64,000 nt of DNA from a bacterium (lineage in GTDB: Bacteria > Patescibacteriota > Gracilibacteria > UBA1369 > GCA-2718715): positions 62,001-126,000 of the forward strand of contig JABJGM010000007.1 of the NCBI GenBank assembly GCA_018662325.1, written 5' to 3'. Below the pieces are notes generated by a model. The model saw only the letters and a list, made by a program, of their open reading frames with translations, did not search any database and was not told the origin of the DNA. Shown one piece after another: positions 1-64,000 of this stretch (its first letter is position 1; the number at the start of each line of letters is the position of its first letter). The translations under genes were made by a program, and so were the position numbers.

Positions 1-37
1 TATTCGATCAAGATTTTTAGCTCCGGATGTAAACAAT

Positions 38-604
38 ATGATTAGAAAAATAAATAAAAGCTTTATTGAAATTATTCTAAAAAAACTAAACCAACCCCAA
101 GAAAACAACTACATCAATCTTGATATATTAATGCTATTAATAGAAAAATACGATCTACATACATATATAATAAAAGACTCAAGCTCAAGCAGAAACAACA
201 ATTACCTTCTTAAAGCTATTATAGAATCTGAAAACCCAGAATACAGACTATTAGCTGACCAAATAATAGAAAAAATATTTAGAAAAGTTAAACAACCAAT
301 TGCATATAAAATACCCCATTATGTATTTAAGGTTTATTATTTGATAAAAAGCAATCAATCAGAAAAAATAATATCAAAATTAGACCAATATATAGCAGAA
401 AAAATAAACTCAATCCAAGACTATGCTATAATCGACAAGCTAGATGACAATTATACCAAACATAAAATAAATCAAATTAAAAAACTTCAATCAGACAAAT
501 CTATTAGTCAAAAAAATTATTTAAGAATTTTTACAGACCAAGGAATAGAAGAGTCCAAGCAAAAAATCATATCAAAATATTTACCTAATGAGGACGGAAG
601 CTAA
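38..604 (+). CDS. hypothetical protein, possibly cut at the window edge
   Basis: I do not recognise this 188-residue protein. It is rich in Lys, Ile and Asn, looks mostly helical and has no signal peptide or membrane segment. The first ATG is at position 38, but the same frame stays open back to position 2, so the true start may lie outside the window. Its 3' end overlaps the start of queG by 17 nt, which implies a shared transcript and perhaps translational coupling. No cofactor or catalytic motif is visible. Confidence 0.6.
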   Translation: MIRKINKSFIEIILKKLNQPQENNYINLDILMLLIEKYDLHTYIIKDSSSSRNNNYLLKAIIESENPEYRLLADQIIEKIFRKVKQPIAYKIPHYVFKVYYLIKSNQSEKIISKLDQYIAEKINSIQDYAIIDKLDDNYTKHKINQIKKLQSDKSISQKNYLRIFTDQGIEESKQKIISKYLPNEDGS

Positions 605-1655
605 AATCAAACAGATAGCTAAAGATCTGCAGTTTTCTAATTGTAGAATTTCACAAACAAATCAACTTCAAAGCTATAAAAAAAACTATCAAGAATTTAT
701 AGATAAAAAACATCATGGGAAAATGAAGTTTCTTGAAGATCATCTAGAAGCTAAATTTAATACTGACTATATCCTTCCAAATGCTAAGTCGTTAATAATG
801 GTTACTTTAAATTATTTTCAGGCAAGAAAAGATGCGAAATCTTGGGCTCCAAAAATGCATATTCCAACGCATAAAGAGGGACAAATAGCCAGATATGCCT
901 TCGGAAGAGATTACCATAAGATTTTCAAGTCAAAATTGAGGCTCTTTGCAAAAAAACTTAATGAAATGAATAAAGATGCATCTCTAAGATATTTTGCTGA
1001 CTGGGGGCCGCTATTAGAGCGACAAGAGGCAGAACACGCTGGAATTGGGTACATTGGTAAAAACACATTGCTAATAACTCGGGAATACGGGTCATGGGTG
1101 ATGATAGGAGAAATTATTACCACAGAGGAATTAAAAGCTGATGAACCATTCGATAGAACTAAAATGGTATGTGGCAGCTGTAATAAATGTCAGGTTTCCT
1201 GCCCTACAGGAGCCCTTCACGAAGACTATAAAATGGATGGATCTAAATGCATTTCCTATTTAACAATTGAACACAAAGGAAAAATTAGCGAAGAATTAAT
1301 GCCAAAAATGGGAAGTTGGCTTTTTGGTTGTGATATTTGCCAAGAAGTTTGCCCACATAATTTTAGATCTAAAAATACACATGTACCTGACTTTCAAAAC
1401 GCTATTGCTGGAGAAAATCAAAATCTAGCAGAAATCCTTCAAATCAAAGATGACAATCAATATCTAGAAAAGTTTAAAGGATCCCCTCTTATGAGAGCTA
1501 AAAGAGAAAACTTAGTAAGAAACGCTATTATTGTAAGTACAAACTTAAAAAGAAAAGATCTACTTCCACTAATAAAAAAACTCCTAAAAGACGAAAGCCA
1601 AACAATTCAATACACAGCACATTGGAGCATTAAAACATTTAAGGAAAAAATTTAA
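588..1655 (+). CDS. queG: epoxyqueuosine reductase QueG
   Basis: QueG performs the last step of queuosine synthesis, reducing epoxyqueuosine to queuosine in tRNA with a cobalamin cofactor and two [4Fe-4S] clusters. The 355-residue product has the usual length. Both ferredoxin-type cysteine sets are present, CGSCNKCQVSCP at about residues 195-206 and CDICQEVCP at about 247-255. The active-site region reads FADWGPLLER around residue 140, including the conserved Asp. The C-terminus is helical and HEAT-like. The first ATG is needed to keep the family's N-terminal helix, so the 17-nt overlap with the upstream ORF is real. The 3' end overlaps the convergent gene by 4 nt. No other queuosine gene is in the window. 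Confidence 0.95.
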   Translation: MRTEAKIKQIAKDLQFSNCRISQTNQLQSYKKNYQEFIDKKHHGKMKFLEDHLEAKFNTDYILPNAKSLIMVTLNYFQARKDAKSWAPKMHIPTHKEGQIARYAFGRDYHKIFKSKLRLFAKKLNEMNKDASLRYFADWGPLLERQEAEHAGIGYIGKNTLLITREYGSWVMIGEIITTEELKADEPFDRTKMVCGSCNKCQVSCPTGALHEDYKMDGSKCISYLTIEHKGKISEELMPKMGSWLFGCDICQEVCPHNFRSKNTHVPDFQNAIAGENQNLAEILQIKDDNQYLEKFKGSPLMRAKRENLVRNAIIVSTNLKRKDLLPLIKKLLKDESQTIQYTAHWSIKTFKEKI

Positions 1656-2665
1656 AACTGTAAAGATCTGTGCAACAATTTACAAACTGAAATAAAAACA
1701 GAAGAATTATCAAAATCAGCAAATATCTTTCCAAGGTCATCATTTTTACGTTTATATAAATCAATTATTGCAGAAGGATAAAATGGCCCCTTATTAATTA
1801 AAAGAGATTGAAAAGATTCAAGATATATAAGTTCAGAATCAGTCTTAAAATATTTAAAAACACAATCAACATTCACTCTAAACTCAAACCCCTTAGGTAA
1901 AGAATTCAAGGTATCAAATAATTTTTCCCAATTACTAACATCAATCTCTATGAGATTTTTATAAAAATATTCAAAACTAGCACTTTTTGATCTATTCTCA
2001 TTAAAAAAAGTATAAATTTTTTTAAGAGCCTTGTGAGGGTTGTAATCATTAAAAACTTCTAAAAAAGCTACTGCTATTTGCAATGAAAGGGTGGAATTAA
2101 AATCAATTAAAAATGGTTTTAATGAAAAAAGCATGTCTTGATCGAATTCCAAACTAGTTTGATGTAGGACTTCAAATTTATTTTCAAAATTAGATATAAA
2201 TGTTAACTTGATATAACTTTGTAAAACTACAAAATTATCAAAGTTATTTTTAAGTAGATATAAAAAATCTATAACATGATCTTTATCTGCAACTTCGGAG
2301 ATTAATAAAATATGGAAAAAATTATTTCTAGTTACCTCAGAAACTTTTCTTTCAATTGGTAAACCAATAGACTGTGTATCAATACTTCTAAGAACCTGCA
2401 TTACCGAAGCTGTAATTTTAGAAGATATATCAATCAAATCATCATGCAACTCTAAAATTTCTTTCTCATCACAATTCTGATTTCTTTTCAATAAAAGATC
2501 TTCTATGAAATTAGGGTCAATAACCTCAAAAGAAGCAGGATCAATTTGAATTCTTTTAAACTCATTATAGTAAACACCCTTATCATTAAAATAATTCTCT
2601 ACTGCTTCAGCTAAAGATAGCTGATGATCTTCTACTTTTTCTATATATGGTATTATTTCATGCAT
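1652..2665 (-). CDS. hypothetical helical protein downstream of the suf operon
   Basis: I do not recognise this 337-residue protein. It is acidic, rich in Leu, Phe, Asp and Asn, and appears entirely alpha-helical, like a helical-repeat protein. There is no signal peptide, membrane segment or cysteine cluster. It starts 3 nt downstream of the sufU stop, so it is very likely the last gene of the suf transcript. A role in Fe-S assembly is suggested only by position. Its tail overlaps the end of queG on the other strand. Confidence 0.7.
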   Translation of the reverse strand: MHEIIPYIEKVEDHQLSLAEAVENYFNDKGVYYNEFKRIQIDPASFEVIDPNFIEDLLLKRNQNCDEKEILELHDDLIDISSKITASVMQVLRSIDTQSIGLPIERKVSEVTRNNFFHILLISEVADKDHVIDFLYLLKNNFDNFVVLQSYIKLTFISNFENKFEVLHQTSLEFDQDMLFSLKPFLIDFNSTLSLQIAVAFLEVFNDYNPHKALKKIYTFFNENRSKSASFEYFYKNLIEIDVSNWEKLFDTLNSLPKGFEFRVNVDCVFKYFKTDSELIYLESFQSLLINKGPFYPSAIIDLYKRKNDDLGKIFADFDNSSVFISVCKLLHRSLQF

Positions 2666-2668
2666 AAT

Positions 2669-3031
2669 TTAATTGATTGCTTTTCTTGTAGCTTCAAGGG
2701 TCATTGTTGCACATTTTAATCTACTAGGTCCTAAATCCATTTTCACTAAATTTTTTATAAAATTACTATCGATTTTCAAAAATTCATCTATTGTTAATCC
2801 AATGATCTCATCGCTTAACATAGACGCACTAGCCAAAGATATTGCACAACCTTCACCTGTAAAAGAGAAGTTTTTAATAATATTATCTTCAACTAAAAGA
2901 TAAACATGAACTGTGTCCCCACAACTTAAATTTTTCAATTCATAACTATGAGTATAATTTTCTAAAACACCATAATTCTCAGGGTCTTTAAAATGATCTA
3001 AAACGTTTTGCATTGCAGGATTAACCATCAA
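2669..3031 (-). CDS. sufU: SufU/IscU-type Fe-S scaffold or sulfur relay protein
   Basis: The 120-residue protein matches the IscU/SufU/NifU N-terminal fold. The three conserved cysteines are visible: Cys37 in NLSCGDTV with Asp39, Cys62 in GEGCAIS, and Cys107 in RLKCATM. In SufU, the Cys-Gly-Asp context and the following cysteines bind zinc and accept persulfide from SufS; in IscU they hold the nascent cluster. The gene overlaps the end of sufS by 11 nt if the first ATG is used; a second ATG follows immediately. The insertion that usually marks Firmicutes SufU is not obvious, so scaffold and sulfur-transfer roles cannot be told apart from sequence alone. Confidence 0.9.
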   Translation of the reverse strand: MMVNPAMQNVLDHFKDPENYGVLENYTHSYELKNLSCGDTVHVYLLVEDNIIKNFSFTGEGCAISLASASMLSDEIIGLTIDEFLKIDSNFIKNLVKMDLGPSRLKCATMTLEATRKAIN

Positions 3032-4220
3032 TTGAATTAAAATATTTATTTACTTTTTTGAGGGAGTCAATCAAACAATCAATATCCTTTTTAGTAGAAT
3101 AAACTCCAAAAGAAACTCTTAAACTGGCATTAATCTTTAATCTTTCATGTAGTAAGTGTGTACAATGCTGAGAAGCTCTTATACATACATTATCTTCATT
3201 TAATATCATTGCAGCATCATGTGGATGGACACCTTTTACATTAAATGCAAATAAAGAATTTTCTTTTAAAAACTTTGGATAAGTTTCAATAAACTCAAGC
3301 TTTTCAAACTCTAAAATAAGTTTTTTAGCCAAAGATTTCTCTTGTTTCACAATTGATTTATAACCTATTTTGAGCAAATAATCAATACACGCACCAAACC
3401 CAAAAATCCCAGCCATATTTAAAGTACCCGCTTCAAATTTTTTTATTCCAGTGTAATATTTCACTTCAGATTCCTGTACATCTTCTACTATTCCTCCACC
3501 AACAATCAAAGGGTCTAAAAGTGAAATTAAATTTTCATTAATATAGATGGCACCAATTCCAGTTGGACCATATAATTTATGAGCTGAAAAAGCTAAAGCA
3601 TCAATTTTTAATTTTTTAACATCTATTTGCTTATGAGCAAGAGTCTGACAAGCATCTAGGAAAACCTTAATATTCAAACCTCTAGCAACTTGAATTATTC
3701 GTTCAAAATTTAAATTTAAAGGCATTACGTTTGAATCAAAATTTAAGGCCAAAAGCACAGTTTGATTATCTAAAAAAGCAATTAGATTTTCTTCAATTTC
3801 CTCAACGGAATTCTTTAGTTTTACAATTTCCAATTTCAATGAAAACTCCTTACACCATTTCATTAAAGGTAAAAGATTTGAGTTGTGTTCAGATTCCAAA
3901 ACCACCACTCTAGAATTTTTAGGAACATTTTTTAAATAACCATAGTAAAGAATATTCAAACCAGTAGTAGCACCAGGAGTAAAAGCAACTTCTTCGATTT
4001 TAGATCCCAGAAAATCAGCTATTTTGATTCTAACTTCTTCAACTTTTTCAGTAGTTTTTTCTGCTAAATCATAAATTCCTCGATGTGAATTCGAAGAATA
4101 ATTAATATAATAATCATTAATAGCATCAATTACAGACTGAGGTTTTAAAGTCGTAGCAGCAGAATCTAAATAAATTAGATCAGGATGCTTTGTAAAAATT
4201 GGAAAATCTTTTTTTAACAT
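3021..4220 (-). CDS. sufS: cysteine desulfurase SufS
   Basis: This PLP enzyme of 399 residues releases sulfur from cysteine as an enzyme-bound persulfide for Fe-S assembly. The Schiff-base lysine sits in FSAHKLYGPTGIG, the PLP-ring Asp and neighbouring His in DACQTLAHKQIDV, and the catalytic cysteine in RASQHCTHLL. Length and order match the class II NifS/SufS group. It lies between sufD and sufU in one minus-strand operon, 11 nt downstream of sufD, and overlaps sufU by 11 nt. The neighbouring SufU is the likely sulfur acceptor, since no sufE is present in the cluster. Confidence 0.95.
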   Translation of the reverse strand: MLKKDFPIFTKHPDLIYLDSAATTLKPQSVIDAINDYYINYSSNSHRGIYDLAEKTTEKVEEVRIKIADFLGSKIEEVAFTPGATTGLNILYYGYLKNVPKNSRVVVLESEHNSNLLPLMKWCKEFSLKLEIVKLKNSVEEIEENLIAFLDNQTVLLALNFDSNVMPLNLNFERIIQVARGLNIKVFLDACQTLAHKQIDVKKLKIDALAFSAHKLYGPTGIGAIYINENLISLLDPLIVGGGIVEDVQESEVKYYTGIKKFEAGTLNMAGIFGFGACIDYLLKIGYKSIVKQEKSLAKKLILEFEKLEFIETYPKFLKENSLFAFNVKGVHPHDAAMILNEDNVCIRASQHCTHLLHERLKINASLRVSFGVYSTKKDIDCLIDSLKKVNKYFNSIDG

Positions 4221-4231
4221 TTAATTTTTTT

Positions 4232-5212
4232 TTATAAATCTCGACTATGAAAATCAATCATAGCCTTTCGATAATGATCACTATTTATCTTATCAATATT
4301 TTTAAACAAAAGTCCATCACATACAAGATTTATAAGTCGAACATCATTCAGTCCTCTAGATTGCAAATAGAACTTTTTCTCTTTATCAAACTTACTTACA
4401 GACACTCCATGCCCCGCTTTTACATCATTAGTTTTTATTTCAAGAGCTGGAACACAATCCAATTTTGATTTATCATCCAACATAATAATATCTTTTTTCA
4501 TATAAGAATCAGTATTAGCACCCTGTAAATCAATATTAATCGAACCAATAATTTTAGCATACGCAGCATCATCTAAAATTCCATCTATCCAAATTTCACC
4601 CTTACAGTCAGCCACCTTAAAATGGTTAGTCACATACAGAAAATGCTTAGCAGAAGCAAACTTAGCATATACAAAGAAATTATGAGAAGATCCTTTACCA
4701 ATTAAAAATGATTTATAATTAAAATAAGAATTATATTGACTACAACTATTCAAAACGATAGTTCGAGCATTAGCATTCTCCTTTAAATATTGATAACAAC
4801 AGACTTGTCCAGCAGTTTTGTAAGGAGTTACAAGTTCAAAATTAGAATTTTCTTTACAAACAATTAAAACACAATAATTTGGAAACGAAGTAAAACCTTC
4901 CAGCATACAAGAAGCTGTAGCATTATCCTCTGCTTCAATAATCACAATTGAATTATAGATTTCACTTTCCGTAATCTCTAAACAACAGTTATTAGAAATT
5001 TTATATTTAAACACACTAGCATTCTTAGAGATTAAATCTAAAACAAAAGGATCCTCGAAAAACTCTGGATAATCATCAATATAATCCTCTAAAATAGATA
5101 AATTACAAATTGGATTATTAACTTCATAATCTAAATTTAACCCGTTTTTTAAAAGAGACTTTTTATCAAAGTTTTTTAATTTTTCTAACGCTAAATTTTG
5201 TAAATTATTCAT
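4232..5212 (-). CDS. sufD: SufD-like Fe-S assembly subunit
   Basis: The 326-residue protein occupies the sufD position between sufB and sufS and has the family's beta-helix-like centre followed by a C-terminal part with KAGHGVSVSKFDKEKKFYLQSRG, corresponding to the conserved SufB/SufD motif rich in Gly, His and Ser. SufD pairs with SufB and SufC in the SufBC2D scaffold. It is shorter and more divergent than typical SufD (about 400-440 residues), mostly in the N-terminal half. The start is 15 nt downstream of sufB. Confidence 0.88.
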   Translation of the reverse strand: MNNLQNLALEKLKNFDKKSLLKNGLNLDYEVNNPICNLSILEDYIDDYPEFFEDPFVLDLISKNASVFKYKISNNCCLEITESEIYNSIVIIEAEDNATASCMLEGFTSFPNYCVLIVCKENSNFELVTPYKTAGQVCCYQYLKENANARTIVLNSCSQYNSYFNYKSFLIGKGSSHNFFVYAKFASAKHFLYVTNHFKVADCKGEIWIDGILDDAAYAKIIGSINIDLQGANTDSYMKKDIIMLDDKSKLDCVPALEIKTNDVKAGHGVSVSKFDKEKKFYLQSRGLNDVRLINLVCDGLLFKNIDKINSDHYRKAMIDFHSRDL

Positions 5213-5227
5213 CTAAAATTTAATTAA

Positions 5228-6649
5228 CTAACCAACCGAACCTTCCATTTCAAGTTCAATCAAACGATTCATTTCAACTGCATATTCCATTGGAAGTTCT
5301 TTAATAATCGGTTCCAAAAAACCATTAATAATCATAGCTTTGGCTTCCTCTTCAGAAATTCCACGGCTAGTCAAATAAAAAATGTCTTCCGCATTTAACT
5401 TTCCAGTCTTAGCTTCATGCGCAATTGTAACGTTATCATTATAAATTTTCATATCTGGATAAGTATCTGATCTAGAAATCTCATCCAAAATCAATGCATC
5501 ACACTCTACACTTGCAGTAACATTTTCTGCATTTGGATTTACTTGCAAAAGTCCTCTATAAGATGAAATCCCTCCACCTTTCGATAAGCTTTTCATCACA
5601 ATATTTACCTTGGTATCTTTCGCGGCACAAATAACTTTAGCTCCAGTGTCTTGAAACTGACCAGCATTTGCAAAAGCAATACCTAGGTGATCAGCTCGTG
5701 CACCTTGTCCCTTCAAAATAGAACATGGATACAACATAGTAACTCCAGATCCCATATTTCCACCAACCCACTCCATTACTGAATCTTTACCAACAATCGC
5801 TCTTTTAGTGTTTAAGTTATAAGTATCCTTTGACCAATTTTCTACACTTGAGTATCTAACCTTAGAATTCTTTGCAACAAAAATTTCAACACAACCAGCA
5901 TGCAGTGCATTTTTACCATATTTTGGGGCTGAGCACCCTTCAATATATCCAACTTCACAATCATCTTCAACAATAATTAAAGTGTGTTCAAACTGTCCCT
6001 GACTTGGCGCATTCATTCGAAAATAAGCTTGAAGTGGCTGATCTAACTTTACACCCTTTGGAATATACAAAAATGTTCCTCCACTCCATACAGCTCCATG
6101 CAAAGCCGCAAATTTATGATCATTATTTGGAACACATTTCATAAAATATTTTTTAAAAATCTCAGGATGTTTTTGCAATGCAACATCACAATCCTCAAAA
6201 ATCACCCCTAAATCTTCCCACTCTTTTTTTAAAGAATGATAAACAACCTCCGACTCATATTGAGCTCCAACTCCAGCTAAAAATTTATGTTCAGCTTCTG
6301 GAATCCCTAAACGTTCAAACGTTTTTTTAATATCACTTGGCACTTTATCCCAGTCGTTTGCATTTTTAACATCAGAAGCTTTTGCATAGTAAACAATTTC
6401 TGAAAAGTCTAAATCTTTCAAATCCGGTCCAAAGCTTGGCATTGGCATTTCTAAAAATTTTTTTAGAGAATCCAATCTAAACTCTAGCATCCATTCAGGT
6501 TCATTTTTATCTTTGGAAATTTGTCTCACCAAATCCTCGGTTATACCATAATCAAAATCAGCTTGATAACTAGCATCATTTTTATGATCAAAAGAATCAC
6601 GATCTAAATCTTGAAAAACAAATTCATTCATATTTATTCGGTTATCCAT
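5228..6649 (-). CDS. sufB: Fe-S cluster assembly scaffold subunit SufB
   Basis: SufB is the central scaffold subunit of the SufBC2D complex on which clusters are built. The 473-residue length is typical, and the sequence is highly conserved: SGGTFLYIPKGVKLDQPLQ, EDDCEVGYIEGCSAP, SSVENWSKDTYNLNTKR and the late HEAKTGKLNAEDIFYLTSRG segment are all recognisable. If the first ATG is used it overlaps sufC by 16 nt. An in-frame ATG at 6631, just past the sufC stop at 6634, is an alternative. An AAGGA-like tract lies upstream inside sufC, one of the few possible ribosome binding sites in the window. Confidence 0.97.
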   Translation of the reverse strand: MDNRINMNEFVFQDLDRDSFDHKNDASYQADFDYGITEDLVRQISKDKNEPEWMLEFRLDSLKKFLEMPMPSFGPDLKDLDFSEIVYYAKASDVKNANDWDKVPSDIKKTFERLGIPEAEHKFLAGVGAQYESEVVYHSLKKEWEDLGVIFEDCDVALQKHPEIFKKYFMKCVPNNDHKFAALHGAVWSGGTFLYIPKGVKLDQPLQAYFRMNAPSQGQFEHTLIIVEDDCEVGYIEGCSAPKYGKNALHAGCVEIFVAKNSKVRYSSVENWSKDTYNLNTKRAIVGKDSVMEWVGGNMGSGVTMLYPCSILKGQGARADHLGIAFANAGQFQDTGAKVICAAKDTKVNIVMKSLSKGGGISSYRGLLQVNPNAENVTASVECDALILDEISRSDTYPDMKIYNDNVTIAHEAKTGKLNAEDIFYLTSRGISEEEAKAMIINGFLEPIIKELPMEYAVEMNRLIELEMEGSVG

Positions 6650-7380
6650 TCAAATCCTTTTTGCTCTAATTCTTGAGCAAATTTATAATCTCCCGATTTT
6701 ACAATTTTTCCATCTTTAATAACATGAACAAAATCAGGTTTCACATAATCTAAAATTCTTTGATAGTGAGTTACAATCAAAATAGCATTCTCTTTGGACT
6801 TAAAATCATTAATTCCTTGAGAAACTACTTTTAAAGCATCTACATCTAATCCAGAATCTGTTTCGTCTAATAAAGCAATTTTTGGATTAAATAATTTCAA
6901 TTGTAAAATTTCAATTTTTTTCTTTTCTCCACCCGAAAAACCATGATTTAAATATCTTTGCAAAAAATCCTCCGGAACTTTCAATTCTATCAAAAAAGGT
7001 TTAATAAATTTTCTAAACTTAAAAGCTTTCATTCTTCTGAAATCTTTATCTTTATGACACATATGCTCATTATAAGCAGCTAATAAAAAATTAAACAAAG
7101 TAACACCAGAAATTTCTCGTGGATACTGAAAAGCTAAAAACACTCCTTCTAGTGATCTTTCAAAAGGTTCTAACTCAAGTAAATTAATACCGTTAAGATT
7201 TACTTCCCCACTTGAAATATCATAGGATGGATGCCCCATTAGACTATTAACCAAAGTCGACTTTCCAGCCCCATTTGGCCCCATAATACAATGTACTTCC
7301 CCTGACTTAATTTCTAAATCAATGCCTTTTAAAATATCTTTCTCTCCAGCACTTACTTTCAAGCCTTTAACTTTTAACAT
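6634..7380 (-). CDS. sufC: Suf ABC-type ATPase SufC
   Basis: SufC is the ATPase that drives conformational change of the SufB-SufD scaffold. Walker A is GPNGAGKST, the signature is FSGGEKKKIEI, Walker B is ALLDETDSGLD and the switch His is in IVTHYQ. I place the start at the ATG at 7380 (protein MLKVKGLKV..., 248 residues), because the frame open to 7470 adds 30 residues foreign to the family and would run over the divergent promoter. A good extended -10 element lies 7 nt upstream of 7380, so the mRNA may be leaderless or nearly so. First gene of the suf operon. Confidence 0.95.
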   Translation of the reverse strand: MLKVKGLKVSAGEKDILKGIDLEIKSGEVHCIMGPNGAGKSTLVNSLMGHPSYDISSGEVNLNGINLLELEPFERSLEGVFLAFQYPREISGVTLFNFLLAAYNEHMCHKDKDFRRMKAFKFRKFIKPFLIELKVPEDFLQRYLNHGFSGGEKKKIEILQLKLFNPKIALLDETDSGLDVDALKVVSQGINDFKSKENAILIVTHYQRILDYVKPDFVHVIKDGKIVKSGDYKFAQELEQKGFEWITE

Positions 7381-7387
7381 TTTATTT

Positions 7388-7396
7388 ATTATATCA
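7388..7396 (-). promoter_or_regulatory. extended -10 promoter of the suf operon
   Basis: On the minus strand the sequence reads TGATATAAT, an exact extended -10 (TGnTATAAT), with only a weak -35 upstream. The -10 hexamer (7388-7393) ends 7 nt before the sufC ATG at 7380, so transcription would begin at or next to the start codon. Confidence 0.6.
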
Positions 7397-7461
7397 AGCT
7401 GAATTCTATGCAAAAACACAACAAAAATCAAGTTTTGAAAGCACTTAAAAATTTCAGACAA

Positions 7462-7489
7462 TTGACCCAAAACAAAGCTGATGTATAAT
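7462..7489 (+). promoter_or_regulatory. promoter of the attenuated ATP-grasp operon
   Basis: TTGACC (7462-7467) and a perfect TATAAT (7484-7489) are separated by 16 nt. The predicted start of transcription is within a base or two of the leader-peptide ATG at 7496, which would make that reading frame leaderless. It is divergent from the suf promoter. Confidence 0.8.
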
Positions 7490-7495
7490 CATCAT

Positions 7496-7555
7496 ATGAA
7501 AGACAAAAAAATTATTATTATTTCAATTATTAATTTTAGCACCCCGAAAGTGTAA
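7496..7555 (+). CDS. isoleucine-rich leader peptide
   Basis: A 19-codon frame reads MKDKKIIIISIINFSTPKV and ends with TAA. Six ATT isoleucine codons lie in a seven-codon stretch (7511-7531). It starts right behind a strong promoter and is followed by two mutually exclusive hairpins, the second with a T-run. This is the organisation of amino-acid operon leader peptides such as those of ilv operons. The function is inferred; ATT is common in AT-rich DNA, so the codon run alone would not be proof. Confidence 0.65.
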   Translation: MKDKKIIIISIINFSTPKV

Positions 7556-7610
7556 TGTCTTTTATAAACTGATTATAAACCTAAACACTTTCAAAAGAAG
7601 TGTTTTTTTT
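7546..7610 (+). promoter_or_regulatory. candidate ribosome-mediated attenuator (Ile-responsive)
   Basis: Segment 1, GAAAGTGT (7546-7553), overlaps the last codons and stop of the leader peptide. It is complementary to segment 2, ACACTTTC (7585-7592). Segment 2 also forms the 5' arm of the terminator, AAACACTT (7583-7590) with AAGTGTTT (7598-7605). Between segments 1 and 2 is a small hairpin, TTTATAA (7561-7567) with TTATAAA (7573-7579). A ribosome reaching the stop codon would cover segment 1 and allow the terminator. One stalled at the Ile codons would leave segment 1 free to sequester segment 2 and permit readthrough. Confidence 0.65.
7583..7610 (+). terminator. leader terminator before the ATP-grasp gene
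   Basis: An 8-bp stem (AAACACTT/AAGTGTTT) with a 7-nt loop is followed by an uninterrupted T-run to 7610. It lies 14 nt upstream of the ATP-grasp start codon and downstream of the promoter, so it must be bypassed for the operon to be expressed. Confidence 0.8.
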
Positions 7611-7624
7611 AAAACCAAATTAAA

Positions 7625-8962
7625 ATGAAATTCACAAACACACAATTTCAAACAGGATATCAAAGATTTACTCCAGAAAGCTTTTTAGAGTACGGAAAGC
7701 CACTTTATATTCAAGATGTAGCCGAAGAGACTATGGAAGGAACAAACGAAAATTCAACAATTACTGGACTCGAAAAATATGGATACCGACTTTTACCCCT
7801 TGTAGCAAACAAGCCTGGTCTTTGGATTCACAATAAAAATGATAATGAGTACATAAATCAATACCTCGATTATTTAGCAACAGTAAGCGGAGAACAAAAT
7901 CAAATTCAAACACTTGGTATTGAACTAGCTAATCAAAGCTTAACTCAGGCTACACTAAACAACCTTGAGCAAATTGACCAATACAATTGCGAATCAATAA
8001 TTCCATTTATAATGTCTGAATCTAGTGAATTAATTGCAGACACACTAAACCTTGCATGCTTTGAAAGAAACTCAAACAGTGAAAAACTAAACAACAAAGG
8101 AATTTTCCTAGAAATGTGTAGTCTTAAAGGGGTAAAAACACCCTACGGATCAACATACAGAAACCCCGAGCAAGCTTGGGAGCTATATACGGAGCTTGAA
8201 AACAAAGGAGCTATTGCTTTTTATTCCAAATTATCAAGAAGTGCATCTGGACAAGGAATTAGACAATTTCATTATTCAGATCCGAACACAAAAGAAAATT
8301 TTAAAAGTTATTTAACCAATCAAGATACTATTTCAAACATGGAGCAGTATGGTATTAGGATGGATGAAGCCATTAAGTTTGATCAATCGCCAGCAATTGT
8401 TTTCTGGATGTGTCCAAGAACAGGAATTCAAGTTGTAAACTCTAACTATCAAATCCTATCAAAAAAAATGGAAAGCGATTTAAACCCAACTGTTCACAAG
8501 GGTGCAATGGGAAGCCTAACTGATAATGAACTTCAAGAGCTTAACCTAACGATTCAAAGAACAGAAGAAATCCTAAAAGAAAATCACTGTTATGGTCCTG
8601 GAAGCATAGATTTTATATCAAGAAAAAACCCCTTAACAAGATCCAATGAACACTTTGTAGTAGAAATGAATAAAAGAATTACAGGAGGGTATCATAATTA
8701 CTTAGCTAAAAAATTTGGATTTGAGCATTTTAGATCAGATTGCAACATGCCATGTTCTTCTAAGATTGCATTTAGTACGTTAATTACAAAGTTAAACGAG
8801 AATGATTTACTTTGGACTCAAAGTAAAAACTCTGGTACATTTGTGATAAACTACCAAACTGCTCCAATTCACGAAAAAATAGCAATTATATCCCTAGGAA
8901 AAAGCAAAAAGGAAGCTCAAAATGTATATTCACAAACTCAAGAACTAATCTCTAATTTATGA
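7625..8962 (+). CDS. ATP-grasp family protein, putative amino-acid/peptide ligase
   Basis: The 445-residue protein has an N-terminal pre-ATP-grasp-like part and a C-terminal ATP-grasp half. The latter shows YGPGSIDFI (about residues 323-331) and EMNKRITGGYHNY (about 347-359), resembling the metal- and nucleotide-binding end of the fold. ATP-grasp enzymes join a carboxylate to an amine or thiol through an acyl-phosphate. The substrate cannot be read from the sequence. It overlaps the M20 peptidase gene by 4 nt (ATGA), so the two are translationally coupled. The upstream Ile-rich leader suggests control by isoleucine supply, and hence a product linked to branched-chain amino acids or peptides; this is inference. 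Confidence 0.8.
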   Translation: MKFTNTQFQTGYQRFTPESFLEYGKPLYIQDVAEETMEGTNENSTITGLEKYGYRLLPLVANKPGLWIHNKNDNEYINQYLDYLATVSGEQNQIQTLGIELANQSLTQATLNNLEQIDQYNCESIIPFIMSESSELIADTLNLACFERNSNSEKLNNKGIFLEMCSLKGVKTPYGSTYRNPEQAWELYTELENKGAIAFYSKLSRSASGQGIRQFHYSDPNTKENFKSYLTNQDTISNMEQYGIRMDEAIKFDQSPAIVFWMCPRTGIQVVNSNYQILSKKMESDLNPTVHKGAMGSLTDNELQELNLTIQRTEEILKENHCYGPGSIDFISRKNPLTRSNEHFVVEMNKRITGGYHNYLAKKFGFEHFRSDCNMPCSSKIAFSTLITKLNENDLLWTQSKNSGTFVINYQTAPIHEKIAIISLGKSKKEAQNVYSQTQELISNL

Positions 8963-10068
8963 AAAGATTAAAAACTCAAGAATTACTAGTTGAATTAATA
9001 AAAATTCCAAGTGAATCGGCCAATCCAAAACAAGTAAAAAGAGCTATCAACTTTATAATTGACTACCTAAAAGAGAATATTCAAGATCACTCGAGTTTAG
9101 AATTTCTAGAGTTTGACTGTAAAGAATGCCATAACTTAGTCGTAAGGCCAAAAGGAATATCAAAATCCAAACTAACACTTTATAGCCACATAGATGTAGT
9201 AAAAGCAGATAACATAGAGCAATACACACCAATTATTAAAGATGATAAAATTTATGGAAGAGGATCAGGTGACATGAAATCCGGAACAGCAATTGAAATT
9301 CAAACTTTCATTGACCAATTAAATATCAACCCAAATTCATCACTAGCACTAATGATTGTAGGGGATGAAGAAATAGGGGGAATGAACGGCATTAGATACT
9401 TATTAGCTGAAAAAGAATATCGTACAGATTGTGTTTACATGCCAGATTCAGGATCTGGACTGGATACAATCATTACAGAACAAAAAGGAATTTTATTTAT
9501 AAAAGTTACTGCAAAGGGAGTTGCATCTCATGGATCAAGACCCCATGAAGGAAAAAATGCAATACTTAAAGCTTTCGAAGTTATCAACAAGTTATACACA
9601 TTTTTTGAAGAAAGTGATCCTACTAAATACAGATCTACAATTAATATCTCACAAATAATTTCTGGAAAATCATTTAATTCAGTTCCAGATAGTTGTGAAT
9701 TCACAATTGATATTAGATTTACTGAGATTTCAAAAGTAAATCAAATTCTCAAGTTCCTAGAAAGCTCTAATGATTTAAAATTTGAAACTCTACTTTTTGA
9801 TAAAAACTTTCATATAGAAAAAGAAAACACCTATCTTCAACAGTATCAAAAAATTGCTAAAAGCACTTTAGAGTCAGATGTTAAATTTAAATTTGAACAC
9901 GGTGGATCAGACGGGAGATTTTTTCAAAACTACCAAATACCTTGTGTTATAACAGGAATAAAAAAAGGTAATACCCACGGAGAAAACGAATGGGTAGACA
10001 CAGAAGAATTAGCTTTAGCAGAAAGCATTCTTAAAGATTTTATAACTCAAACTCTTGAAAAGTCCTAA
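8959..10068 (+). CDS. M20 family metallopeptidase (ArgE/DapE/dipeptidase type)
   Basis: The 369-residue protein has all M20 zinc-site elements: His77 and Asp79 in YSHIDVV, Asp105 in GRGSGDMKSG, the Glu137-Glu138 pair in VGDEEIGG, Asp163 in MPDSGSG and a late His in NTHGENEWV. The lid-domain motif ASHGSRPHEGKNAI is also present. M20 enzymes hydrolyse dipeptides or N-acylated amino acids. The start codon overlaps the stop of the ATP-grasp gene, and both lie under the same leader. A ligase and a hydrolase made together suggest turnover of a small peptide or acylated amino acid. The exact substrate is unknown. Confidence 0.9.
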   Translation: MKRLKTQELLVELIKIPSESANPKQVKRAINFIIDYLKENIQDHSSLEFLEFDCKECHNLVVRPKGISKSKLTLYSHIDVVKADNIEQYTPIIKDDKIYGRGSGDMKSGTAIEIQTFIDQLNINPNSSLALMIVGDEEIGGMNGIRYLLAEKEYRTDCVYMPDSGSGLDTIITEQKGILFIKVTAKGVASHGSRPHEGKNAILKAFEVINKLYTFFEESDPTKYRSTINISQIISGKSFNSVPDSCEFTIDIRFTEISKVNQILKFLESSNDLKFETLLFDKNFHIEKENTYLQQYQKIAKSTLESDVKFKFEHGGSDGRFFQNYQIPCVITGIKKGNTHGENEWVDTEELALAESILKDFITQTLEKS

Positions 10069-10081
10069 ACGGACTTTTTTA
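10058..10081 (+). terminator. terminator of the ATP-grasp/M20 operon
   Basis: AAAAGTCC and GGACTTTT form an 8-bp stem around a 5-nt loop, followed by a T-run. The 5' arm overlaps the last codons of the M20 gene. Confidence 0.85.
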
Positions 10082-10177
10082 AATTAGAATGAAAAAAACA
10101 TAAAATGAATATCCAAAATTCAAATTTTGAATTTCAAAGCTATGCAAAATAATTTAATATATTAAAAACAAACCTTT

Positions 10178-11005
10178 ATGAAATTATTTACATACGGACC
10201 AAAATATTCACTAAGCTATATTCAAGCCAAAAAACTTTTCCCAGATGTAGAAATTACACCTGAAAACAATATTCAAAATTTACTAAAAAAAATTGTACGT
10301 AACAAAAACAGTTTAGCTATAATTAACATTGGTAATAATATAAACGGATTAAACACTCAATTTATTGAGAAGATAAACCAAAACAATCTAAAGATCTGGG
10401 ATATATACCAAACAAAACCAGATTTAAATCTTTATGCTCACTCAAATTTAATTAAGGATATTTACATTCCTCAAGATTATAGTTCAGTAGTTCAAGAAAG
10501 TTTAAACCAAAAATACTCTCAAATAAATCATGAAATCACACACGATTTAAAATCCGCCGTAGAGGCTTGTATGTATCAACCCAATGCTGCACTCGTGTGC
10601 AACCCAAAACTAGCCTCATTCCTTAAATTAAAAGCTGTAGATAAATATATTTTAGATCAAGGTAATCCTATTGTAGACTTTGCAATAATTAGTCAAAATC
10701 AAAACGCTCAAGTTCACACTCGCACTCACATAAAACTAACTCCGAAAAAAAATTTAGATAATGGATTGATAAATTTACTTTATCCCTTTAAAGAACATCA
10801 AGTTGCAATTTCGCAGATTCATACAATTCCTAATAAAGAAATTGCAAACCAAAACCACTTCCTACTTGAAATAAAAGGTGATCCACGTCAAGCAAAGCTT
10901 CGACAAACAATCACAATGCTCGAAAGAGATCTAAAAATATGTAATGTTCAGATTCTAGGAGGTCAAACTGACACACTAAAAAACAATTTAGAAGCTAAAG
11001 ACTAA
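10178..11005 (+). CDS. prephenate dehydratase-like protein with ACT-like domain, catalytic motif missing
   Basis: The 275-residue protein resembles PheA in layout: two periplasmic-binding-like lobes (from GPKYSLSYIQAKKLFPD at the N-terminus) and a C-terminal ACT-like region from about residue 199 (LLYPFKEHQVAISQIHTIP...VQILGGQ). The family's catalytic Thr-Arg-Phe motif is not seen; the corresponding position reads PIVDFAII (about 164-171). The ESRP motif of Phe-binding ACT domains reads HTIP. It may therefore be non-catalytic or have another substrate. It has its own start after a terminator, so it is probably transcribed separately from the M20 gene. The 3' end overlaps the convergent gene by 11 nt. 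Confidence 0.6.
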   Translation: MKLFTYGPKYSLSYIQAKKLFPDVEITPENNIQNLLKKIVRNKNSLAIINIGNNINGLNTQFIEKINQNNLKIWDIYQTKPDLNLYAHSNLIKDIYIPQDYSSVVQESLNQKYSQINHEITHDLKSAVEACMYQPNAALVCNPKLASFLKLKAVDKYILDQGNPIVDFAIISQNQNAQVHTRTHIKLTPKKNLDNGLINLLYPFKEHQVAISQIHTIPNKEIANQNHFLLEIKGDPRQAKLRQTITMLERDLKICNVQILGGQTDTLKNNLEAKD

Positions 11006-11549
11006 GTAGTTCAAAATTACTACCAGCAGACTCAAATGCCTCCAAAAAATCTAAGTGGGTATAAATAGAGCCCCCTTTAAAAGTCATTCCCCCTTTTGTA
11101 GTTTCTACATAGTCTTTATGGATCTTTAAAACTTCAGTTAAAACTTGATCCTTTTCATCGTATAAAAAACTGCCTAGACTAGAGTTATCCAACAAGACCA
11201 AGACCTTGTTTTCTTTCATTAAAGATTTCAAATCTTCAATTGAATTTATTTCTACCTTAACAACTTCAGTAACTTCTTTTTTATCATCCACAGATAGATC
11301 ACTAGCTTCAAGTTCTATTTTAGAATCCATTTGGTACAAAGAAGCAGTTAAATCTGAGGCCAGAGTATGTTCAACCTGAACTTTTTTTTCAACTTTTGGT
11401 ATCTCAATATTTTTGAAATTTTTATTGCCTAAAGAAATACCTAAAAACTCGCTTAAAACACCAAAAACCATTGCAATCATAAAAACACCAGCAGTCATAA
11501 CACTAAAAACTCTAACCAAAAATTCTAACATAAATCTTTTTAAAATCAA
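10995..11549 (-). CDS. hypothetical single-pass membrane protein
   Basis: I do not recognise this 184-residue protein. It has one N-terminal transmembrane helix (about residues 9-36) and a largely hydrophilic remainder that would lie outside or be anchored to the membrane. Two starts are possible, 11549 and an in-frame ATG at 11531; both overlap the end of murJ (38 or 20 nt). It is the last gene of a topA-murJ run. Its 3' end overlaps the pheA-like gene on the other strand. Confidence 0.65.
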   Translation of the reverse strand: MILKRFMLEFLVRVFSVMTAGVFMIAMVFGVLSEFLGISLGNKNFKNIEIPKVEKKVQVEHTLASDLTASLYQMDSKIELEASDLSVDDKKEVTEVVKVEINSIEDLKSLMKENKVLVLLDNSSLGSFLYDEKDQVLTEVLKIHKDYVETTKGGMTFKGGSIYTHLDFLEAFESAGSNFELLSL

Positions 11550-13050
11550 TTCCAGTATACTGAATCATATTCAAATAATGCAAACCAACAAAATAAACAA
11601 AAGCACCTATCAAAGAGCCTATAAACAACTTTAAAAGAGGATTCATTTCAATTGAATTAATAGGGTAAACAGCCAAAACCATTATAAAACAAGCAAAAAT
11701 CAACCTGAAAATCTTTTTTACAATTGAAACAAAAGGTATTTGAACATACTTTTTTAAAAAGCTTAACAAAAGTATATTTTGTATAATAACTCCAAGTGAA
11801 AAAAAGAATCCAAAAGCATAAACTCCGAAGCTTTCTGCAAAATAATATACTCCAAAAGTTGATGTAAACAAGAAAAACTGACTAAAAATAACCGGTAAAA
11901 TAGTATTAGAAAAGGCATAATAAATACGAGAATATAAGTGATTCAATCCTTCAAAAGGAATTGCAATCAATAAAAAAATCAAAATCAAAATAGTATTTTC
12001 AGCAGCCACAGAACCAAATGAACCGTATTCAAATAAACCAGAAATCATTGGCCTTAAAAGTACATACATCCCACTAGTTGCAGCTAAACAAAAAGTTAAA
12101 ATTCGTAAAATAGAATCTTCAATTTCGACTTTTAATTGAGATTGTTTTTTTTCGTGTACTAAATCCAAAATAAATGGATAAACAGCAGTAGCAAAAGAAA
12201 TTGCAAATAAACTTACTGCAAAACTTTGAATATTACGGGCTAAATTAAAAGCTGTATTTATCCCCTCTTGATAAGAAAGAGCCATCTTTGCAAAGAAAAG
12301 CAATGTTAACTGCATGCTTAAAAGACCAAAAATTTTAGGCAAAGATAATTTAATAATTTCAAAAAGTCTTTCATGATAAAAGCTAAAAACTAATTTTATT
12401 TTAGAATGCTTAAAATCCCAAAATCTAAATAAAAAATGAAAACAAAGACCAAGTACAACTCCTAAAATAGCAGCTTTAATTCCCATTACAGGGCCCAAAA
12501 ACAAAGTCATGCCTATAATACCAAGATTATAAAAAAAAGGGCTTAAAGCGTAACTTAAATAATGCTTAGAATTCATCAAGATCGATCCAAAAAAATTAGA
12601 TATACTAAAAATCAAAGGGGAAAACAATAATATTCTACTAAACTCAATAATGTTACTTTGAAGCGAAGAAGATGATTCATTAAATACAAAAGAAACAATA
12701 AAAGGCATAAACAAGTAAGACAGAGCACAAATCAAAATCACAAAAGAAAGCATCCAGAATAAAAAAGATCCACATAATCTTTCAGAAGATTCTTTATTTA
12801 AAGATTTTTCTTTCGAATAAACTTTTAGAAAAATCCCAGATAAAAATCCGCCAGCTGAAAATGCAAATATTACATCCGGTATTAAAAAAGCTGCAAAATA
12901 AGCATCAGTAGATCCAGTAGCACCAAAAGTGTAAGCAATAATCAAATCACGAAAAAAGCCTGCTAGATAACTCAAAAAAGTTGCAACAACTAAAAGAATT
13001 GTTGCATAGTTTTTTGAAGTAGGGGAAAAAAATCTAGTAATTATTTTCAC
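11512..13050 (-). CDS. murJ: lipid II flippase MurJ
   Basis: MurJ moves lipid II across the cytoplasmic membrane for peptidoglycan synthesis. The 512-residue protein is hydrophobic throughout with about 14 predicted helices and the MviN/MurJ N-terminus, including FFRDLIIAYTFGATGSTDAYF followed by a long helical core. The start is a GTG at 13050 whose G is also the last base of the topA TAG stop, so the two genes overlap by one nucleotide. It overlaps the downstream membrane-protein gene. Confidence 0.93.
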   Translation of the reverse strand: MKIITRFFSPTSKNYATILLVVATFLSYLAGFFRDLIIAYTFGATGSTDAYFAAFLIPDVIFAFSAGGFLSGIFLKVYSKEKSLNKESSERLCGSFLFWMLSFVILICALSYLFMPFIVSFVFNESSSSLQSNIIEFSRILLFSPLIFSISNFFGSILMNSKHYLSYALSPFFYNLGIIGMTLFLGPVMGIKAAILGVVLGLCFHFLFRFWDFKHSKIKLVFSFYHERLFEIIKLSLPKIFGLLSMQLTLLFFAKMALSYQEGINTAFNLARNIQSFAVSLFAISFATAVYPFILDLVHEKKQSQLKVEIEDSILRILTFCLAATSGMYVLLRPMISGLFEYGSFGSVAAENTILILIFLLIAIPFEGLNHLYSRIYYAFSNTILPVIFSQFFLFTSTFGVYYFAESFGVYAFGFFFSLGVIIQNILLLSFLKKYVQIPFVSIVKKIFRLIFACFIMVLAVYPINSIEMNPLLKLFIGSLIGAFVYFVGLHYLNMIQYTGIDFKKIYVRIFG

Positions 13051-15515
13051 TATTTTTGTTTATCTTTTATTAGAGCTTCACATTCTTTTAAAGTTACTTT
13101 ATCAACTTCTTTGTCCTTGGGAAACTTCACATTAACCTTACCATCAGTGATATACATTCCATACCTTCCTTTTTTAACTTGAACTTTAGATCCTTCAAAA
13201 TCTTTAATTAATCCTTTGGCTCCAGTAGCTGATTTCAAAGCTTCATCAGCTTCATCTATACTAAAACTAAAAATATCAAATTTTGCAATTGAAGCATTTT
13301 TACCTCCAGATTTTATATACGGACCAAACCTACCAAGATCTAAGACTACTTCTTCATTAGTAGTTTTTGAAACTCCAATTGATTTAGGTAAAGACAGTAA
13401 AAATACAGCTTTTTCTAAATCACAATCTTCCATAGCTAAATTATTTGGCAGTCCTTTCATTTTGGGTTTGTCAGCTTGATCTTTATCACCAAGTTGAACA
13501 TATGGACCAAACCTACCATTCTTAATAAATATAGGCATTTTAGTTTCAGGATCAACTCCAATCGAGTCCATTTTATCACCTTTTTCTATAAGCTCTGAAG
13601 CTTTTTCATAACTCAACTCATCCGGTTTCAAATCAATTGCTAAATTAGCTTTTTGCTCACCTTTCATCAAATAAGCTCCATATCTACCAACCATAACTTT
13701 AATATCTTCAAATTTAAAAACATCAATTTCAGCTACATCAAGTGCAGAAATATCTTTCTCCAACAATTTAAACAACCCTACATGTGACTTGTCTCCAAAG
13801 TAAAAAGAATTTAAATAACTTAACTTTTCAATTTCACCTCTTGAAATACTATCCAAATCATTCTCCATTCCAGCTGTAAACTCATAATCTAAAAACTCCG
13901 TGAAATGATTATCCAATAATTTAACAACAGAAAACACAATAAAAGTTGGTACTAAAGCTCTTTTATCTTTAATTACATATCCTCTCTTTATAACCGTTTC
14001 AATAATTGATGCATAAGTAGAAGGACGTCCAATTCCTTTTTCTTCTAAAGCTTTTACAATCGAAGCTTCATTATACCTAGCTTTTGGTTTTGTTTCATGT
14101 TCTTTAAAATTGTCTTTTAGAAACTTAACAGTATCATTTTCACTCAAAGGAGGTAAAATCTTACTTTCTTCAGATTTTTTATCCGAACTTTCCTGATAAA
14201 GCTTAGTAAAACCTGCAAAGGTTTCAACTCTTCCGCTTGCATTCAAACCCAAGCTTTCAGACTTTATTGAGACTGATGTTTGCATATATTCAGCATTTGC
14301 CATTTGACTAGCTAAGGTTCTATTGAAAATCAATTGATATAACTTTAACTGTTCCGATGTAAGTTTGGATTTCACACTATCTGGTGTTTTGAAAGCTTTT
14401 CCAGCAGGTCTAATAGCCTCATGAGCCTCCTGCGCATTCTTAACTTTTGAAGAGTAATTTCTAACAGATTTATACAAATATTCTGCTCCAAACTTTTGTT
14501 CTACTAAATTTCTAGCACCAAAAATTGCTTCTTTTGAAAGAGTCACAGAATCGGTTCTCATATAAGTAATAAAACCATTTTCATAGAGCTTTTGTGCAAC
14601 CATCATGGTTTGTTTAGAAGAAAAACCAAACTTTCTATTGGCATCCATTTGCAGAGTAGAAGTTGTAAAAGGAGGTTTAGGAGATAATTTAACCGGTTTA
14701 GATTGAACTTTATCTATGATTAAAGTTTCATCTTTTAAAGCAGCTTGAATATCAGGTAAATTTTCACCATTTACAATCAATCTATCTTTTAATAATTTAC
14801 CAGTTGATGGATCAAAATCCTTAGAAACAGCTAATTGTTTTCCTTTATAAGCTTTTAAATTAGCTTGAAACTTATCTTTATCTTTACTTTCTAAATCACA
14901 AACAATCGACCCAAAAATTGCCTTTTTAAAATTAATTCTTTCTATTTCTCTCTCTACTATCAATTTACAAGTTACACTCTGTACACGTCCAGCAGAAAGC
15001 TTAGGAGCAACCTTTTTCCATAAAACAGGTGAAACTTCATAACCAAAAAGTCTGTCTAGAATTCTTCGAGACTCTTGAGCATTTACTAATTTATAATCAA
15101 TGTCTCTTGGATTTTCTAATGACTCTAAAATTGCATCTTTAGTAATCTCATGAAAAGCAAGTCTTTTCACTGGAACTTTAGGTTTTAGAACATCTAATAA
15201 ATGCCAAGAAATTGACTCACCTTCTCGATCCTCATCCGTTGCAAGATAGAGTTCTTTACAATCCTTAACTAATTTTTTTAACTTAGTAACATGCTTTTTC
15301 TTATCACTTGGAACAACATAGATTGGCTCAAAATCCTTCTCAACGTTTATTCCTAATCGAGACCATTTTTGATCCTTATATTTTGCTGGAATTTCAGCTG
15401 CACTTTTTGGAAGATCACGAATATGACCAATGGAAGACTCAACTATAAAGTCTTTACCTAAAATTTTACTAATGGTTTTTGCCTTTGATGGCGATTCGAC
15501 AATTACTAATTTCAC
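13050..15515 (-). CDS. topA: DNA topoisomerase I
   Basis: Type IA topoisomerase of 821 residues that relaxes negative supercoils. The Toprim domain begins VIVESPSKAKT and carries ATDEDREGE; the catalytic tyrosine is in GFITYMRTDS at about residue 315. The C-terminal third lacks zinc-finger cysteines and instead has four GR(F/Y)G-x-Y repeats (GRYGAYL, GRFGPYVQ, GRFGPYIK, GRYGMYI), the alternative topoisomerase C-terminal repeat. The start is GTG. It is the first gene of a topA-murJ-membrane protein run. Confidence 0.97.
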   Translation of the reverse strand: MKLVIVESPSKAKTISKILGKDFIVESSIGHIRDLPKSAAEIPAKYKDQKWSRLGINVEKDFEPIYVVPSDKKKHVTKLKKLVKDCKELYLATDEDREGESISWHLLDVLKPKVPVKRLAFHEITKDAILESLENPRDIDYKLVNAQESRRILDRLFGYEVSPVLWKKVAPKLSAGRVQSVTCKLIVEREIERINFKKAIFGSIVCDLESKDKDKFQANLKAYKGKQLAVSKDFDPSTGKLLKDRLIVNGENLPDIQAALKDETLIIDKVQSKPVKLSPKPPFTTSTLQMDANRKFGFSSKQTMMVAQKLYENGFITYMRTDSVTLSKEAIFGARNLVEQKFGAEYLYKSVRNYSSKVKNAQEAHEAIRPAGKAFKTPDSVKSKLTSEQLKLYQLIFNRTLASQMANAEYMQTSVSIKSESLGLNASGRVETFAGFTKLYQESSDKKSEESKILPPLSENDTVKFLKDNFKEHETKPKARYNEASIVKALEEKGIGRPSTYASIIETVIKRGYVIKDKRALVPTFIVFSVVKLLDNHFTEFLDYEFTAGMENDLDSISRGEIEKLSYLNSFYFGDKSHVGLFKLLEKDISALDVAEIDVFKFEDIKVMVGRYGAYLMKGEQKANLAIDLKPDELSYEKASELIEKGDKMDSIGVDPETKMPIFIKNGRFGPYVQLGDKDQADKPKMKGLPNNLAMEDCDLEKAVFLLSLPKSIGVSKTTNEEVVLDLGRFGPYIKSGGKNASIAKFDIFSFSIDEADEALKSATGAKGLIKDFEGSKVQVKKGRYGMYITDGKVNVKFPKDKEVDKVTLKECEALIKDKQK

Positions 15516-15575
15516 AGATATTTATTATTAATTGCTTACGACTATATCAGACAAAAATCAAACTTTCAAAAATTT

Positions 15576-16196
15576 TTAACTATTTATTAATTTTTCTTGG
15601 TATTTATCATGGTATGACTCTATTAAAGTTAAAGCAGAATCAAAGTCAGGAACTGGAATTAAAATATCTAAATCTTCTTTGTTGGCAAAATTCAAATCTA
15701 TTATATTTTTTGAAGCCCATTTATAAAAACTATTCCACTGCTCCCCAACAAGAACAATTGGAATTTTCTTTAAATGTCCAACCTGAATCAACTGCCAAGT
15801 ATAAGCCATCTCTAATAAAGTTCCCACTCCTCCAGGAGTCACAATAATCATATCTGAAATTTCCATAAAAGCATCTAATCTTTTTGCAAAAGTCTTAAAA
15901 TCTACTTTTAAATCTAAATTACCACTATCTTCTTCTTCAAATGGAAGTTGAATTCTAATTCCTATAGATTTAGAAGTATTTTCTGGATTAGGAGTAGCTT
16001 CTTTATGGCCTTTATTTGCAGCATCCATCAATCCAGGACCACCACCAGTAACAAGATCAGATCCAAGCTCTCCTACTTTGTATCCAATTTTATAAACTTC
16101 TTTATATAGGATGTCTTCTGGTTTAATTCTTGCCGAGCCAAAAACTACAACACGGAATTGTTCAGAACTAAGGTTCATTTCTTTAAGTACACTCAT
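15576..16196 (-). CDS. LOG family protein (TIGR00730 type)
   Basis: The 206-residue protein has the Rossmann-like LOG fold with VTGGGPGLMDAANKG and the signature PGGVGTLLEMAYTWQL. Characterised members are nucleoside 5'-monophosphate phosphoribohydrolases that release a base and ribose 5-phosphate. It overlaps rpiA by 14 nt from the first ATG (a second ATG at 16178 would remove the overlap). Pairing with ribose-5-phosphate isomerase is suggestive, because the family's product is the substrate of RpiA. The real substrate is not known. Confidence 0.88.
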   Translation of the reverse strand: MSVLKEMNLSSEQFRVVVFGSARIKPEDILYKEVYKIGYKVGELGSDLVTGGGPGLMDAANKGHKEATPNPENTSKSIGIRIQLPFEEEDSGNLDLKVDFKTFAKRLDAFMEISDMIIVTPGGVGTLLEMAYTWQLIQVGHLKKIPIVLVGEQWNSFYKWASKNIIDLNFANKEDLDILIPVPDFDSALTLIESYHDKYQEKLINS

Positions 16197-16887
16197 TAAT
16201 ATCTTTGTTAAATTTAAAAGAGGAAATTATAAGGCTAGAATACGCAACAATAGCCTCATCTACAAGGTTAACAAAAATTCCAGTTTCAATCACGCCAGAT
16301 ATCTTCATCAGTTTTTCATGCACTTGCTTTAAATTATCTGTTGTTATAACAACATCCACAACAGCATTATTAGAATCAGATATTTGATTTCTATCAAAAA
16401 ATTCAAAACCAGGAGTAGCTAAAACTTCTTGTAATTTTTCAGGTTCAACTTCGATTGCAACCTTTTTACCAATAAAGGAATCACACAATTTAGAATCATC
16501 TACCACGATAATCTGATAATCTGTTTTTCTAGAAACTAACTTCTCTAAATAAGCAGCGCCACCAGCTCCTTTTAAACAATCCCCTGTTTTTAAATTAATC
16601 CAATCAGCACCATCAGCTGTAATATCAACCTTCTGTAAATTTTCAAGCGGCAAAACCGGTAAATTATATTTCTTAGCTTTTTTGTAGCTATCTTTAGATG
16701 TTACAAAAACCTTTATATGGAAATCTGGATCTTTAGTAAATCTCACTCCCAAAGCTTCAATAAAAAACTTAACAGTAGAACCAGTTCCAAGTCCAACCAC
16801 GCAAGACGAAGGTATCTTGGCATATGCTTGGTAAGCAGCCAACATCTTCAAATCATCTCTCTGTACGTTTTGTTGTTTTTCGAACAT
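16183..16887 (-). CDS. rpiA: ribose-5-phosphate isomerase A
   Basis: RpiA interconverts ribose 5-phosphate and ribulose 5-phosphate in the pentose phosphate pathway. The 234-residue product has GLGTGSTVKFFIEAL near the N-terminus, the active-site TADGADWI and the catalytic KGAGGAAYLEKL loop. Length is typical. It is upstream of and overlaps the LOG gene, which suggests a shared role in recovering ribose phosphate. Confidence 0.95.
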   Translation of the reverse strand: MFEKQQNVQRDDLKMLAAYQAYAKIPSSCVVGLGTGSTVKFFIEALGVRFTKDPDFHIKVFVTSKDSYKKAKKYNLPVLPLENLQKVDITADGADWINLKTGDCLKGAGGAAYLEKLVSRKTDYQIIVVDDSKLCDSFIGKKVAIEVEPEKLQEVLATPGFEFFDRNQISDSNNAVVDVVITTDNLKQVHEKLMKISGVIETGIFVNLVDEAIVAYSSLIISSFKFNKDINECT

Positions 16888-16993
16888 AAATATAGCTATT
16901 CTATCAATTATAGCATACTTTAGTACTTATCAAAAACAAAGATAGCTTTAAATAGAGAAAAGAACCCAATCTTTTGAATTTAATATTGACAAA

Positions 16994-17713
16994 CTATTTG
17001 ATTTGAATCCAGACTTCATTTCTTCTTAAAAAAGGAAGGGTATAAGGACCATTATAAGCTGCATAGATAGCACCGTCTTCGTAAGAAAGATTATTAGAAT
17101 CTAAAATTTCAACCAGCTGGGAATACTTCTCCTTCATCTTCCTAGAACCCATAAACCCTGAATAACGAATCACAGCCAACTTTTGACCTTCAACTTTTTG
17201 AATATCAACCTTAGAATCATTAGGAATGATACTTGGATCAAAATCACTCGGCAAAACAAAAGCCATACCATTAAAATCATAATCCTTCACAGGAGCCGTC
17301 ATATCTAACTTCACAGGAGCTGTCATGTCTAATTTCACGGGAGCTGTCATGTCTAACTTCACAGGAGCTGTCATATCTAACTTCACAGGAGCTGCCATAT
17401 CTAACTTCACAGGAGCCGTCATGTCTAATTTCACGGGAGCTGTCATGTCTAAAGACTCAGAATCGCTGGAACCTGAAACACTATTTTCTCCAGAGATAAA
17501 ATTAAACAATTTTCTAAAAGCTTGATTTTCATATCTACTATCTTCATAGCTAACATAGGCTTGATAATAACCTTCATACTGTCGTACTTCAACATTACTA
17601 CCTAAATCTTGAACAACCTCATAATTAGGTGATTCTATTGAGTAATCAAAAAAGAACAAAAAGCCAAAGTAAACAATAGCAACCAGTAATAAAAATGATA
17701 AAAAATATCGCAT
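16994..17713 (-). CDS. SOUL family heme-binding-like protein with expanded repeat
   Basis: The 239-residue protein starts with one membrane-anchor helix (about residues 3-24) and then follows the SOUL/HBP pattern: YEVVQDLGSNVEVRQYEGY at the start, a (M-T-A-P-V) motif in the middle, and GFMGSRKMKEKYSQL and GPYTLPFLRRNEVWIQI at the end. Family members bind heme or tetrapyrroles; a substrate here is unproven. The usual M-T-x-P-V motif is multiplied into seven tandem 8-residue units (K-L-D-M-T-A-P-V). It stands alone, with no clear operon partner. Confidence 0.85.
   Translation of the reverse strand: MRYFLSFLLLVAIVYFGFLFFFDYSIESPNYEVVQDLGSNVEVRQYEGYYQAYVSYEDSRYENQAFRKLFNFISGENSVSGSSDSESLDMTAPVKLDMTAPVKLDMAAPVKLDMTAPVKLDMTAPVKLDMTAPVKLDMTAPVKDYDFNGMAFVLPSDFDPSIIPNDSKVDIQKVEGQKLAVIRYSGFMGSRKMKEKYSQLVEILDSNNLSYEDGAIYAAYNGPYTLPFLRRNEVWIQIK
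17286..17453 (-). repeat. seven 24-bp in-frame tandem repeats in the SOUL gene
   Basis: Seven consecutive 24-nt units encode (K)LDMTAPV; one unit has MAAPV instead. Unit variants (TAAC/TAAT and CAGG/CGGG) recur in the same order at both ends, which points to duplication of pairs of units rather than simple one-unit slippage. The length is a multiple of 24 and keeps the reading frame. Confidence 0.95.
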
Positions 17714-17882
17714 AGTAAAAACTTAAATTACGTAAATAATAACAAAAAAAATAGTATTCACAAACTCTAAGAAAAAAAATTTTTGTCCAGAGTATTCAGA
17801 TTGGTTAATATAAAAACGCAACTAAGTTGCACTCTTTGAAACAAATGATAAATTAGCCATGTGAATTAATTTAAAAACAAAA

Positions 17883-18187
17883 ATGCAAATTAAAAAGAAG
17901 GAAAAAGAAAAAGCTATCATACGCCCAGAAAACACAAAAAGACATCTGAAATATACAAAGCTTCAGTTGTTGTCAGGAGTGCAATTATTGCAAATATTGT
18001 CCCCTACGGACACATGGCACTTGAACCATTAGGCGTTTCGCACAGAGTAGCCGAAGAGATAAGCTTAGTTACGGCAGGATTACTTTTTACTCTAGAAATG
18101 ATAGCTATGGATATTCGAATTACAATCGAGAATATCAAAGAAAAAACAAAAAAAATTCGCAACACAATCTCAAAACAAAAAGACTAA
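17883..18187 (+). pseudogene. small membrane protein gene split by a -1 frameshift
   Basis: From the ATG at 17883 one frame encodes a basic N-terminus (MQIKKKEKEKAIIRPENTK...) and stops after 48 codons. The -1 frame is open from about 17894 to a TAA at 18187 and encodes a protein-like sequence with two hydrophobic stretches (ASVVVRSAIIANIVPYG and ISLVTAGLLFTLEMIAM) and a basic tail. Adding one A to the A5 run at 17936-17940 joins them into a protein of about 100 residues. This may be a lesion, an assembly error in a homopolymer, or programmed slippage. An ATG at 18014 could give a 57-residue fragment. Confidence 0.5.
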
Positions 18188-18211
18188 AAAAAGCCTTTTA
18201 TAAAAGCTTTT
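18186..18211 (-). terminator. terminator of the tRNA-Asp gene
   Basis: On the minus strand, AAAAGC and GCTTTT pair around an AT loop and are followed by a T-run, 5 nt after the encoded CCA of the tRNA. Confidence 0.75.
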
Positions 18212-18215
18212 GAAG

Positions 18216-18292
18216 TGGCGGGATCGACGGGATTTGAACCCGCGACCTCCTGCGTGACAGGCAGGCGTTCTAACCAGCTGAACTACGACCCC
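18216..18292 (-). tRNA. tRNA-Asp (GTC)
   Basis: The 77-nt cloverleaf has a 7-bp acceptor stem (GGGGTCG with CGATCCC), D-arm, anticodon loop CTGTCAC with anticodon GTC, and a T-arm containing GGGTTCAAATCCC. The 3' CCA is encoded. It is transcribed alone, with its own promoter and terminator. Confidence 0.97.
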
Positions 18293-18311
18293 TATTGAGA
18301 TTTGTATAGCT

Positions 18312-18339
18312 ATATTATTCTACCAGAGAAAAAAGTCAA
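18312..18339 (-). promoter_or_regulatory. promoter of tRNA-Asp
   Basis: On the minus strand TTGACT (18334-18339) and TAATAT (18312-18317) are 16 nt apart, about 20 nt upstream of the mature 5' end of the tRNA. Confidence 0.75.
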
Positions 18340-18390
18340 CCCTTTTTTTAAAACTTTAAAAATGATAAATTGAAATAAATAATCACTAAA

Positions 18391-19491
18391 ATGAAAATAG
18401 GAATTGACTGTCGTATGCTCGGAGATAAATTTACCGGAATCGGTGTTTATTTAGAAAATCTCGTAAAAAAATTAAACGAAATAGACTCCAAGAATCAGTA
18501 TGTTCTTTTTGAGAATAATCAAAATCCAATCAAGTTAGAACTCAAAAAAAACTTTAAAATCAAAACAGTTAATTGTCCTATATACAGTTTAAAAGAACAA
18601 TTTTTATTTCCTTTTTATCTATATAAAGAAAATTGTAATTTAGTTCATTTTCCACACTTTAATGCACCTTTGCTTTATCTAAAAAAGAACATATTAACTA
18701 TACACGATTTGACTCTACATATGTTTCCAGGAAAAAAATATTCAAAATTATACCACAAAGCTGCTTACTTAATAAGCTTTATAGGAAATTGCATGAAAGC
18801 CAAAAAAATAATTTGTGTAAGCCAAAACACACTTCAAGACCTAACAAGTAAATATTCATTTCTTAAAAAGAAATCGGAAAAAATTCTATTAGGATCTAAC
18901 TTTCCAGAAATTCAAGAAAGTAAGCAGAAAAAAAACTACATACTATATTATGGAAATTGGAAGTCTCACAAAAATATAGAAACACTAGTCAAAGGATTTG
19001 ATATTCTTAAAGAAGATTATAATTTTAGCGGAAAATTATTATTAACCGGAAAACCCAGCCGTGAATACACTGCACCTTTGAATCAAATCAGAAAGTCGAA
19101 ATTTAAAAAAGACATTATAAAACTCGGTCACGTTTCAAAAATGGATTTAGTAAAGTACATTCAAGAAGCAAAATTAGTAGTGATTCCATCGTATTATGAA
19201 GGATTTGGACTTCAGATTTTAGAGTCTTTAGCCAACAAAACAAATGTAATTGCCTCCAATACTTCTTCCCTACCTGAAGTTGGAAAAGACGCTTGTTTAT
19301 ACTTTGACCCAAATGACCCTCAAGAGCTAAGCTTAAGAGCAAATCAAATTTTAACAGATCCAAAAAAAGCAGATAAACTAGTTAAGAAGTATCATAAATT
19401 TAAATTAGATTTTTCTTATTTAAAGATGACAAAAAAAACACTTGAAATTTACTTAAGCACAATCAAACAAAGCAATGGTCTGTCAAAATAG
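18391..19491 (+). CDS. glycosyltransferase family 4 (GT-B) protein
   Basis: The 366-residue cytoplasmic protein is a retaining GT-B glycosyltransferase. The N-terminal glycine-rich loop is MLGDKFTGIGVYLENL, and the C-terminal donor-binding half has ILYYGNWKSHKNIETL and the E-x7-E motif in IPSYYEGFGLQILESLA. Such enzymes transfer a sugar from an NDP-sugar to a glycan or lipid. Acceptor and donor are unknown. The Wzx and Wzy genes near 58 and 63 kb fit a surface polysaccharide pathway, though they are not linked to this gene. Confidence 0.9.
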   Translation: MKIGIDCRMLGDKFTGIGVYLENLVKKLNEIDSKNQYVLFENNQNPIKLELKKNFKIKTVNCPIYSLKEQFLFPFYLYKENCNLVHFPHFNAPLLYLKKNILTIHDLTLHMFPGKKYSKLYHKAAYLISFIGNCMKAKKIICVSQNTLQDLTSKYSFLKKKSEKILLGSNFPEIQESKQKKNYILYYGNWKSHKNIETLVKGFDILKEDYNFSGKLLLTGKPSREYTAPLNQIRKSKFKKDIIKLGHVSKMDLVKYIQEAKLVVIPSYYEGFGLQILESLANKTNVIASNTSSLPEVGKDACLYFDPNDPQELSLRANQILTDPKKADKLVKKYHKFKLDFSYLKMTKKTLEIYLSTIKQSNGLSK

Positions 19492-19554
19492 AATGCTTTA
19501 AGAAAAATTAAAAATGGTTTATAAATTTAGTAGGCGAAAGTTTAATTTACAGAT

Positions 19555-19833
19555 ATGTTTGTGAGCCTTAATTCAGTCTTCGAAAAAGTTTCAAATAGAA
19601 GAAATATGAAGCAAACTTTGGATAAAACCTATCTTTGTTTCAAATTTCAAAACTTTTTAAAAGAACAAGGCTTTGACTGTAAGGTAAGCAAAGTTCACTT
19701 GAATAGCGTATATATTCAAGAAGAAAATCCATGCATTAAACAGGCATTAATTTTTAAAAGGGATAAAATTTTAGCGGAATTCAATCAATCTCAAAATTTA
19801 CAAAAAATCAATAAAATTGCCTTTTTAAAATAA
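19555..19833 (+). CDS. small DciA/DUF721-like protein
   Basis: The 92-residue protein resembles short DUF721 (DciA-type) proteins. It has an N-terminal LNSVFEKVSNRR helix, a central beta segment (SKVHLNSVYIQEENPCIKQAL), and a final helix-strand DKILAEFNQSQNLQKINKIAFL like the conserved lN...g...ikkIrf ending. DciA loads the replicative helicase in many bacteria. The match is by pattern only and the protein is short, so a generic hypothetical is the alternative. It precedes rpsP. Confidence 0.45.
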   Translation: MFVSLNSVFEKVSNRRNMKQTLDKTYLCFKFQNFLKEQGFDCKVSKVHLNSVYIQEENPCIKQALIFKRDKILAEFNQSQNLQKINKIAFLK

Positions 19834-19839
19834 TTCAGC

Positions 19840-19868
19840 TTGACTATTTCAATAGTGCTTGGTATTTT
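19840..19868 (+). promoter_or_regulatory. promoter of the rpsP-khpA operon
   Basis: TTGACT (19840-19845) and TATTTT (19863-19868) are 17 nt apart. A second possible pair, TTGGTA (19859-19864) and TATACA (19881-19886), 16 nt apart, lies just downstream and would give a very short leader before the TTG start at 19901. Confidence 0.5.
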
Positions 19869-19900
19869 ACTTTCACTTTATATACATAACTCTAAGACAA

Positions 19901-20212
19901 TTGTTAGTAATAAGATTACAACGTACAGGTCGGCGAAATTTAGCAACATATAGAATTGTTGTGGCCGAAAAAAGTGCTGCGGTAAAGAAAAAAATCGTAG
20001 AGGCGGTTGGACACTACCTACCAACTCAAACTCCAAAAGTTTTGGAAGCTAATCAAGAAAGAATCACTTACTGGATTTCACAAGGTGCACAACCTTCTCC
20101 AACAGCTGCTTCTTTACTTAAAAGCTTAGGAATGAAAGACATGGATAAATACATGACTAAACCTAACAAAAAAGGTAAAAAGAAAAAAGCAACTGAAGAA
20201 GCTGCAGCTTAA
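19901..20212 (+). CDS. rpsP: 30S ribosomal protein S16
   Basis: S16 is a small-subunit protein needed for 30S assembly. The family N-terminus is M-L-V-I-R-L-Q-R-x-G, and here that requires a TTG start at 19901 giving MLVIRLQRTGRR. The ATG at 19859 would add 14 residues foreign to the family and overlap the promoter. The 103-residue protein continues with YRIVVAEKSAAVKK and ERITYWISQGAQPSPTAASLL and ends in a Lys-rich tail. It is followed by khpA, a common bacterial pairing. Confidence 0.95.
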   Translation: MLVIRLQRTGRRNLATYRIVVAEKSAAVKKKIVEAVGHYLPTQTPKVLEANQERITYWISQGAQPSPTAASLLKSLGMKDMDKYMTKPNKKGKKKKATEEAAA

Positions 20213-20258
20213 TAAGCATATAAGTAAAAAACTAGCTTAATATCCCTAACTTTTTAAA

Positions 20259-20564
20259 ATGACAGAAGCACACAAAGATAGAGATTTCATTGAATTTGTT
20301 GTCAAAAACATTGTAGACAATCCAGACGAAGTAGAAATCGAAAGAAATATTGACGACCTAGGAGTTTTAGTTACTCTAAAAGTTGCAAAAGAAGACATGG
20401 GTAAAATTATCGGTAAAGGCGGACAAACTGCTAAAGCTATGAGAATTTTACTAAGATTAATCGGATCAAGAACTGAAAATAGAGTGAACTTGAAAATCTT
20501 AGAACCAGACGGGGCTGAAGTAGAACTTCCAAACGCTGGACTAGACGAAGATCTTGGAGTTTAG
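20259..20564 (+). CDS. khpA: KH-domain RNA-binding protein KhpA
   Basis: The 101-residue protein is a single KH domain with the GxxG loop in GKIIGKGGQTAKAMRILLRL. KhpA usually pairs with KhpB and binds RNA; in Gram-positive species the pair influences cell elongation and division. It lies 46 nt downstream of rpsP and is followed by a strong terminator, so the two form a short operon. Confidence 0.92.
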   Translation: MTEAHKDRDFIEFVVKNIVDNPDEVEIERNIDDLGVLVTLKVAKEDMGKIIGKGGQTAKAMRILLRLIGSRTENRVNLKILEPDGAEVELPNAGLDEDLGV

Positions 20565-20590
20565 TTTGATTCCAAAATTGAATTCTGATA

Positions 20591-20619
20591 AACTCATTAC
20601 ATAAGTAATGAGTTTTTTT
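20591..20619 (+). terminator. terminator of rpsP-khpA
   Basis: A perfect 10-bp stem (AACTCATTAC with GTAATGAGTT) around a 4-nt loop is followed by a T-run ending at 20619. Its 3' arm contains an ATG (20608) in frame with the next gene, which is therefore unlikely to be that gene's start. Confidence 0.92.
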
Positions 20620-21024
20620 ATGTTAAATTTTTTATACTCTCCAATCTTTTTACAAATAACCAAAGGGTCACTGTTAGACACCTCTCAAAACCTTGGAATG
20701 ATGGAAGTTCTAAATAGAGCTATAGCCTTTGGGATGATAGGAGCTGGTACACTTTGTATTGCATTTATATTCTGGGGAGGAATCAGTTTTATACTATCTG
20801 GAGGTGATGAAGAGAAAATTAAATCAGCTGTATCAACAATAAGATATTCTATCTTTGGTTTAATAATTACGATCCTTTCAGTAATAGTAGTTAATGCAGT
20901 CGGAAGAGTAGTTGGTATAAACACAACTGAATATATAAAATTCGAAAACATAGTACAGACAATTCAAAATATCACTCAAGACATTTCATCAGATTCAACT
21001 AGCAACCAAAGATCTTTAGATTAA
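20620..21024 (+). CDS. small two-helix membrane protein, T4SS-pilin-like
   Basis: The 134-residue protein (start at 20620, just after the terminator T-run) has a short hydrophobic N-terminus and two further membrane helices separated by GGDEEKIKSAVSTIRYS, the layout of VirB2/TrbC-like pilin-type proteins widespread in CPR genomes. The role is unproven. No other type IV secretion gene is nearby, and a general small membrane protein is the alternative. How it is promoted is unclear because it directly follows the khpA terminator. Confidence 0.65.
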   Translation: MLNFLYSPIFLQITKGSLLDTSQNLGMMEVLNRAIAFGMIGAGTLCIAFIFWGGISFILSGGDEEKIKSAVSTIRYSIFGLIITILSVIVVNAVGRVVGINTTEYIKFENIVQTIQNITQDISSDSTSNQRSLD

Positions 21025-21036
21025 GGCAATCATAAA

Positions 21037-21423
21037 TTAGACTCTCTTTAAAACCTCTTGAACTTCTTTTAAGAGGTTTTTCCAATCAAATGGAAATTTA
21101 TAAGTTTCAACAGCTCGAATCACGGCAGCAAATTGGGAAAACATTGAATTGTCAACATATAAAAAAGCAAAACCAACTTCACGGTTAGCATCAAATTCAA
21201 CAAACATTTGATTTTCTTTATAAACAATAGGCACCATAGGTTTTAATTTCAAAGCTTGCATAGCTTGATCTTCCATGTTTTTTTCAATTAACAATATATC
21301 CCCTTCTAATTCAGAAATATTTTCAAAATCCTGGAAAAAACACACATTAATACCTTCTTTATTAAAAGCATTTATCAGCTCCGTATCAAAATTACCCAAT
21401 AAAACGACTTTTGGTTTAACCAT
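21037..21423 (-). CDS. hypothetical protein, receiver-like fold
   Basis: The 128-residue protein begins KPKVVLLGNFDTELINAFNKEG and alternates strands and helices over the length of a response-regulator receiver domain, ending in the helix WKNLLKEVQEVLKRV. The phospho-acceptor region (GDILLIEKNM) has no Asp at the expected site, so if it is a receiver-like domain it is degenerate. It is convergent with the pilin-like gene and divergent from the exonuclease. Confidence 0.5.
   Translation of the reverse strand: MVKPKVVLLGNFDTELINAFNKEGINVCFFQDFENISELEGDILLIEKNMEDQAMQALKLKPMVPIVYKENQMFVEFDANREVGFAFLYVDNSMFSQFAAVIRAVETYKFPFDWKNLLKEVQEVLKRV
21050..21081 (+). terminator. terminator of the pilin-like gene, inside the convergent gene
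   Basis: AAAACCTCTT and AAGAGGTTTT form a 10-bp stem with an 11-nt loop and a T-run. It lies 26 nt past the stop of the plus-strand gene and within the last codons of the minus-strand gene. Confidence 0.8.
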
Positions 21424-21478
21424 TTAAATTTATTTTTATATCAAACTATTATATCATAGATTTAAATTAATTAAAACA

Positions 21479-22387
21479 ATGAAAACTGCACTCTATATTG
21501 ACGGAACTGGCGTTTTTTTTCGTGGCTACTACGGTCTACCACCACTAAAAAATTCAAAAGGACAATACCTACAAGGAATAATTGGCTTTTTTAACATTCT
21601 ATTCAGAACCCTAGAAACCTACAAACCTGACTATTTTGCAATCTGCTTTGATAGATCCGAAGAAACAGTCCGAAAGCAAGAATACCCAGAATACAAGGCC
21701 AACCGAAGCAAAGCTCCCGACGATTTGTACGCACAGATGGTTACCCTCAAAGAAATTCTAGAAAACAGCAATTTAAATTATTTAGATCAAGCTGGATACG
21801 AAGCCGATGATATAATAGCTAGTTTAGTTAAACAAAATGTAAAAAATGTAGATCATCAATATGTTTATTCTTCAGATTTAGACCTTTTACAATTAAGCGA
21901 TGAAAAAACCAGCATAATTAAACCTCAAAACGGTTCAAAACCAGATTTAATTTTCACACCCAAAGAGATTCATGAAAAATATGAATTACACCCAAACCAA
22001 ATTGTAGACTACAAGGGACTAAATGGAGATTCATCAGATAATTTAAAGGGAGTTCCAAAAGTAGGTAAAAAAACAGCAACTAAATTGTTAAATGAATTTC
22101 AAAATTTAGAAACAATCTACGAAAATCTAAATACATTGACTCCAAAGATGCAGGAAAATTTTATTAACAATAAAGAACAGGCATTTTTATGTAAAAAACT
22201 TGCAACATTAATAGTTGATTTAAAGACTCCTCAAGTTCAAGAATTGAGTTATAGACAAATAAAAACTCAAAACCTGAGAAATTATTTTAATATGTTAGAG
22301 CTTAACAAAGCTAAAGTTCTACTTGACAGGTTAATCGATTCACAACCTGAATTGCAAAGCCAACGCAGTCAAGATTCACTATTCTAA
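21479..22387 (+). CDS. 5'-3' exonuclease (PolA N-terminal type), stand-alone
   Basis: The 302-residue protein corresponds to the 5' nuclease domain of DNA polymerase I without a polymerase. Acidic metal ligands are in LYIDGTGVFFRGYYG, FDRSEETVRKQEYPEYKANR, YEADDIIASL and YSSDLDLLQL. The helix-hairpin-helix region is GVPKVGKKTATKLL. It would remove RNA primers and flaps during lagging-strand synthesis. The stand-alone form occurs in several phyla. It is divergent from the receiver-like gene. Confidence 0.92.
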   Translation: MKTALYIDGTGVFFRGYYGLPPLKNSKGQYLQGIIGFFNILFRTLETYKPDYFAICFDRSEETVRKQEYPEYKANRSKAPDDLYAQMVTLKEILENSNLNYLDQAGYEADDIIASLVKQNVKNVDHQYVYSSDLDLLQLSDEKTSIIKPQNGSKPDLIFTPKEIHEKYELHPNQIVDYKGLNGDSSDNLKGVPKVGKKTATKLLNEFQNLETIYENLNTLTPKMQENFINNKEQAFLCKKLATLIVDLKTPQVQELSYRQIKTQNLRNYFNMLELNKAKVLLDRLIDSQPELQSQRSQDSLF

Positions 22388-22600
22388 ACTAAAAACAAGC
22401 TAAAACACATAAAGCTTTTTAAATCAAGTTAAATCTGATTAAGCAAATTTCAAAGCCATAAAATAGATTCTTGGCTTTACAAAAACTAATAAACTGAACA
22501 CATTTAAGGTACAAAGAGGTTTTGTGCTTAAATACAAGCAAAATTCAGATTGCATAATCAAAAATTTTCCATTAATTTGATTATACATTTAAATTAAACT

Positions 22601-23842
22601 ATGGCAGGAAATCGAAATTTTGTAAGTATTGATATTGGAAGCCACACTATTCGTACAGTTGTCGGTATTTTAGACGATAATTCAAGTACTCCTCAAATTC
22701 TTGGAGTGGGAATAGCTCCCTCTGAAGGGATTAGAAAGAGTATGGTTGTTGATATTGAAGAAGCAATCAGAAGTATCTCTTTAAGTCTAGAAGATGCTGA
22801 AAGGTTAAGTGGTGAGCCAATCAATCACGTTTTTGTTGGAATGGGTGGACACCATCTAGAAAGCTACAACTCAAAAGGAGTTATTGCAATTTCAAACCCA
22901 AACGGAGAAATTATGGAAGACGACATAGATCGTTCTCTAGAAGCAGCACAAGCTGTGGCGATTCCGAATAACCGAAAAATTTTAAGAATTATCCCAAGAA
23001 CATTTACAGTAGACGATCAAGAAGGAATTAAATACCCAGTAGGAATGACAGGAATTAGACTAGAGGTTGATGCTCATATAGTTACAGGAATGACTCCTGG
23101 CGTTAAAAACCTAGAAAAATGTATATTCGAATCGGGAGTAGACATCGATGATGTTGTTCCAAACGGATTAGCTGCTGCCGAAGCTGTACTTCAAAGAAGA
23201 CAAAAAGAACTTGGAGTAGTAGTACTTGATATAGGTTGTGGTTCTACAAATATGACTGTTTACGAAGAAGGAACAATTTTACACTCTAAAGTTCTTCCAA
23301 TTGGAGGAGAATCAGTAACAAACGATGTAGCAATTGGACTAAAAAGTTCAATCGAAAGTGCTGAAAAAATTAAAATTGAATACGGAACTTGTAAACCAGA
23401 AGATATTGATTCAAAAGAACAAATTGATTTATCTTTGATTTCAAAAGTAGATCTACATCAAGTTTCACGAAAAACTTTATCTCAAATCATTCAAGCCAGA
23501 TATCAAGAAATTTTAGAACTTGCTAAAAACGAATTAATTGCAATCAACAGAGATGGAACACTTCCAGCTGGAGTTGTAATTACAGGGGGTGGATCAAAAA
23601 TGCAAGGTTTAATTGACCTTTCAAGAGACACTCTTAAATTACCTGCTCAAATCGGTTTCCCTCAAAACTTCCAAGGAGTTTTAGAACAAGTTGATGACCC
23701 AAGTTATTCAACTGCAATTGGACTACTAATTTGGGGTAGCCGGTTCTCGGATACTCAAGGTTCAAGCTTAGGCTTTAGTAACGTTGACTTTTCCAAGGTA
23801 GCTGATACACTAAAATCCTGGCTTAAAAATTTGATGCCTTAA
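22601..23842 (+). CDS. ftsA: cell division protein FtsA
   Basis: FtsA is the actin-like membrane tether of the Z ring. The 413-residue product has the phosphate-binding SIDIGSHTIRTVVGI at the N-terminus, VVLDIGCGSTNMTVYEEG and ITGGGSKMQGL, and ends in a short amphipathic helix (DTLKSWLKNLMP) suited to membrane binding. It is followed after 66 nt by ftsZ. The 213-nt gap upstream contains an AAAGCC/GGCTTT hairpin (22452-22478) with no T-run; I see nothing else there. Confidence 0.96.
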   Translation: MAGNRNFVSIDIGSHTIRTVVGILDDNSSTPQILGVGIAPSEGIRKSMVVDIEEAIRSISLSLEDAERLSGEPINHVFVGMGGHHLESYNSKGVIAISNPNGEIMEDDIDRSLEAAQAVAIPNNRKILRIIPRTFTVDDQEGIKYPVGMTGIRLEVDAHIVTGMTPGVKNLEKCIFESGVDIDDVVPNGLAAAEAVLQRRQKELGVVVLDIGCGSTNMTVYEEGTILHSKVLPIGGESVTNDVAIGLKSSIESAEKIKIEYGTCKPEDIDSKEQIDLSLISKVDLHQVSRKTLSQIIQARYQEILELAKNELIAINRDGTLPAGVVITGGGSKMQGLIDLSRDTLKLPAQIGFPQNFQGVLEQVDDPSYSTAIGLLIWGSRFSDTQGSSLGFSNVDFSKVADTLKSWLKNLMP

Positions 23843-23908
23843 TTAGTCAAAAAAAATTAAGAATCAATAGAAAGTTTCGGACTTAAACCATTTATAAACC
23901 CTATTTGC

Positions 23909-25159
23909 ATGACACAAAACAATAGATCGCACAACACTGAAGATACACTAAGACAATTGTTTTCTGGTTCAAAAAACAAAGCTAAAGCAATGGAAGTTGC
24001 ACCAGAAATCACGCCAGTTGCTAGAATTAAAGTAATTGGTGTAGGAGGAGGAGGATCCAATGCGGTTAACCGAATGATCAAGTCTCAACTTCAAGGAGTT
24101 GAGTTTATTGCCATCAATACAGATGCGCAAGCTTTATATTATTCGGATGCAGATACCAAAATCAATATTGGTAAATCTACTACTCGTGGTCTTGGAGCAG
24201 GATCAGCTCCATCAGTTGGTAAACAATCAGCTGAAGAATCTTCTGAAGAAATCAAACAAGCTTTAGATCAAACAGACATGGTATTTATTACCTGTGGTCT
24301 AGGTGGTGGTACTGGTACAGGTGCCGCTCCAGTAGTAGCAGAAATTGCTAAAGAACTTGGAATCCTAACAGTTGGAGTAGTTACAGAACCATTTGGCTTT
24401 GAAGGACCAAGAAGAAGAAATCAAGCCGAAGACGGACTTTTGGCTCTTAAAGAAAAAGTTGATACATTAATTACTATTCCAAACGATAGAATTAAAAACA
24501 TTATCGACAAAAAAACTCCATTAATGGAAGCCTTTACAGTTGTAGATGACGTGTTAAGACAAGGTGTACAAGGAATCTCGGATCTTATTACAGTTCACGG
24601 TATGATCAATGTCGATTTCGCCGATGTTAAAACTGTAATGGAAAATGCTGGATCTGCCCTTATGGGAATTGGATTTGGAACGGGTGAAGAAAGAGCAGTT
24701 GAAGCTGCTAAAGCTGCAATTGCAAGTCCCCTACTTGAAATGGATATTGATGGTGCTAGAGGAATTCTATTCAATGTTACAGGTGGATCTGACCTTTCTA
24801 TGTTTGAAGTTGATGAAGCTGCGAAAATTATTACAGAAGCTGCAGACCCAGAAGCAACAATTATCTTTGGTGCTGTAATCAATGAAAATTATACTGGTGA
24901 AGTTAAAATTACTGTAGTTGCAACTGGTGTTGACGAAGCTGCCAAGAAAAGAAAACTTCAACAAAAAGGTTTTCATGCTCAAAGCTTAAACAATCAAAAC
25001 CACTCGCAAAATTTAAGCTCTAACTCACAAAATAGTTCAAGCGGACACCAAGATCAGCTTTTGAATTTTGGACCATCTAAAGGATCATCAGTTGCTCCAA
25101 AACCAGAAGATGAACTAGACATCCCTGCTTTCATTAGAAACAACATGAAAAAGAACTAA
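23909..25159 (+). CDS. ftsZ: cell division protein FtsZ
   Basis: FtsZ is the tubulin-like GTPase of the division ring. The 416-residue protein has [12 protein letters not shown], the GTP-binding [16 protein letters not shown] and [12 protein letters not shown] Ser/Asn/Gln-rich linker follows, and the protein ends with DIPAFIRNN, the C-terminal peptide that binds FtsA and other partners. The intact tail fits the adjacent ftsA. A terminator follows. Confidence 0.97.
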
Positions 25160-25184
25160 GAACTCTTCATTCAAACTAAACTCA

Positions 25185-25217
25185 AAAACCCCGAGCCTTA
25201 ACTCTCAGGGTTTTTTT
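25185..25217 (+). terminator. terminator of ftsAZ
   Basis: AAACCC and GGGTTT arms with an inner GAG/CTC pairing form a hairpin followed by TTTTT, 25 nt after the ftsZ stop. Confidence 0.85.
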
Positions 25218-25245
25218 ATTTATTCTTAACAGCAATATTTATTTA

Positions 25246-25270
25246 CAAAAAAAAGGAGCAAATTGCTCCC
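25246..25270 (-). terminator. terminator of the giant-protein operon
   Basis: On the minus strand GGAGC and GCTCC pair (extendable with AA/TT) and are followed by eight T, just after the stop of the 1720-residue gene. Confidence 0.85.
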
Positions 25271-25274
25271 TTGA

Positions 25275-28200
25275 TTATAAGTCATCCCCTCGTTTTCTTT
25301 TACTCCTACCAGTTTTCGTTTTTCTTCTACTTTTCTTCTTTCTAGAATTTGAATTACTTTGGATCTGTTTTATTCCTCGTTTATCATTAGACCGTGTTGA
25401 CGCTGAAGTCTGATAATCCTTTATTACAAATTGATAAACATTGTCATTCGAAGCAAGAACTGAACCGCTGGCATAACGTCTTACAATCCCCACAAATTCC
25501 TTAATTTTATCTTTCAACATTGCACTTTTCTGAGGATTAGATCCTAAATCTTTTAATATAATCGCAGCTCTAATTAAAATCAATTCATATACATCTATAG
25601 TTTCTGGCATTGATTGTTTAAAGTTATTAATTATACTAGGGTTTGAAACAAAAAGAATTTGCCTTGCTTGAGTTCTAAACCTGTTAAAGTCACTTACATT
25701 ATCACCAGCAAGCTCATCCAGAACAGATTTTCCATTAAATTTAAATAATCTATCTTTATTAGCATTAAAATATGTAGAAAGATTATCGTTACCAGATTCA
25801 AGACTATAAAAATGCTTTTGCGTTTGTTTTAATACCTCTAATTCAGAAACCAACAAATTATTAATTTCCGAAATAGTCTTCCCTTGAGCCACAGCATTGC
25901 TAATTAAATCTCCAATTCTTCTCCTAGAATCTTCATTCGCAAGCTGTAATTCAAGAGTCCCAAGTAAACTAGGTGGCAATTGCGAAATTGAATTTTTAAA
26001 CAAAGAATAAACTACTTCATCAGCAAGATTATATGTGTTTTTTAAAATCACAAGTGAGAAACAAATAGTAGTATTCAACCCTAACATTGAAAGACTCTTA
26101 ATTGGCTCAATCAACTTACCACCAATATCTCCTAAAGACCTTGCTACAGCTTTCAAACTACTTTGAGCAGCCGCTGGACTAACTTCAGTACTGCCTAAAA
26201 ATGCTGTCGCTTGAGTTAACGATTCACTAGCTTCAGCTAATGGCTGTAATTTAAGTTCATCAAAAAGCTCATCAATTCTTAACACTTCCTCAGCACTCAT
26301 AATTGGTACTGGAGGTGGAGTATCATCAAGTACAGTAGCAGCAACCGTTGTCTCATCAGCAACACGTGTAGTAGCACTTAATTCATCAGCAACAGTATCA
26401 AAATTTTCTACCAAGATTGTTCCTTGAGCAGAAGACCTTGCAGAAGATGTTGTAGAAGACACTTTAGAAGTTTCTGCTCGTATTATTGGATTGTGCTCTG
26501 CAGTTACAACCGGACTCAATGCTTCAGGATTTAATCTTTGAGGATTTAACATTTCCTCTAAATTAGATCTTAAATTTCTCAATCTAGGACCTACAACAAC
26601 TGGTTGGTTTGATCCATCTCTTAAAAGCTCGAAACCGATCACTGTTCCTTCTTGTAAAGTAGCTTTATAAACATATAATTCTGAATCTAATTTAAAAATT
26701 ATAGAAGGATTTGCATTTGATTGATAAACTGTACCATTATTATAATTAATAACTGTAAATGCATCATCAGCTGTCCCAACTTTTACCCCTACCGATTCCA
26801 AAATTAAACTATTATTTGCACGAATATTAGCTCTAAGATTATTTAAATGTCTTGAAACATTCGAATTTACCATTCTTCCCATATATTCAGCCGAAGTATT
26901 TAAGAAATGATACTCGATACTCTCCAGCATACTCTCTAATCGAACATACATTGTATTTCTAGTTGATAGGGTAGGAATTTCTCTAATGGATCTAATTACA
27001 TTTTCAACTCCTGCCTCAACAAGCAAATTATATTGAATAACATCATCGGCAATCTGTAAAGTCTCATCAAAACTCTTGAAAATTTTCCATAAATCAGCTT
27101 CTTCTATCAGCCTTATAGTTAAACGAGATTCATTTGCAAGGTTAGAAATATTTAATCTTGGATCTGAAAGATCATCAAATGACATCAAAACCTCATCTAT
27201 ATCATCAACAAACGATATAGCATCATCACTTAAACCTACAGCACTAGCTCCTTCATCAACTTGACCAGCAACTGCTGGTGCAGAAGATTCAACTGCTACA
27301 GATTGCGAAGCTCTCGCTGTGCTAATAGAATCTCTATTTTTTGTAAAACTTCTAGTGGTTTCTTCAAATGCTCTATCTAAACTTCGTATAGATCTATTAA
27401 CCTCTGCTGAATATTCTAATAATTCTTGGAACCTTAATTCATCTGAACCGTGCAAATACTCTGTACCTCTTCGATCTCCTCTTTGATATAAATCATCCAT
27501 GGTGGCATCTATCCTTCTATCAAGAGCCTGTAATTTATTTTTTTCACGCAACAATTTTTGTTGAATCCTTATATAACGCTGATTAAAAACTTCAGCAAGT
27601 TCATACCGACCAGCAGCAATCTCATCTTCAATTTTACCTTGCAGTTTATTCATTGATTTTTGCATTCTATTTATAAAATTCAAATTTTTTGTAAATCTAT
27701 TTCTAAAAATCAAGTTTCTTGACCATCTAAATACTCTCCCAGTGTATCCAGTACTTGTGTTTAAAAATGTATTTGTATCTAACGCAAAATTACGTGCACC
27801 ATTGTATGCATTACCTACTTTTCTAGCTCCCCAAGCAACAGCTTCAGCGGGTTTTCTTATAAATGCAGTTCTACCTTCTTGAATAGCCCATCCGCCAAAA
27901 CGACTTGCAACACCTGGCACTTTTAAAGCACCCCTACCAGCGGCAAGAGTTGGCATATTTACAACCTCGTTAACAGCTTTCATTCCTTTTCCAAATCGTC
28001 CAAATCCTCGAGCAACACCAAGTGCAAATCGAGCACCACTTGCCCTCAAACCTGCACCACGCGCAGCGGAAGACATTCTAGCACCAATTGCAGCCAAACG
28101 ACCACCATTACCTGCGGTACCAGCACCAGTAAAGTTCAATGCTAAATATCCAAGACCAGCTCCAATTGAACCAGTTGCTTCACCCCAAGAGTCAGTATTA

Positions 28201-30437
28201 TCAGCTACTTCACTTGTATAACCAACAGCATCTCCAAGAGTTTGCGCACTACCTCTTGTAAATAGAGTTTGAAGATTAACAATATCCCCTAAGGCATGGG
28301 CTAAGGAATTACCATCTTGCACAGCAGTTAATAATCCACCTACAATTGTTGGCGCAATAGCACCCCATCTTGTAATGGCTACTAAAGTATTTGCAAGCGT
28401 TTCATTTCGAAGCCAACTTGGCCAACTAGGCAACATTTCCATCATATCATGCACACTCATTTTAGCCATACTCAAACCTAAATTCATCAATTCCATGGAA
28501 TAATTTGTTTGAAACATTGCTTTGTAAGGATCACACATTGTCCATTCATAAGGAAGTATCAAACTTCCAACTTTTAAAACTAATTCACCAAGTAGTCTAG
28601 TTGCACCCGCAATAGTGTTTACTGCAACTTTTATTGTCTGCCCTGCAGCAGTAATAATATTTCCAAGTGTAAGACCTGGAATAAAAGCTATTCTTGTTGA
28701 ACAAATAGCAGACAACCAGTTTGGATGCTGTAATTTTAATTCAATATCATCATGATCCGAATCATTTCTAGTGATTCCTTCAATCGACCTTGAAAGAGAA
28801 GTAATACCTTCTGCAATTTGACCAATTCTACTTTCTTCTTCACTACTTCCAAATATATCATCTTTCATATCAAACATTTGCTCATACTCATTTTCCATAA
28901 TCTTAAGCTTCTTATTCCCGCTTCGAATCTCATCATTCAATAATTCATGTGACAACGCAAACTTCCTTTGATCATTATCTAGTTGCCCTTTTCTAGAATC
29001 TAACTCTTGTTTCTCAGTTGCAAACTTATTCTCTATCCTTGTTTTTAAAAATGTCTTAATAGCTTCAGGAGTACTTGCTTGTGTAGGTATTGTTATTCCA
29101 AGCTCTGTACCAATTGCCTTCAACGCAGGCACAGAATTCTGATCGTCAACCCTTTTAAGAGTATCTGTTTTTCTTGTATCTAAATCAGTTAATGCTTGAG
29201 TAGCTTCTCTTTTTTTTTGTGATAAAACATCGTTAAATTGTCCTTGTTGAGCTTCATAGCTAGATACCTGTGTAGCAAACTCTTGATTTTTTGTTTTTAT
29301 CCTTGCTTTATAAGCTTCTAACATTGCATTATAATACTCTTTAAGTTTTTTAGCTTTTTCTTGAATTTGCGCTTTTCTTGCTCTCAAAAAACTACTATCA
29401 GCACTGAACTCATTTTCACCATATGGTATACTTGCAAGTCTATTGCTATAAAAAAACATTCTAACTTTTGCTTCAAGTTTTTCTTTAACACCTCTATAAA
29501 CCGGACAAGACTCTTCTAAACTTTTAAAATAAGATGTTAAATAATTCCATGCACCAGACTGATGTTTAGTAATAAAAGCATTTAGCCCCTGCATCATAAA
29601 ATTAACTTCACTAAAAACATTCGACATATTGGACTGATATTCTTGAGCTTGACTAGTAAAAAAATTATAGTTTTGCACTGCTCCAGAAAATTGTTTAGAA
29701 ACTTCAGCATTAGTCATTTCATCTGAAAATTCAACTGATTTAGGAATCTCAGAATTTAAAACAGTATCTAAATTAGTTTCATATAAATTTTTATGAGGTT
29801 GATTTAAATCTTTAAATTTTTCATTAAATTTTGTAAGTAATGTTTGGGCATCGTCTTCCATCTCACCTGTCAATTCTTCAAATTCAGCAGGTGCATCACC
29901 AGTTGTTGAGCTTTCTAGAGGAGTTAAAACACTTGGCGGCTCCCACCAATTACAATCTTCATTTTTAGAATAACCTCTAGCCTCTAACTTAGTTACTGCA
30001 ACAGTTAATGAATTGTCAGTGAGTAAAGAAACATCAATTAATTTTTTAGAAGCAATCAAAGCATCAATTTTATCATCAAGATTTTCAGTAGCACTTGCTC
30101 TTGAAGTTTGAACTCTTCTTTTCACAAATGATCTAAACTGTCTAATTACACCAATTTGCTGAACAGTTGCCGCTTTAAGAGTTTCGCTCATAACAGCTTG
30201 TGAATTATTTTGCGCCTTTAGTGCTAAATACGAAATAAATTCTGACATTAAACTTCTATCCTTATCATTATCTAGGCGACTTTCAAATAAAGAGACATAT
30301 GCCTCAAGTCTTGCATTATATCTGCTTTGGTTATCTGGTTCACCTGCAACTACATCTTGACTCAACTCTACAGAATCAGCAACCATACCGATTTCCAGTC
30401 TTGAATCTATTGATGGAGTATTATTATTTTCACTCAT
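25275..30437 (-). CDS. giant orphan protein (1720 aa), coiled-coil with basic tail
   Basis: I do not recognise this protein. The first ~570 residues are charged and helical with coiled-coil character. Residues ~570-760 hold several hydrophobic stretches (IAFIPGLTLGNIITAAG, LANTLVAITRWGAIAPTIVG), and ~770-830 are Gly/Ala/Arg-rich. Another coiled-coil lies at ~910-990, followed by mixed Ser/Thr/Ala-rich and helical regions. The last ~30 residues are strongly basic (NSRKKKSRRKTKTGRSKRKR). There is no N-terminal signal peptide, no repeats and no catalytic motif I can name. It follows a small Lys-rich protein under one promoter and has its own terminator. At over 5 kb it is the largest single gene in the window, so it is probably important to the cell's lifestyle. 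Confidence 0.85.
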   Translation of the reverse strand: MSENNNTPSIDSRLEIGMVADSVELSQDVVAGEPDNQSRYNARLEAYVSLFESRLDNDKDRSLMSEFISYLALKAQNNSQAVMSETLKAATVQQIGVIRQFRSFVKRRVQTSRASATENLDDKIDALIASKKLIDVSLLTDNSLTVAVTKLEARGYSKNEDCNWWEPPSVLTPLESSTTGDAPAEFEELTGEMEDDAQTLLTKFNEKFKDLNQPHKNLYETNLDTVLNSEIPKSVEFSDEMTNAEVSKQFSGAVQNYNFFTSQAQEYQSNMSNVFSEVNFMMQGLNAFITKHQSGAWNYLTSYFKSLEESCPVYRGVKEKLEAKVRMFFYSNRLASIPYGENEFSADSSFLRARKAQIQEKAKKLKEYYNAMLEAYKARIKTKNQEFATQVSSYEAQQGQFNDVLSQKKREATQALTDLDTRKTDTLKRVDDQNSVPALKAIGTELGITIPTQASTPEAIKTFLKTRIENKFATEKQELDSRKGQLDNDQRKFALSHELLNDEIRSGNKKLKIMENEYEQMFDMKDDIFGSSEEESRIGQIAEGITSLSRSIEGITRNDSDHDDIELKLQHPNWLSAICSTRIAFIPGLTLGNIITAAGQTIKVAVNTIAGATRLLGELVLKVGSLILPYEWTMCDPYKAMFQTNYSMELMNLGLSMAKMSVHDMMEMLPSWPSWLRNETLANTLVAITRWGAIAPTIVGGLLTAVQDGNSLAHALGDIVNLQTLFTRGSAQTLGDAVGYTSEVADNTDSWGEATGSIGAGLGYLALNFTGAGTAGNGGRLAAIGARMSSAARGAGLRASGARFALGVARGFGRFGKGMKAVNEVVNMPTLAAGRGALKVPGVASRFGGWAIQEGRTAFIRKPAEAVAWGARKVGNAYNGARNFALDTNTFLNTSTGYTGRVFRWSRNLIFRNRFTKNLNFINRMQKSMNKLQGKIEDEIAAGRYELAEVFNQRYIRIQQKLLREKNKLQALDRRIDATMDDLYQRGDRRGTEYLHGSDELRFQELLEYSAEVNRSIRSLDRAFEETTRSFTKNRDSISTARASQSVAVESSAPAVAGQVDEGASAVGLSDDAISFVDDIDEVLMSFDDLSDPRLNISNLANESRLTIRLIEEADLWKIFKSFDETLQIADDVIQYNLLVEAGVENVIRSIREIPTLSTRNTMYVRLESMLESIEYHFLNTSAEYMGRMVNSNVSRHLNNLRANIRANNSLILESVGVKVGTADDAFTVINYNNGTVYQSNANPSIIFKLDSELYVYKATLQEGTVIGFELLRDGSNQPVVVGPRLRNLRSNLEEMLNPQRLNPEALSPVVTAEHNPIIRAETSKVSSTTSSARSSAQGTILVENFDTVADELSATTRVADETTVAATVLDDTPPPVPIMSAEEVLRIDELFDELKLQPLAEASESLTQATAFLGSTEVSPAAAQSSLKAVARSLGDIGGKLIEPIKSLSMLGLNTTICFSLVILKNTYNLADEVVYSLFKNSISQLPPSLLGTLELQLANEDSRRRIGDLISNAVAQGKTISEINNLLVSELEVLKQTQKHFYSLESGNDNLSTYFNANKDRLFKFNGKSVLDELAGDNVSDFNRFRTQARQILFVSNPSIINNFKQSMPETIDVYELILIRAAIILKDLGSNPQKSAMLKDKIKEFVGIVRRYASGSVLASNDNVYQFVIKDYQTSASTRSNDKRGIKQIQSNSNSRKKKSRRKTKTGRSKRKRGDDL

Positions 30438-30478
30438 ATTAAAAATTTAAATTATATTTTATTTTTTGACCTTACAGT

Positions 30479-30940
30479 CTATTTTTTTGATTTTTTAGGT
30501 TTTTGATTTTCTTTCTTTTTCGGACTTTTTTTCTTTGCAGTCTTATTTACAGTTTTAGATTTACTTTTTGAATCTTTCTTGGAATCTAGTTTTGAATTTG
30601 TTTTTGAAAGAGCTTCAATCATCTCGTGAGTTTTTGAAACTACTTTTTTCTGACCTCGGTCTTTCATAAAGTTTTCAAATTCCTTAAAAGGATCAATTGG
30701 CAATTGAGCTAAGCTTTCAAGTGTACCTTTACACTCAACTTTTAAATCTAAAAGCATATCAAAAAGCTTAATTAATTCGTCACTATTTGCATTTGCACAC
30801 AAATAATCCACATCATCGGTAATTTGATCAGCTACAAAAATATAACCTTCACCCATTAACCTTTTAATGTGTTTTATAACTATCTGCCTTCTGTTTTCCT
30901 CAAATCGAGCTTCGTGAGCCTCCCAAATTTGTTCAAACAT
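30479..30940 (-). CDS. small protein with histone-H1-like Lys-rich tail
   Basis: The 153-residue protein has a helical N-terminal part (about 1-110) with two Cys and a C-terminal tail of about 45 residues made almost only of Lys, Ser, Thr and Pro, similar in composition to histone H1 tails. Such tails often bind nucleic acid or acidic partners. It is 41 nt upstream of the giant gene on the same strand, and both proteins end in basic tails, so they may act together. Function unknown. Confidence 0.75.
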   Translation of the reverse strand: MFEQIWEAHEARFEENRRQIVIKHIKRLMGEGYIFVADQITDDVDYLCANANSDELIKLFDMLLDLKVECKGTLESLAQLPIDPFKEFENFMKDRGQKKVVSKTHEMIEALSKTNSKLDSKKDSKSKSKTVNKTAKKKSPKKKENQKPKKSKK

Positions 30941-30966
30941 AAACTTACGTATTAATTATTCCACTA

Positions 30967-30995
30967 ATTATATCATACTATCAATTATCCGGCAA
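30967..30995 (-). promoter_or_regulatory. promoter of the giant-protein operon
   Basis: On the minus strand TTGCCG (30990-30995) and TATAAT (30967-30972), 17 nt apart, with the extension TGA before the -10. The predicted 5' leader is about 20 nt. Confidence 0.8.
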
Positions 30996-31049
30996 ACAAA
31001 ATTGCAATTTGATTTAAAACAGCTACACTTAAATAAATAATACACAAAA

Positions 31050-31955
31050 TTGATCCAAACCTTTCATCCCTTTTCCGATCCAGACATAATCGATATTTTG
31101 CTCAAGAATAAGCGGATTTTAAAAGCCTATAAATTTCCAGAATCAAAAATTTTAGTCTTCCAACTCAAACTCCCTTTTTTTAAAAAAGGTTACAGCTTTT
31201 TAATCACTACAAATCTTACTCAAAAAGTTAAAAATCAACTGCCGATTTTGGCCAAAAAACACCAAGCAATTTTTGCAATTCTTGAGCCTAATCAATTTGA
31301 AATTCTAAAGGACCAAAAGCAAAATCCACCCAAAGAACCTTTTAAGTCATTAGTCCCAATTCAAACCACTGTCTTAGATCTAAATTTAAGCCAAGACGAG
31401 CTTTTAAAAAACATGCACAGCAAAACTCGCTATAACATTAAAGTCGCTAAAAAACACAATATAAAAGTCCAAAAATCCGAAAACATCAAAGATTTTTATA
31501 AAATTCTGAAACTCACCTCCACTCGTGATAATTTTGCAATCAATTCCGAAAAATACATTCAAAGCTTTTACGAAAATTTAAAAAAGAAAAACAAAGCCCA
31601 ACTTTTTATGGCTTTCAAAGACCAAACTCCCGTAGCCGGCCTAATTTGCACTTATCACAAACAAACCGCTATTTACTATTACGGAGCAAGCGATCACCAA
31701 TACCGAAAATTTATGGCCCCCTATTTACTGCAATGGGAAGCTATTTGCGACGCTAAAGCTCAAGACTTTCACACCTACGATTTTCTAGGAGTCACTACTT
31801 CCAAAGACCCAAAACATCAACTTTCAGGGGTTAGCCAATTTAAACTAAAATTTAACGGTCCTGTACTAAATTTCCAAGACCGCCAAACTTTGGTTTACAA
31901 ACCATTTTTATTTCTACTTCTTAAACTAAAAAAATCTCTTAAGAGATTCTTTTAG
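31050..31955 (+). CDS. FemAB/FemX-type peptidyltransferase (GNAT fold)
   Basis: The 301-residue protein matches the FemAB family, which uses aminoacyl-tRNA to build interpeptide bridges or to acylate lipid II. Family motifs are MHSKTRYNIKVAKKHNIKV, the YYYGASDHQYRKFMAPYLLQWEAI block and HTYDFLGVT near the C-terminus. The start is TTG at 31050; an in-frame TAA 15 nt upstream excludes a longer form. With MurJ, this points to a peptidoglycan wall with modified crosslinks. It ends in a cluster of Lys residues. Confidence 0.88.
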   Translation: MIQTFHPFSDPDIIDILLKNKRILKAYKFPESKILVFQLKLPFFKKGYSFLITTNLTQKVKNQLPILAKKHQAIFAILEPNQFEILKDQKQNPPKEPFKSLVPIQTTVLDLNLSQDELLKNMHSKTRYNIKVAKKHNIKVQKSENIKDFYKILKLTSTRDNFAINSEKYIQSFYENLKKKNKAQLFMAFKDQTPVAGLICTYHKQTAIYYYGASDHQYRKFMAPYLLQWEAICDAKAQDFHTYDFLGVTTSKDPKHQLSGVSQFKLKFNGPVLNFQDRQTLVYKPFLFLLLKLKKSLKRFF

Positions 31956-31963
31956 CCAACATA

Positions 31964-32440
31964 CTATTTATGTGGAGTTTCAATAAATTCAGTTTCATCT
32001 AAATCCTGATCACCTGTATTTTCAACATCTTCGAAATATTCCTCCTCTGCATCAACTTGATCTTGTGGATCGACAGGATCTTCAATCGATGAGTCATCTT
32101 GAACATCTTTATTAATGTTAACAGATTCAATATTTACATTACAGCTTTCCATCTCTAAATCTTCTTCATTCTCAAGTTCTCTATCAATTTGAATATTTAA
32201 TTCTCTTACCATTTCTCGAATTTCCAAAACTTGAATCTCAATACCATCTAATCGTAGATTAATTCTATCAAATAATTCCTCATTTTGAGATTTTAAAACA
32301 CGGATATCATCTGCATTTTTTTCTGTTCTAGAATTCAATACATTGTCTTTAGTATGCAATTGACGCTTATTCATACAGTCTGTTGTAAGGAACAAACCAG
32401 CTGCTAACCCCAATGGAACAAAAGCGCTTAATCTTTTCAT
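31964..32440 (-). CDS. exported acidic coiled-coil protein
   Basis: The 158-residue protein has a hydrophobic N-terminal signal-like segment (RLSAFVPLGLAAGLFLTTDC), a coiled-coil from about 45 to 90 and a highly acidic C-terminal tail. The Cys after the hydrophobic stretch resembles a lipobox, but the preceding residue is Asp, which is unusual, so lipidation is uncertain. It lies upstream of the FemAB gene's end in convergent orientation. Function unknown. Confidence 0.6.
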   Translation of the reverse strand: MKRLSAFVPLGLAAGLFLTTDCMNKRQLHTKDNVLNSRTEKNADDIRVLKSQNEELFDRINLRLDGIEIQVLEIREMVRELNIQIDRELENEEDLEMESCNVNIESVNINKDVQDDSSIEDPVDPQDQVDAEEEYFEDVENTGDQDLDETEFIETPHK

Positions 32441-32470
32441 ATCTTTTATAAATTAAATAATCTACACTAA

Positions 32471-32791
32471 CTAAATAGCATCATCATCAGAGCCATTATT
32501 TGAACTCTCTCTGATTTCTTCTCTCCATTCTGTTATTATTTCAGAAACTCTATTTACATCCTCTCTAACCATATCCATATATGCTCGAACTTGCCCTAAA
32601 ATATAATATTTGTAGGCTTCTTCACTCATTTGAGAACGAAGTTCTTGATCCCTAGACTCCTCGGGACTTAAAACTACAACTTTTTCGCTTTGTCTTTCAA
32701 GCAATTGTTCTTTTTCCCTCATATCTCTTGGGGTTAAATCTAATTTCATTCTAGCACCCAAAATTTCAAAAAACAATTTCATAAAGTTCAA
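32471..32791 (-). CDS. hypothetical charged helical protein
   Basis: I do not recognise this 106-residue protein. It is rich in Glu, Arg and Met, entirely helical by appearance, with an acidic C-terminus. It lies 9 nt downstream of def and 30 nt upstream of the exported coiled-coil gene, so the three probably share a transcript. Confidence 0.6.
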   Translation of the reverse strand: MNFMKLFFEILGARMKLDLTPRDMREKEQLLERQSEKVVVLSPEESRDQELRSQMSEEAYKYYILGQVRAYMDMVREDVNRVSEIITEWREEIRESSNNGSDDDAI

Positions 32792-32800
32792 AAATATGAG

Positions 32801-33277
32801 CTACATTGCTATTTGATCTTCTAATTTATCAATAAAAAGTACCCCGTTTAAGTGATCCAATTCGTGCAAAAAAACTCGAGCATCGAAGCCTCTTAGGTTT
32901 TCAGTAATTTTTTCACCTTTAGCATTAAAATAACTTACCATACACTCAAGTGGCCTTCTCACATTTCCATAAACCCCAGGTAAACTTAAGCAGCCTTCTT
33001 CACCCAAAATAGTGTCAGTAGATGCACTTAAAACTACAGGATTTATAGCCTCAACAATTTGATTTCCAACATCTTCACGGTCTACATTTTTAGTGAAAAT
33101 AAAAATTCTAGCATTAATATCCACCTGCGGAGCTGCAATTCCAACCCCTCTTGATTTCACCATTATTTTTTTCATGCTTTCTACCAATTTCTCTAAATCT
33201 GAATCAAAATCTAAAACCTCAGCACATCTAGTCCTTAAAATTTCTTCGTTGGCACCTTTCACTAACTTTAACTTCAT
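32801..33277 (-). CDS. def: peptide deformylase
   Basis: Deformylase removes the formyl group from the initiator Met. All three motifs are present in the 158-residue product: GVGIAAPQ (residues 45-51), EEGCLSLPG with metal ligand Cys96, and HELDHLNG with ligands His138 and His142 and the catalytic Glu139. It heads a run of small genes on the minus strand. Confidence 0.97.
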   Translation of the reverse strand: MKLKLVKGANEEILRTRCAEVLDFDSDLEKLVESMKKIMVKSRGVGIAAPQVDINARIFIFTKNVDREDVGNQIVEAINPVVLSASTDTILGEEGCLSLPGVYGNVRRPLECMVSYFNAKGEKITENLRGFDARVFLHELDHLNGVLFIDKLEDQIAM

Positions 33278-33321
33278 AATTTTTCTATATTAATTTACCT
33301 TAAATTAACAGTTTAAATGGC

Positions 33322-34692
33322 TTATAACAAGCTTTGTTTTTTAGAATTCCAAGTTTCAATATATTTTTTTACATCAAACTTTCTCTTACAACCATTGAAA
33401 TTCATAAACCTTACTTTTCCAAAAACATCTCTTTCTCCCCAAGCTCTATCATGAACTCCACAAATTGACCAAGCCACTCCCGTGTATCCACTTGGATCTC
33501 GACCATCTAATTCATATTTATTATTCAAAAAATTAGCAATTTTTAAAGCCTGAGAAGGATCTTTTGACCACTCTAAAATTTTCTTTGCCCAATACATCCT
33601 CATATATCCATGCATCTTTCCAGTTTTCACCATTTGCATTTGCGCTGCATTCCAAAGCTCATCATGAGTATTAGCCTCTTCAAATTCTTTTAGACTATAC
33701 ACAAATTCTCTTTCATCATCCCAATGCTCAAGCAAAGTTTTTTTAGCCCAATTCGGCATCCCATCAAACTCATCGTATTTTGGATTATAAAAACAAAAAT
33801 TTTCAGCCAACTGTCTTCTCACCACAATCTCTTCCACAAAAGTTTCCACCATTTCTTCTGGCAAACCTTGTTTAAATAAATCCAAAATAACTCTTTGAAC
33901 ACAAATAAATCCAAAGTGTAAGTACATTGATAAATTACTCAAAACAACTTCATTCGGATCATTTCTCAATTCTGAATAGTCATTAATTTTATCTTCAAAA
34001 AACTCCTTTAAAACTTTTTTAGCAGCCCTACTTCCTGGCAAATACAAGCTTTGTGGTTCAATTGACTTATCACAAGGAATTTTCTGCAAAATTTCTTGAA
34101 CATCAAAAATCTTTTGCATTTCCACCTCTACTGGATTTTTAACCTTTTTACATTCATCTAGATCATCTAAATATCCATGAAATAATCTTTTCACCTTAGG
34201 TCGAATTGTATAAGCCGCAAATTCCTGCTTTTCAGACAAAATATAGGTTGGAATAATTGAATTATTTTCAATTTCAAAAAAAGCACAATCTAATTTTTCA
34301 ACCAACTGACTTCTCCATTTTCTTGGCAGTTTTAATGCCACAAAATCTGTATACACAGCCGCAACCTGATTCTGTTTACAAAAATTCAGCACTTCATCCA
34401 CAACATCACCAACTACAACTTTCAAATTAATACCTCGGCTATAAGCCATCTCAGCAGCTTCTTGCAAACCCTTTAACATAAAATCATATGTTCTTAGATT
34501 TGCATTCATAAATTCATCTGGAATCACATATAAAATCTCTAAACTCACATTTAACTCCTCAGCTTTATTAAAAGCTGCATATAAAGCCCAATTATCTTCA
34601 AATCTCCTCTGCCTATCCATCCAATATAAAACAGACTTACCAACAGCTTTTACTTCTAAATCGTTTAAGGCTCGAATTCTTTCAACTTTCAT
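33322..34692 (-). CDS. class II CPD photolyase
   Basis: The 456-residue protein repairs cyclobutane pyrimidine dimers using FADH2 and blue light. It has the class II N-terminus (VLYWMDRQRRFEDNWALYAA) and the diagnostic C-terminal block SICGVHDRAWGERDVFGKVR followed by GCKRKFDV. It lies 23 nt downstream of umuC on the same strand, forming a umuD-umuC-photolyase cluster. This suggests exposure to light and shared DNA-damage control. Confidence 0.95.
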   Translation of the reverse strand: MKVERIRALNDLEVKAVGKSVLYWMDRQRRFEDNWALYAAFNKAEELNVSLEILYVIPDEFMNANLRTYDFMLKGLQEAAEMAYSRGINLKVVVGDVVDEVLNFCKQNQVAAVYTDFVALKLPRKWRSQLVEKLDCAFFEIENNSIIPTYILSEKQEFAAYTIRPKVKRLFHGYLDDLDECKKVKNPVEVEMQKIFDVQEILQKIPCDKSIEPQSLYLPGSRAAKKVLKEFFEDKINDYSELRNDPNEVVLSNLSMYLHFGFICVQRVILDLFKQGLPEEMVETFVEEIVVRRQLAENFCFYNPKYDEFDGMPNWAKKTLLEHWDDEREFVYSLKEFEEANTHDELWNAAQMQMVKTGKMHGYMRMYWAKKILEWSKDPSQALKIANFLNNKYELDGRDPSGYTGVAWSICGVHDRAWGERDVFGKVRFMNFNGCKRKFDVKKYIETWNSKKQSLL

Positions 34693-34715
34693 AAATTAAT
34701 TTTAAAAACTTACTT

Positions 34716-36098
34716 TTATATTTTAACCTTTAAAAGGTTATCCCAACAAGTCGTAAATGAATTAGACTTCAACCCCCTTTGCGTTTGCCATTTTTTATTA
34801 AATCCCATTGCCAAACTTAGAATCTTATCTTTACCATGTTTTTTATTAATCAAATCCCAAACTCCCATTAACTTAGAATCAAAGTCCTGCTTTTCAATCA
34901 AACCTTCACCCTCAAATAAATCCATCTGTTTACACTCAGAATCTACATCCGAAATCCCCATCAAAAAACATCCTACTTTTTTATAAGCCAAACCTGGTCT
35001 AAAAATTTTATCTAAAGCTTTTTTTGCTAATTTCAAGATCTTCAAAGTTGAATTACTCGCTACATCTAAATTCAAAACCAAGCTATTACTATAATACTCA
35101 CCTCCATTTTTAAAAGGATTAGTTCTTACAAAAACACCCACACTCAAACACACGGATTTTTGATCTCTTAATTTTTCACAAGCTCTCGCAACATAATTAC
35201 TCAAAGCCTCTTGCAAAACTTTTAAATCCACTTCATCTTTCGCAAAAGATTTCGAACTAATTATCGACTTCTTATTCCGAATACTCAACTCCAAATCAAT
35301 GCATGATAAAGCCTTTAACTCATTTTGAGTACGCACACCACACACCTTCATTTTCTTCCGAACAAATTCCATATCTAAATTAATAAAATCATAAGCGGTC
35401 ATTACACCTTTGCTCTTTAAAAAAGATGCATATTTTTTTCCAATTCCCCATATCTCACCTATGTCTATAAGCTTTAAAATTTCATCTCTATACGCCTCTT
35501 TGATTCCAAATACATTCATACTCATCCCAGGGACGTTTAAAACCTTAGGCTTGATATTGTGTCCTTTAAGACCCTTTTTAAAGTTAAAAGACTGCTCCTT
35601 TTTTAAAACTTCTTTTTGCAAATAACTATTAAGCTTACAAAGCGTCTTAGTTTCAGCTATCGAAACCGTAATTGGAATCCCTAACTCTCTTAAAACAACG
35701 CTCCTGATTTCCATCGCATAATCTTCCAAAAAATCTTTTTCAACATGTGATAAATCTAAAAAAGCTTCATCTATAGAATAAACTTCTAAATTAGATGTAA
35801 AGCGCTCCAAAACAGACATTACACGCTTAGACAAATCAGCGTAAAGTGCATAGTTAGAGGAAAAAACAGCTACACCATGATCTTGTACAATTTTTTTACA
35901 CTTAAAATAAGGCTCCCCCATTTTAATACCTAAAAATTTTGCTTCATTAGATCTTGCAATCACACAACCATCATTATTAGACAAAACAACCACAGGTTTA
36001 AATCTTAAAGCCGGATTAAACAACCTCTCGCAAGATACATAAAAATTATTACAATCCACCAAAGCTATTGGTCTTTGTTTTTTATACTTGAAATCCAT
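34716..36098 (-). CDS. umuC: Y-family DNA polymerase UmuC
   Basis: UmuC is the catalytic subunit of Pol V for translesion synthesis. The 460-residue product carries [18 protein letters not shown] with the first catalytic Asp, [14 protein letters not shown], and the second acidic pair in [11 protein letters not shown]. The C-terminal little-finger and DUF4113-like part is present. It starts 5 nt downstream of umuD. Confidence 0.97.
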
Positions 36099-36103
36099 AA
36101 ATA

Positions 36104-36499
36104 TTAACTTTTAAATTTATTTAAAACCGTAGTCACAACTCCCCAAACTTCAAAGTCCATACCCTCAACAATCTCAATAACTTTATATTTCTTATTACCT
36201 GGAACTAAAAAAACTCTGCCCTGTTTCTTCACAAAAGTCCTAACCGTAAACTCCCCATTCAAAACCACTACCACAACCTTATGTTCGAAAACTTTAATAG
36301 AGCGATCTATAATTAAAATATTATCTGAAAAAATCCCTAAATCTTTCATGGAATCTCCCTCAACTTTCATAAAAAAAGTTGAATCTTTTTGTTTAATTAA
36401 GAATTTATTTAAATCTAAATTATCTTCAATATAGTCATCAGCAGGAGAAGGAAAACCAGCAGAAACACAAGATGTCAGAAGTGGCAATTTAATATTCAT
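36104..36499 (-). CDS. umuD: UmuD-like protein with catalytic Lys replaced by Arg
   Basis: UmuD normally cleaves itself (Ser-Lys dyad) after contact with RecA filaments to yield UmuD', the partner of UmuC. The 131-residue protein aligns closely with the family: cleavage site Ala14-Gly15 in [11 protein letters not shown] and the nucleophile Ser50 in VEGDSMKD. The residue equivalent to E. coli Lys97 is Arg87 (NGEFTVRTF; codon AGG at 36239-36241). Arg cannot easily act as the general base, so cleavage may be slow or absent. It is upstream of umuC in one operon. Confidence 0.92.
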
Positions 36500-36512
36500 T
36501 TTTACATATTAG

Positions 36513-36524
36513 GTGTGTACACAC
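36513..36524. promoter_or_regulatory. palindromic candidate SOS operator upstream of umuDC
   Basis: GTGTGTACACAC is a perfect 12-bp palindrome 14 nt upstream of the umuD start. On the minus strand it lies directly before TAATAT, a probable -10, so a bound repressor would block RNA polymerase. Position and symmetry suggest a LexA-type operator. No LexA gene is in the window and I see no second copy. Confidence 0.5.
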
Positions 36525-36604
36525 TCACCATATCACACCCCTCAAAAACCCACAAGTCTTTTCCTAAGAAAATTTAATTCAAAGAAAGACAAACTTCAAG
36601 CAAC

Positions 36605-36633
36605 TTGACAAAAAACCATAACCTATCTATGTT
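36605..36633 (+). promoter_or_regulatory. promoter of the orphan gene at 36.7 kb
   Basis: A perfect TTGACA (36605-36610) and TATGTT (36628-36633) are 17 nt apart, giving a leader of about 14 nt before the ATG at 36654. Confidence 0.6.
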
Positions 36634-36653
36634 TTGGAAAATTAATATATAAC

Positions 36654-37229
36654 ATGAACTATAAAAACAACCTAAAAAAGCTAAATCCAAAACACACAGA
36701 GGTATCTTACTTTGAATCATCAAATTGCACATCTGTAAGACTAGAAAGACCACACCCATTTATAAAAGAACCTTTAACAAACATAACACCAGAAGGAGAA
36801 GAAGAAAAATTTACAATTAAACAATATGTTAGATTCAATATTCAAAATGAATCACAAGAAATTAAAAGCATAATAACCCAGGAACAAAAAGAGATAATCC
36901 AAGCAATTTTACATAAGCCAAACTCTCATGCTCTTGAACTATTAATTGATAGACTTTTTGAGATACAACAAGACTACGAAACTAAATCTCACATTCCAGA
37001 AGTTAATTATTTAAGCGGCCTAACTTCAATATTACTATCATACGGATTACAAGAAGATTATATCAACCAAGCCTTTGAAAACAATCACAGCTTAGAACAA
37101 GCAGTAATCATAACGTTTCACTTTTACTTATTTCAAATACTTTTAAAGACAACAAAACACCTTTCTCAATGCATATATAAAGTAAGTAAAAATTACCAAT
37201 ATGCAAAATCTAAAGACTCCAATCAATAG
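36654..37229 (+). CDS. hypothetical protein divergent from umuDC
   Basis: I do not recognise this 191-residue protein. The N-terminal 65 residues are polar, and the rest is helical with a hydrophobic stretch near residues 155-170 (AVIITFHFYLFQILL) that could be a buried or membrane helix. It is divergent from umuD. Its 3' end overlaps the convergent ung gene by 20 nt. Confidence 0.6.
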   Translation: MNYKNNLKKLNPKHTEVSYFESSNCTSVRLERPHPFIKEPLTNITPEGEEEKFTIKQYVRFNIQNESQEIKSIITQEQKEIIQAILHKPNSHALELLIDRLFEIQQDYETKSHIPEVNYLSGLTSILLSYGLQEDYINQAFENNHSLEQAVIITFHFYLFQILLKTTKHLSQCIYKVSKNYQYAKSKDSNQ

Positions 37230-37854
37230 AATTATTTAAAAATTGATTAGCTTTCAAAAAGTGACCACATCCTTTAAAACTATGTCTTACAGATAAAGGT
37301 GAAGGATGTGAAGCTTCTAAAACCAAATGCTTTGATTCACAAATTAAAGCTTTTTTTGACCTAGCAAAATTACCCCAAAGCATAAAAACCAGATTTTTCT
37401 TATGTTCAGAAATATACTTAATCACAAAATCCGTCCACAAATCCCATTTTAAATTTTTATGACTCATCGGCTCGCCCTCAAGTACACTCAAAGCTGAATT
37501 TAAAAGCAAAACTCCCTGCTGAGCCCAATTAGTCAAATCACCTGAATCCCAAGAAACATCAACCCCTTCACTCTCTAATTCCTTGTAAATATTTCTTAAA
37601 CTCGGTGGAACCTTAACTCCTTTAGAAACAGAAAATGCAAGACCATTGGCTTGTCCTTCTCCGTGATAAGGATCCTGTCCCAAAATCACAACTTTTAAAT
37701 CCTCAAAAGAACATAGCTCAAAAGCTTTCAGCAAATTTTCCTGCAAAGGAAAAACCGTTTTTAACTTAGCCACTTTTTGATAAGCATCAAATGCATTTTC
37801 AAAATCCTGATTAAATATCTCCGCAGGCCATTTTATTTTATTTTTTTGAATCAT
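37210..37854 (-). CDS. ung: uracil-DNA glycosylase
   Basis: Family 1 UDG that removes uracil from DNA to start base excision repair. The 214-residue product has the water-activating motif GQDPYHGEGQANGLAFSV with the catalytic Asp, and HPSPLSVRHSFKGCGHF with the catalytic His. Its start overlaps a small upstream gene by 17 nt. Confidence 0.97.
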   Translation of the reverse strand: MIQKNKIKWPAEIFNQDFENAFDAYQKVAKLKTVFPLQENLLKAFELCSFEDLKVVILGQDPYHGEGQANGLAFSVSKGVKVPPSLRNIYKELESEGVDVSWDSGDLTNWAQQGVLLLNSALSVLEGEPMSHKNLKWDLWTDFVIKYISEHKKNLVFMLWGNFARSKKALICESKHLVLEASHPSPLSVRHSFKGCGHFLKANQFLNNSIDWSL

Positions 37855-37981
37855 TAGATTTACCTGCTAAAAAATTATTTAGTTTATGCGTAAGCTCTTT
37901 AACTTTTGGATTTTCATCATGCATCTTTCTTAACTTTAGCAACTTTTGTTTAACAACTTGTAAAATTTTATCCTTATTCAT
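37838..37981 (-). CDS. small basic hypothetical protein upstream of ung
   Basis: A 47-codon frame (MNKDKILQVVKQKLLKLRK...) reads into ung with a 17-nt overlap. The peptide is helical and basic, with regularly spaced Leu residues. It is likely translated because the overlap matches that of two other gene pairs in the window (588-604 and 38803-38819) and it fills an otherwise empty gap. Function unknown. Confidence 0.5.
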   Translation of the reverse strand: MNKDKILQVVKQKLLKLRKMHDENPKVKELTHKLNNFLAGKSNDSKK

Positions 37982-38054
37982 TTAATAATGATTTATATTA
38001 AAGTAAATCTATTTTAACAAACCACATTCCAAAAATACATTTCAAAATAATTTT

Positions 38055-38819
38055 TTAAGATGAAAAAAAACTTACTGCTCTTTTCATAGATTCTTTTAAT
38101 TTAGCAAGAGAAAATCCATTTAATTTTTCAAAAGTATTTCTGATTTCTGGATCCTCTTCTTGAAAACCACCCTCTAAAGCAACTCCAAATAAAAAATTGA
38201 AATTTGAAGTAATCATAATTACAGACCTTTGTTTATTTTCATAATAATCGAAATACCGATAATAAAAAACTGGAGGCTTTTTTCTTCCTGTTATAAGTTC
38301 ACTAGCCGAAGGATAATCACCTTCAACATCTTCAAGATTATAAGTATTATTTTGTAAATCTGAAGACCTTCCATTACCTAAATCCAAATCAACCGAAACT
38401 TGATTACCGATTCTAGAAACAATCAATTTAGAATCATTAGAAAAACCACAATCAACTACAATTTCTTGCCCTTGCTGTAAATCAGAAACATCAATTAAAT
38501 CTTCTTGAAAAATACTTGCATCATAAATATAAGTTCTTCCTTCTTTATAAATTACATTCATTCTATGATCAGTCTTTAAAGACTTTACGACCTTAATATT
38601 AAATCCAAAATTAGCTAAGATTTCATCAACTTGAGCAGCCTTATCAACACAATTTGCACCTTCCTCAAAGCCCTCAACAAAACCAAAGTTATGCTGAGAC
38701 TGTTCACAAACAGTCCTTAACAAAAGTCTTCTTGAAGATTTACTACAAACTGAGCTACCGTAATTAGCATTTTTGAGGTTTTCACAAACTTTTAAAGCAA
38801 TACTATTTGATGGTGACAT
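38055..38819 (-). CDS. putative transglutaminase-/NAT-like cysteine protein
   Basis: The 254-residue protein contains Cys57 in NCVDKAAQVDEILANFGF, His85 in TDHRMNVIYKEG and Asp100 in TYIYDASIF. The spacing and context resemble the Cys-His-Asp triad of transglutaminase-like and arylamine N-acetyltransferase folds. Activity is unproven and no wider similarity is evident. It overlaps the GGQ-YaaA gene by 17 nt and is co-transcribed with it. Confidence 0.5.
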   Translation of the reverse strand: MSPSNSIALKVCENLKNANYGSSVCSKSSRRLLLRTVCEQSQHNFGFVEGFEEGANCVDKAAQVDEILANFGFNIKVVKSLKTDHRMNVIYKEGRTYIYDASIFQEDLIDVSDLQQGQEIVVDCGFSNDSKLIVSRIGNQVSVDLDLGNGRSSDLQNNTYNLEDVEGDYPSASELITGRKKPPVFYYRYFDYYENKQRSVIMITSNFNFLFGVALEGGFQEEDPEIRNTFEKLNGFSLAKLKESMKRAVSFFSS

Positions 38820-39945
38820 CTTTTACAAAGACTAAATTATAATCGTTAGATTTTTCTAAATCTAAGTTATAATTATCTAACACTATTTTTCTTAATTTGT
38901 CAACTGTATCAATCTTATTTTTAATAATATAATCTGCAAAAAGTCCTCTAGCTAACTTGGCATAAATTGCAATAGTGGAAATTTTATCTCCTTTAATATG
39001 CTTAAAATCAATATCTACAACTTTTGCCTTTAACTTTTTTCTATCAATAGCCTTAGAATATTCATTAGAAGCTAAATTTATCACAAAATCATACTCAGAA
39101 AGGTTTTGATTCAAATAATTAGTAATTTTTTGCCCCCAAAACTTATAAAGATCCTTCCCATAGGCATTTTCCAGCTTAGTTTTCATTTCAAGACGATAAG
39201 GCTGAATCAAATCACAAGGTTTTAATAAACCATAAAAACCACTAATAATCCCCAGTCTCACATTTGCAAAGTCTAAATCCTCCTGATTATAGTTGATAGC
39301 ATCAATATGCTTGTAAACATCACCTTTGAATGCCAAAATTGCAGGCAAACTTCTTTGATTGTAATCCAAGGAAAAATCCTGAAATCTTTGAAAGTTTAAA
39401 ATTGCAATTTTATCAGAAACCGACATTAAATTTGCAATCTCCGGAACATCTTTATCTTTTAAAATACTCAATAATTGCGTAGTTTCCTCAAAAAAAGAGG
39501 GTTTTGCACATAAATTGTGGAAAACTTGTGGACAACTTTGTTCAAAGTTTTGAGTTTTACTTGGCGATAAAATCATAAATAATTTTGAATTTTGCATATT
39601 TTCTAACTTATTTTTAGTTTTAGATTCTCTTCTTTTCTTATTTTTTCTAATTTTTTCAAATTTTAACTGTTTTTCAGACTTTTTACCAAGTTTTTTTTCT
39701 TCAATTTTATCAACCAAAAGCCGCATAGCCGTTTTTAAATTGGCTTCTTTAATCCTATAACGCTGACATTTCACAAATAAACCCGTTGGCAAATGTTTAA
39801 CAAAAGCACAGCTCGAAGTCTTATTTTGCTTTTGCCCACCTTTTCCGGTTCCTCTAACAAAGTTAACCTCAAAATCCGATTCCAAAATCTCCAACTTCTG
39901 AATTTTCCCAAGCGTCTTCGGCTTTAAATCTCTAAATATATCCAT
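38803..39945 (-). CDS. fusion of a GGQ ribosome-rescue domain and a YaaA domain
   Basis: The 380-residue protein joins two known domains. Residues ~15-85 are a class I release-factor-like GGQ domain of the ArfB/MTRFR type (NFVRGTGKGGQKQNKTSS, GGQ at 36-38, then LPTGLFVKCQRYRI) followed by a very Lys/Arg-rich tail (~87-115) like the ribosome-entry tail of ArfB. Residues ~122-375 are YaaA/DUF328 (MILSPSKTQNF, FKGDVYKHID, GIISGFYGLLKPCDLIQPYRLEM), a protein linked to peroxide stress and DNA binding. Codon-recognition domains of true RFs are absent. The ORF is continuous. An internal ATG (residue 117) could also give YaaA alone. Confidence 0.88.
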   Translation of the reverse strand: MDIFRDLKPKTLGKIQKLEILESDFEVNFVRGTGKGGQKQNKTSSCAFVKHLPTGLFVKCQRYRIKEANLKTAMRLLVDKIEEKKLGKKSEKQLKFEKIRKNKKRRESKTKNKLENMQNSKLFMILSPSKTQNFEQSCPQVFHNLCAKPSFFEETTQLLSILKDKDVPEIANLMSVSDKIAILNFQRFQDFSLDYNQRSLPAILAFKGDVYKHIDAINYNQEDLDFANVRLGIISGFYGLLKPCDLIQPYRLEMKTKLENAYGKDLYKFWGQKITNYLNQNLSEYDFVINLASNEYSKAIDRKKLKAKVVDIDFKHIKGDKISTIAIYAKLARGLFADYIIKNKIDTVDKLRKIVLDNYNLDLEKSNDYNLVFVKDVTIK

Positions 39946-40011
39946 TAATCAATCTTAAGTAAGTATTTTAACTGCAACTACATTACAAACATTTAAACCA
40001 ATTTTCAAATA

Positions 40012-40992
40012 TTACTCAGCCAATCTCTCCTTTAAAAATTCAATAATATCGTATTCTGCAGCATCTACCCCTTTTTCATCAGCAACAAAAACTGATAACC
40101 AATCTCCAAAGTTCACCAAATACATTGTGTTTTCAATTAAGGAATCTCCTAAACTCCAAACATTAAATATATCATCTGTATATTTCCCATAGATTTCTTG
40201 AGAAATTTCAGAACGCTTTGAATTTTGTAAAAACTCACTTGGAGTTCTAAAATTAATGACCAGCAAATTATCAGTATTGGTTCTCCATCCAAGAATTTCA
40301 TTGTGATTCATTTCTGGAATCACATTTGACCAACCTAATGTTTTAGAATTTTCATTTAATTGCTGTTTTATTCGATTCCCTACTCCCTCATAGCCTTTCA
40401 TTACATATAAAACAGGAGTTTTATTACCTAATTGCTTTGCAATTTCTAAAGCTTGCTTTTGAATTTTCTCTTGATTGTCAATTAAAACCTGAATCGATTT
40501 TTCAAACTCAGTATAAAATTTATCAGAAATCAGTCCATATTTTTCTAAAATAGACATCACACAAATCATAGAAAAATTAAACATCGCTCTTGGAGCATTT
40601 CCAGAAGGTAAAATTAAATGATTTAAATTTTTATCTTTCGCAAATTCCAACAAACTTCCTCCACTACTTATTACAGCAATTTCTGCTTTTTTCTCAAACG
40701 CTTGTTTGAAAGCCGATAAAGTTTCTTCTGTGTTACCAGAATAAGATGAAACAATCACCAAAGTTTTATGATTCACAAAAGCCGGAATATGATAATCCTT
40801 ACACAAAACCAATGGAATTTTAAGCTCATCATGCACCAAATCCTTAACTACAGATCCTGCAATACCAGATCCCCCAAGCCCACAAATTAAAACATTATCA
40901 AATTTTTTATGAGTATCATGGAACTTACTTTCGTCTACAATTTTCAAAGCTTCTAAAATTTGTGCTTCAAAGCCAGCCACTATTTTTTTCAT
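40012..40992 (-). CDS. bifunctional phosphoglucose/phosphomannose isomerase (SIS)
   Basis: The 326-residue protein contains two SIS sugar-isomerase modules. The first has LICGLGGSGIAGSVVKDL and the loop VIVSSYSGNTEETLSAF. The second includes the catalytic region EMNHNEILGW, typical of the PGI/PMI family found in archaea and some bacteria. It would interconvert glucose-6-, fructose-6- and mannose-6-phosphate, feeding glycolysis and sugar nucleotides. Confidence 0.92.
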   Translation of the reverse strand: MKKIVAGFEAQILEALKIVDESKFHDTHKKFDNVLICGLGGSGIAGSVVKDLVHDELKIPLVLCKDYHIPAFVNHKTLVIVSSYSGNTEETLSAFKQAFEKKAEIAVISSGGSLLEFAKDKNLNHLILPSGNAPRAMFNFSMICVMSILEKYGLISDKFYTEFEKSIQVLIDNQEKIQKQALEIAKQLGNKTPVLYVMKGYEGVGNRIKQQLNENSKTLGWSNVIPEMNHNEILGWRTNTDNLLVINFRTPSEFLQNSKRSEISQEIYGKYTDDIFNVWSLGDSLIENTMYLVNFGDWLSVFVADEKGVDAAEYDIIEFLKERLAE

Positions 40993-41070
40993 AAATAATA
41001 TTTAGTTAAAATAATTATTTAACTTTAAAAAAAAAGAGTCAAATTTCATAACTTGACTTAAAGATTAATT

Positions 41071-41679
41071 TTAATGCACTAGCATTTTTTTGAAGTCCAA
41101 CAAATTATTAATCAAATTTTCCTTTGGATAAATACAAATTTTATCAACATAACTTTCAACTTCAAAAAATTCATCTAAATTTTCAGAATAATTTAATATA
41201 GACATTAAATTATCCAAGAATTCATGGGCTTCTAAAGAATCAAAACCAAAATTACTTCGCAATTCATCATTGGAAATTTCATAATTAGTAAACAAAATAC
41301 TTAATGCTTTTGCCTCCATGTTTTCAACAAAGAGCCAATTATCAATACCAAATACAACCTCATTTAAAAAAGATGAATAAACAAAAATTCTACCACATTC
41401 ATAAAAACATGTTCTATTTAAATCGGAAACTTGCTCCCTAATATTCTGTGTATCAATTTCAGAAATCACCTTGAAAACCTTGTTTGGTTTTTCAATTAAT
41501 CTACTTGCAATATTATCAAAATTCAACTTCAAAAGACTCCTAATATCATCAAAAACACTGTTCAAAGGTTCGGGAACTGACTCATTAAAAATCTCATCAA
41601 CTTTCATATCTTTATTTTCAGGCTCTATTTTTTCAAAATCAATAACTAAAGGCTTCCCCGGAAATTTAGGTTTTGTCAT
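41071..41679 (-). CDS. hypothetical acidic helical protein
   Basis: I do not recognise this 202-residue protein. It is acidic, rich in Leu, Phe, Asn and Glu, likely helical, with no signal or membrane segment. In composition it resembles the orphan at 1652-2665, but I see no shared motif. Confidence 0.6.
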   Translation of the reverse strand: MTKPKFPGKPLVIDFEKIEPENKDMKVDEIFNESVPEPLNSVFDDIRSLLKLNFDNIASRLIEKPNKVFKVISEIDTQNIREQVSDLNRTCFYECGRIFVYSSFLNEVVFGIDNWLFVENMEAKALSILFTNYEISNDELRSNFGFDSLEAHEFLDNLMSILNYSENLDEFFEVESYVDKICIYPKENLINNLLDFKKMLVH

Positions 41680-41774
41680 TATAAATGTTTTAATAAATTA
41701 ACTTGTGAAAATTATAACCATAAATCATTACCCGTCAAAAAAAATCACCCAAAACCCTAAAGATTATTGTATTA

Positions 41775-41800
41775 TAAAAAAGCCCCTGCTGTTGAGGCTT
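41775..41800 (-). terminator. terminator of the beta-rich exported protein gene
   Basis: On the minus strand AAGCC and GGCTT pair around an 11-nt loop and are followed by a T-run, 11 nt after the stop codon. Confidence 0.75.
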
Positions 41801-41810
41801 ATAAATCAAT

Positions 41811-42590
41811 CTACTTAAGACCAAGTGTTAAAAAGAAATAGTTCTCACCATCAACTTTTCTATAATCAACCTCAAAAGAGTAACCAAATTCAACTTGTCT
41901 TCTGACTCCATTTACTTGCTTTAAATTGTATCCTACAGAAAAATTAAAATTCTCATCATCAAAAATTCTTGTCCTCATTAAAAAGTCTGAAACATTAACT
42001 CTTAAATCAGCATGCATTCTAGATAAACCAATATACAAACTCTCATTATTATAAACTACAGAAGGAAGAAAAGAAGATTCTACTCCATCAGAATTTAAAT
42101 GAGTCTGAAATTCAAATAAAAACTTAATATCTGCGAAACAATTCAAAAGTAAATAAGCTTGATTGAAAGACTCCATTTGACCATTTTCATAATAAGCACC
42201 TATCCCCAAACGAGACATTTCTAATTGAAAAGGTTTTTTCGAATCAGAAAAATAAGTAGAAGCCATATAAAGACCTGCATTTGTATAATCAACAGGAATC
42301 AAGTAATTAAACTTTCCTCTTACAAAAGGCATAACCTCATACATATGTTCTCTATTCTTATCCAAATTAAGCCTTAATTGCAAACTTGTATAATCAGTAA
42401 ATTCTTCTGCAGAGTTATCAGCTGATTGCTGAACTAAAGCTGGAGCTGTGTCTTGAGCATTAACAGTATCTAAATTTCCAAGCATAGCTGAAAAACTTAA
42501 AGCTAAGCTTGAAACTAAAGTAGTAAATTTTGATGATTTATTTGTTTTCAAAGCGGGTGTATTGATTGAACTTTCAATTTTAAATGACAT
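41811..42590 (-). CDS. exported beta-rich (outer-membrane-barrel-like) protein
   Basis: The 259-residue protein has a basic/hydrophobic leader ending in the signal-peptidase-like site VNAQD (about residue 45). The remainder has alternating polar/hydrophobic strands with many Tyr, Phe and Asn residues, such as LYIGLSRMHADLRVNVSDF, FNFSVGYNLKQVNG and VEFGYSFEVDY, and it ends in a strand (YFFLTLGLK). This pattern is that of small beta-barrels, but a secreted beta-sandwich is an alternative. It has a strong own promoter and terminator, so it is probably highly expressed. Confidence 0.6.
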   Translation of the reverse strand: MSFKIESSINTPALKTNKSSKFTTLVSSLALSFSAMLGNLDTVNAQDTAPALVQQSADNSAEEFTDYTSLQLRLNLDKNREHMYEVMPFVRGKFNYLIPVDYTNAGLYMASTYFSDSKKPFQLEMSRLGIGAYYENGQMESFNQAYLLLNCFADIKFLFEFQTHLNSDGVESSFLPSVVYNNESLYIGLSRMHADLRVNVSDFLMRTRIFDDENFNFSVGYNLKQVNGVRRQVEFGYSFEVDYRKVDGENYFFLTLGLK

Positions 42591-42616
42591 AAAAAAAATT
42601 TAAATTACTATTGTTT

Positions 42617-42644
42617 GTTTTACGTATATTTAAAGATTTGTCAA
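42617..42644 (-). promoter_or_regulatory. strong promoter of the beta-rich exported protein
   Basis: On the minus strand a perfect TTGACA (42639-42644) and TAAAAC (42617-42622) are 16 nt apart. The -35 lies 16 nt past the stop of the upstream gene. Confidence 0.7.
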
Positions 42645-42659
42645 GTAATAAGAATTAAA

Positions 42660-44534
42660 TCATTGCACCAAAGATTTAAACTCAAACATTAACTCCAAAT
42701 CAGAGTAACGCTCAAAATCAAAAGATGGATTCTTTTCTGAAATCTTAAAATGTACATACTTTTTAATTTTTTCAAAAAGGCTCAAACCAATGAAATCTAA
42801 ATTTAAACCTCTACAGATTCCTATAAAATGTATTTTATTCTTAAAACCTAATTTATCTAATAAAAGATCTAATTCCTCTTTACTTAATTCTATATATTCA
42901 ACAATTCCGACAGCTTTGGCTATTAATTTAAAAGTAGCATACTTTTCACAAAAATCTTCAAAAGCAGATGGATCAACCATTTGAAACTTTAACATTACAT
43001 CTTCTAAAAAAAAGAAGTTAACGATTCGAAATAAAGATCTATCTATAACCTTTTGATTTATTTGTTGTTGAATATATTGAGTTAATAACTGCTCTTTTCC
43101 AGCAACATGCATGATAGATAAATATTTTTCTAAATCCTTAGCATTTAAATCTAATTTTAACTTCGAAAGTCTTATCCCCAAAAAAGTAATTTCATCTTTT
43201 AGATCTTTTTTAAAAGTTAACTCCTGAAAATTAATATGTTTACAAGCTAAGAAAAACTCATCCACAAAATATTTTTGAGCACTTAATTCACCTTCATATT
43301 TTTTCATATTTATAATAAATTGATCAAAAAATAATTTAAACTGACTTTCAAAATTTTCATTATCTAAATTAACATCTCTCATTAAAGTAGCTAAAACCGG
43401 AAAATTTCTCTCTATTGTATAATCAAGCTTCTCCAAACCTGTATTTTCTTGATTAAAATCTGCCCATGTAACATCTAAAATCGTATAATCAACTTCATTC
43501 TTTTTAATTGTATAAAAAACATTCCAAACATGTTTTATATAAGCTTCTCCAAAATCATCCTTTAAACCTTCATCTGAACTTTCAGGTCTATATGAATGAT
43601 TATGCTCAAACTCACAATAAGTATCATTCAAAAAGTTAAACTTTAATTGATTTTCTTTAAGGGAATCAAAAACAAACTTTGTTAATCCTGCAATATGACG
43701 ACACACCCCATTTCCACTCCAATTGGAATTAGTATGATTTTCTTCAAAATCCTGAATCATATCCAAAGCTGAAAAATTATCAATTTTAGATGAATCCCCC
43801 TTTTCGCCAATACTATCAAAATTATACTTAGTATGATGATTTACAAAATGCACAGTTAGAAAAATTGCTTGCCTTGGAGACAAACTTCTTAAATTCTTTA
43901 CTTTTAAATCAACTAAAACACTAGACTCCCTTTTAAAGAAATCATCAAAACATTTAAAGATTTTATCTTTTGAATCTAAATCTTCCATACTCTTTTCATA
44001 AACACTCGATCTAAAACGGCCAGACTTTAAAGACTTTAAAAGTCTTTCTGATTCCACATTTATAGCAGTAGGGCTTTCATTGAGTTCTGACTTGGGATTA
44101 AAATTATCAAAAGAAGTAAAATTAAATCCTAAATTTTCTGTTTCAAACTTTAACAAAGGCTTTCCAGATAACTTTGCAAATTTATAAATTGATTCTAAAT
44201 AAAAATCTTTGGCTTCTTTAAAATTCTCAAAAGTTTTAAAGCCCAGTACTAAAGTCTCCTCTTGAGTATTTAACATTTCTAAGCTTGGATACAAAATTTC
44301 AAACCTACCATCTCTTAAAAAATTAAAAGACACCGGACAATTTTCAAAATCCACAAACCCTTCCACACCTAAAGCTTCAAATACATCTTGCTTTAAGGTT
44401 CTAGCTATTTTTTTAGCTTCATGCAAAGAATCACAATAATGCTCTTGAGAACCTTTCAGTTTTCCATTTTCTAAATGTTCTGGTCCAGAAAAAGAATATC
44501 CATCTTGAGATTTTTTAACATTAAAATAACTCAT
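42660..44534 (-). CDS. large orphan protein with transglutaminase-like core
   Basis: The 624-residue protein contains a Cys-His-Asp transglutaminase-like core: GNGVCRHIAGLTKFVF (Cys about 279), KHVWNVFYTI (His about 335) and YTILDVTWADF (Asp about 354). The flanking ~270-residue segments are helical and unrecognised. No signal peptide is seen, so it is probably cytoplasmic. Such cores can be cysteine proteases, peptide N-glycanases or crosslinking enzymes. It ends in TGA, one of only two TGA stops I found. Confidence 0.65.
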   Translation of the reverse strand: MSYFNVKKSQDGYSFSGPEHLENGKLKGSQEHYCDSLHEAKKIARTLKQDVFEALGVEGFVDFENCPVSFNFLRDGRFEILYPSLEMLNTQEETLVLGFKTFENFKEAKDFYLESIYKFAKLSGKPLLKFETENLGFNFTSFDNFNPKSELNESPTAINVESERLLKSLKSGRFRSSVYEKSMEDLDSKDKIFKCFDDFFKRESSVLVDLKVKNLRSLSPRQAIFLTVHFVNHHTKYNFDSIGEKGDSSKIDNFSALDMIQDFEENHTNSNWSGNGVCRHIAGLTKFVFDSLKENQLKFNFLNDTYCEFEHNHSYRPESSDEGLKDDFGEAYIKHVWNVFYTIKKNEVDYTILDVTWADFNQENTGLEKLDYTIERNFPVLATLMRDVNLDNENFESQFKLFFDQFIINMKKYEGELSAQKYFVDEFFLACKHINFQELTFKKDLKDEITFLGIRLSKLKLDLNAKDLEKYLSIMHVAGKEQLLTQYIQQQINQKVIDRSLFRIVNFFFLEDVMLKFQMVDPSAFEDFCEKYATFKLIAKAVGIVEYIELSKEELDLLLDKLGFKNKIHFIGICRGLNLDFIGLSLFEKIKKYVHFKISEKNPSFDFERYSDLELMFEFKSLVQ

Positions 44535-44588
44535 AAATAATAACTATATCATTTAATTATACCATAATTAAAAGCAAACAACAAAAAC

Positions 44589-46355
44589 CTACAACATCCC
44601 CTTATTCTGATGACTCCAAAGTTCAAAATATTTCCCTTTTAATTTCAAAAGTTCTTTATGAGTTCCCTCTTCCACAACTTTTCCTTTTTCTAAAACAATT
44701 ATTCTATCCATAAAACTCAAAGTTGAAAGCCTATGGGCAATACACATCATGGTGTGGTTGCTCGAAAGCTTTTGAATTGAATCTTGAATAAAGTTTTCAG
44801 ATTTAGAATCCAGCGCCGAGGTAGCTTCGTCTAATAAAATAATTGGAGAAGCTTTCAATAAAGCTCTTGCAATTCCAATTCTTTGTCTTTGACCACCCGA
44901 CAACTTTACTCCACGCTCACCAACCTGAGTATCCAACCCATTTGGAAGGTTTTTAATAAATTCAGCACAGTGAGAATCCTTTAAAGCCTTTTTAAGAACT
45001 TTATCTGAATATTTCACACCTAAGGTAATATTTTCCTTTAAAGACCGATTAAACACCAATGTGTCTTGCGACACAACCGCAATTTGTTTTCGAACCGAAT
45101 CCTTTGTACAATCAGCAATTTCTTGTCCATTAATCAAAATTTCACCTTTTTGGTAACTATACTGCTTAAGCAAAACTTTAAATACCGTAGACTTACCAGC
45201 TCCAGATTCTCCAACTACTCCAATTTTTTCACCTGGCTTAACAATTAAATTAAATTTATTTAACTGTTTTTTAGAAACATTTTCATAGGCAAACTCAACA
45301 TTTTTAAATTCAATCCCAGGTAAGCCCTTAACCTTTAACTTTTTAGCATCCACTTTATCCGCTTCTTCAATTGGAGTAATTAATTTAGATAAAGCTAGAC
45401 GTACTTCAGCTTCTTTTTCACTAAATTCTTCAAAAACTTTTTGCAAATTATCCACAACTCCATCCATTCGACCAATCAAATAAAATACCATTGTAAATTC
45501 CCCAAGCGTAATCACATTGTTAAAATAAAAATAACCCAGACCAATCGCCGCAAATAATCTTAGAAAAAAATCTGAAAAATCAATAGTAATCCACATGCTA
45601 TCAGCAGCATTCCATTTTTTAAAACCTGAATCTCTTATAATCTGTAAATTTTTATAAATTCTTTTAGATTGTACCCTTAGAACATTAAAAATCTTTGGAA
45701 CCTTAATATTCCCAACAAAATCACTCAAAACTCCATAATATTTATGTTTCTTCTTAGCATGAATTTTAGATAGATTTGAAAACTTTGCTAACAAACGTTT
45801 AATAAATACAAATAAAGACCCATAAAACATTAGAGCAAAAAGCCCAATGTATAGGTTAACTTTAAAAAATAGCACGAAGGAAACAATTAGAGTAATAGCA
45901 TTTGGTAATGTCGTTTCTATATGTCCAAAAACTAAAGTTGAAACACCTCCACTGTCTAGAATCTCAGAACTAATCTCACCAGAAGGTCTTCTAGCAAAAA
46001 AATCATCACCATGTTGATTTATATAGTTTAAAATATCTACTCTAGATTGATAAACTATTCTTCCATATAAATACGTCGCATAAATTCCATAAAAATAATC
46101 AAAAAAGTGATCTAAGAATAAAAATAAAATCGAAATCCCCGCATAAAAATAAATATCATCAAAATTCATAAGCTCTAAACTATCAAAGAGTCTTTCCACT
46201 ACAAATGGTGACAAATTCATAAATAGTAAAGATAGAAACATTGTTACAAAAGCCAGCCAAAAATATTTTTTTGAAAATCTACTAGATTCAAAAGCTAATT
46301 TATAAGGGTTCAAACTTGGTGTTCCTTCAACCTGAGAAAATAATTTTTTAAACAT
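44589..46355 (-). CDS. ABC half-transporter (exporter type), second of a pair
   Basis: The protein has an N-terminal six-helix membrane domain and a C-terminal ATPase with Walker A GESGAGKSTVF, signature KLSGGQRQRIGIARALL, Walker B IILLDEATSALD and switch His in CIAHRLST. I prefer the ATG at 46355 (MFKKLFSQVEG, 588 residues), right after the previous gene's stop. Upstream ATGs at 46373 and 46394 would create overlaps. The MsbA-like layout suggests export of a lipid, peptide or drug. It probably forms a heterodimer with its neighbour. Confidence 0.9.
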   Translation of the reverse strand: MFKKLFSQVEGTPSLNPYKLAFESSRFSKKYFWLAFVTMFLSLLFMNLSPFVVERLFDSLELMNFDDIYFYAGISILFLFLDHFFDYFYGIYATYLYGRIVYQSRVDILNYINQHGDDFFARRPSGEISSEILDSGGVSTLVFGHIETTLPNAITLIVSFVLFFKVNLYIGLFALMFYGSLFVFIKRLLAKFSNLSKIHAKKKHKYYGVLSDFVGNIKVPKIFNVLRVQSKRIYKNLQIIRDSGFKKWNAADSMWITIDFSDFFLRLFAAIGLGYFYFNNVITLGEFTMVFYLIGRMDGVVDNLQKVFEEFSEKEAEVRLALSKLITPIEEADKVDAKKLKVKGLPGIEFKNVEFAYENVSKKQLNKFNLIVKPGEKIGVVGESGAGKSTVFKVLLKQYSYQKGEILINGQEIADCTKDSVRKQIAVVSQDTLVFNRSLKENITLGVKYSDKVLKKALKDSHCAEFIKNLPNGLDTQVGERGVKLSGGQRQRIGIARALLKASPIILLDEATSALDSKSENFIQDSIQKLSSNHTMMCIAHRLSTLSFMDRIIVLEKGKVVEEGTHKELLKLKGKYFELWSHQNKGML

Positions 46356-46356
46356 A

Positions 46357-48084
46357 TTAATAGAATTTATCATTTTGATTTGTATAAAGCTCATAATAAG
46401 CTCCTTTTTGTTTTAAAAGTTCTTTTTGCGATCCATCTTCAATTATTCGCCCATTTTTCATTACCAAAATCCGATCCATAATATCTAAAGTCGAAAGCCT
46501 ATGTGCAATCGCGATTACTGTTTTATTTTTAATCAAATTTGCAATTGATTTTTGAATTACCTCTTCAGACTTAGAATCTAAACTCGCAGTTGCTTCATCT
46601 AAAATTAAAATCGGAGCATCAAATAAAATCGCTCTTGCAATCCCCAGCCTTTGTTTTTGACCACCTGAAAGCTTCACGCCTCTTTCTCCCACCACAGTTT
46701 TCAAACCTTGCTCTTGGCCTTTAATAAAATCACTTAAATATGCTTTTTTAAGTGCATCTTTAATTAGATTATCCGAAAACTTTTGACCTAAAGTTAAGTT
46801 ATATTCAATAGTATCATTATATAAAAGAGTATTTTGATCGACTATCCCAAACATATCCAACAAGTCAGCCAGTTTAAGTTTTGTAATGTCTTTTCCTCCT
46901 ACATAAACCATATTTGAGTCAGGACAATGTAGACGCATTAAAGTTTCAACCAAAGTTGTCTTCCCAGCCCCGGACAAACCAACTAAACCTATCTTTTCAC
47001 CTTCCTGAATTTCTAAATTTAAATTTTTCAAAACTTTCTTACCTGAAAAACTTAAACATAAATTGATCAATGAAATATCTGAACGTATAGGCTTAGAAAT
47101 CAGATTTATCGAATCATTGCTTTTAAGATCTACAAATAATCTTTTACATGCAGATTCAACTCCACCTTGCCACTCACGCAAACGAGCTTCCATTCTTACA
47201 AAACTTAAAAACCTTCCATTAAACATATTTAAATAAATCAAAGTTGCTGTAAAATCCCCAACCGTCACAACTCCTAACTTCAATAAATAAATTAAATAAA
47301 AAGTAACTAAAACCTCTAAAAAAATTAAAATAAACGACCCATATAAATTAAATTTATGCTTTTGAACATACAAATTAATCGATGAATCCATATAAGAACT
47401 TAAATCTTTCTGTGTTTTTCTACTTTCAATATTAAAGATATTAAAAAGCCTAACTAATGAGATATTTCCAATATAATCAAAGAGCCTACCTTTAAAAATA
47501 CTACCTTTTGAAGTACAAACAATTGAAAGATTTTTAATTTTCAAAGTTTGAACTTTGTAAAGCAACAAAAGTAAAAAACTAAATCCAACAAAAGCAAGTC
47601 CTAAATAAAAATTTGTATAAAAGGCTACCCCTAAAATCACAAGCATTTCCAAGATAGAAATCTTTTGACCTTGATACTTATTATACCAATGTTCAATCAT
47701 TTCAAAATTTCTCATATCAGCTACAACCTTTCCAGACAAGTTGGAAGCAAAAAAACTATAAGGATACTTTGCTAACCTATCAAATAAATACTTACGAGTC
47801 ATATAAGCAAACTCCATTTTTAATTTTCTTCTTTTTTTAATTTCAATAGTCCTAAGAAAACTACCGAATCCAAAAACAAAAATTATAAAACCCAATGCAA
47901 AATAGAATTCATTAATATCTTTATTAACTAAAGAATCTAGCAAAAACTTAGTAGTATAAGCCCTAAAAGCTAAAATCCCATAAGCAAAAGCAGCAAGCCA
48001 AATAACTAAATGATACTTAAATAAAATTTTCTTTGAGAAAATCATTTTAAAAGCATCAATCGCAGTCCTTGGATTATTATTCAT
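46357..48084 (-). CDS. ABC half-transporter (exporter type), first of a pair
   Basis: The 575-residue protein has a six-helix membrane domain, then Walker A GLSGAGKTTLV, signature KLSGGQKQRLGIARAIL, Walker B ILILDEATASLD and IAIAHRLST. Both ATP sites of this protein and of its partner look intact, with the catalytic Glu present in each, unlike many heterodimers with one degenerate site. The substrate is unknown. Confidence 0.9.
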   Translation of the reverse strand: MNNNPRTAIDAFKMIFSKKILFKYHLVIWLAAFAYGILAFRAYTTKFLLDSLVNKDINEFYFALGFIIFVFGFGSFLRTIEIKKRRKLKMEFAYMTRKYLFDRLAKYPYSFFASNLSGKVVADMRNFEMIEHWYNKYQGQKISILEMLVILGVAFYTNFYLGLAFVGFSFLLLLLYKVQTLKIKNLSIVCTSKGSIFKGRLFDYIGNISLVRLFNIFNIESRKTQKDLSSYMDSSINLYVQKHKFNLYGSFILIFLEVLVTFYLIYLLKLGVVTVGDFTATLIYLNMFNGRFLSFVRMEARLREWQGGVESACKRLFVDLKSNDSINLISKPIRSDISLINLCLSFSGKKVLKNLNLEIQEGEKIGLVGLSGAGKTTLVETLMRLHCPDSNMVYVGGKDITKLKLADLLDMFGIVDQNTLLYNDTIEYNLTLGQKFSDNLIKDALKKAYLSDFIKGQEQGLKTVVGERGVKLSGGQKQRLGIARAILFDAPILILDEATASLDSKSEEVIQKSIANLIKNKTVIAIAHRLSTLDIMDRILVMKNGRIIEDGSQKELLKQKGAYYELYTNQNDKFY

Positions 48085-48197
48085 AATAAACTTATTTTTT
48101 TCGTTTAATTATAACACGTATTACACCATAAAACAACCACTTTAAAGAACTACATAACATAGATATTTACATTAAATGTCTTAAATATAAAAAATTA

Positions 48198-48326
48198 TTA
48201 CACTGAAAAATAATTTCCTAACCCTCCTTGCTTAGGACCCTCTAAAACAGACATTTTAAACAACCTTAAACTATTCTGTGAAAAATTTGATAGTCTATCT
48301 AAAAACTTAAATTCTCGCTCTAGCAA
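48198..48326 (-). CDS. possible small peptide in the 48.1-48.4 kb gap
   Basis: The 292-nt gap between the histidine phosphatase and the ABC genes holds a minus-strand frame open for about 60 codons with protein-like composition (hydrophobic segment INLLIVFILLE, then a charged part and the ending EGPKQGGLGNYFSV). It has no ATG before position 48254; TTG at 48326 would give 42 residues. It may be a small peptide, a gene remnant or chance. Confidence 0.25.
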   Translation of the reverse strand: MLEREFKFLDRLSNFSQNSLRLFKMSVLEGPKQGGLGNYFSV

Positions 48327-48376
48327 AATAAAAACTATTAATAAATTTATAGAAATAGCACAATCAAAATAAACCC

Positions 48377-48931
48377 CTAAGCAAAATCTAATTTATAAAC
48401 CTTAGCGTTCGGCAAACATTCATCTCTTTTTGTTAACTTTTTATTTTGTGACCAATCCAACAACAATTCCAAAGGCGTACCATGTGTAACTATAAGAATT
48501 TTTTTATTATGATATTTTTTTTCAACATCTAAAATAAAAGTTTGCATTCTATCTAAAACAGCTTGCAAACTTTCTCCATTTTCAAACTCATAATTTGGAT
48601 CACTATGGATTTTAAAAAAAAGCTTATAATCACTCACAGATTTTCCATCAAAATCACCAACATCAAATTCTTGTAAACGAGAATCATCAATTACATCCAA
48701 ACCTGAAGTTCTACAAAAAATTTCAGCGGTTTCCAAGGTTCTTCTTGCAGGAGATGAAAATATAACATCAAAATCGCAATATTTTTCAGCTTCATCTTGA
48801 ACTTGTTTTTGGCCTAAATCAGTTAATCCATGGTGTTTTTGAGTATCAATTTTACAAGAAATAACCTTATCAACATTATTTTTAGCTTCACCATGTCTTA
48901 CAATAAAAAATTGATTTTTAAATTTTTCCAT
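48377..48931 (-). CDS. histidine phosphatase family protein (phosphoglycerate-mutase-like)
   Basis: The 184-residue protein has the catalytic IVRHGEAKNN motif near the N-terminus, SSPARRTLETAEIF, the acid/base region EFDVGDFDG and the second His in IVTHGTPLE. The family includes cofactor-dependent phosphoglycerate mutases and various phosphatases. The short length favours a phosphatase rather than a glycolytic mutase. It stands alone between the methyltransferase and ABC genes. Confidence 0.88.
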   Translation of the reverse strand: MEKFKNQFFIVRHGEAKNNVDKVISCKIDTQKHHGLTDLGQKQVQDEAEKYCDFDVIFSSPARRTLETAEIFCRTSGLDVIDDSRLQEFDVGDFDGKSVSDYKLFFKIHSDPNYEFENGESLQAVLDRMQTFILDVEKKYHNKKILIVTHGTPLELLLDWSQNKKLTKRDECLPNAKVYKLDFA

Positions 48932-48983
48932 AGTTCTATATTAAACTGTTACAATTTTAACTTAAAATTATAAAAATAAAAAA

Positions 48984-49742
48984 CTATCTTTTTTGAGCCT
49001 TAATTATAATCTCAGGACTTGAATTTTCATCAAATTTAGATTTATCCCAATTTCCATAAACCTCCAAAACTTTAAAACCATTCTTATTTAATGAGTCTTT
49101 TAGTTCATCTAGAGTTCTAAACTTTAAAACATCATCATAAGTATAAGTTTTATTTGAAGAATCTAAAAATTTACATTTTCCTTTATATTCTACTAGAACT
49201 TTTTCTTGATCAAAATTTGTAGTTTCAACACTAAATTCAAACTCACCATGTTTAGGATCTTTTCTTGCTGTTACATCTCCCTTCCAATTTTCCCAAGGTT
49301 TAACAAAAGCATTCCTCATTTCAAAAACAAAAAAACCATCTTTTTCAAGAAATCGATTAACATCATTTAAAACGCCAAACCAAGTATCATTATCAATAAA
49401 AACTTGCGAAACATGTCCTGTCATAATTACAAGGTCCATCTTACCAGAATAATCATCTACGTAATCAGAACTAAATCCTTCTAACCAATTTATGTTTAAG
49501 TTTTTATAGTTTTCACGAGCTTTATCAATCATTAATTTAGCTGGTTCAAGGCCAAAAACCTGCCTTTCAGTATCAATTAAATGACTCGTTAAAAAACCAG
49601 TTCCACAACCAATATCTAATATTTTATTAGGTTTTAATTCATTTACTAAATCTATATAAAACTGTGTATCATCAGCAAACTGATTCAAAGTATCGTAAAC
49701 ATCTACAAATTCTGTAATTTGATAATGGTCTAATTTATTCAT
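48984..49742 (-). CDS. class I SAM-dependent methyltransferase
   Basis: The 252-residue protein has the SAM-binding motif I ILDIGCGTGFLTSHL and a typical class I layout (motif II MDLVIMTGHVSQVF). I start at the ATG at 49742 (MNKLDHYQITEF). The open frame upstream is not coding: it is the 3' end of tmRNA read in protein frame. The substrate is unknown. It begins 25 nt downstream of the tmRNA 3' end with no terminator between them, so it may be transcribed from the tmRNA promoter. Confidence 0.85.
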   Translation of the reverse strand: MNKLDHYQITEFVDVYDTLNQFADDTQFYIDLVNELKPNKILDIGCGTGFLTSHLIDTERQVFGLEPAKLMIDKARENYKNLNINWLEGFSSDYVDDYSGKMDLVIMTGHVSQVFIDNDTWFGVLNDVNRFLEKDGFFVFEMRNAFVKPWENWKGDVTARKDPKHGEFEFSVETTNFDQEKVLVEYKGKCKFLDSSNKTYTYDDVLKFRTLDELKDSLNKNGFKVLEVYGNWDKSKFDENSSPEIIIKAQKR

Positions 49743-49766
49743 AAATTTATTATTATTCAATTTTTC

Positions 49767-50175
49767 TGGTGGAGATGCCGGGAGTCGAACCCGGGTTCTT
49801 AAATGGAGCTCATAAACGTCTACAATGATAGTCAATTTTAAATTGAAAGAAAATAGGCTATAAAATTAACAAAAAAACTTAAATTCTCTGTTTCTATTAT
49901 TTAAAATTTACTCCGAAACAAAAGTAAATTCTAGTCTCTAATTGCCATTTTAAACTCCGAGACAAAATCTAAAATGGTCGCAGGCACTATTGGCCCACTA
50001 AAGCTAATTTGGAGTTAATTAAGCAGCAACTGCTTGAAAATTTCTTACGAAATCTAATTCTCCTTCATTGTTAGCACTTATAGTTGCACTAGACGGATCT
50101 ACCCGGAGTAGTGCAATCCGGACATCGCAATTTATGACACCCTAGTCATCTAAGTCGAAAACCAGTTTCATCCCC
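49767..50175 (-). ncRNA. ssrA: tmRNA (ssrA)
   Basis: The 409-nt RNA starts GGGGATGAAACTGGTTTTCGAC and ends with a T-arm and encoded CCA; GGGGAUG pairs with CAUCUCC as the acceptor stem. The tag frame (50019-50075) follows the resume codon GCT and reads ANNEGELDFVRNFQAVAA, ending in TAA. The ANN start and the AVAA end are typical degradation-tag features. It rescues stalled ribosomes together with SmpB, which is not in the window. The tag is long (18 residues) compared with the common 10-11. Confidence 0.97.
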
Positions 50176-50195
50176 ATATGTAAAAGAACAGTATT

Positions 50196-50224
50196 ATTTT
50201 ATAATATTAATTTAAATTTGTCAA
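50196..50224 (-). promoter_or_regulatory. promoter of tmRNA
   Basis: On the minus strand a perfect TTGACA (50219-50224) and TAAAAT (50196-50201), 17 nt apart; TATAAA at 15 nt spacing is an alternative -10. Transcription would begin about 14 nt before the mature 5' end. Confidence 0.75.
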
Positions 50225-50272
50225 ATTCAAACGACTCACAAGCCAACAAAAATGAAATTGACTAATTTAAAA

Positions 50273-53200
50273 CTATTTTTTGGCCTTAACTTCAAACTTT
50301 ACAGCTAAAGCCTTAACACTTTCTATCAAGGTTGGTAAGAAATTCACACCCAGATCACTCATGAAAATCTTTAATTTATCAGAGCTAATCTGCCATTTAG
50401 GATTTTTTGAAAGCATATTCATTATGTTTTCTGGCTTCACATTCTTACTAATACTCAATACAACTTGTTTGCCAAGCCTGGCATTCGACATATTTTGAGT
50501 CTTGATATTTATTAAATTAGCCTTTTTAGCATAAATTTTCAACTCAATAATCGAAAATAAATTTAAAACTTCAGCTGGAAGTGCTCCAAATTCTTCAATC
50601 ACATCTGTTTGAATTTCCTGTAAATAATCTAAACTATCTGCCGAAGACAGCTTTTGATAAATCGAAACCTTCTCTTTCGAAGAAGAAATATAGGTCGATG
50701 GAATAAAAGCATTAATGGGAAGCTCAATTGAAACATCTTTAATTTCTTGAGTTTCTTGAGTAACTCCAGATTCAAGTTCTTCCACAGCTTTATTTAACAT
50801 TCTTAAAAAATGAGCAACTCCCACAACATTCATAGCTCCAGACTGTGAAGATCCTAAAATTTCACCAGCACCTCGAATCTCTAAATCTTTCATAGCTATC
50901 TGAAACCCAGAACCTAGCTCTGAAGCTTCCACGATTGCCTTCAAACGTTTTTTAGCATCCAACTTAAGTCTTTGACCATGATACAACAAATACGCGTAAG
51001 CTTGCGTTTTTGAACGTCCTACACGTCCTCTTAACTGATACAATTGAGAAAGCCCAAATTGCTCAGCTTTATTTACAATCAAAGTATTAGCATTCGCTAA
51101 ATCAATACCATTTTCAATAATAGTTGAAGAGATCAAAACATCCGCTTCTCCTTTCTTAAAAGACATAATTCTATCCTCTAACTCCAGTGGACTTAATTTA
51201 CCATGAGCCACAATAAATCTGATCCCTGGCATAATAGACTTTAACCTCTCAGCGAAAGTATCAATAGTCTGTACACGATTATGCAAAATATAAGCTTGAC
51301 CATTTCTAGCAATTTCTTTTTCCACAGCTTCCTTAATAATTTTCTCAGAATACTTTCTAACTTCTGTAACAACCGGCAACCTGCCTGGAGGTGGAGTTGT
51401 AATTGTCGTAATATCCCTAAGCTTATTTAAACAAATATTTAAAGTCCGTGGAATCGGTGTCGCGGTCAATGTCAGGACATCAACTTCTGCTCTAAACTCC
51501 TTAAGTTTCTCTTTTTGCTTAACCCCAAATCTTTGTTCTTCATCGATCATCACAAGACCTAAATTTTTAAATTTAACATCTGGCGAAATCAACCTATGAG
51601 TACCAATTAAAATATCTACCTCTCCTTTAGCAGTTCTTTCCAAAATTTTTCTTTGTTCGGAAGGAGTTTTAAATCTCGAGAGCATTTCAACTCTTACATC
51701 AAAATCATCCATTCTCTTTTTAAAAGACTTATAATGCTGATCTGCCAAAATCGTAATCGGCGAAATAAAAGCTACTTGTTTTTGATTAGTCACAGCCTTA
51801 AAAGCTGCTCTCATAGCCACTTCTGTCTTCCCAAACCCTACGTCCCCACACACAAGTCTGTCCATTGGCTGATCATTTTCCATATCCTTCTTAACATCCA
51901 AAATAGCCTTAATTTGTCCTGGTGTCTCTTCATAGGGAAATGTCTCTTCAAATCTTGATTGAGCGTCCTTATCATCCGAATACTTAAATCCCTTAGCAGC
52001 TTTTCTTTGAGCATATAAAGCCAATAATTCTTTGGCGATTTTCTCTGTTTCCTTTTTAAGTTTACTAGAAACAGTTTGCCATTCACTCCCACCTAGCCTT
52101 GTTAACTTTGGTGCTAAATCAGGATTTCCAATATATTTCGATACTCTTTCCGCCTGATCAATAGGCACAAATAATTTATCATTTTGAGCATATGAAACTT
52201 CCATAAACTCCTTTGTGATATCCGCAATAACTTTCGAAACCAACCCTTCAAATCTACCAACTCCATGATCTGCATGTACAACCAAATCATTTGGTTTTAG
52301 TTGTGTCATTAAATCCAAATAAACTTGATGATTGTTCTTATTTTTTTTCTTATTCTTTACAACTCCAGGTATATCTTTATCACTTAAAATCAAAAACTTT
52401 TGATCTGTAGACATAAAACTTTCAAAATATTTACTATCTTCCATCATATCCACAACCAAAACTCCATGTTTTTGTTTTTGCAAAGCTTCTACATCTCTAT
52501 AAAAAACAATATTTTTACTATCTAAAATACCTTTAATTTCTTTAAATTTCTTAGTAAAAAGAAGTATAGACCAACTTGATTGCTTTTTTAAAATAATATC
52601 CGAAGTAAAATCTTCTAAGCTTTGATACTGTAAAATGCTACTTTTTCGAACATGCAAATGATTATCTTCATCTTCATTAAAAGCTTGTAAAAATAAACTT
52701 GAAGCTGGCTCCAAATTTTCTTCAAACTTCTTCACTAATTTAAACTGATCCTCAAAAACATCTAATTCATCTTGTATCAACAAAGAATGTTTCGTCATAA
52801 AATCAGAAAAAAAACATTCATCATCTTCTTTCTCAAAAGACCAAATCTCAACTTCTTCAAAACTTCCTATTTCTTTTTCATAACTTAAATCCATAACCTT
52901 AATTTCGGTAATTTCATCAAAGGCCACATTTATACAAACAGGAAAATCACTATTAAAAGGAAATACCATAATTTGTTCTCCCTTTGCATAATATTCACCC
53001 TGAAAAACATGAAAAGTCTGACCATTATCATATCCAGATTTAATCAAACTCTCAAAAACTTCAATCATAGAAATTTTTTGTCCAACTTTAAAATTCAACT
53101 TATTTCTTTCAACCTGCTTTTTATTTGGAAAATAAGATAAAAGCTCTTGAATAGTAATTAAAACAATTTCTTTCTTTGAACTTTGCAAATTAGCCGCAAA

Positions 53201-53515
53201 ATTCAATTTAGAAATTAAATTCTTTCTAACAATACCGGCATCATTATGCGGATTATCTAAAATCCGAAAGTTTTGCACATGTTTTACACCGAAATTGTGC
53301 AAAAGTTCTTGAAAAGTATCCAATTGGCTTCTTTCATTTACTGCAAAGATAAGTTTATCAAAATTACATTCGTAGAAACTATTAGCAATAAAAAAAGCTT
53401 TTGCAGTTTTATTCGGAAATCCAGATAATTTAGATATCTTATTTTTACATACCAAATCTAAAAATTGATGATTGAATCTCTTAAAAGTGTTTTTCGAGAA
53501 TAAAAATTTAGTCAT
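50273..53515 (-). CDS. mfd: transcription-repair coupling factor Mfd
   Basis: Mfd removes stalled RNA polymerase from lesions and recruits UvrA. The 1080-residue product has a divergent UvrB-like N-terminal region, the RNA-polymerase-interaction domain (LVVHADHGVGRFEGLV), helicase motifs (VCGDVGFGKTEVAMRAAF at about 555, MIDEEQRFGVKQK, TATPIPRTL), the translocation region (ENGIDLANANTLIV, LRGRVGRS) and a C-terminal D7 domain. It is 4 nt downstream of dnaN, an unusual pairing. Confidence 0.96.
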   Translation of the reverse strand: MTKFLFSKNTFKRFNHQFLDLVCKNKISKLSGFPNKTAKAFFIANSFYECNFDKLIFAVNERSQLDTFQELLHNFGVKHVQNFRILDNPHNDAGIVRKNLISKLNFAANLQSSKKEIVLITIQELLSYFPNKKQVERNKLNFKVGQKISMIEVFESLIKSGYDNGQTFHVFQGEYYAKGEQIMVFPFNSDFPVCINVAFDEITEIKVMDLSYEKEIGSFEEVEIWSFEKEDDECFFSDFMTKHSLLIQDELDVFEDQFKLVKKFEENLEPASSLFLQAFNEDEDNHLHVRKSSILQYQSLEDFTSDIILKKQSSWSILLFTKKFKEIKGILDSKNIVFYRDVEALQKQKHGVLVVDMMEDSKYFESFMSTDQKFLILSDKDIPGVVKNKKKNKNNHQVYLDLMTQLKPNDLVVHADHGVGRFEGLVSKVIADITKEFMEVSYAQNDKLFVPIDQAERVSKYIGNPDLAPKLTRLGGSEWQTVSSKLKKETEKIAKELLALYAQRKAAKGFKYSDDKDAQSRFEETFPYEETPGQIKAILDVKKDMENDQPMDRLVCGDVGFGKTEVAMRAAFKAVTNQKQVAFISPITILADQHYKSFKKRMDDFDVRVEMLSRFKTPSEQRKILERTAKGEVDILIGTHRLISPDVKFKNLGLVMIDEEQRFGVKQKEKLKEFRAEVDVLTLTATPIPRTLNICLNKLRDITTITTPPPGRLPVVTEVRKYSEKIIKEAVEKEIARNGQAYILHNRVQTIDTFAERLKSIMPGIRFIVAHGKLSPLELEDRIMSFKKGEADVLISSTIIENGIDLANANTLIVNKAEQFGLSQLYQLRGRVGRSKTQAYAYLLYHGQRLKLDAKKRLKAIVEASELGSGFQIAMKDLEIRGAGEILGSSQSGAMNVVGVAHFLRMLNKAVEELESGVTQETQEIKDVSIELPINAFIPSTYISSSKEKVSIYQKLSSADSLDYLQEIQTDVIEEFGALPAEVLNLFSIIELKIYAKKANLINIKTQNMSNARLGKQVVLSISKNVKPENIMNMLSKNPKWQISSDKLKIFMSDLGVNFLPTLIESVKALAVKFEVKAKK

Positions 53516-53519
53516 TAAA

Positions 53520-54626
53520 CTAGACTTTTAAAGGCATTATTATATATTGAAAGTTTGGTTCCTTCTTGTCTAAAACCTTAATAGGTAAAATACGATCAGT
53601 AACATGCAAACTAACAACACTATCCCCAATTACATTCAGTACATCCATTAAATATTGAGAATTTACAGATATCTTAGTACTTTCACCAGAAATTGCAATA
53701 GAAATTTCATTTTTATCAGTACCAATCAAAGTTTCTTGAGTGGATAAAAAAACCTTTTCTTTATCACTATCAAACTCCAAACTCACAGCGTCCTCAACTT
53801 CTTTCGCAAATAAACTCACCCTTTTCAAAGCTTGTTGAAGATCAGAAAGGCCTAAACTAACAGAAGTTTTATGCTCAGCTGGAATAATTTTCTTATAATC
53901 AGGAAACTGTCCATCAATCAATCTAGACAAAACCAAAGTTTCACCACATCTAAAAGCAATTTGACTTTGACCTAAAATAACTTCTACATTTTGTTTTGGA
54001 TTCATTTCCATAATCTTCTCTAACTCTCCCATAGTCTTACTTGGAATAATACAACTAATCCCATCAACATTCTTATCCAGATCAATACTACATTCACTTA
54101 AACGATAACTATCTGTAGCAACTAAATAAAATTTATTTTTCTCCGTAAACATATAAACTCCAGCCAAAAAAGGTCTGTCAGCTTTACTTGAGCAACTAAA
54201 CACAACTTTCTTAAGAGCGCTTGAGAAAACCTTTGAATTAACATCAAAACTAACTTCATTCGAAACCTCTGGCATAGTTGGATAATCCTCAGCTTTCAAA
54301 CCCTTAATCTTAGTCTCACTACTACTCCCAGAAACACTCAAACTTAAATCATCCAATTCTTCCAAAACTAAATCCTCTTTCGAAAGTAAATTTACATAAC
54401 TAAAAAATAATTTCGCCGGAACTGTAATACTTCCTTCAAATTCAACATTACAAATAATCTTAGTCTTAATCGCTACTTCCAAATTAGTTGCAGACAACCA
54501 TAAAGCATTTCCTTTGGCTTCCAACAAAATATTATTCAAAATCGGTAAAGTACTATTACTTCCAATTGCTCTGGAAACTACATTCAAAGCTTCAGCTAAC
54601 TCAACTTGTTTACAAACTACTTTCAT
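53520..54626 (-). CDS. dnaN: DNA polymerase III beta subunit (sliding clamp)
   Basis: The 368-residue clamp has three similar domains. The start KQVELAEALNVVSRAIGSNSTLPILNNILLEA and the later AGVYMFTEKNKFYLVATDSYRLS are typical, and the C-terminal YIIMPLKV matches the family ending. It loads around DNA to hold polymerase III. The adjacent non-coding region carries origin features, and dnaN reads away from it. dnaA is not adjacent. Confidence 0.96.
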   Translation of the reverse strand: MKVVCKQVELAEALNVVSRAIGSNSTLPILNNILLEAKGNALWLSATNLEVAIKTKIICNVEFEGSITVPAKLFFSYVNLLSKEDLVLEELDDLSLSVSGSSSETKIKGLKAEDYPTMPEVSNEVSFDVNSKVFSSALKKVVFSCSSKADRPFLAGVYMFTEKNKFYLVATDSYRLSECSIDLDKNVDGISCIIPSKTMGELEKIMEMNPKQNVEVILGQSQIAFRCGETLVLSRLIDGQFPDYKKIIPAEHKTSVSLGLSDLQQALKRVSLFAKEVEDAVSLEFDSDKEKVFLSTQETLIGTDKNEISIAISGESTKISVNSQYLMDVLNVIGDSVVSLHVTDRILPIKVLDKKEPNFQYIIMPLKV

Positions 54627-54702
54627 ATTTCTGTGTTATCAGAAATCATTCTTACAAACTCCCTCTCAAATTTCAACCAAAAAAACTTTTAAACAATTTC
54701 CC

Positions 54703-54750
54703 TTAATTATATATATATATATTTAAAATAAATAATAGTAGTAATAGTAG
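54703..54750. other. AT-rich unwinding tract and DnaA-trios
   Basis: 54733-54750 reads TAATAGTAGTAATAGTAG, six consecutive trios; on the minus strand these are CTA CTA TTA CTA CTA TTA running away from the DnaA boxes. Immediately beyond (54703-54732) the DNA is only A and T, with a run of alternating AT. The strand and direction match the DnaA-trio rule known from Bacillus subtilis. Confidence 0.8.
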
Positions 54751-54758
54751 AAGGCAAT

Positions 54759-55253
54759 TGTGCAAAACGGATTTTCCATAGGTACAACCGTAATTCCAAC
54801 TCTTGAGTAAGCAAGAGCTTTTTGGCTTTTTTAAAACAAATCATTAAACCTTGCACGACTTTTCCACAATCTATGTGCAAAACATTTTATTTTCTAATGT
54901 TTTTAACCACTTTTTCCTCTTCTTATAAACAAAATATTCAAAATAAAGTTTTCAACATTAAATGTGTAAAACTTGTTTATAACTTACTGTCTAATCAAAA
55001 TTTTATTGTATTTAACACTAAAGTTTTCAACAGCACTCAAACCTAGTTTTTCAGCTTATTTCAAACCTCTTACGGTACTGACTACCTAAAACCCATGTGC
55101 ATATCTTTTCTTATCAAAACCCATTATTTATCAACAACTTATTAACAATTTCCAGGCTTTTCAACAACTTTATAACTTTTCCACAATCTTTTACACAATC
55201 CAAATAAAAGCTTTCTATAAACAAAAAAAAAGAATATCTGCAACTTATGCACA
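54759..55253. repeat. DnaA-box cluster
   Basis: Plus-strand 9-mers close to TTATCCACA: TTTTCCACA at 54860 and 55177; TTTTCAACA at 54949, 55024 and 55158; TTATCAACA at 55128; TTATTAACA at 55139; TTTTACACA at 55189; TTATGCACA at 55245. Minus-strand copies: TTTTGCACA at 54759-54767 and 54874-54882, TTTTACACA at 54963-54971. Five lie in one orientation within 70 nt (55128-55197). The shared pattern is TTWTNNACA. Confidence 0.8.
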
Positions 55254-55260
55254 TATTCTT
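55222..55260 (-). terminator. terminator of rnj
   Basis: On the minus strand AAGAATAT and ATATTCTT form an 8-bp stem followed by eight T. The loop contains one of the DnaA-box-like 9-mers, so the rnj terminator marks the edge of the origin region. Confidence 0.8.
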
Positions 55261-55309
55261 TTCCATTTAACCCACTCGACTTATAAGCTATTTTGATTTC
55301 TTTGTCAAG

Positions 55310-57091
55310 TTAATTAACAAACATAATATTAGGAACAACCAAAGGTCTTCTCTGTAGATTCCTAGTAACTACTCTATCTAAAGCAGATTTCAAGAAACCT
55401 TCTAGCTCTGGCTTGTTAACTCTTTTCCTGTTTTTAAGATGCATGTTAATAAGCTTTTTACTTTCCGTTTCTAAATCCCTTAGAACTGTTTGAGTTTGTC
55501 TCATATATATAAAGCCATTAGAGCATATGCTTAGAGCTTTTAAAACGGGCCTCTTAGCATCCATTACAACATTTATTAATATCATACCATTTAAGCTCAT
55601 CGCTTGCCTTTCAGACACAATATCCATTGCCACTCCACATAATTTAGGAGCTTGATTATCCACCATTATATAATTTGTAGGAACAGGCTTTTTAGCTATT
55701 TCAGCTTTACCTTTTGAAACCTCTAAAACCTTACCATTTTCAAGTAAGAAAATATTTTCATTAGGTATCCCTTCCTCTAAGGCTAATTTTTTGTGGTAGA
55801 ACCTGTGGTAATACTCGCCATGAACTGGAACAAAAAACTTAGGTTTAATAAAATTAATCATCATTTTAAGATCCTCAATATTACCATGCCCACTTGTATG
55901 GATATCCATATGTTTATTAGTAATTACATTAGCAACCTTTCTAATTAAAACATTGATTACCGCATTAATAGCTCTTTCATTTCCAATGATTGGAGATGAT
56001 GAGTAAACTATAGTATCTTTTTTAGTAAGTTTAATTTGACGATGTTCACCCATAGCCATTCTTGTAAGTCCACTTAAAGACTCCCCTTGACTACCGGTTG
56101 TCAAAATCAAGGCATTTTTAGATTGCGCAGCTTTTGAATTACTTCTTAGTTCCACTATCATTCCTTGCGGATATTTTAAATATCCAAGTTTAGTAGCAAT
56201 TTTTACATTGTTAACCAAACTTCTACCAGATATAAAAATTTTCTTCTTAGTATCTTTTGCAGACTCTATTATTTGCTGCATCCTTCCAATAACACTAGAG
56301 AAACAACTAATAATCAACCTATCCGGAGCAGATCTAATAATTTTATCAAGCTCATCTCCAACAACCTTCTCACTCATAGTATGACCTTCCTTAATAGAAT
56401 TTGTACTATCACTCATAAGCAGTAATACTTTTTTATCACCAAGCTGTTTCATATAATCCACATCAGCCATAACACCATCAGAAGGCGTAAAATCAAATTT
56501 AAAGTCACCAGTGTGAACAATTAACCCCTCTGGAGTTTCAATTGCAATCCCACATGAATCTGGAATTGAGTGGTTCACTCTAAAATAAGTAATTTTAAAT
56601 ACACCTAATTTAAAGGTTTCTTTTGGCTTAACATTTACAAGCTTCGCCAATTTTTCCATCTTATGCTCCTTTAAGTGTTTTCCAATTAAACCATTGGTAA
56701 GCTTAAGGCTATAATAAGTTGGATTTTTTAACTTTGGAGTTAAATACGTAATTGCTCCAATATGATCTAAGTGACCATGAGTAATTAGTATTCCTTTAAG
56801 TTTATTTAAATTTCTCTCTAAATAACTAGTGTCAGGAACTATATAGTCCACTCCTAGCATATCTTCTTCTGGGAATTTAAGACCCATATCAAGAGCTATT
56901 ATATCGTTACCATATTCCAGTAACATCATATTTTTACCGATTTCATCTAAACCACCAAGAAAAACTAATTTAAGTTTTTTTTCGTTGTTTGAATGAAAGG
57001 GATTTTTAAACTTCTTTTTGAAGTTTGTTTTTTCCGTAGAATGAACGGTATTCTTTTGAAACCATGCATCCAATTTTGTTTTCTTTTCCAT
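55310..57091 (-). CDS. rnj: ribonuclease J
   Basis: RNase J is a metallo-beta-lactamase/beta-CASP nuclease with 5'-3' exo- and endonuclease activity in mRNA decay and rRNA processing. The 593-residue product has the metal motif TTHGHLDHIG variant (ITHGHLDHIGAI), HTGDFKFD, the beta-CASP region with SDSTNSIKEGHT and ISCFSSVIGRMQQII, and PVHGEYYH. An N-terminal Lys-rich extension (about 40 residues) precedes the catalytic domain. With RNase J and no RNase E here, decay probably follows the Gram-positive style. Confidence 0.96.
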   Translation of the reverse strand: MEKKTKLDAWFQKNTVHSTEKTNFKKKFKNPFHSNNEKKLKLVFLGGLDEIGKNMMLLEYGNDIIALDMGLKFPEEDMLGVDYIVPDTSYLERNLNKLKGILITHGHLDHIGAITYLTPKLKNPTYYSLKLTNGLIGKHLKEHKMEKLAKLVNVKPKETFKLGVFKITYFRVNHSIPDSCGIAIETPEGLIVHTGDFKFDFTPSDGVMADVDYMKQLGDKKVLLLMSDSTNSIKEGHTMSEKVVGDELDKIIRSAPDRLIISCFSSVIGRMQQIIESAKDTKKKIFISGRSLVNNVKIATKLGYLKYPQGMIVELRSNSKAAQSKNALILTTGSQGESLSGLTRMAMGEHRQIKLTKKDTIVYSSSPIIGNERAINAVINVLIRKVANVITNKHMDIHTSGHGNIEDLKMMINFIKPKFFVPVHGEYYHRFYHKKLALEEGIPNENIFLLENGKVLEVSKGKAEIAKKPVPTNYIMVDNQAPKLCGVAMDIVSERQAMSLNGMILINVVMDAKRPVLKALSICSNGFIYMRQTQTVLRDLETESKKLINMHLKNRKRVNKPELEGFLKSALDRVVTRNLQRRPLVVPNIMFVN

Positions 57092-57408
57092 AATTACTTT
57101 TAATAATAATAAATTATTTTGGAATAACTAGTCTAAGCTATTCCTGGAAATCATCGCTGATTACCATAAATCATATAATTGTATCATCTTTGTTGATGAC
57201 TTAATAAAAATATCTAGTGTATTTCTATTATAATATTTGTGATATTTGATTTAACCCCTTTTTAATAGGTTAAATTCAATTTTAATTAATGTAGACAAAT
57301 AACGTATAAAGTTTTTTTATTTAATTTTGGCGCTGACCAAAGTAGTTTCTTCTCTAAAATAATAATCTTAACTTTGCATAATTTACTCTTTTATTCATTA
57401 AATGTCAA
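57092..57408 (-). promoter_or_regulatory. structured 5' leader and promoter region of rnj
   Basis: The 317-nt gap upstream of rnj has a TATAAT on the minus strand (57227-57232) with a weak -35 (TTAAAT), predicting a leader of about 130 nt. The leader contains two hairpins: GGAATA/TATTCC (57121-57144) and TCATC/GATGA (57185-57198). Further upstream TTTAACC/GGTTAAA and TTTGG/CCAAA inverted repeats are present without T-runs. A long structured leader is unusual in this window, where most leaders are very short. Confidence 0.4.
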
Positions 57409-59004
57409 TTAAGATGTCTTAAAATAATCTTTAAGTTCTTTTAGTTTTGTAATATTAAACCTGTAAATTAATCCAAAATACACAGCTATAATAACAGGAA
57501 TTATTAACAGTAAGTTAAAATTTTTCAGATAAACAAAAGAAAATTCATATAAATACTTACATAAAAAACCTAATAATAAACTTAGAGAAGTTATTTTTAT
57601 GTAAAAATTCCAAGCAATATTTAATTTATGATTTTTTAGATAGTAATTTAAACCTAAAAATAAAATCAAAGCCTCACAAAACACAGTAACCAAGCTTGCA
57701 GCCATAAATCCGTATTTTGGAATAAATAAATAATTTAAAACTACATTTAATCCAAGAGCCGTAAAATTAAATTTTAATAAAGTTTTTTGATTATCAGAAG
57801 CTAATAAATAATAATTAAATACCACGTTTAAAAAGGCAAAAAACAAAGCAAAAAGTATAATTCTAAAAGCAAAGTCAGATCCTTCATAATAAACATAAGA
57901 ATTTTGATTCTCTGCAAGTGCAAAATCACTTTTTTCTAGATTTTCACACTCTTTTAACGCTAATTCCTCCTGTTGAAAAATTTGTCTAGCATCATTTACA
58001 CAATGATAACCGCTTAAAAACTGAGTATTACTCAAGCTTGCAGTTAAAGGATAAGCTAAAAAATATCCACACATTAAAATTGGACACACAACTATAAATA
58101 AAGATTTAAAGCTACCCTTAATAATATTCTGAAACTTTTCTTTGGAATTTTTAAAAGTTTTCCCTAAAAATGGAAGACAAGAATTCATAAAAAACACAGG
58201 AATCAAATTCAAAATTTCCATAATTTTAATTGGAATCGAATACGTAGCAGCTTCAAAATTACCTTTCATAGCCTGAATCATTAAAACATCAATTTTAAAA
58301 TAAAATTTATTTAACATAATAGCTATCCCATAAGGCAAAGCCTTTTTTATTAGGTTTAAACTATATTTTTTTGATACCTTAAAACTAAAAGAAATATACT
58401 TTCTTACATAAATAAAAGTAAAAAATAGTAAAATTAAACTACTTAAAAGATTCAAATCAAGTAAGAAATCAAATTTATTGATTTCATTCCCAGCTATTGA
58501 AATTTTCCATAAATAAATCACACCAAATATATAAACCACTTTAGAAAAAAGCTGAGCTAAAGCTGCTTTATGCATCTTTAATTCAAATTGCAAAACAGAG
58601 CTTAAAGTTCCGCTTAAAAGAGTTATTCCGGTCATTAAAGAAACAATATAAATACCTTTAGCAATCAATGTGTTTTCATAAATACCAATTTTAGGAGTAA
58701 TAAAACTTGCAAATCCTAAAATAAAAACTGTTAAAACAACTCTTAAAAACAACAAGTTGGCAAAAATCTCCTCTTTATCATCTGTGTTTTTAGACATCTC
58801 AGAAATACAGACTGTATACAATCCAAAGTCAGCTGCAATTGCAAAAAAACCAATATATTCAAATAATGTAACATATTGCCCATAAACATCAGCCGGAAAA
58901 ATCTCGGTAAGTAATTTTAAACTAACAACCCCAATCAAAGCCTGAATAAATCGACTTAAAACCTGCCAAAAAGTGTTTGAAAAAACTTTCTTAAAATTAC
59001 TCAT
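57409..59004 (-). CDS. polysaccharide flippase (Wzx/MATE-like)
   Basis: The 531-residue membrane protein has 12-14 helices and the polysaccharide-synthesis-protein N-terminus (FSNTFWQVLSRFIQALIGVVSLKLL and ADVYGQYVTLFEYIGFFAIAADFG). Such proteins flip undecaprenyl-linked glycans across the membrane. A hydrophilic insertion of about 45 residues (around 335-380, with NDARQIFQQEELALKECENLE) lies between helices and is not typical. A Wzy-like polymerase is encoded 3 kb downstream. Confidence 0.88.
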   Translation of the reverse strand: MSNFKKVFSNTFWQVLSRFIQALIGVVSLKLLTEIFPADVYGQYVTLFEYIGFFAIAADFGLYTVCISEMSKNTDDKEEIFANLLFLRVVLTVFILGFASFITPKIGIYENTLIAKGIYIVSLMTGITLLSGTLSSVLQFELKMHKAALAQLFSKVVYIFGVIYLWKISIAGNEINKFDFLLDLNLLSSLILLFFTFIYVRKYISFSFKVSKKYSLNLIKKALPYGIAIMLNKFYFKIDVLMIQAMKGNFEAATYSIPIKIMEILNLIPVFFMNSCLPFLGKTFKNSKEKFQNIIKGSFKSLFIVVCPILMCGYFLAYPLTASLSNTQFLSGYHCVNDARQIFQQEELALKECENLEKSDFALAENQNSYVYYEGSDFAFRIILFALFFAFLNVVFNYYLLASDNQKTLLKFNFTALGLNVVLNYLFIPKYGFMAASLVTVFCEALILFLGLNYYLKNHKLNIAWNFYIKITSLSLLLGFLCKYLYEFSFVYLKNFNLLLIIPVIIAVYFGLIYRFNITKLKELKDYFKTS

Positions 59005-59054
59005 ATCTTTTTTATAAATTTACTATACCAAAAAACAATATTTTCTCAATCTAT

Positions 59055-59083
59055 TTGCCTAAAAACGCCTCTTATGATATAAT
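59055..59083 (+). promoter_or_regulatory. promoter of the SGNH-like gene
   Basis: TTGCCT (59055-59060) and TATAAT (59078-59083) are 17 nt apart, with an extended -10 (TGA before TATAAT). The leader is about 23 nt. Confidence 0.8.
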
Positions 59084-59112
59084 TAAATATAAATAATTTT
59101 AACCCACCCAAA

Positions 59113-60219
59113 ATGACTTCTAATTCAAAAGGTTCAAAAGAAAAACAAGCATCTAATCAAGAATGTGATACGACTTCAACGAGTCCACAACAATCAACAA
59201 GTCCACAACAATCAGCAACTCAAACTACAACTGAAAATGCAAGGCAACAAGTTGATCAAATTCTTGAGCAAAGAAAAGAAGGCTTTTCATTTGAAAGTAT
59301 TGCTGATTCAATTTTAGGTTCTATTGGAAACCTATGGAAATCACTAGGGATTACTAATTTAATTAAATATATAGCAGGAATTTTTGGCTTTTCCGCTGGA
59401 TCTGAAAACCAAGAGCAAGCACCCGAGCCAGCTCCTTCAAGAGAGCATCCTTTACAAACTTGTGACACAGTTCCCCAGGGTGGAAAAATTTTATATGCCC
59501 AGCAACAAATTAGTGTTTACAAGGAATCAAAATCTTCATATGAATCAGGCGAAATTTATAATTATTTATTCAAAGGACAAACTGCAATTTTAATGCCAAA
59601 TCAGCCTGATGCTAAAGGTAATTACAAAATTAAAGCCCTTGGAAGAGGGACAGATACTCAAGCTGTAAAATATTTATATATAAAAAGTGCAGATTTTAAT
59701 AACTTAGGAGAAGCAAATCCAGGAGCAAGACAATCTATTGGAACGAATGCCTATTTATCAGGAGATTCAATTTCACAAATTTTCTGTAGGCATACAGCTC
59801 ATGGAGAAGGAATGCCAGCTCATAATATGCAATACATTTGTAGAAGTATTTCTGGTCAAGTTGCCGCAGGAAGAATTACCCAGAAACGAATTGCATTTAT
59901 AATGGGATACAACAATTTAAGTTCACGAAATCTTGAAACAATTAAGCAGTATTACGTTGAAGCTTTTGGATACTTAAGGAGCCTTAAAGAAAACTACGGA
60001 AAAGAAATCTCGCTTAATCTACTTTACAACTGGACTGGATCTGATGGCAACCTTTATATGACTGAAGAATTAAGAACACAGATTAACGCATTTATAAAAG
60101 AAAAATGTACTCAATTTGGGTTTAAATGTGTAAGTATGGACAATGCCCACGATCAATCAAAAGGATTGCATGGGGGGTTTAAAAGCCAGCAAGCATTTTT
60201 AAAACAACTGACTTCATAA
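59113..60219 (+). CDS. SGNH-hydrolase-like protein with low-complexity N-terminus
   Basis: The 368-residue protein begins with a Ser/Thr/Gln-rich stretch (about 1-60, with two STSPQQS-type repeats) and then a hydrophobic segment near 75-95 that could anchor it. A small beta domain follows (about 125-195, SH3-like), then an SGNH-like hydrolase half: GDS at 217-219, GYNN at 265-268 in place of GxND, and a late Asp/His pair (DNAH at 343-346, or Asp347 and His353). Such enzymes deacylate glycans or lipids. No cleavable signal peptide is visible. Function on the cell wall is inference. Confidence 0.6.
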   Translation: MTSNSKGSKEKQASNQECDTTSTSPQQSTSPQQSATQTTTENARQQVDQILEQRKEGFSFESIADSILGSIGNLWKSLGITNLIKYIAGIFGFSAGSENQEQAPEPAPSREHPLQTCDTVPQGGKILYAQQQISVYKESKSSYESGEIYNYLFKGQTAILMPNQPDAKGNYKIKALGRGTDTQAVKYLYIKSADFNNLGEANPGARQSIGTNAYLSGDSISQIFCRHTAHGEGMPAHNMQYICRSISGQVAAGRITQKRIAFIMGYNNLSSRNLETIKQYYVEAFGYLRSLKENYGKEISLNLLYNWTGSDGNLYMTEELRTQINAFIKEKCTQFGFKCVSMDNAHDQSKGLHGGFKSQQAFLKQLTS

Positions 60220-60227
60220 ACTTGTTT

Positions 60228-60256
60228 AAAAGCCTAAAAATTGTTAGGCTTTTTTT
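60228..60256 (+). terminator. terminator of the SGNH-like gene
   Basis: AAAAGCCTAA and TTAGGCTTTT form a 10-bp stem with a 6-nt loop and a T-run, 9 nt after the stop. Confidence 0.9.
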
Positions 60257-60271
60257 AGTATAAAAATAAAA

Positions 60272-61324
60272 ATGAATCTTCAAGAATTACAAAATAAATT
60301 TCAAGATATTTCCAACGCTTTAAACATTGAGTCTATCAAAGAAAAAGAAATAGAAATTGCAAATCAGCTCAAAGACCCCAACAACTGGGAAGATCAAAGC
60401 CTTTTAAATAAGCTAAATATAAGTCTTAAAGCTTATCAAAAGCAACTTTTGAATCTTCAGGGAATTCAAGATGGATTAGATTATATTCAGGCTTTTCATG
60501 AAGAAATATCGGAAAAGGAAATTCAAGATTCACTAGAAGCACTCAATAAAAAAATTAATGATTTAGAAGTAAAAACTTTATTAAATCAAAAGCATGACTC
60601 GTTTTCAGCTATTTTGTCTGTTTATTCAGGAGCAGGAGGAGACGATGCTGAAGATTTCACTCAAATGATTTACAATATGTATCAAAAATATTCTGAAAAT
60701 CAAGAATATCAAACTTCGATTCTTGAATGCTCACTCACTGAATCTGGGATTAAACATATTTCAATTAAAATAGAAGGACCATATGCCTATGGAAACCTGA
60801 AATCCGAACACGGAGTTCATAGACTAGTAAGACTGTCGCCTTTTAACTCAGGAAACACTCGTGAAACATCTTTTTGTTTAGTAGATGTAATTCCAATCAT
60901 TGAAACCGATAATTCTATAAAACTAGAGCCTCAAGACCTCAGAATTGATACTTTTAAATCACAAGGACCAGGAGGCCAATCCGTAAACACCACTGATTCA
61001 GCAGTTAGAGTTACACATATTCCAACTAAAATTTCAGCTAGTTGTCAGTCAGAAAGATCACAGCATCAAAATAAAGAAAATGCCCTGAACCTTTTAAAGT
61101 CAAAGCTGACGCATTTACTTGAAATACAAAATAAAAAAGAAATTCAGGATATTCGTGGTGAAAACCTTCAAAACAGCTTTGGTAGTCAAATTAGATCATA
61201 CACTCTTCACCCTTATAAACTTGTAAAAGACCACAGAACAAGCCACGAAGATAATAACCCTGAAAATGTCTTAAATGGAAAAATTGATGGATTTATTTAC
61301 AGTTATCTAAAAGAAAACGTATAA
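60272..61324 (+). CDS. prfB: peptide chain release factor 2
   Basis: RF2 ends translation at UAA and UGA. The 350-residue product has the SPF anticodon-like tripeptide at 189-191 (RLVRLSPFNSG) and GGQ at 234-236 (GPGGQSVN). It reads in one frame from ATG to stop with no internal UGA, so the programmed frameshift known from many bacterial prfB genes is absent. Its presence shows that UGA is a stop codon in this organism. Confidence 0.96.
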   Translation: MNLQELQNKFQDISNALNIESIKEKEIEIANQLKDPNNWEDQSLLNKLNISLKAYQKQLLNLQGIQDGLDYIQAFHEEISEKEIQDSLEALNKKINDLEVKTLLNQKHDSFSAILSVYSGAGGDDAEDFTQMIYNMYQKYSENQEYQTSILECSLTESGIKHISIKIEGPYAYGNLKSEHGVHRLVRLSPFNSGNTRETSFCLVDVIPIIETDNSIKLEPQDLRIDTFKSQGPGGQSVNTTDSAVRVTHIPTKISASCQSERSQHQNKENALNLLKSKLTHLLEIQNKKEIQDIRGENLQNSFGSQIRSYTLHPYKLVKDHRTSHEDNNPENVLNGKIDGFIYSYLKENV

Positions 61325-61356
61325 AAAAAAGCCCCAAATTAAAAGGGCTTTTAAAA
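61325..61356. terminator. bidirectional terminator between prfB and the lipoprotein gene
   Basis: AAAAGCCC and GGGCTTTT form an 8-bp stem with a 10-nt loop. A-runs on the left and T-rich sequence on the right allow termination from both directions. Confidence 0.85.
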
Positions 61357-61369
61357 ATTTTTTAAATTT

Positions 61370-61591
61370 TTACTCTTCAGTTGATTCAGCAGTATCTTCA
61401 CCTTCAGCTTCCATAACTTCTTCAGCTTCCATTTCAGTAGTTTCTTCTACTTCAGTAGTAGCTGCTGGTTCTTGAATTTCAATAGATTCAACTGCATCAG
61501 CAGTATTTTCTTCCGTTTCAGTAGTAGCTTGTCCACATCCAGCTAAAGCTAGAGACATTAAAGCAACCACAGCAATTAATTTTTTAGTCAT
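61370..61591 (-). CDS. small acidic lipoprotein
   Basis: The 73-residue protein has a signal peptide with a canonical lipobox (LALAGC; Cys about residue 19), and the mature part is almost entirely Glu, Thr, Ala and Val (TTEVEETTEMEAEEVMEAEGE). It would be a lipid-anchored acidic surface peptide. It is downstream of efp, with its own leader. Confidence 0.8.
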   Translation of the reverse strand: MTKKLIAVVALMSLALAGCGQATTETEENTADAVESIEIQEPAATTEVEETTEMEAEEVMEAEGEDTAESTEE

Positions 61592-61646
61592 TTTTTATAG
61601 TTGTTATATATTGTTGACTTTTAAAAGAGTCTTATATTAATTAATG

Positions 61647-61668
61647 ACAAAAATTGAAAAAATTTCAA
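61647..61668 (-). terminator. weak terminator after efp
   Basis: On the minus strand TTGAAA and TTTCAA pair around a 3-nt loop, followed by TTTTT. The stem is AT-only and weak. Confidence 0.4.
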
Positions 61669-61672
61669 CTCT

Positions 61673-62236
61673 TTATTTCGAAACTCTCTCGACATATTCT
61701 CCACTTTCTGTGTTAACTCTTATCAATTCTCCTTCTTTTAAAAACAATGGAACTTGTAAAACATAACCAGTTTCAAGCGTTGCAGGTTTTGACCCTCCTG
61801 ATGCTGTATCTCCTTTTACGCCAGGATCGGTTTGTGTGATTTCTAAATTTACTTTTGGAGGTAATTTTACAGCTATAGGATTATCGTTATAAGTCAAAAG
61901 ATCTACATCCATACCATCTTTAAGAAAGTTTTTTTGAGAGTCGATAGTCTCTAAATTCAGCTCGAATTGCTCATATGTATCCTCTCTCATAAAATAAAAG
62001 CCATTTGGATCTGAGTAAAGAAATTGACCTCTTGTATGCTTTACATCAGCTTTTTTTAGCTTGTCGTTTCCTTGAAAAGTTTTAGGGATTACAGATCCAT
62101 TTAAAAGGTTTTTAATTTTAGTTCGACAAACTCCACCAGCTCTAGCTTGCTTAGAATGAACAGCAGATAAAATTATATAAGGAGTTCCATCTAGTTCAAC
62201 CGCCATGCCAGGTCTTAATTCACCAATTGATAACAT
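61673..62236 (-). CDS. efp: elongation factor P
   Basis: EF-P relieves ribosomes stalled at polyproline. The 187-residue product has the three-domain layout and the conserved ending LFLKEGELIRVNTESGEYVERV. The loop that reaches the peptidyl-transferase centre reads SKQARAGG, with Arg32 where E. coli has Lys34. Arg at this position occurs in EF-Ps modified by EarP rhamnosylation; no modification gene is in the window. Confidence 0.95.
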   Translation of the reverse strand: MLSIGELRPGMAVELDGTPYIILSAVHSKQARAGGVCRTKIKNLLNGSVIPKTFQGNDKLKKADVKHTRGQFLYSDPNGFYFMREDTYEQFELNLETIDSQKNFLKDGMDVDLLTYNDNPIAVKLPPKVNLEITQTDPGVKGDTASGGSKPATLETGYVLQVPLFLKEGELIRVNTESGEYVERVSK

Positions 62237-62292
62237 ATTTGTGATTTTAATATTACAAAGATATACTTACAAAAAAAATAAAAGAAATCAAT

Positions 62293-63852
62293 ATGCCCAT
62301 TTTTAATTCGATTTTTGATTTTCTTACTTTTAGTTTTAAATTTTTAGGGAATTCTAATTGGGCTTTTTTAATACTTTCAATTTTAAGTATTTTTTTAGTT
62401 TTATATAATCGAAATAAGGTAAGCTACAAGTTTAATCTTTTTGATACATTGTTTTTTGTCTTTAGTCTTACTTTTTTAACTGCGCTTTATTTTAGACAAG
62501 CACCCTTCGGCTTTGTGGAATATAGCAGTTTATTTGCTGGGTATTTTTTATATAAGTTTTTCCAAACTATTAAATTTAATATTCCTAAGTTTTTTTATTA
62601 TATATTTTATTTAATAAATATTTTTACAGTTTTTCATTTTTGCTCTTCGAGTTTTGATAGACTATATGGTCTTACAAATTTTAACCAAACTTTAACTACC
62701 TACCCTAATCTTTGGGCTTTATTAATGGGAATAATTCTTATTTTAAATTTTCAATCGAAAAGATATTTCTTGATCTTTTCAACCGCAATTGCTTTCTTTC
62801 TTACCTTATCTAAAACTTCCATTCTTTCGCTTTTTTTGATAGTAATTTTATTATTATTTTATTCTTTTAGAGTTCTTGAGAAGAACAATGTTTGTAAAAA
62901 TGTTTTAGCCTTATTTCTTGCCCTGATTATAAGCCTTGGAGTCATTGAGTTAAAAAACACTGAAAACTACACCCTGGATAGAATAACGAATCAATCTCTA
63001 TCAGCCCAAAGTTCTTTTAATCAAAGATTTGTTTTTTTTGATCAAAGCCTCCAGATGTTTAAGTCTTTTCCTTTGTTTGGAGTAGGTCCAGGAAATTTTA
63101 AGGCTCTTCAGCCCAAGTACGCTAATGAGTTTTACGTTTTATCTGAACATCCTCATAATCTAGAATTAAAAATTTTAGCTGAAAATGGCATTATTTCTTT
63201 TATTGTAATACTCGCAATTGGAATCATTTATTTATTAATTAATTTTAAAAGTCTAGGTAATCCACATTTTTTAGCGTTTATGTTTGTTATTGGTCAGTCT
63301 CAATTTGATTTCAACCTTAATTTCACAATATCAGTTCTTATATGCTCTTATCTTTTAGCCAATTCAACAAAGCTTAAATTAAAAAACTTCAAATATTCTA
63401 AAAAAATTTTTAACATTTTGTTACTTCAGTTCATTATAGTTGTTTTAATTTCATCAAACGACCTGGTATCTTCTAAAATTAAAAATAGTGATTTTCTATT
63501 TTTAGAGCCTAAGGATAATCAATTATTAGCAAAAGCCTATCCAAACTATTGGAAGTTTAGTCCGTCAAAATTTTCTGAGTTAAGTCCATATGATAACTTG
63601 AATTTGCACTTTGACTTTGCTCCAAGCCAATCAACTGATTATGATAAGCTGTTGAATCAAGTACTAGATAAAACAAAAGTTAATTTCAATTTTTTAATTC
63701 TAGATGATGAAATTCCCTACGCTCTAAAGTTAGCCTGCTATTACAATCTTGATCAAATACATGATGATTTAAAGCTTGCATATACCAACGAATTAGGTAA
63801 ATTAAACTTAAATCAAGCAAAACAAAATTATGAAAATTCTAATTGCAACTAA
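62293..63852 (+). CDS. O-antigen ligase / polymerase-like membrane protein (Wzy_C)
   Basis: The 519-residue protein has about 10-12 membrane helices and the Wzy_C signature in a large loop: FGVGPGNFKALQPKYANEFYVLSEHPHN followed by LELKILAENGIISF. Members ligate or polymerise glycan units on the outer face of the membrane. The C-terminal ~110 residues are soluble and unrecognised. It overlaps rdgB by 23 nt. Confidence 0.85.
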   Translation: MPIFNSIFDFLTFSFKFLGNSNWAFLILSILSIFLVLYNRNKVSYKFNLFDTLFFVFSLTFLTALYFRQAPFGFVEYSSLFAGYFLYKFFQTIKFNIPKFFYYIFYLINIFTVFHFCSSSFDRLYGLTNFNQTLTTYPNLWALLMGIILILNFQSKRYFLIFSTAIAFFLTLSKTSILSLFLIVILLLFYSFRVLEKNNVCKNVLALFLALIISLGVIELKNTENYTLDRITNQSLSAQSSFNQRFVFFDQSLQMFKSFPLFGVGPGNFKALQPKYANEFYVLSEHPHNLELKILAENGIISFIVILAIGIIYLLINFKSLGNPHFLAFMFVIGQSQFDFNLNFTISVLICSYLLANSTKLKLKNFKYSKKIFNILLLQFIIVVLISSNDLVSSKIKNSDFLFLEPKDNQLLAKAYPNYWKFSPSKFSELSPYDNLNLHFDFAPSQSTDYDKLLNQVLDKTKVNFNFLILDDEIPYALKLACYYNLDQIHDDLKLAYTNELGKLNLNQAKQNYENSNCN

Positions 63853-64000
63853 AAACCAAGGTAAATTAAATGAAATTCAAGACTTTCTTAAGTCTTTGGA
63901 TTCTATGGAGTTTCATAATTTATTTGATGTAAAACTAGATTTCGATGTGGAAGAAACAGGTAGAACTTATAAAGACAATGCATTGATTAAAGCAAAATCT
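63830..64000 (+). CDS. rdgB: XTP/dITP diphosphatase RdgB/HAM1, truncated by the window end
   Basis: The first 57 codons are present and match the family: ILIATKNQGKLNEIQDFL, the conserved nucleotide-binding start, and EETGRTYKDNALIKAKS. The enzyme hydrolyses non-canonical purine triphosphates such as ITP and XTP. The start codon lies inside the end of the Wzy-like gene (23-nt overlap). The rest lies beyond the window. Confidence 0.93.
   Translation, partial: MKILIATKNQGKLNEIQDFLKSLDSMEFHNLFDVKLDFDVEETGRTYKDNALIKAKS

Follow-up and report, generated by a model that had tools for sequence, protein, structure and literature searches.

The ilvBNC attenuator of Corynebacterium glutamicum, whose leader is MTIIRLVVVTARRLP (PMC11857589, PMC10272879), combines a leader peptide rich in branched-chain residues, a transcription start one nt from the start codon, and a terminator, an antiterminator and an anti-antiterminator (PMC11857589); it controls acetohydroxyacid synthase, i.e. 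the synthesis of the very amino acid that is sensed. In Staphylococcus aureus, the ilv-leu attenuator is reported to respond to Leu and to the inhibition of IleRS by mupirocin, with a Leu/Ile-rich leader peptide and a terminator placed before a biosynthetic operon (PMC5794164). The branched-chain leaders of Actinobacteria (PMC1262725) work similarly, and T-box elements (RF00230) also sense tRNA charging.

The locus described here resembles ilvBNC in its leader composition, in its predicted transcription start and in its three alternative RNA structures, and the S. aureus system in joining such a leader to a terminator; unlike a T-box, its leader relies on a translated frame. Its targets differ from those of the attenuators above, and its lineage from those of the S. 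aureus and actinobacterial systems. In place of biosynthetic genes it precedes genes for a putative peptide ligase and an amidohydrolase, in a group of bacteria in which neither KARI (IlvC, PF01450) nor IlvD (PF00920) was found in 13 genomes (controls, 14 of 14). The type of mechanism is thus known, and what is new is the target, a BesA/PGM1/LdmS-like ligase with varying amidohydrolases, and the Peregrinibacteria/Gracilibacteria-type hosts. Among the results of our literature search there was no paper on attenuation by leader peptides in members of the Candidate Phyla Radiation, in Gracilibacteria or in Patescibacteria.

The window, i.e. the whole 64,000-nt stretch of DNA that was analysed, contains the following elements at this locus:

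7462-7489, plus strand: sigma-70-type promoter, TTGACC-16-TATAAT, with transcription predicted to start at ~7496
7496-7555, plus strand: leader peptide frame MKDKKIIIISIINFSTPKV, 19 codons, probably leaderless
7496-7505, plus strand: 5' arm of a 10-bp protector (anti-antiterminator) stem, pairing with 7556-7565 in the minimum-energy fold
7546-7553, plus strand: segment 1, GAAAGTGT, which overlaps the stop codon of the leader and forms the 5' arm of the antiterminator
7556-7565, plus strand: 3' arm of the protector stem, pairing with 7496-7505
7561-7579, plus strand: small hairpin TTTATAA/TTATAAA inside the antiterminator loop
7583-7610, plus strand: intrinsic terminator made of AAACACTTT (7583-7591), a CAAAA loop, GAAGTGTTT (7597-7605) and T8 (7603-7610), -7.1 kcal/mol
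7585-7592, plus strand: segment 2, antiterminator 3' arm ACACTTTC, common to the terminator 5' arm
7625-8962, plus strand: ATP-grasp peptide ligase-like protein (BesA/PGM1/LdmS-like), 445 aa, from profile and fold matches
8959-10068, plus strand: M20 family amidohydrolase/peptidase, 369 aa, DapE/ArgE/CPG2-like, from Pfam and PDB matches
10057-10080, plus strand: terminator after the M20 gene, AAAAGTCC..GGACTTTT, closing the two-gene operon

We consider it very likely that these elements form a ribosome-mediated transcription attenuator that senses branched-chain amino acids (here Ile) and controls the ligase/M20 operon. An initial annotation had read from the sequence a good promoter, a 19-codon frame with six ATT Ile codons in seven, a segment 1 over its stop codon complementary to a segment 2, and a terminator using segment 2. 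All of these parts are present. TTGACC (7462-7467) and TATAAT (7484-7489) match the consensus at 11 of 12 positions, a quality reached only five times in the 64 kb (both strands, spacers 15-19), and ATT occupies codons 6-9, 11 and 12. Segment 1 is the exact reverse complement of segment 2, giving a perfect 8-bp antiterminator. The terminator stem has 9 bp, including one G-U, and a loop of 5; it is weak, and a simple terminator scan overlooked it because only two of its pairs are G-C.

Two features are absent from the initial annotation. The leader ATG lies 6 nt past the -10 box and coincides with the predicted transcription start, so that the leader is probably leaderless, with a transcript inferred to begin at or next to its start codon. 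The second is the protector stem, which together with a GCAC/GTGT pairing favors the terminator in the absence of a ribosome; in a fold of the whole leader without ribosome, the terminator has a probability of 0.92. No Rfam family, T-box included, was matched at 7380-7700 up to E = 1.

Could an AT-rich spacer produce an ATT run, a hairpin and a T tract by chance, downstream of a promoter that simply serves a constitutive operon? The genome (980 kb, 31% G+C), the short stems and the weakness of a terminator with two G-C pairs leave room for this. At the Ile frequency of the neighboring genes (0.089), at least six Ile in seven given codons have a probability of ~3e-6. The four-plus-two pattern of Ile codons, ATHATHATHATHNNNATHATH, occurs 5 times in the genome, and only the window copy lies in a leader in sense orientation; the remaining Ile runs, antisense to genes or, in a spacer, likewise antisense, were rejected as leaders. 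None of 1000 dinucleotide shuffles reached the observed score of the combined ORF, terminator and antiterminator, and the fold z-score of 7496-7610 is -3.4. As the arrangement also recurs before nine homologous genes from other genera and families, and in view of the codon-order permutations given below, a chance origin is scarcely credible.

We then compared the locus with its relatives. No close homologue of the window ATP-grasp was found in the searched genome contigs, and a single-sequence search within the class returned only two hits; a profile built from these (A1) recovered more homologues, which a second profile (A2) confirmed, adding one. Note that alignment A2 is too diverse for scanning genome contigs for close homologues. 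The leader-bearing homologues come from nine other genomes of the class and are distant, with 14-25% identity to the window ATP-grasp; three of these genomes (L023, L020 and L091) read TGA as Gly. One further homologue, L021, starts at a contig end and its upstream region is unreadable. The leader frames are:

L019: MINRLNNLIINLNIIILSRIER
L017: MLPSSTTQLQRSTILAAFWVVNIILYVFT
L025: MNTAVKTYVNSAQSAEKALVFAIIISLIILF
L027: MNSYSIITIGILGSFGRRGDT
L030: MNSYSIINIVILGSFRRKRDT
L038, of the same family as the window: MIVFRIYKCCKLLSIIRRII
L023, TGA = Gly: MHTASVVILVLILLLGSERSSLSM
L020, TGA = Gly: MKNIESLLSLMIILLVKSKRVFVN
L091, TGA = Gly: MKFRGLILNIILSIPPGGRSI

The initial annotation would have been refuted by relatives that keep the genes and lack the Ile run or the pairing segments, or by a terminator hairpin that is not conserved. 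An Ile/Leu/Val-rich frame precedes the gene in all nine homologues, which belong to other genera and families, and an antiterminator arm from around the leader stop pairs with a terminator arm in eight of them (9/10 with the window). The exception is L025, which has a leader and a T-run, no clear antiterminator and an ambiguous terminator. This exception apart, the relatives have what was required of them, and the attenuator reading withstands the test. A terminator between leader and gene was detected in 8/10 loci by automatic scan and in L017 by eye, its bulged stem being rejected by the scan. In L091 the antiterminator is extended, and CCCACCAGGCGGTAGGAGC pairs almost in full with GCTCCCACCGCCTGGTGGG. 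The distance from leader stop to gene is 53-90 nt in the ten loci and 66-78 nt in eight of them, and the leaders of L019, L017, L020, L025, L027 and L030 follow promoters of like quality (10-11 of 12). When the ten regions were shuffled, eight arrangements were detected, seven at 0/1000 and L027 at 3/1000. As for the proposed specificity for Ile, this residue is always present, usually with Leu and sometimes with Val; judged from these frames, the specificity would be better described as branched-chain than as Ile alone. A single origin of the leader-bearing ATP-grasps was not retained, as the tree needs four changes and separates L091 and L038 from the main group, a verdict that the long branches make unsure.

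Could the conserved property be the peptide itself? The short frame could be a RiPP precursor that is joined or extended by the ATP-grasp enzyme and processed by the peptidase, the terminator only lowering enzyme expression relative to the precursor. The ligase is PGM1-like, PGM1 acts in this way on the pheganomycin precursor, and a small frame beside an ATP-grasp and a peptidase gene is typical of RiPP loci; the neighborhoods of PGM1 and of graspetides have been described (PMC8939145). Between L027 and L030, two species of one genus, the leaders differ at five nucleotides, all five changes being nonsynonymous, while every Ile codon and both RNA structures survive; in the antiterminator, one A-U pair has become G-C by a double change. 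In this small sample, selection thus appears to act on the codons and the RNA and not on the peptide. The ten leaders share no motif or core beyond their Ile/Leu/Val content, the partner hydrolases are of different folds among loci, and a precursor needs neither a segment at or near its stop that pairs with a terminator arm, as found in nine of ten loci, nor a switch that tracks Ile/Leu/Val codons. We therefore regard a RiPP precursor as very unlikely, and attenuation as the reading to be retained.

To locate the switch point, a ribosome was placed codon by codon on each leader, with an assumed 13-nt footprint from the start of the A-site codon, and the probability of the antiterminator was calculated at equilibrium on RNA truncated before the terminator 3' arm is transcribed, the terminator arms being named by hand. 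In all nine analysable leaders (the window and eight others), the change from antiterminator to terminator comes where the Ile/Leu/Val run ends. For the window, the antiterminator probability is ~0.75 through N13, 0.70 at F14 and 0.15 at S15; it is 1.00 through L14 and 0.12 at S17 in L023, and 0.87 at L14 and 0.12 at K17 in L020. L019, L017, L027, L030 and L091 switch alike, L038 less sharply. Permuting the codon order over the nine leaders never reached the observed Ile/Leu/Val enrichment before the switch (0/20000); for the window alone, p is only 0.06. Equilibrium on the full-length RNA agrees for the window, L017, L023, L027, L030 (partly) and L091. The terminator dominates on the full RNA in L019, L020 and L038, where read-through thus needs co-transcriptional (kinetic) trapping. 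These calculations, which do not amount to a demonstration in a cell, support ribosome-mediated attenuation of the classical type, its signal being Ile or Ile/Leu/Val. The three-segment geometry that had been suggested therefore holds at the level of mutually exclusive computed folds, with a switch where the regulatory codons end.

The position of the switch also bears on a sensor of another kind, in which the leader would respond to an antibiotic or to nascent-chain arrest of the ribosome, as ermCL and msrDL do, and the operon would inactivate the compound. Leaders that are hydrophobic and rich in Ile are known from drug-responsive attenuators, and ATP-grasp ligases and amidohydrolases could modify small molecules. 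Arrest peptides have specific sequences, whereas the present leaders are unrelated except in their Ile/Leu/Val composition; moreover, the switch lies at the end of a whole run and not at one codon, and no resistance family was matched. We judge this explanation highly improbable. The computed sequence parts, their conservation, the mutually exclusive folds and the placement of the switch, with the recurrence of the whole, make classical ribosome-mediated attenuation the most likely mechanism.

Under this attenuation mechanism, RNA polymerase would start at ~7496 and a ribosome would load on the leaderless 19-codon frame without delay. With charged tRNA-Ile plentiful, it would pass the six Ile codons and cover segment 1 at the stop codon; segment 2 would then be free to form the terminator, and transcription would end before the ATP-grasp and M20 genes. 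With charged tRNA-Ile short, the ribosome would wait on the Ile codons and leave segment 1 free to pair with segment 2 before the terminator 3' arm is made, allowing read-through. If no ribosome loads, the 5' stem is expected to form and the terminator would again be favored. The genes so induced would be a dipeptide- or isopeptide-type ATP-grasp ligase and an M20 amidohydrolase, their most likely substrate being a peptide or conjugate of branched-chain amino acids that the host is presumably unable to make. In the absence of expression data, it is an inference that the promoter is used, that the leader is translated and that read-through depends on Ile, and so is the enzyme substrate.

As for the controlled genes, the initial annotation had named an ATP-grasp ligase and an M20 peptidase outside classical Ile biosynthesis. 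Both identifications hold, and these are not known branched-chain amino acid genes; attenuators of this class usually, though not of necessity, control the synthesis, import or charging of the amino acid that they sense. The M20 gene overlaps the ligase gene by 4 nt and its product matches PF01546 (8.7e-24), PF07687 (1.6e-18) and PDB 2rb7 (1.3e-38). The window ligase has no Pfam match, and its sequence alone gave no hit in a PDB search, for which a profile of the leader-bearing homologues was used instead. This profile matches 8yi6 (BesA, 7.8e-15), 7r8p (SAOUHSC_02373, 4.5e-10), 3wvq (PGM1, 0.0021) and 8ynd, a Streptomyces ATP-grasp peptide ligase. SAOUHSC_02373 of Staphylococcus aureus (7r8p/7r8q) we take to be LdmS. 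An AlphaFold model of the window ligase (pLDDT 66, pTM 0.66) retrieves 8ynd, 8yi6 (BesA) and 3wvq (PGM1) first with Foldseek (E 1e-18 to 4e-15, TM 0.58-0.65). BesA, PGM1 and LdmS are thus the best profile or fold matches, with only 13-14% identity to the window ligase over the aligned structure. The ATP-grasp residues K158, K202, G209/G211, D329, N349 and R351 are conserved; the NCBIfam LdmS family (NF047900) matches weakly, in L019 alone, and PGM1_C is found in two homologues. Fold, profile and residues together indicate a predicted ligase of PGM1/BesA/LdmS type, whose peptide-bond ligase activity is inferred. Gamma-glutamyl bonds are made by BesA, Asp-Met bonds by LdmS, and N-terminal amide bonds by PGM1 (PMC8939145).

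The second gene varies among loci: it is M20 in the window, L027 and L030, AstE/AspA in L017, L020, L023 and L021 (the last by similarity), Asparaginase_2 in L038, and the L091 gene looks, on visual inspection alone and without an NCBIfam hit, like a class II glutamine amidotransferase. M20, AstE/AspA and Asparaginase_2 enzymes cleave amide bonds of amino acid conjugates. The attenuator is found alongside M20, AstE/AspA, Asparaginase_2 and GATase-like genes, which suggests an equivalent step carried out by enzymes that are not related to each other. Our best guess is a ligase/hydrolase cycle acting on a branched-chain dipeptide or isopeptide, or on conjugates, with substrates that remain inferred; the simplest functional inference is that the cycle is induced when branched-chain aminoacyl-tRNA is scarce. 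The role with an Ile-containing peptide or branched-chain derivative put forward in the initial annotation is likewise an inference, one that fits the ligase family and the missing Ilv genes. More tentatively, and with more doubt than conviction, these attenuators, kept under different genetic codes and with hydrolases exchanged for others of unrelated fold, may represent an undescribed branched-chain starvation response of Peregrinibacteria/Gracilibacteria-type hosts without their own synthesis of these amino acids, inducing a cycle in which branched-chain di- or isopeptides are formed and cleaved for storage, protection or scavenging. The data suggest that a sensor devoted to branched-chain amino acids operates even in ultra-small bacteria that lack the pathway to make them. 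For uncharacterised peptide ligases, such regulation is a functional clue, pointing to branched-chain amino acids as substrate or need.

Two genes may also be recorded. At L020, ~1716-2198 (minus strand), a G198 ATP-grasp frame is broken by one in-frame TAA (TGA = Gly), through decay or an assembly error. In the window, a prephenate dehydratase-like gene (10178-11005; PF00800, 8.3e-13) lies directly downstream of the operon terminator.

We also scanned 146 genes, in the window and in eight 12-20 kb stretches around homologues, for any combination of leader and terminator. Such a combination precedes 11/146 genes, i.e. 7/9 ATP-grasps vs 4/137 other genes, and the six best scores all belong to leader-bearing ATP-grasp genes. 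As the thresholds were chosen with the first leaders already known, this is a contrast and not a clean prediction. About 28 ATP-grasp loci of greater divergence, from other parts of the phylum, showed no leader/terminator arrangement, nor did a related in-class ATP-grasp group whose partner is a class I glutamine amidotransferase. This leaderless pair of ATP-grasp and class I glutamine amidotransferase-like genes, found at L024, L026, L028, L029, L032 and L033 in genomes with TGA = Gly, is uncharacterised. Hydrophobic frames upstream of the control ATP-grasps L050, L059 and L063 were rejected, being tails of upstream genes. Elsewhere in the window, weaker combinations of short frame and terminator at 41112-41174 and 42689-42757 (minus strand), before 40012-40992 and 41811-42590, are probably due to chance.

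Other regulatory elements and repeats were noted in passing. Upstream of ileS (G000, contig C7), there is no Ile-rich leader; instead, 3442-3623 of L009 (minus strand) is T-box-like, with an RF00230 match at E 2.2e-5, below the gathering score, and a TGGTGGTACCGCGG motif, so that the same genome probably has a second Ile-tRNA sensor, a T-box, before ileS. In L005, a weak Phe_leader match (1404-1484; RF01859, E 0.22) between nusA-like and pilB-like genes is probably the nusA terminator. Finally, 16994-17713 of the window (minus strand) encodes a small SOUL-like protein in whose middle part LDMTAPVK is repeated in tandem about seven times, almost without change; the length of this repeat may be variable.
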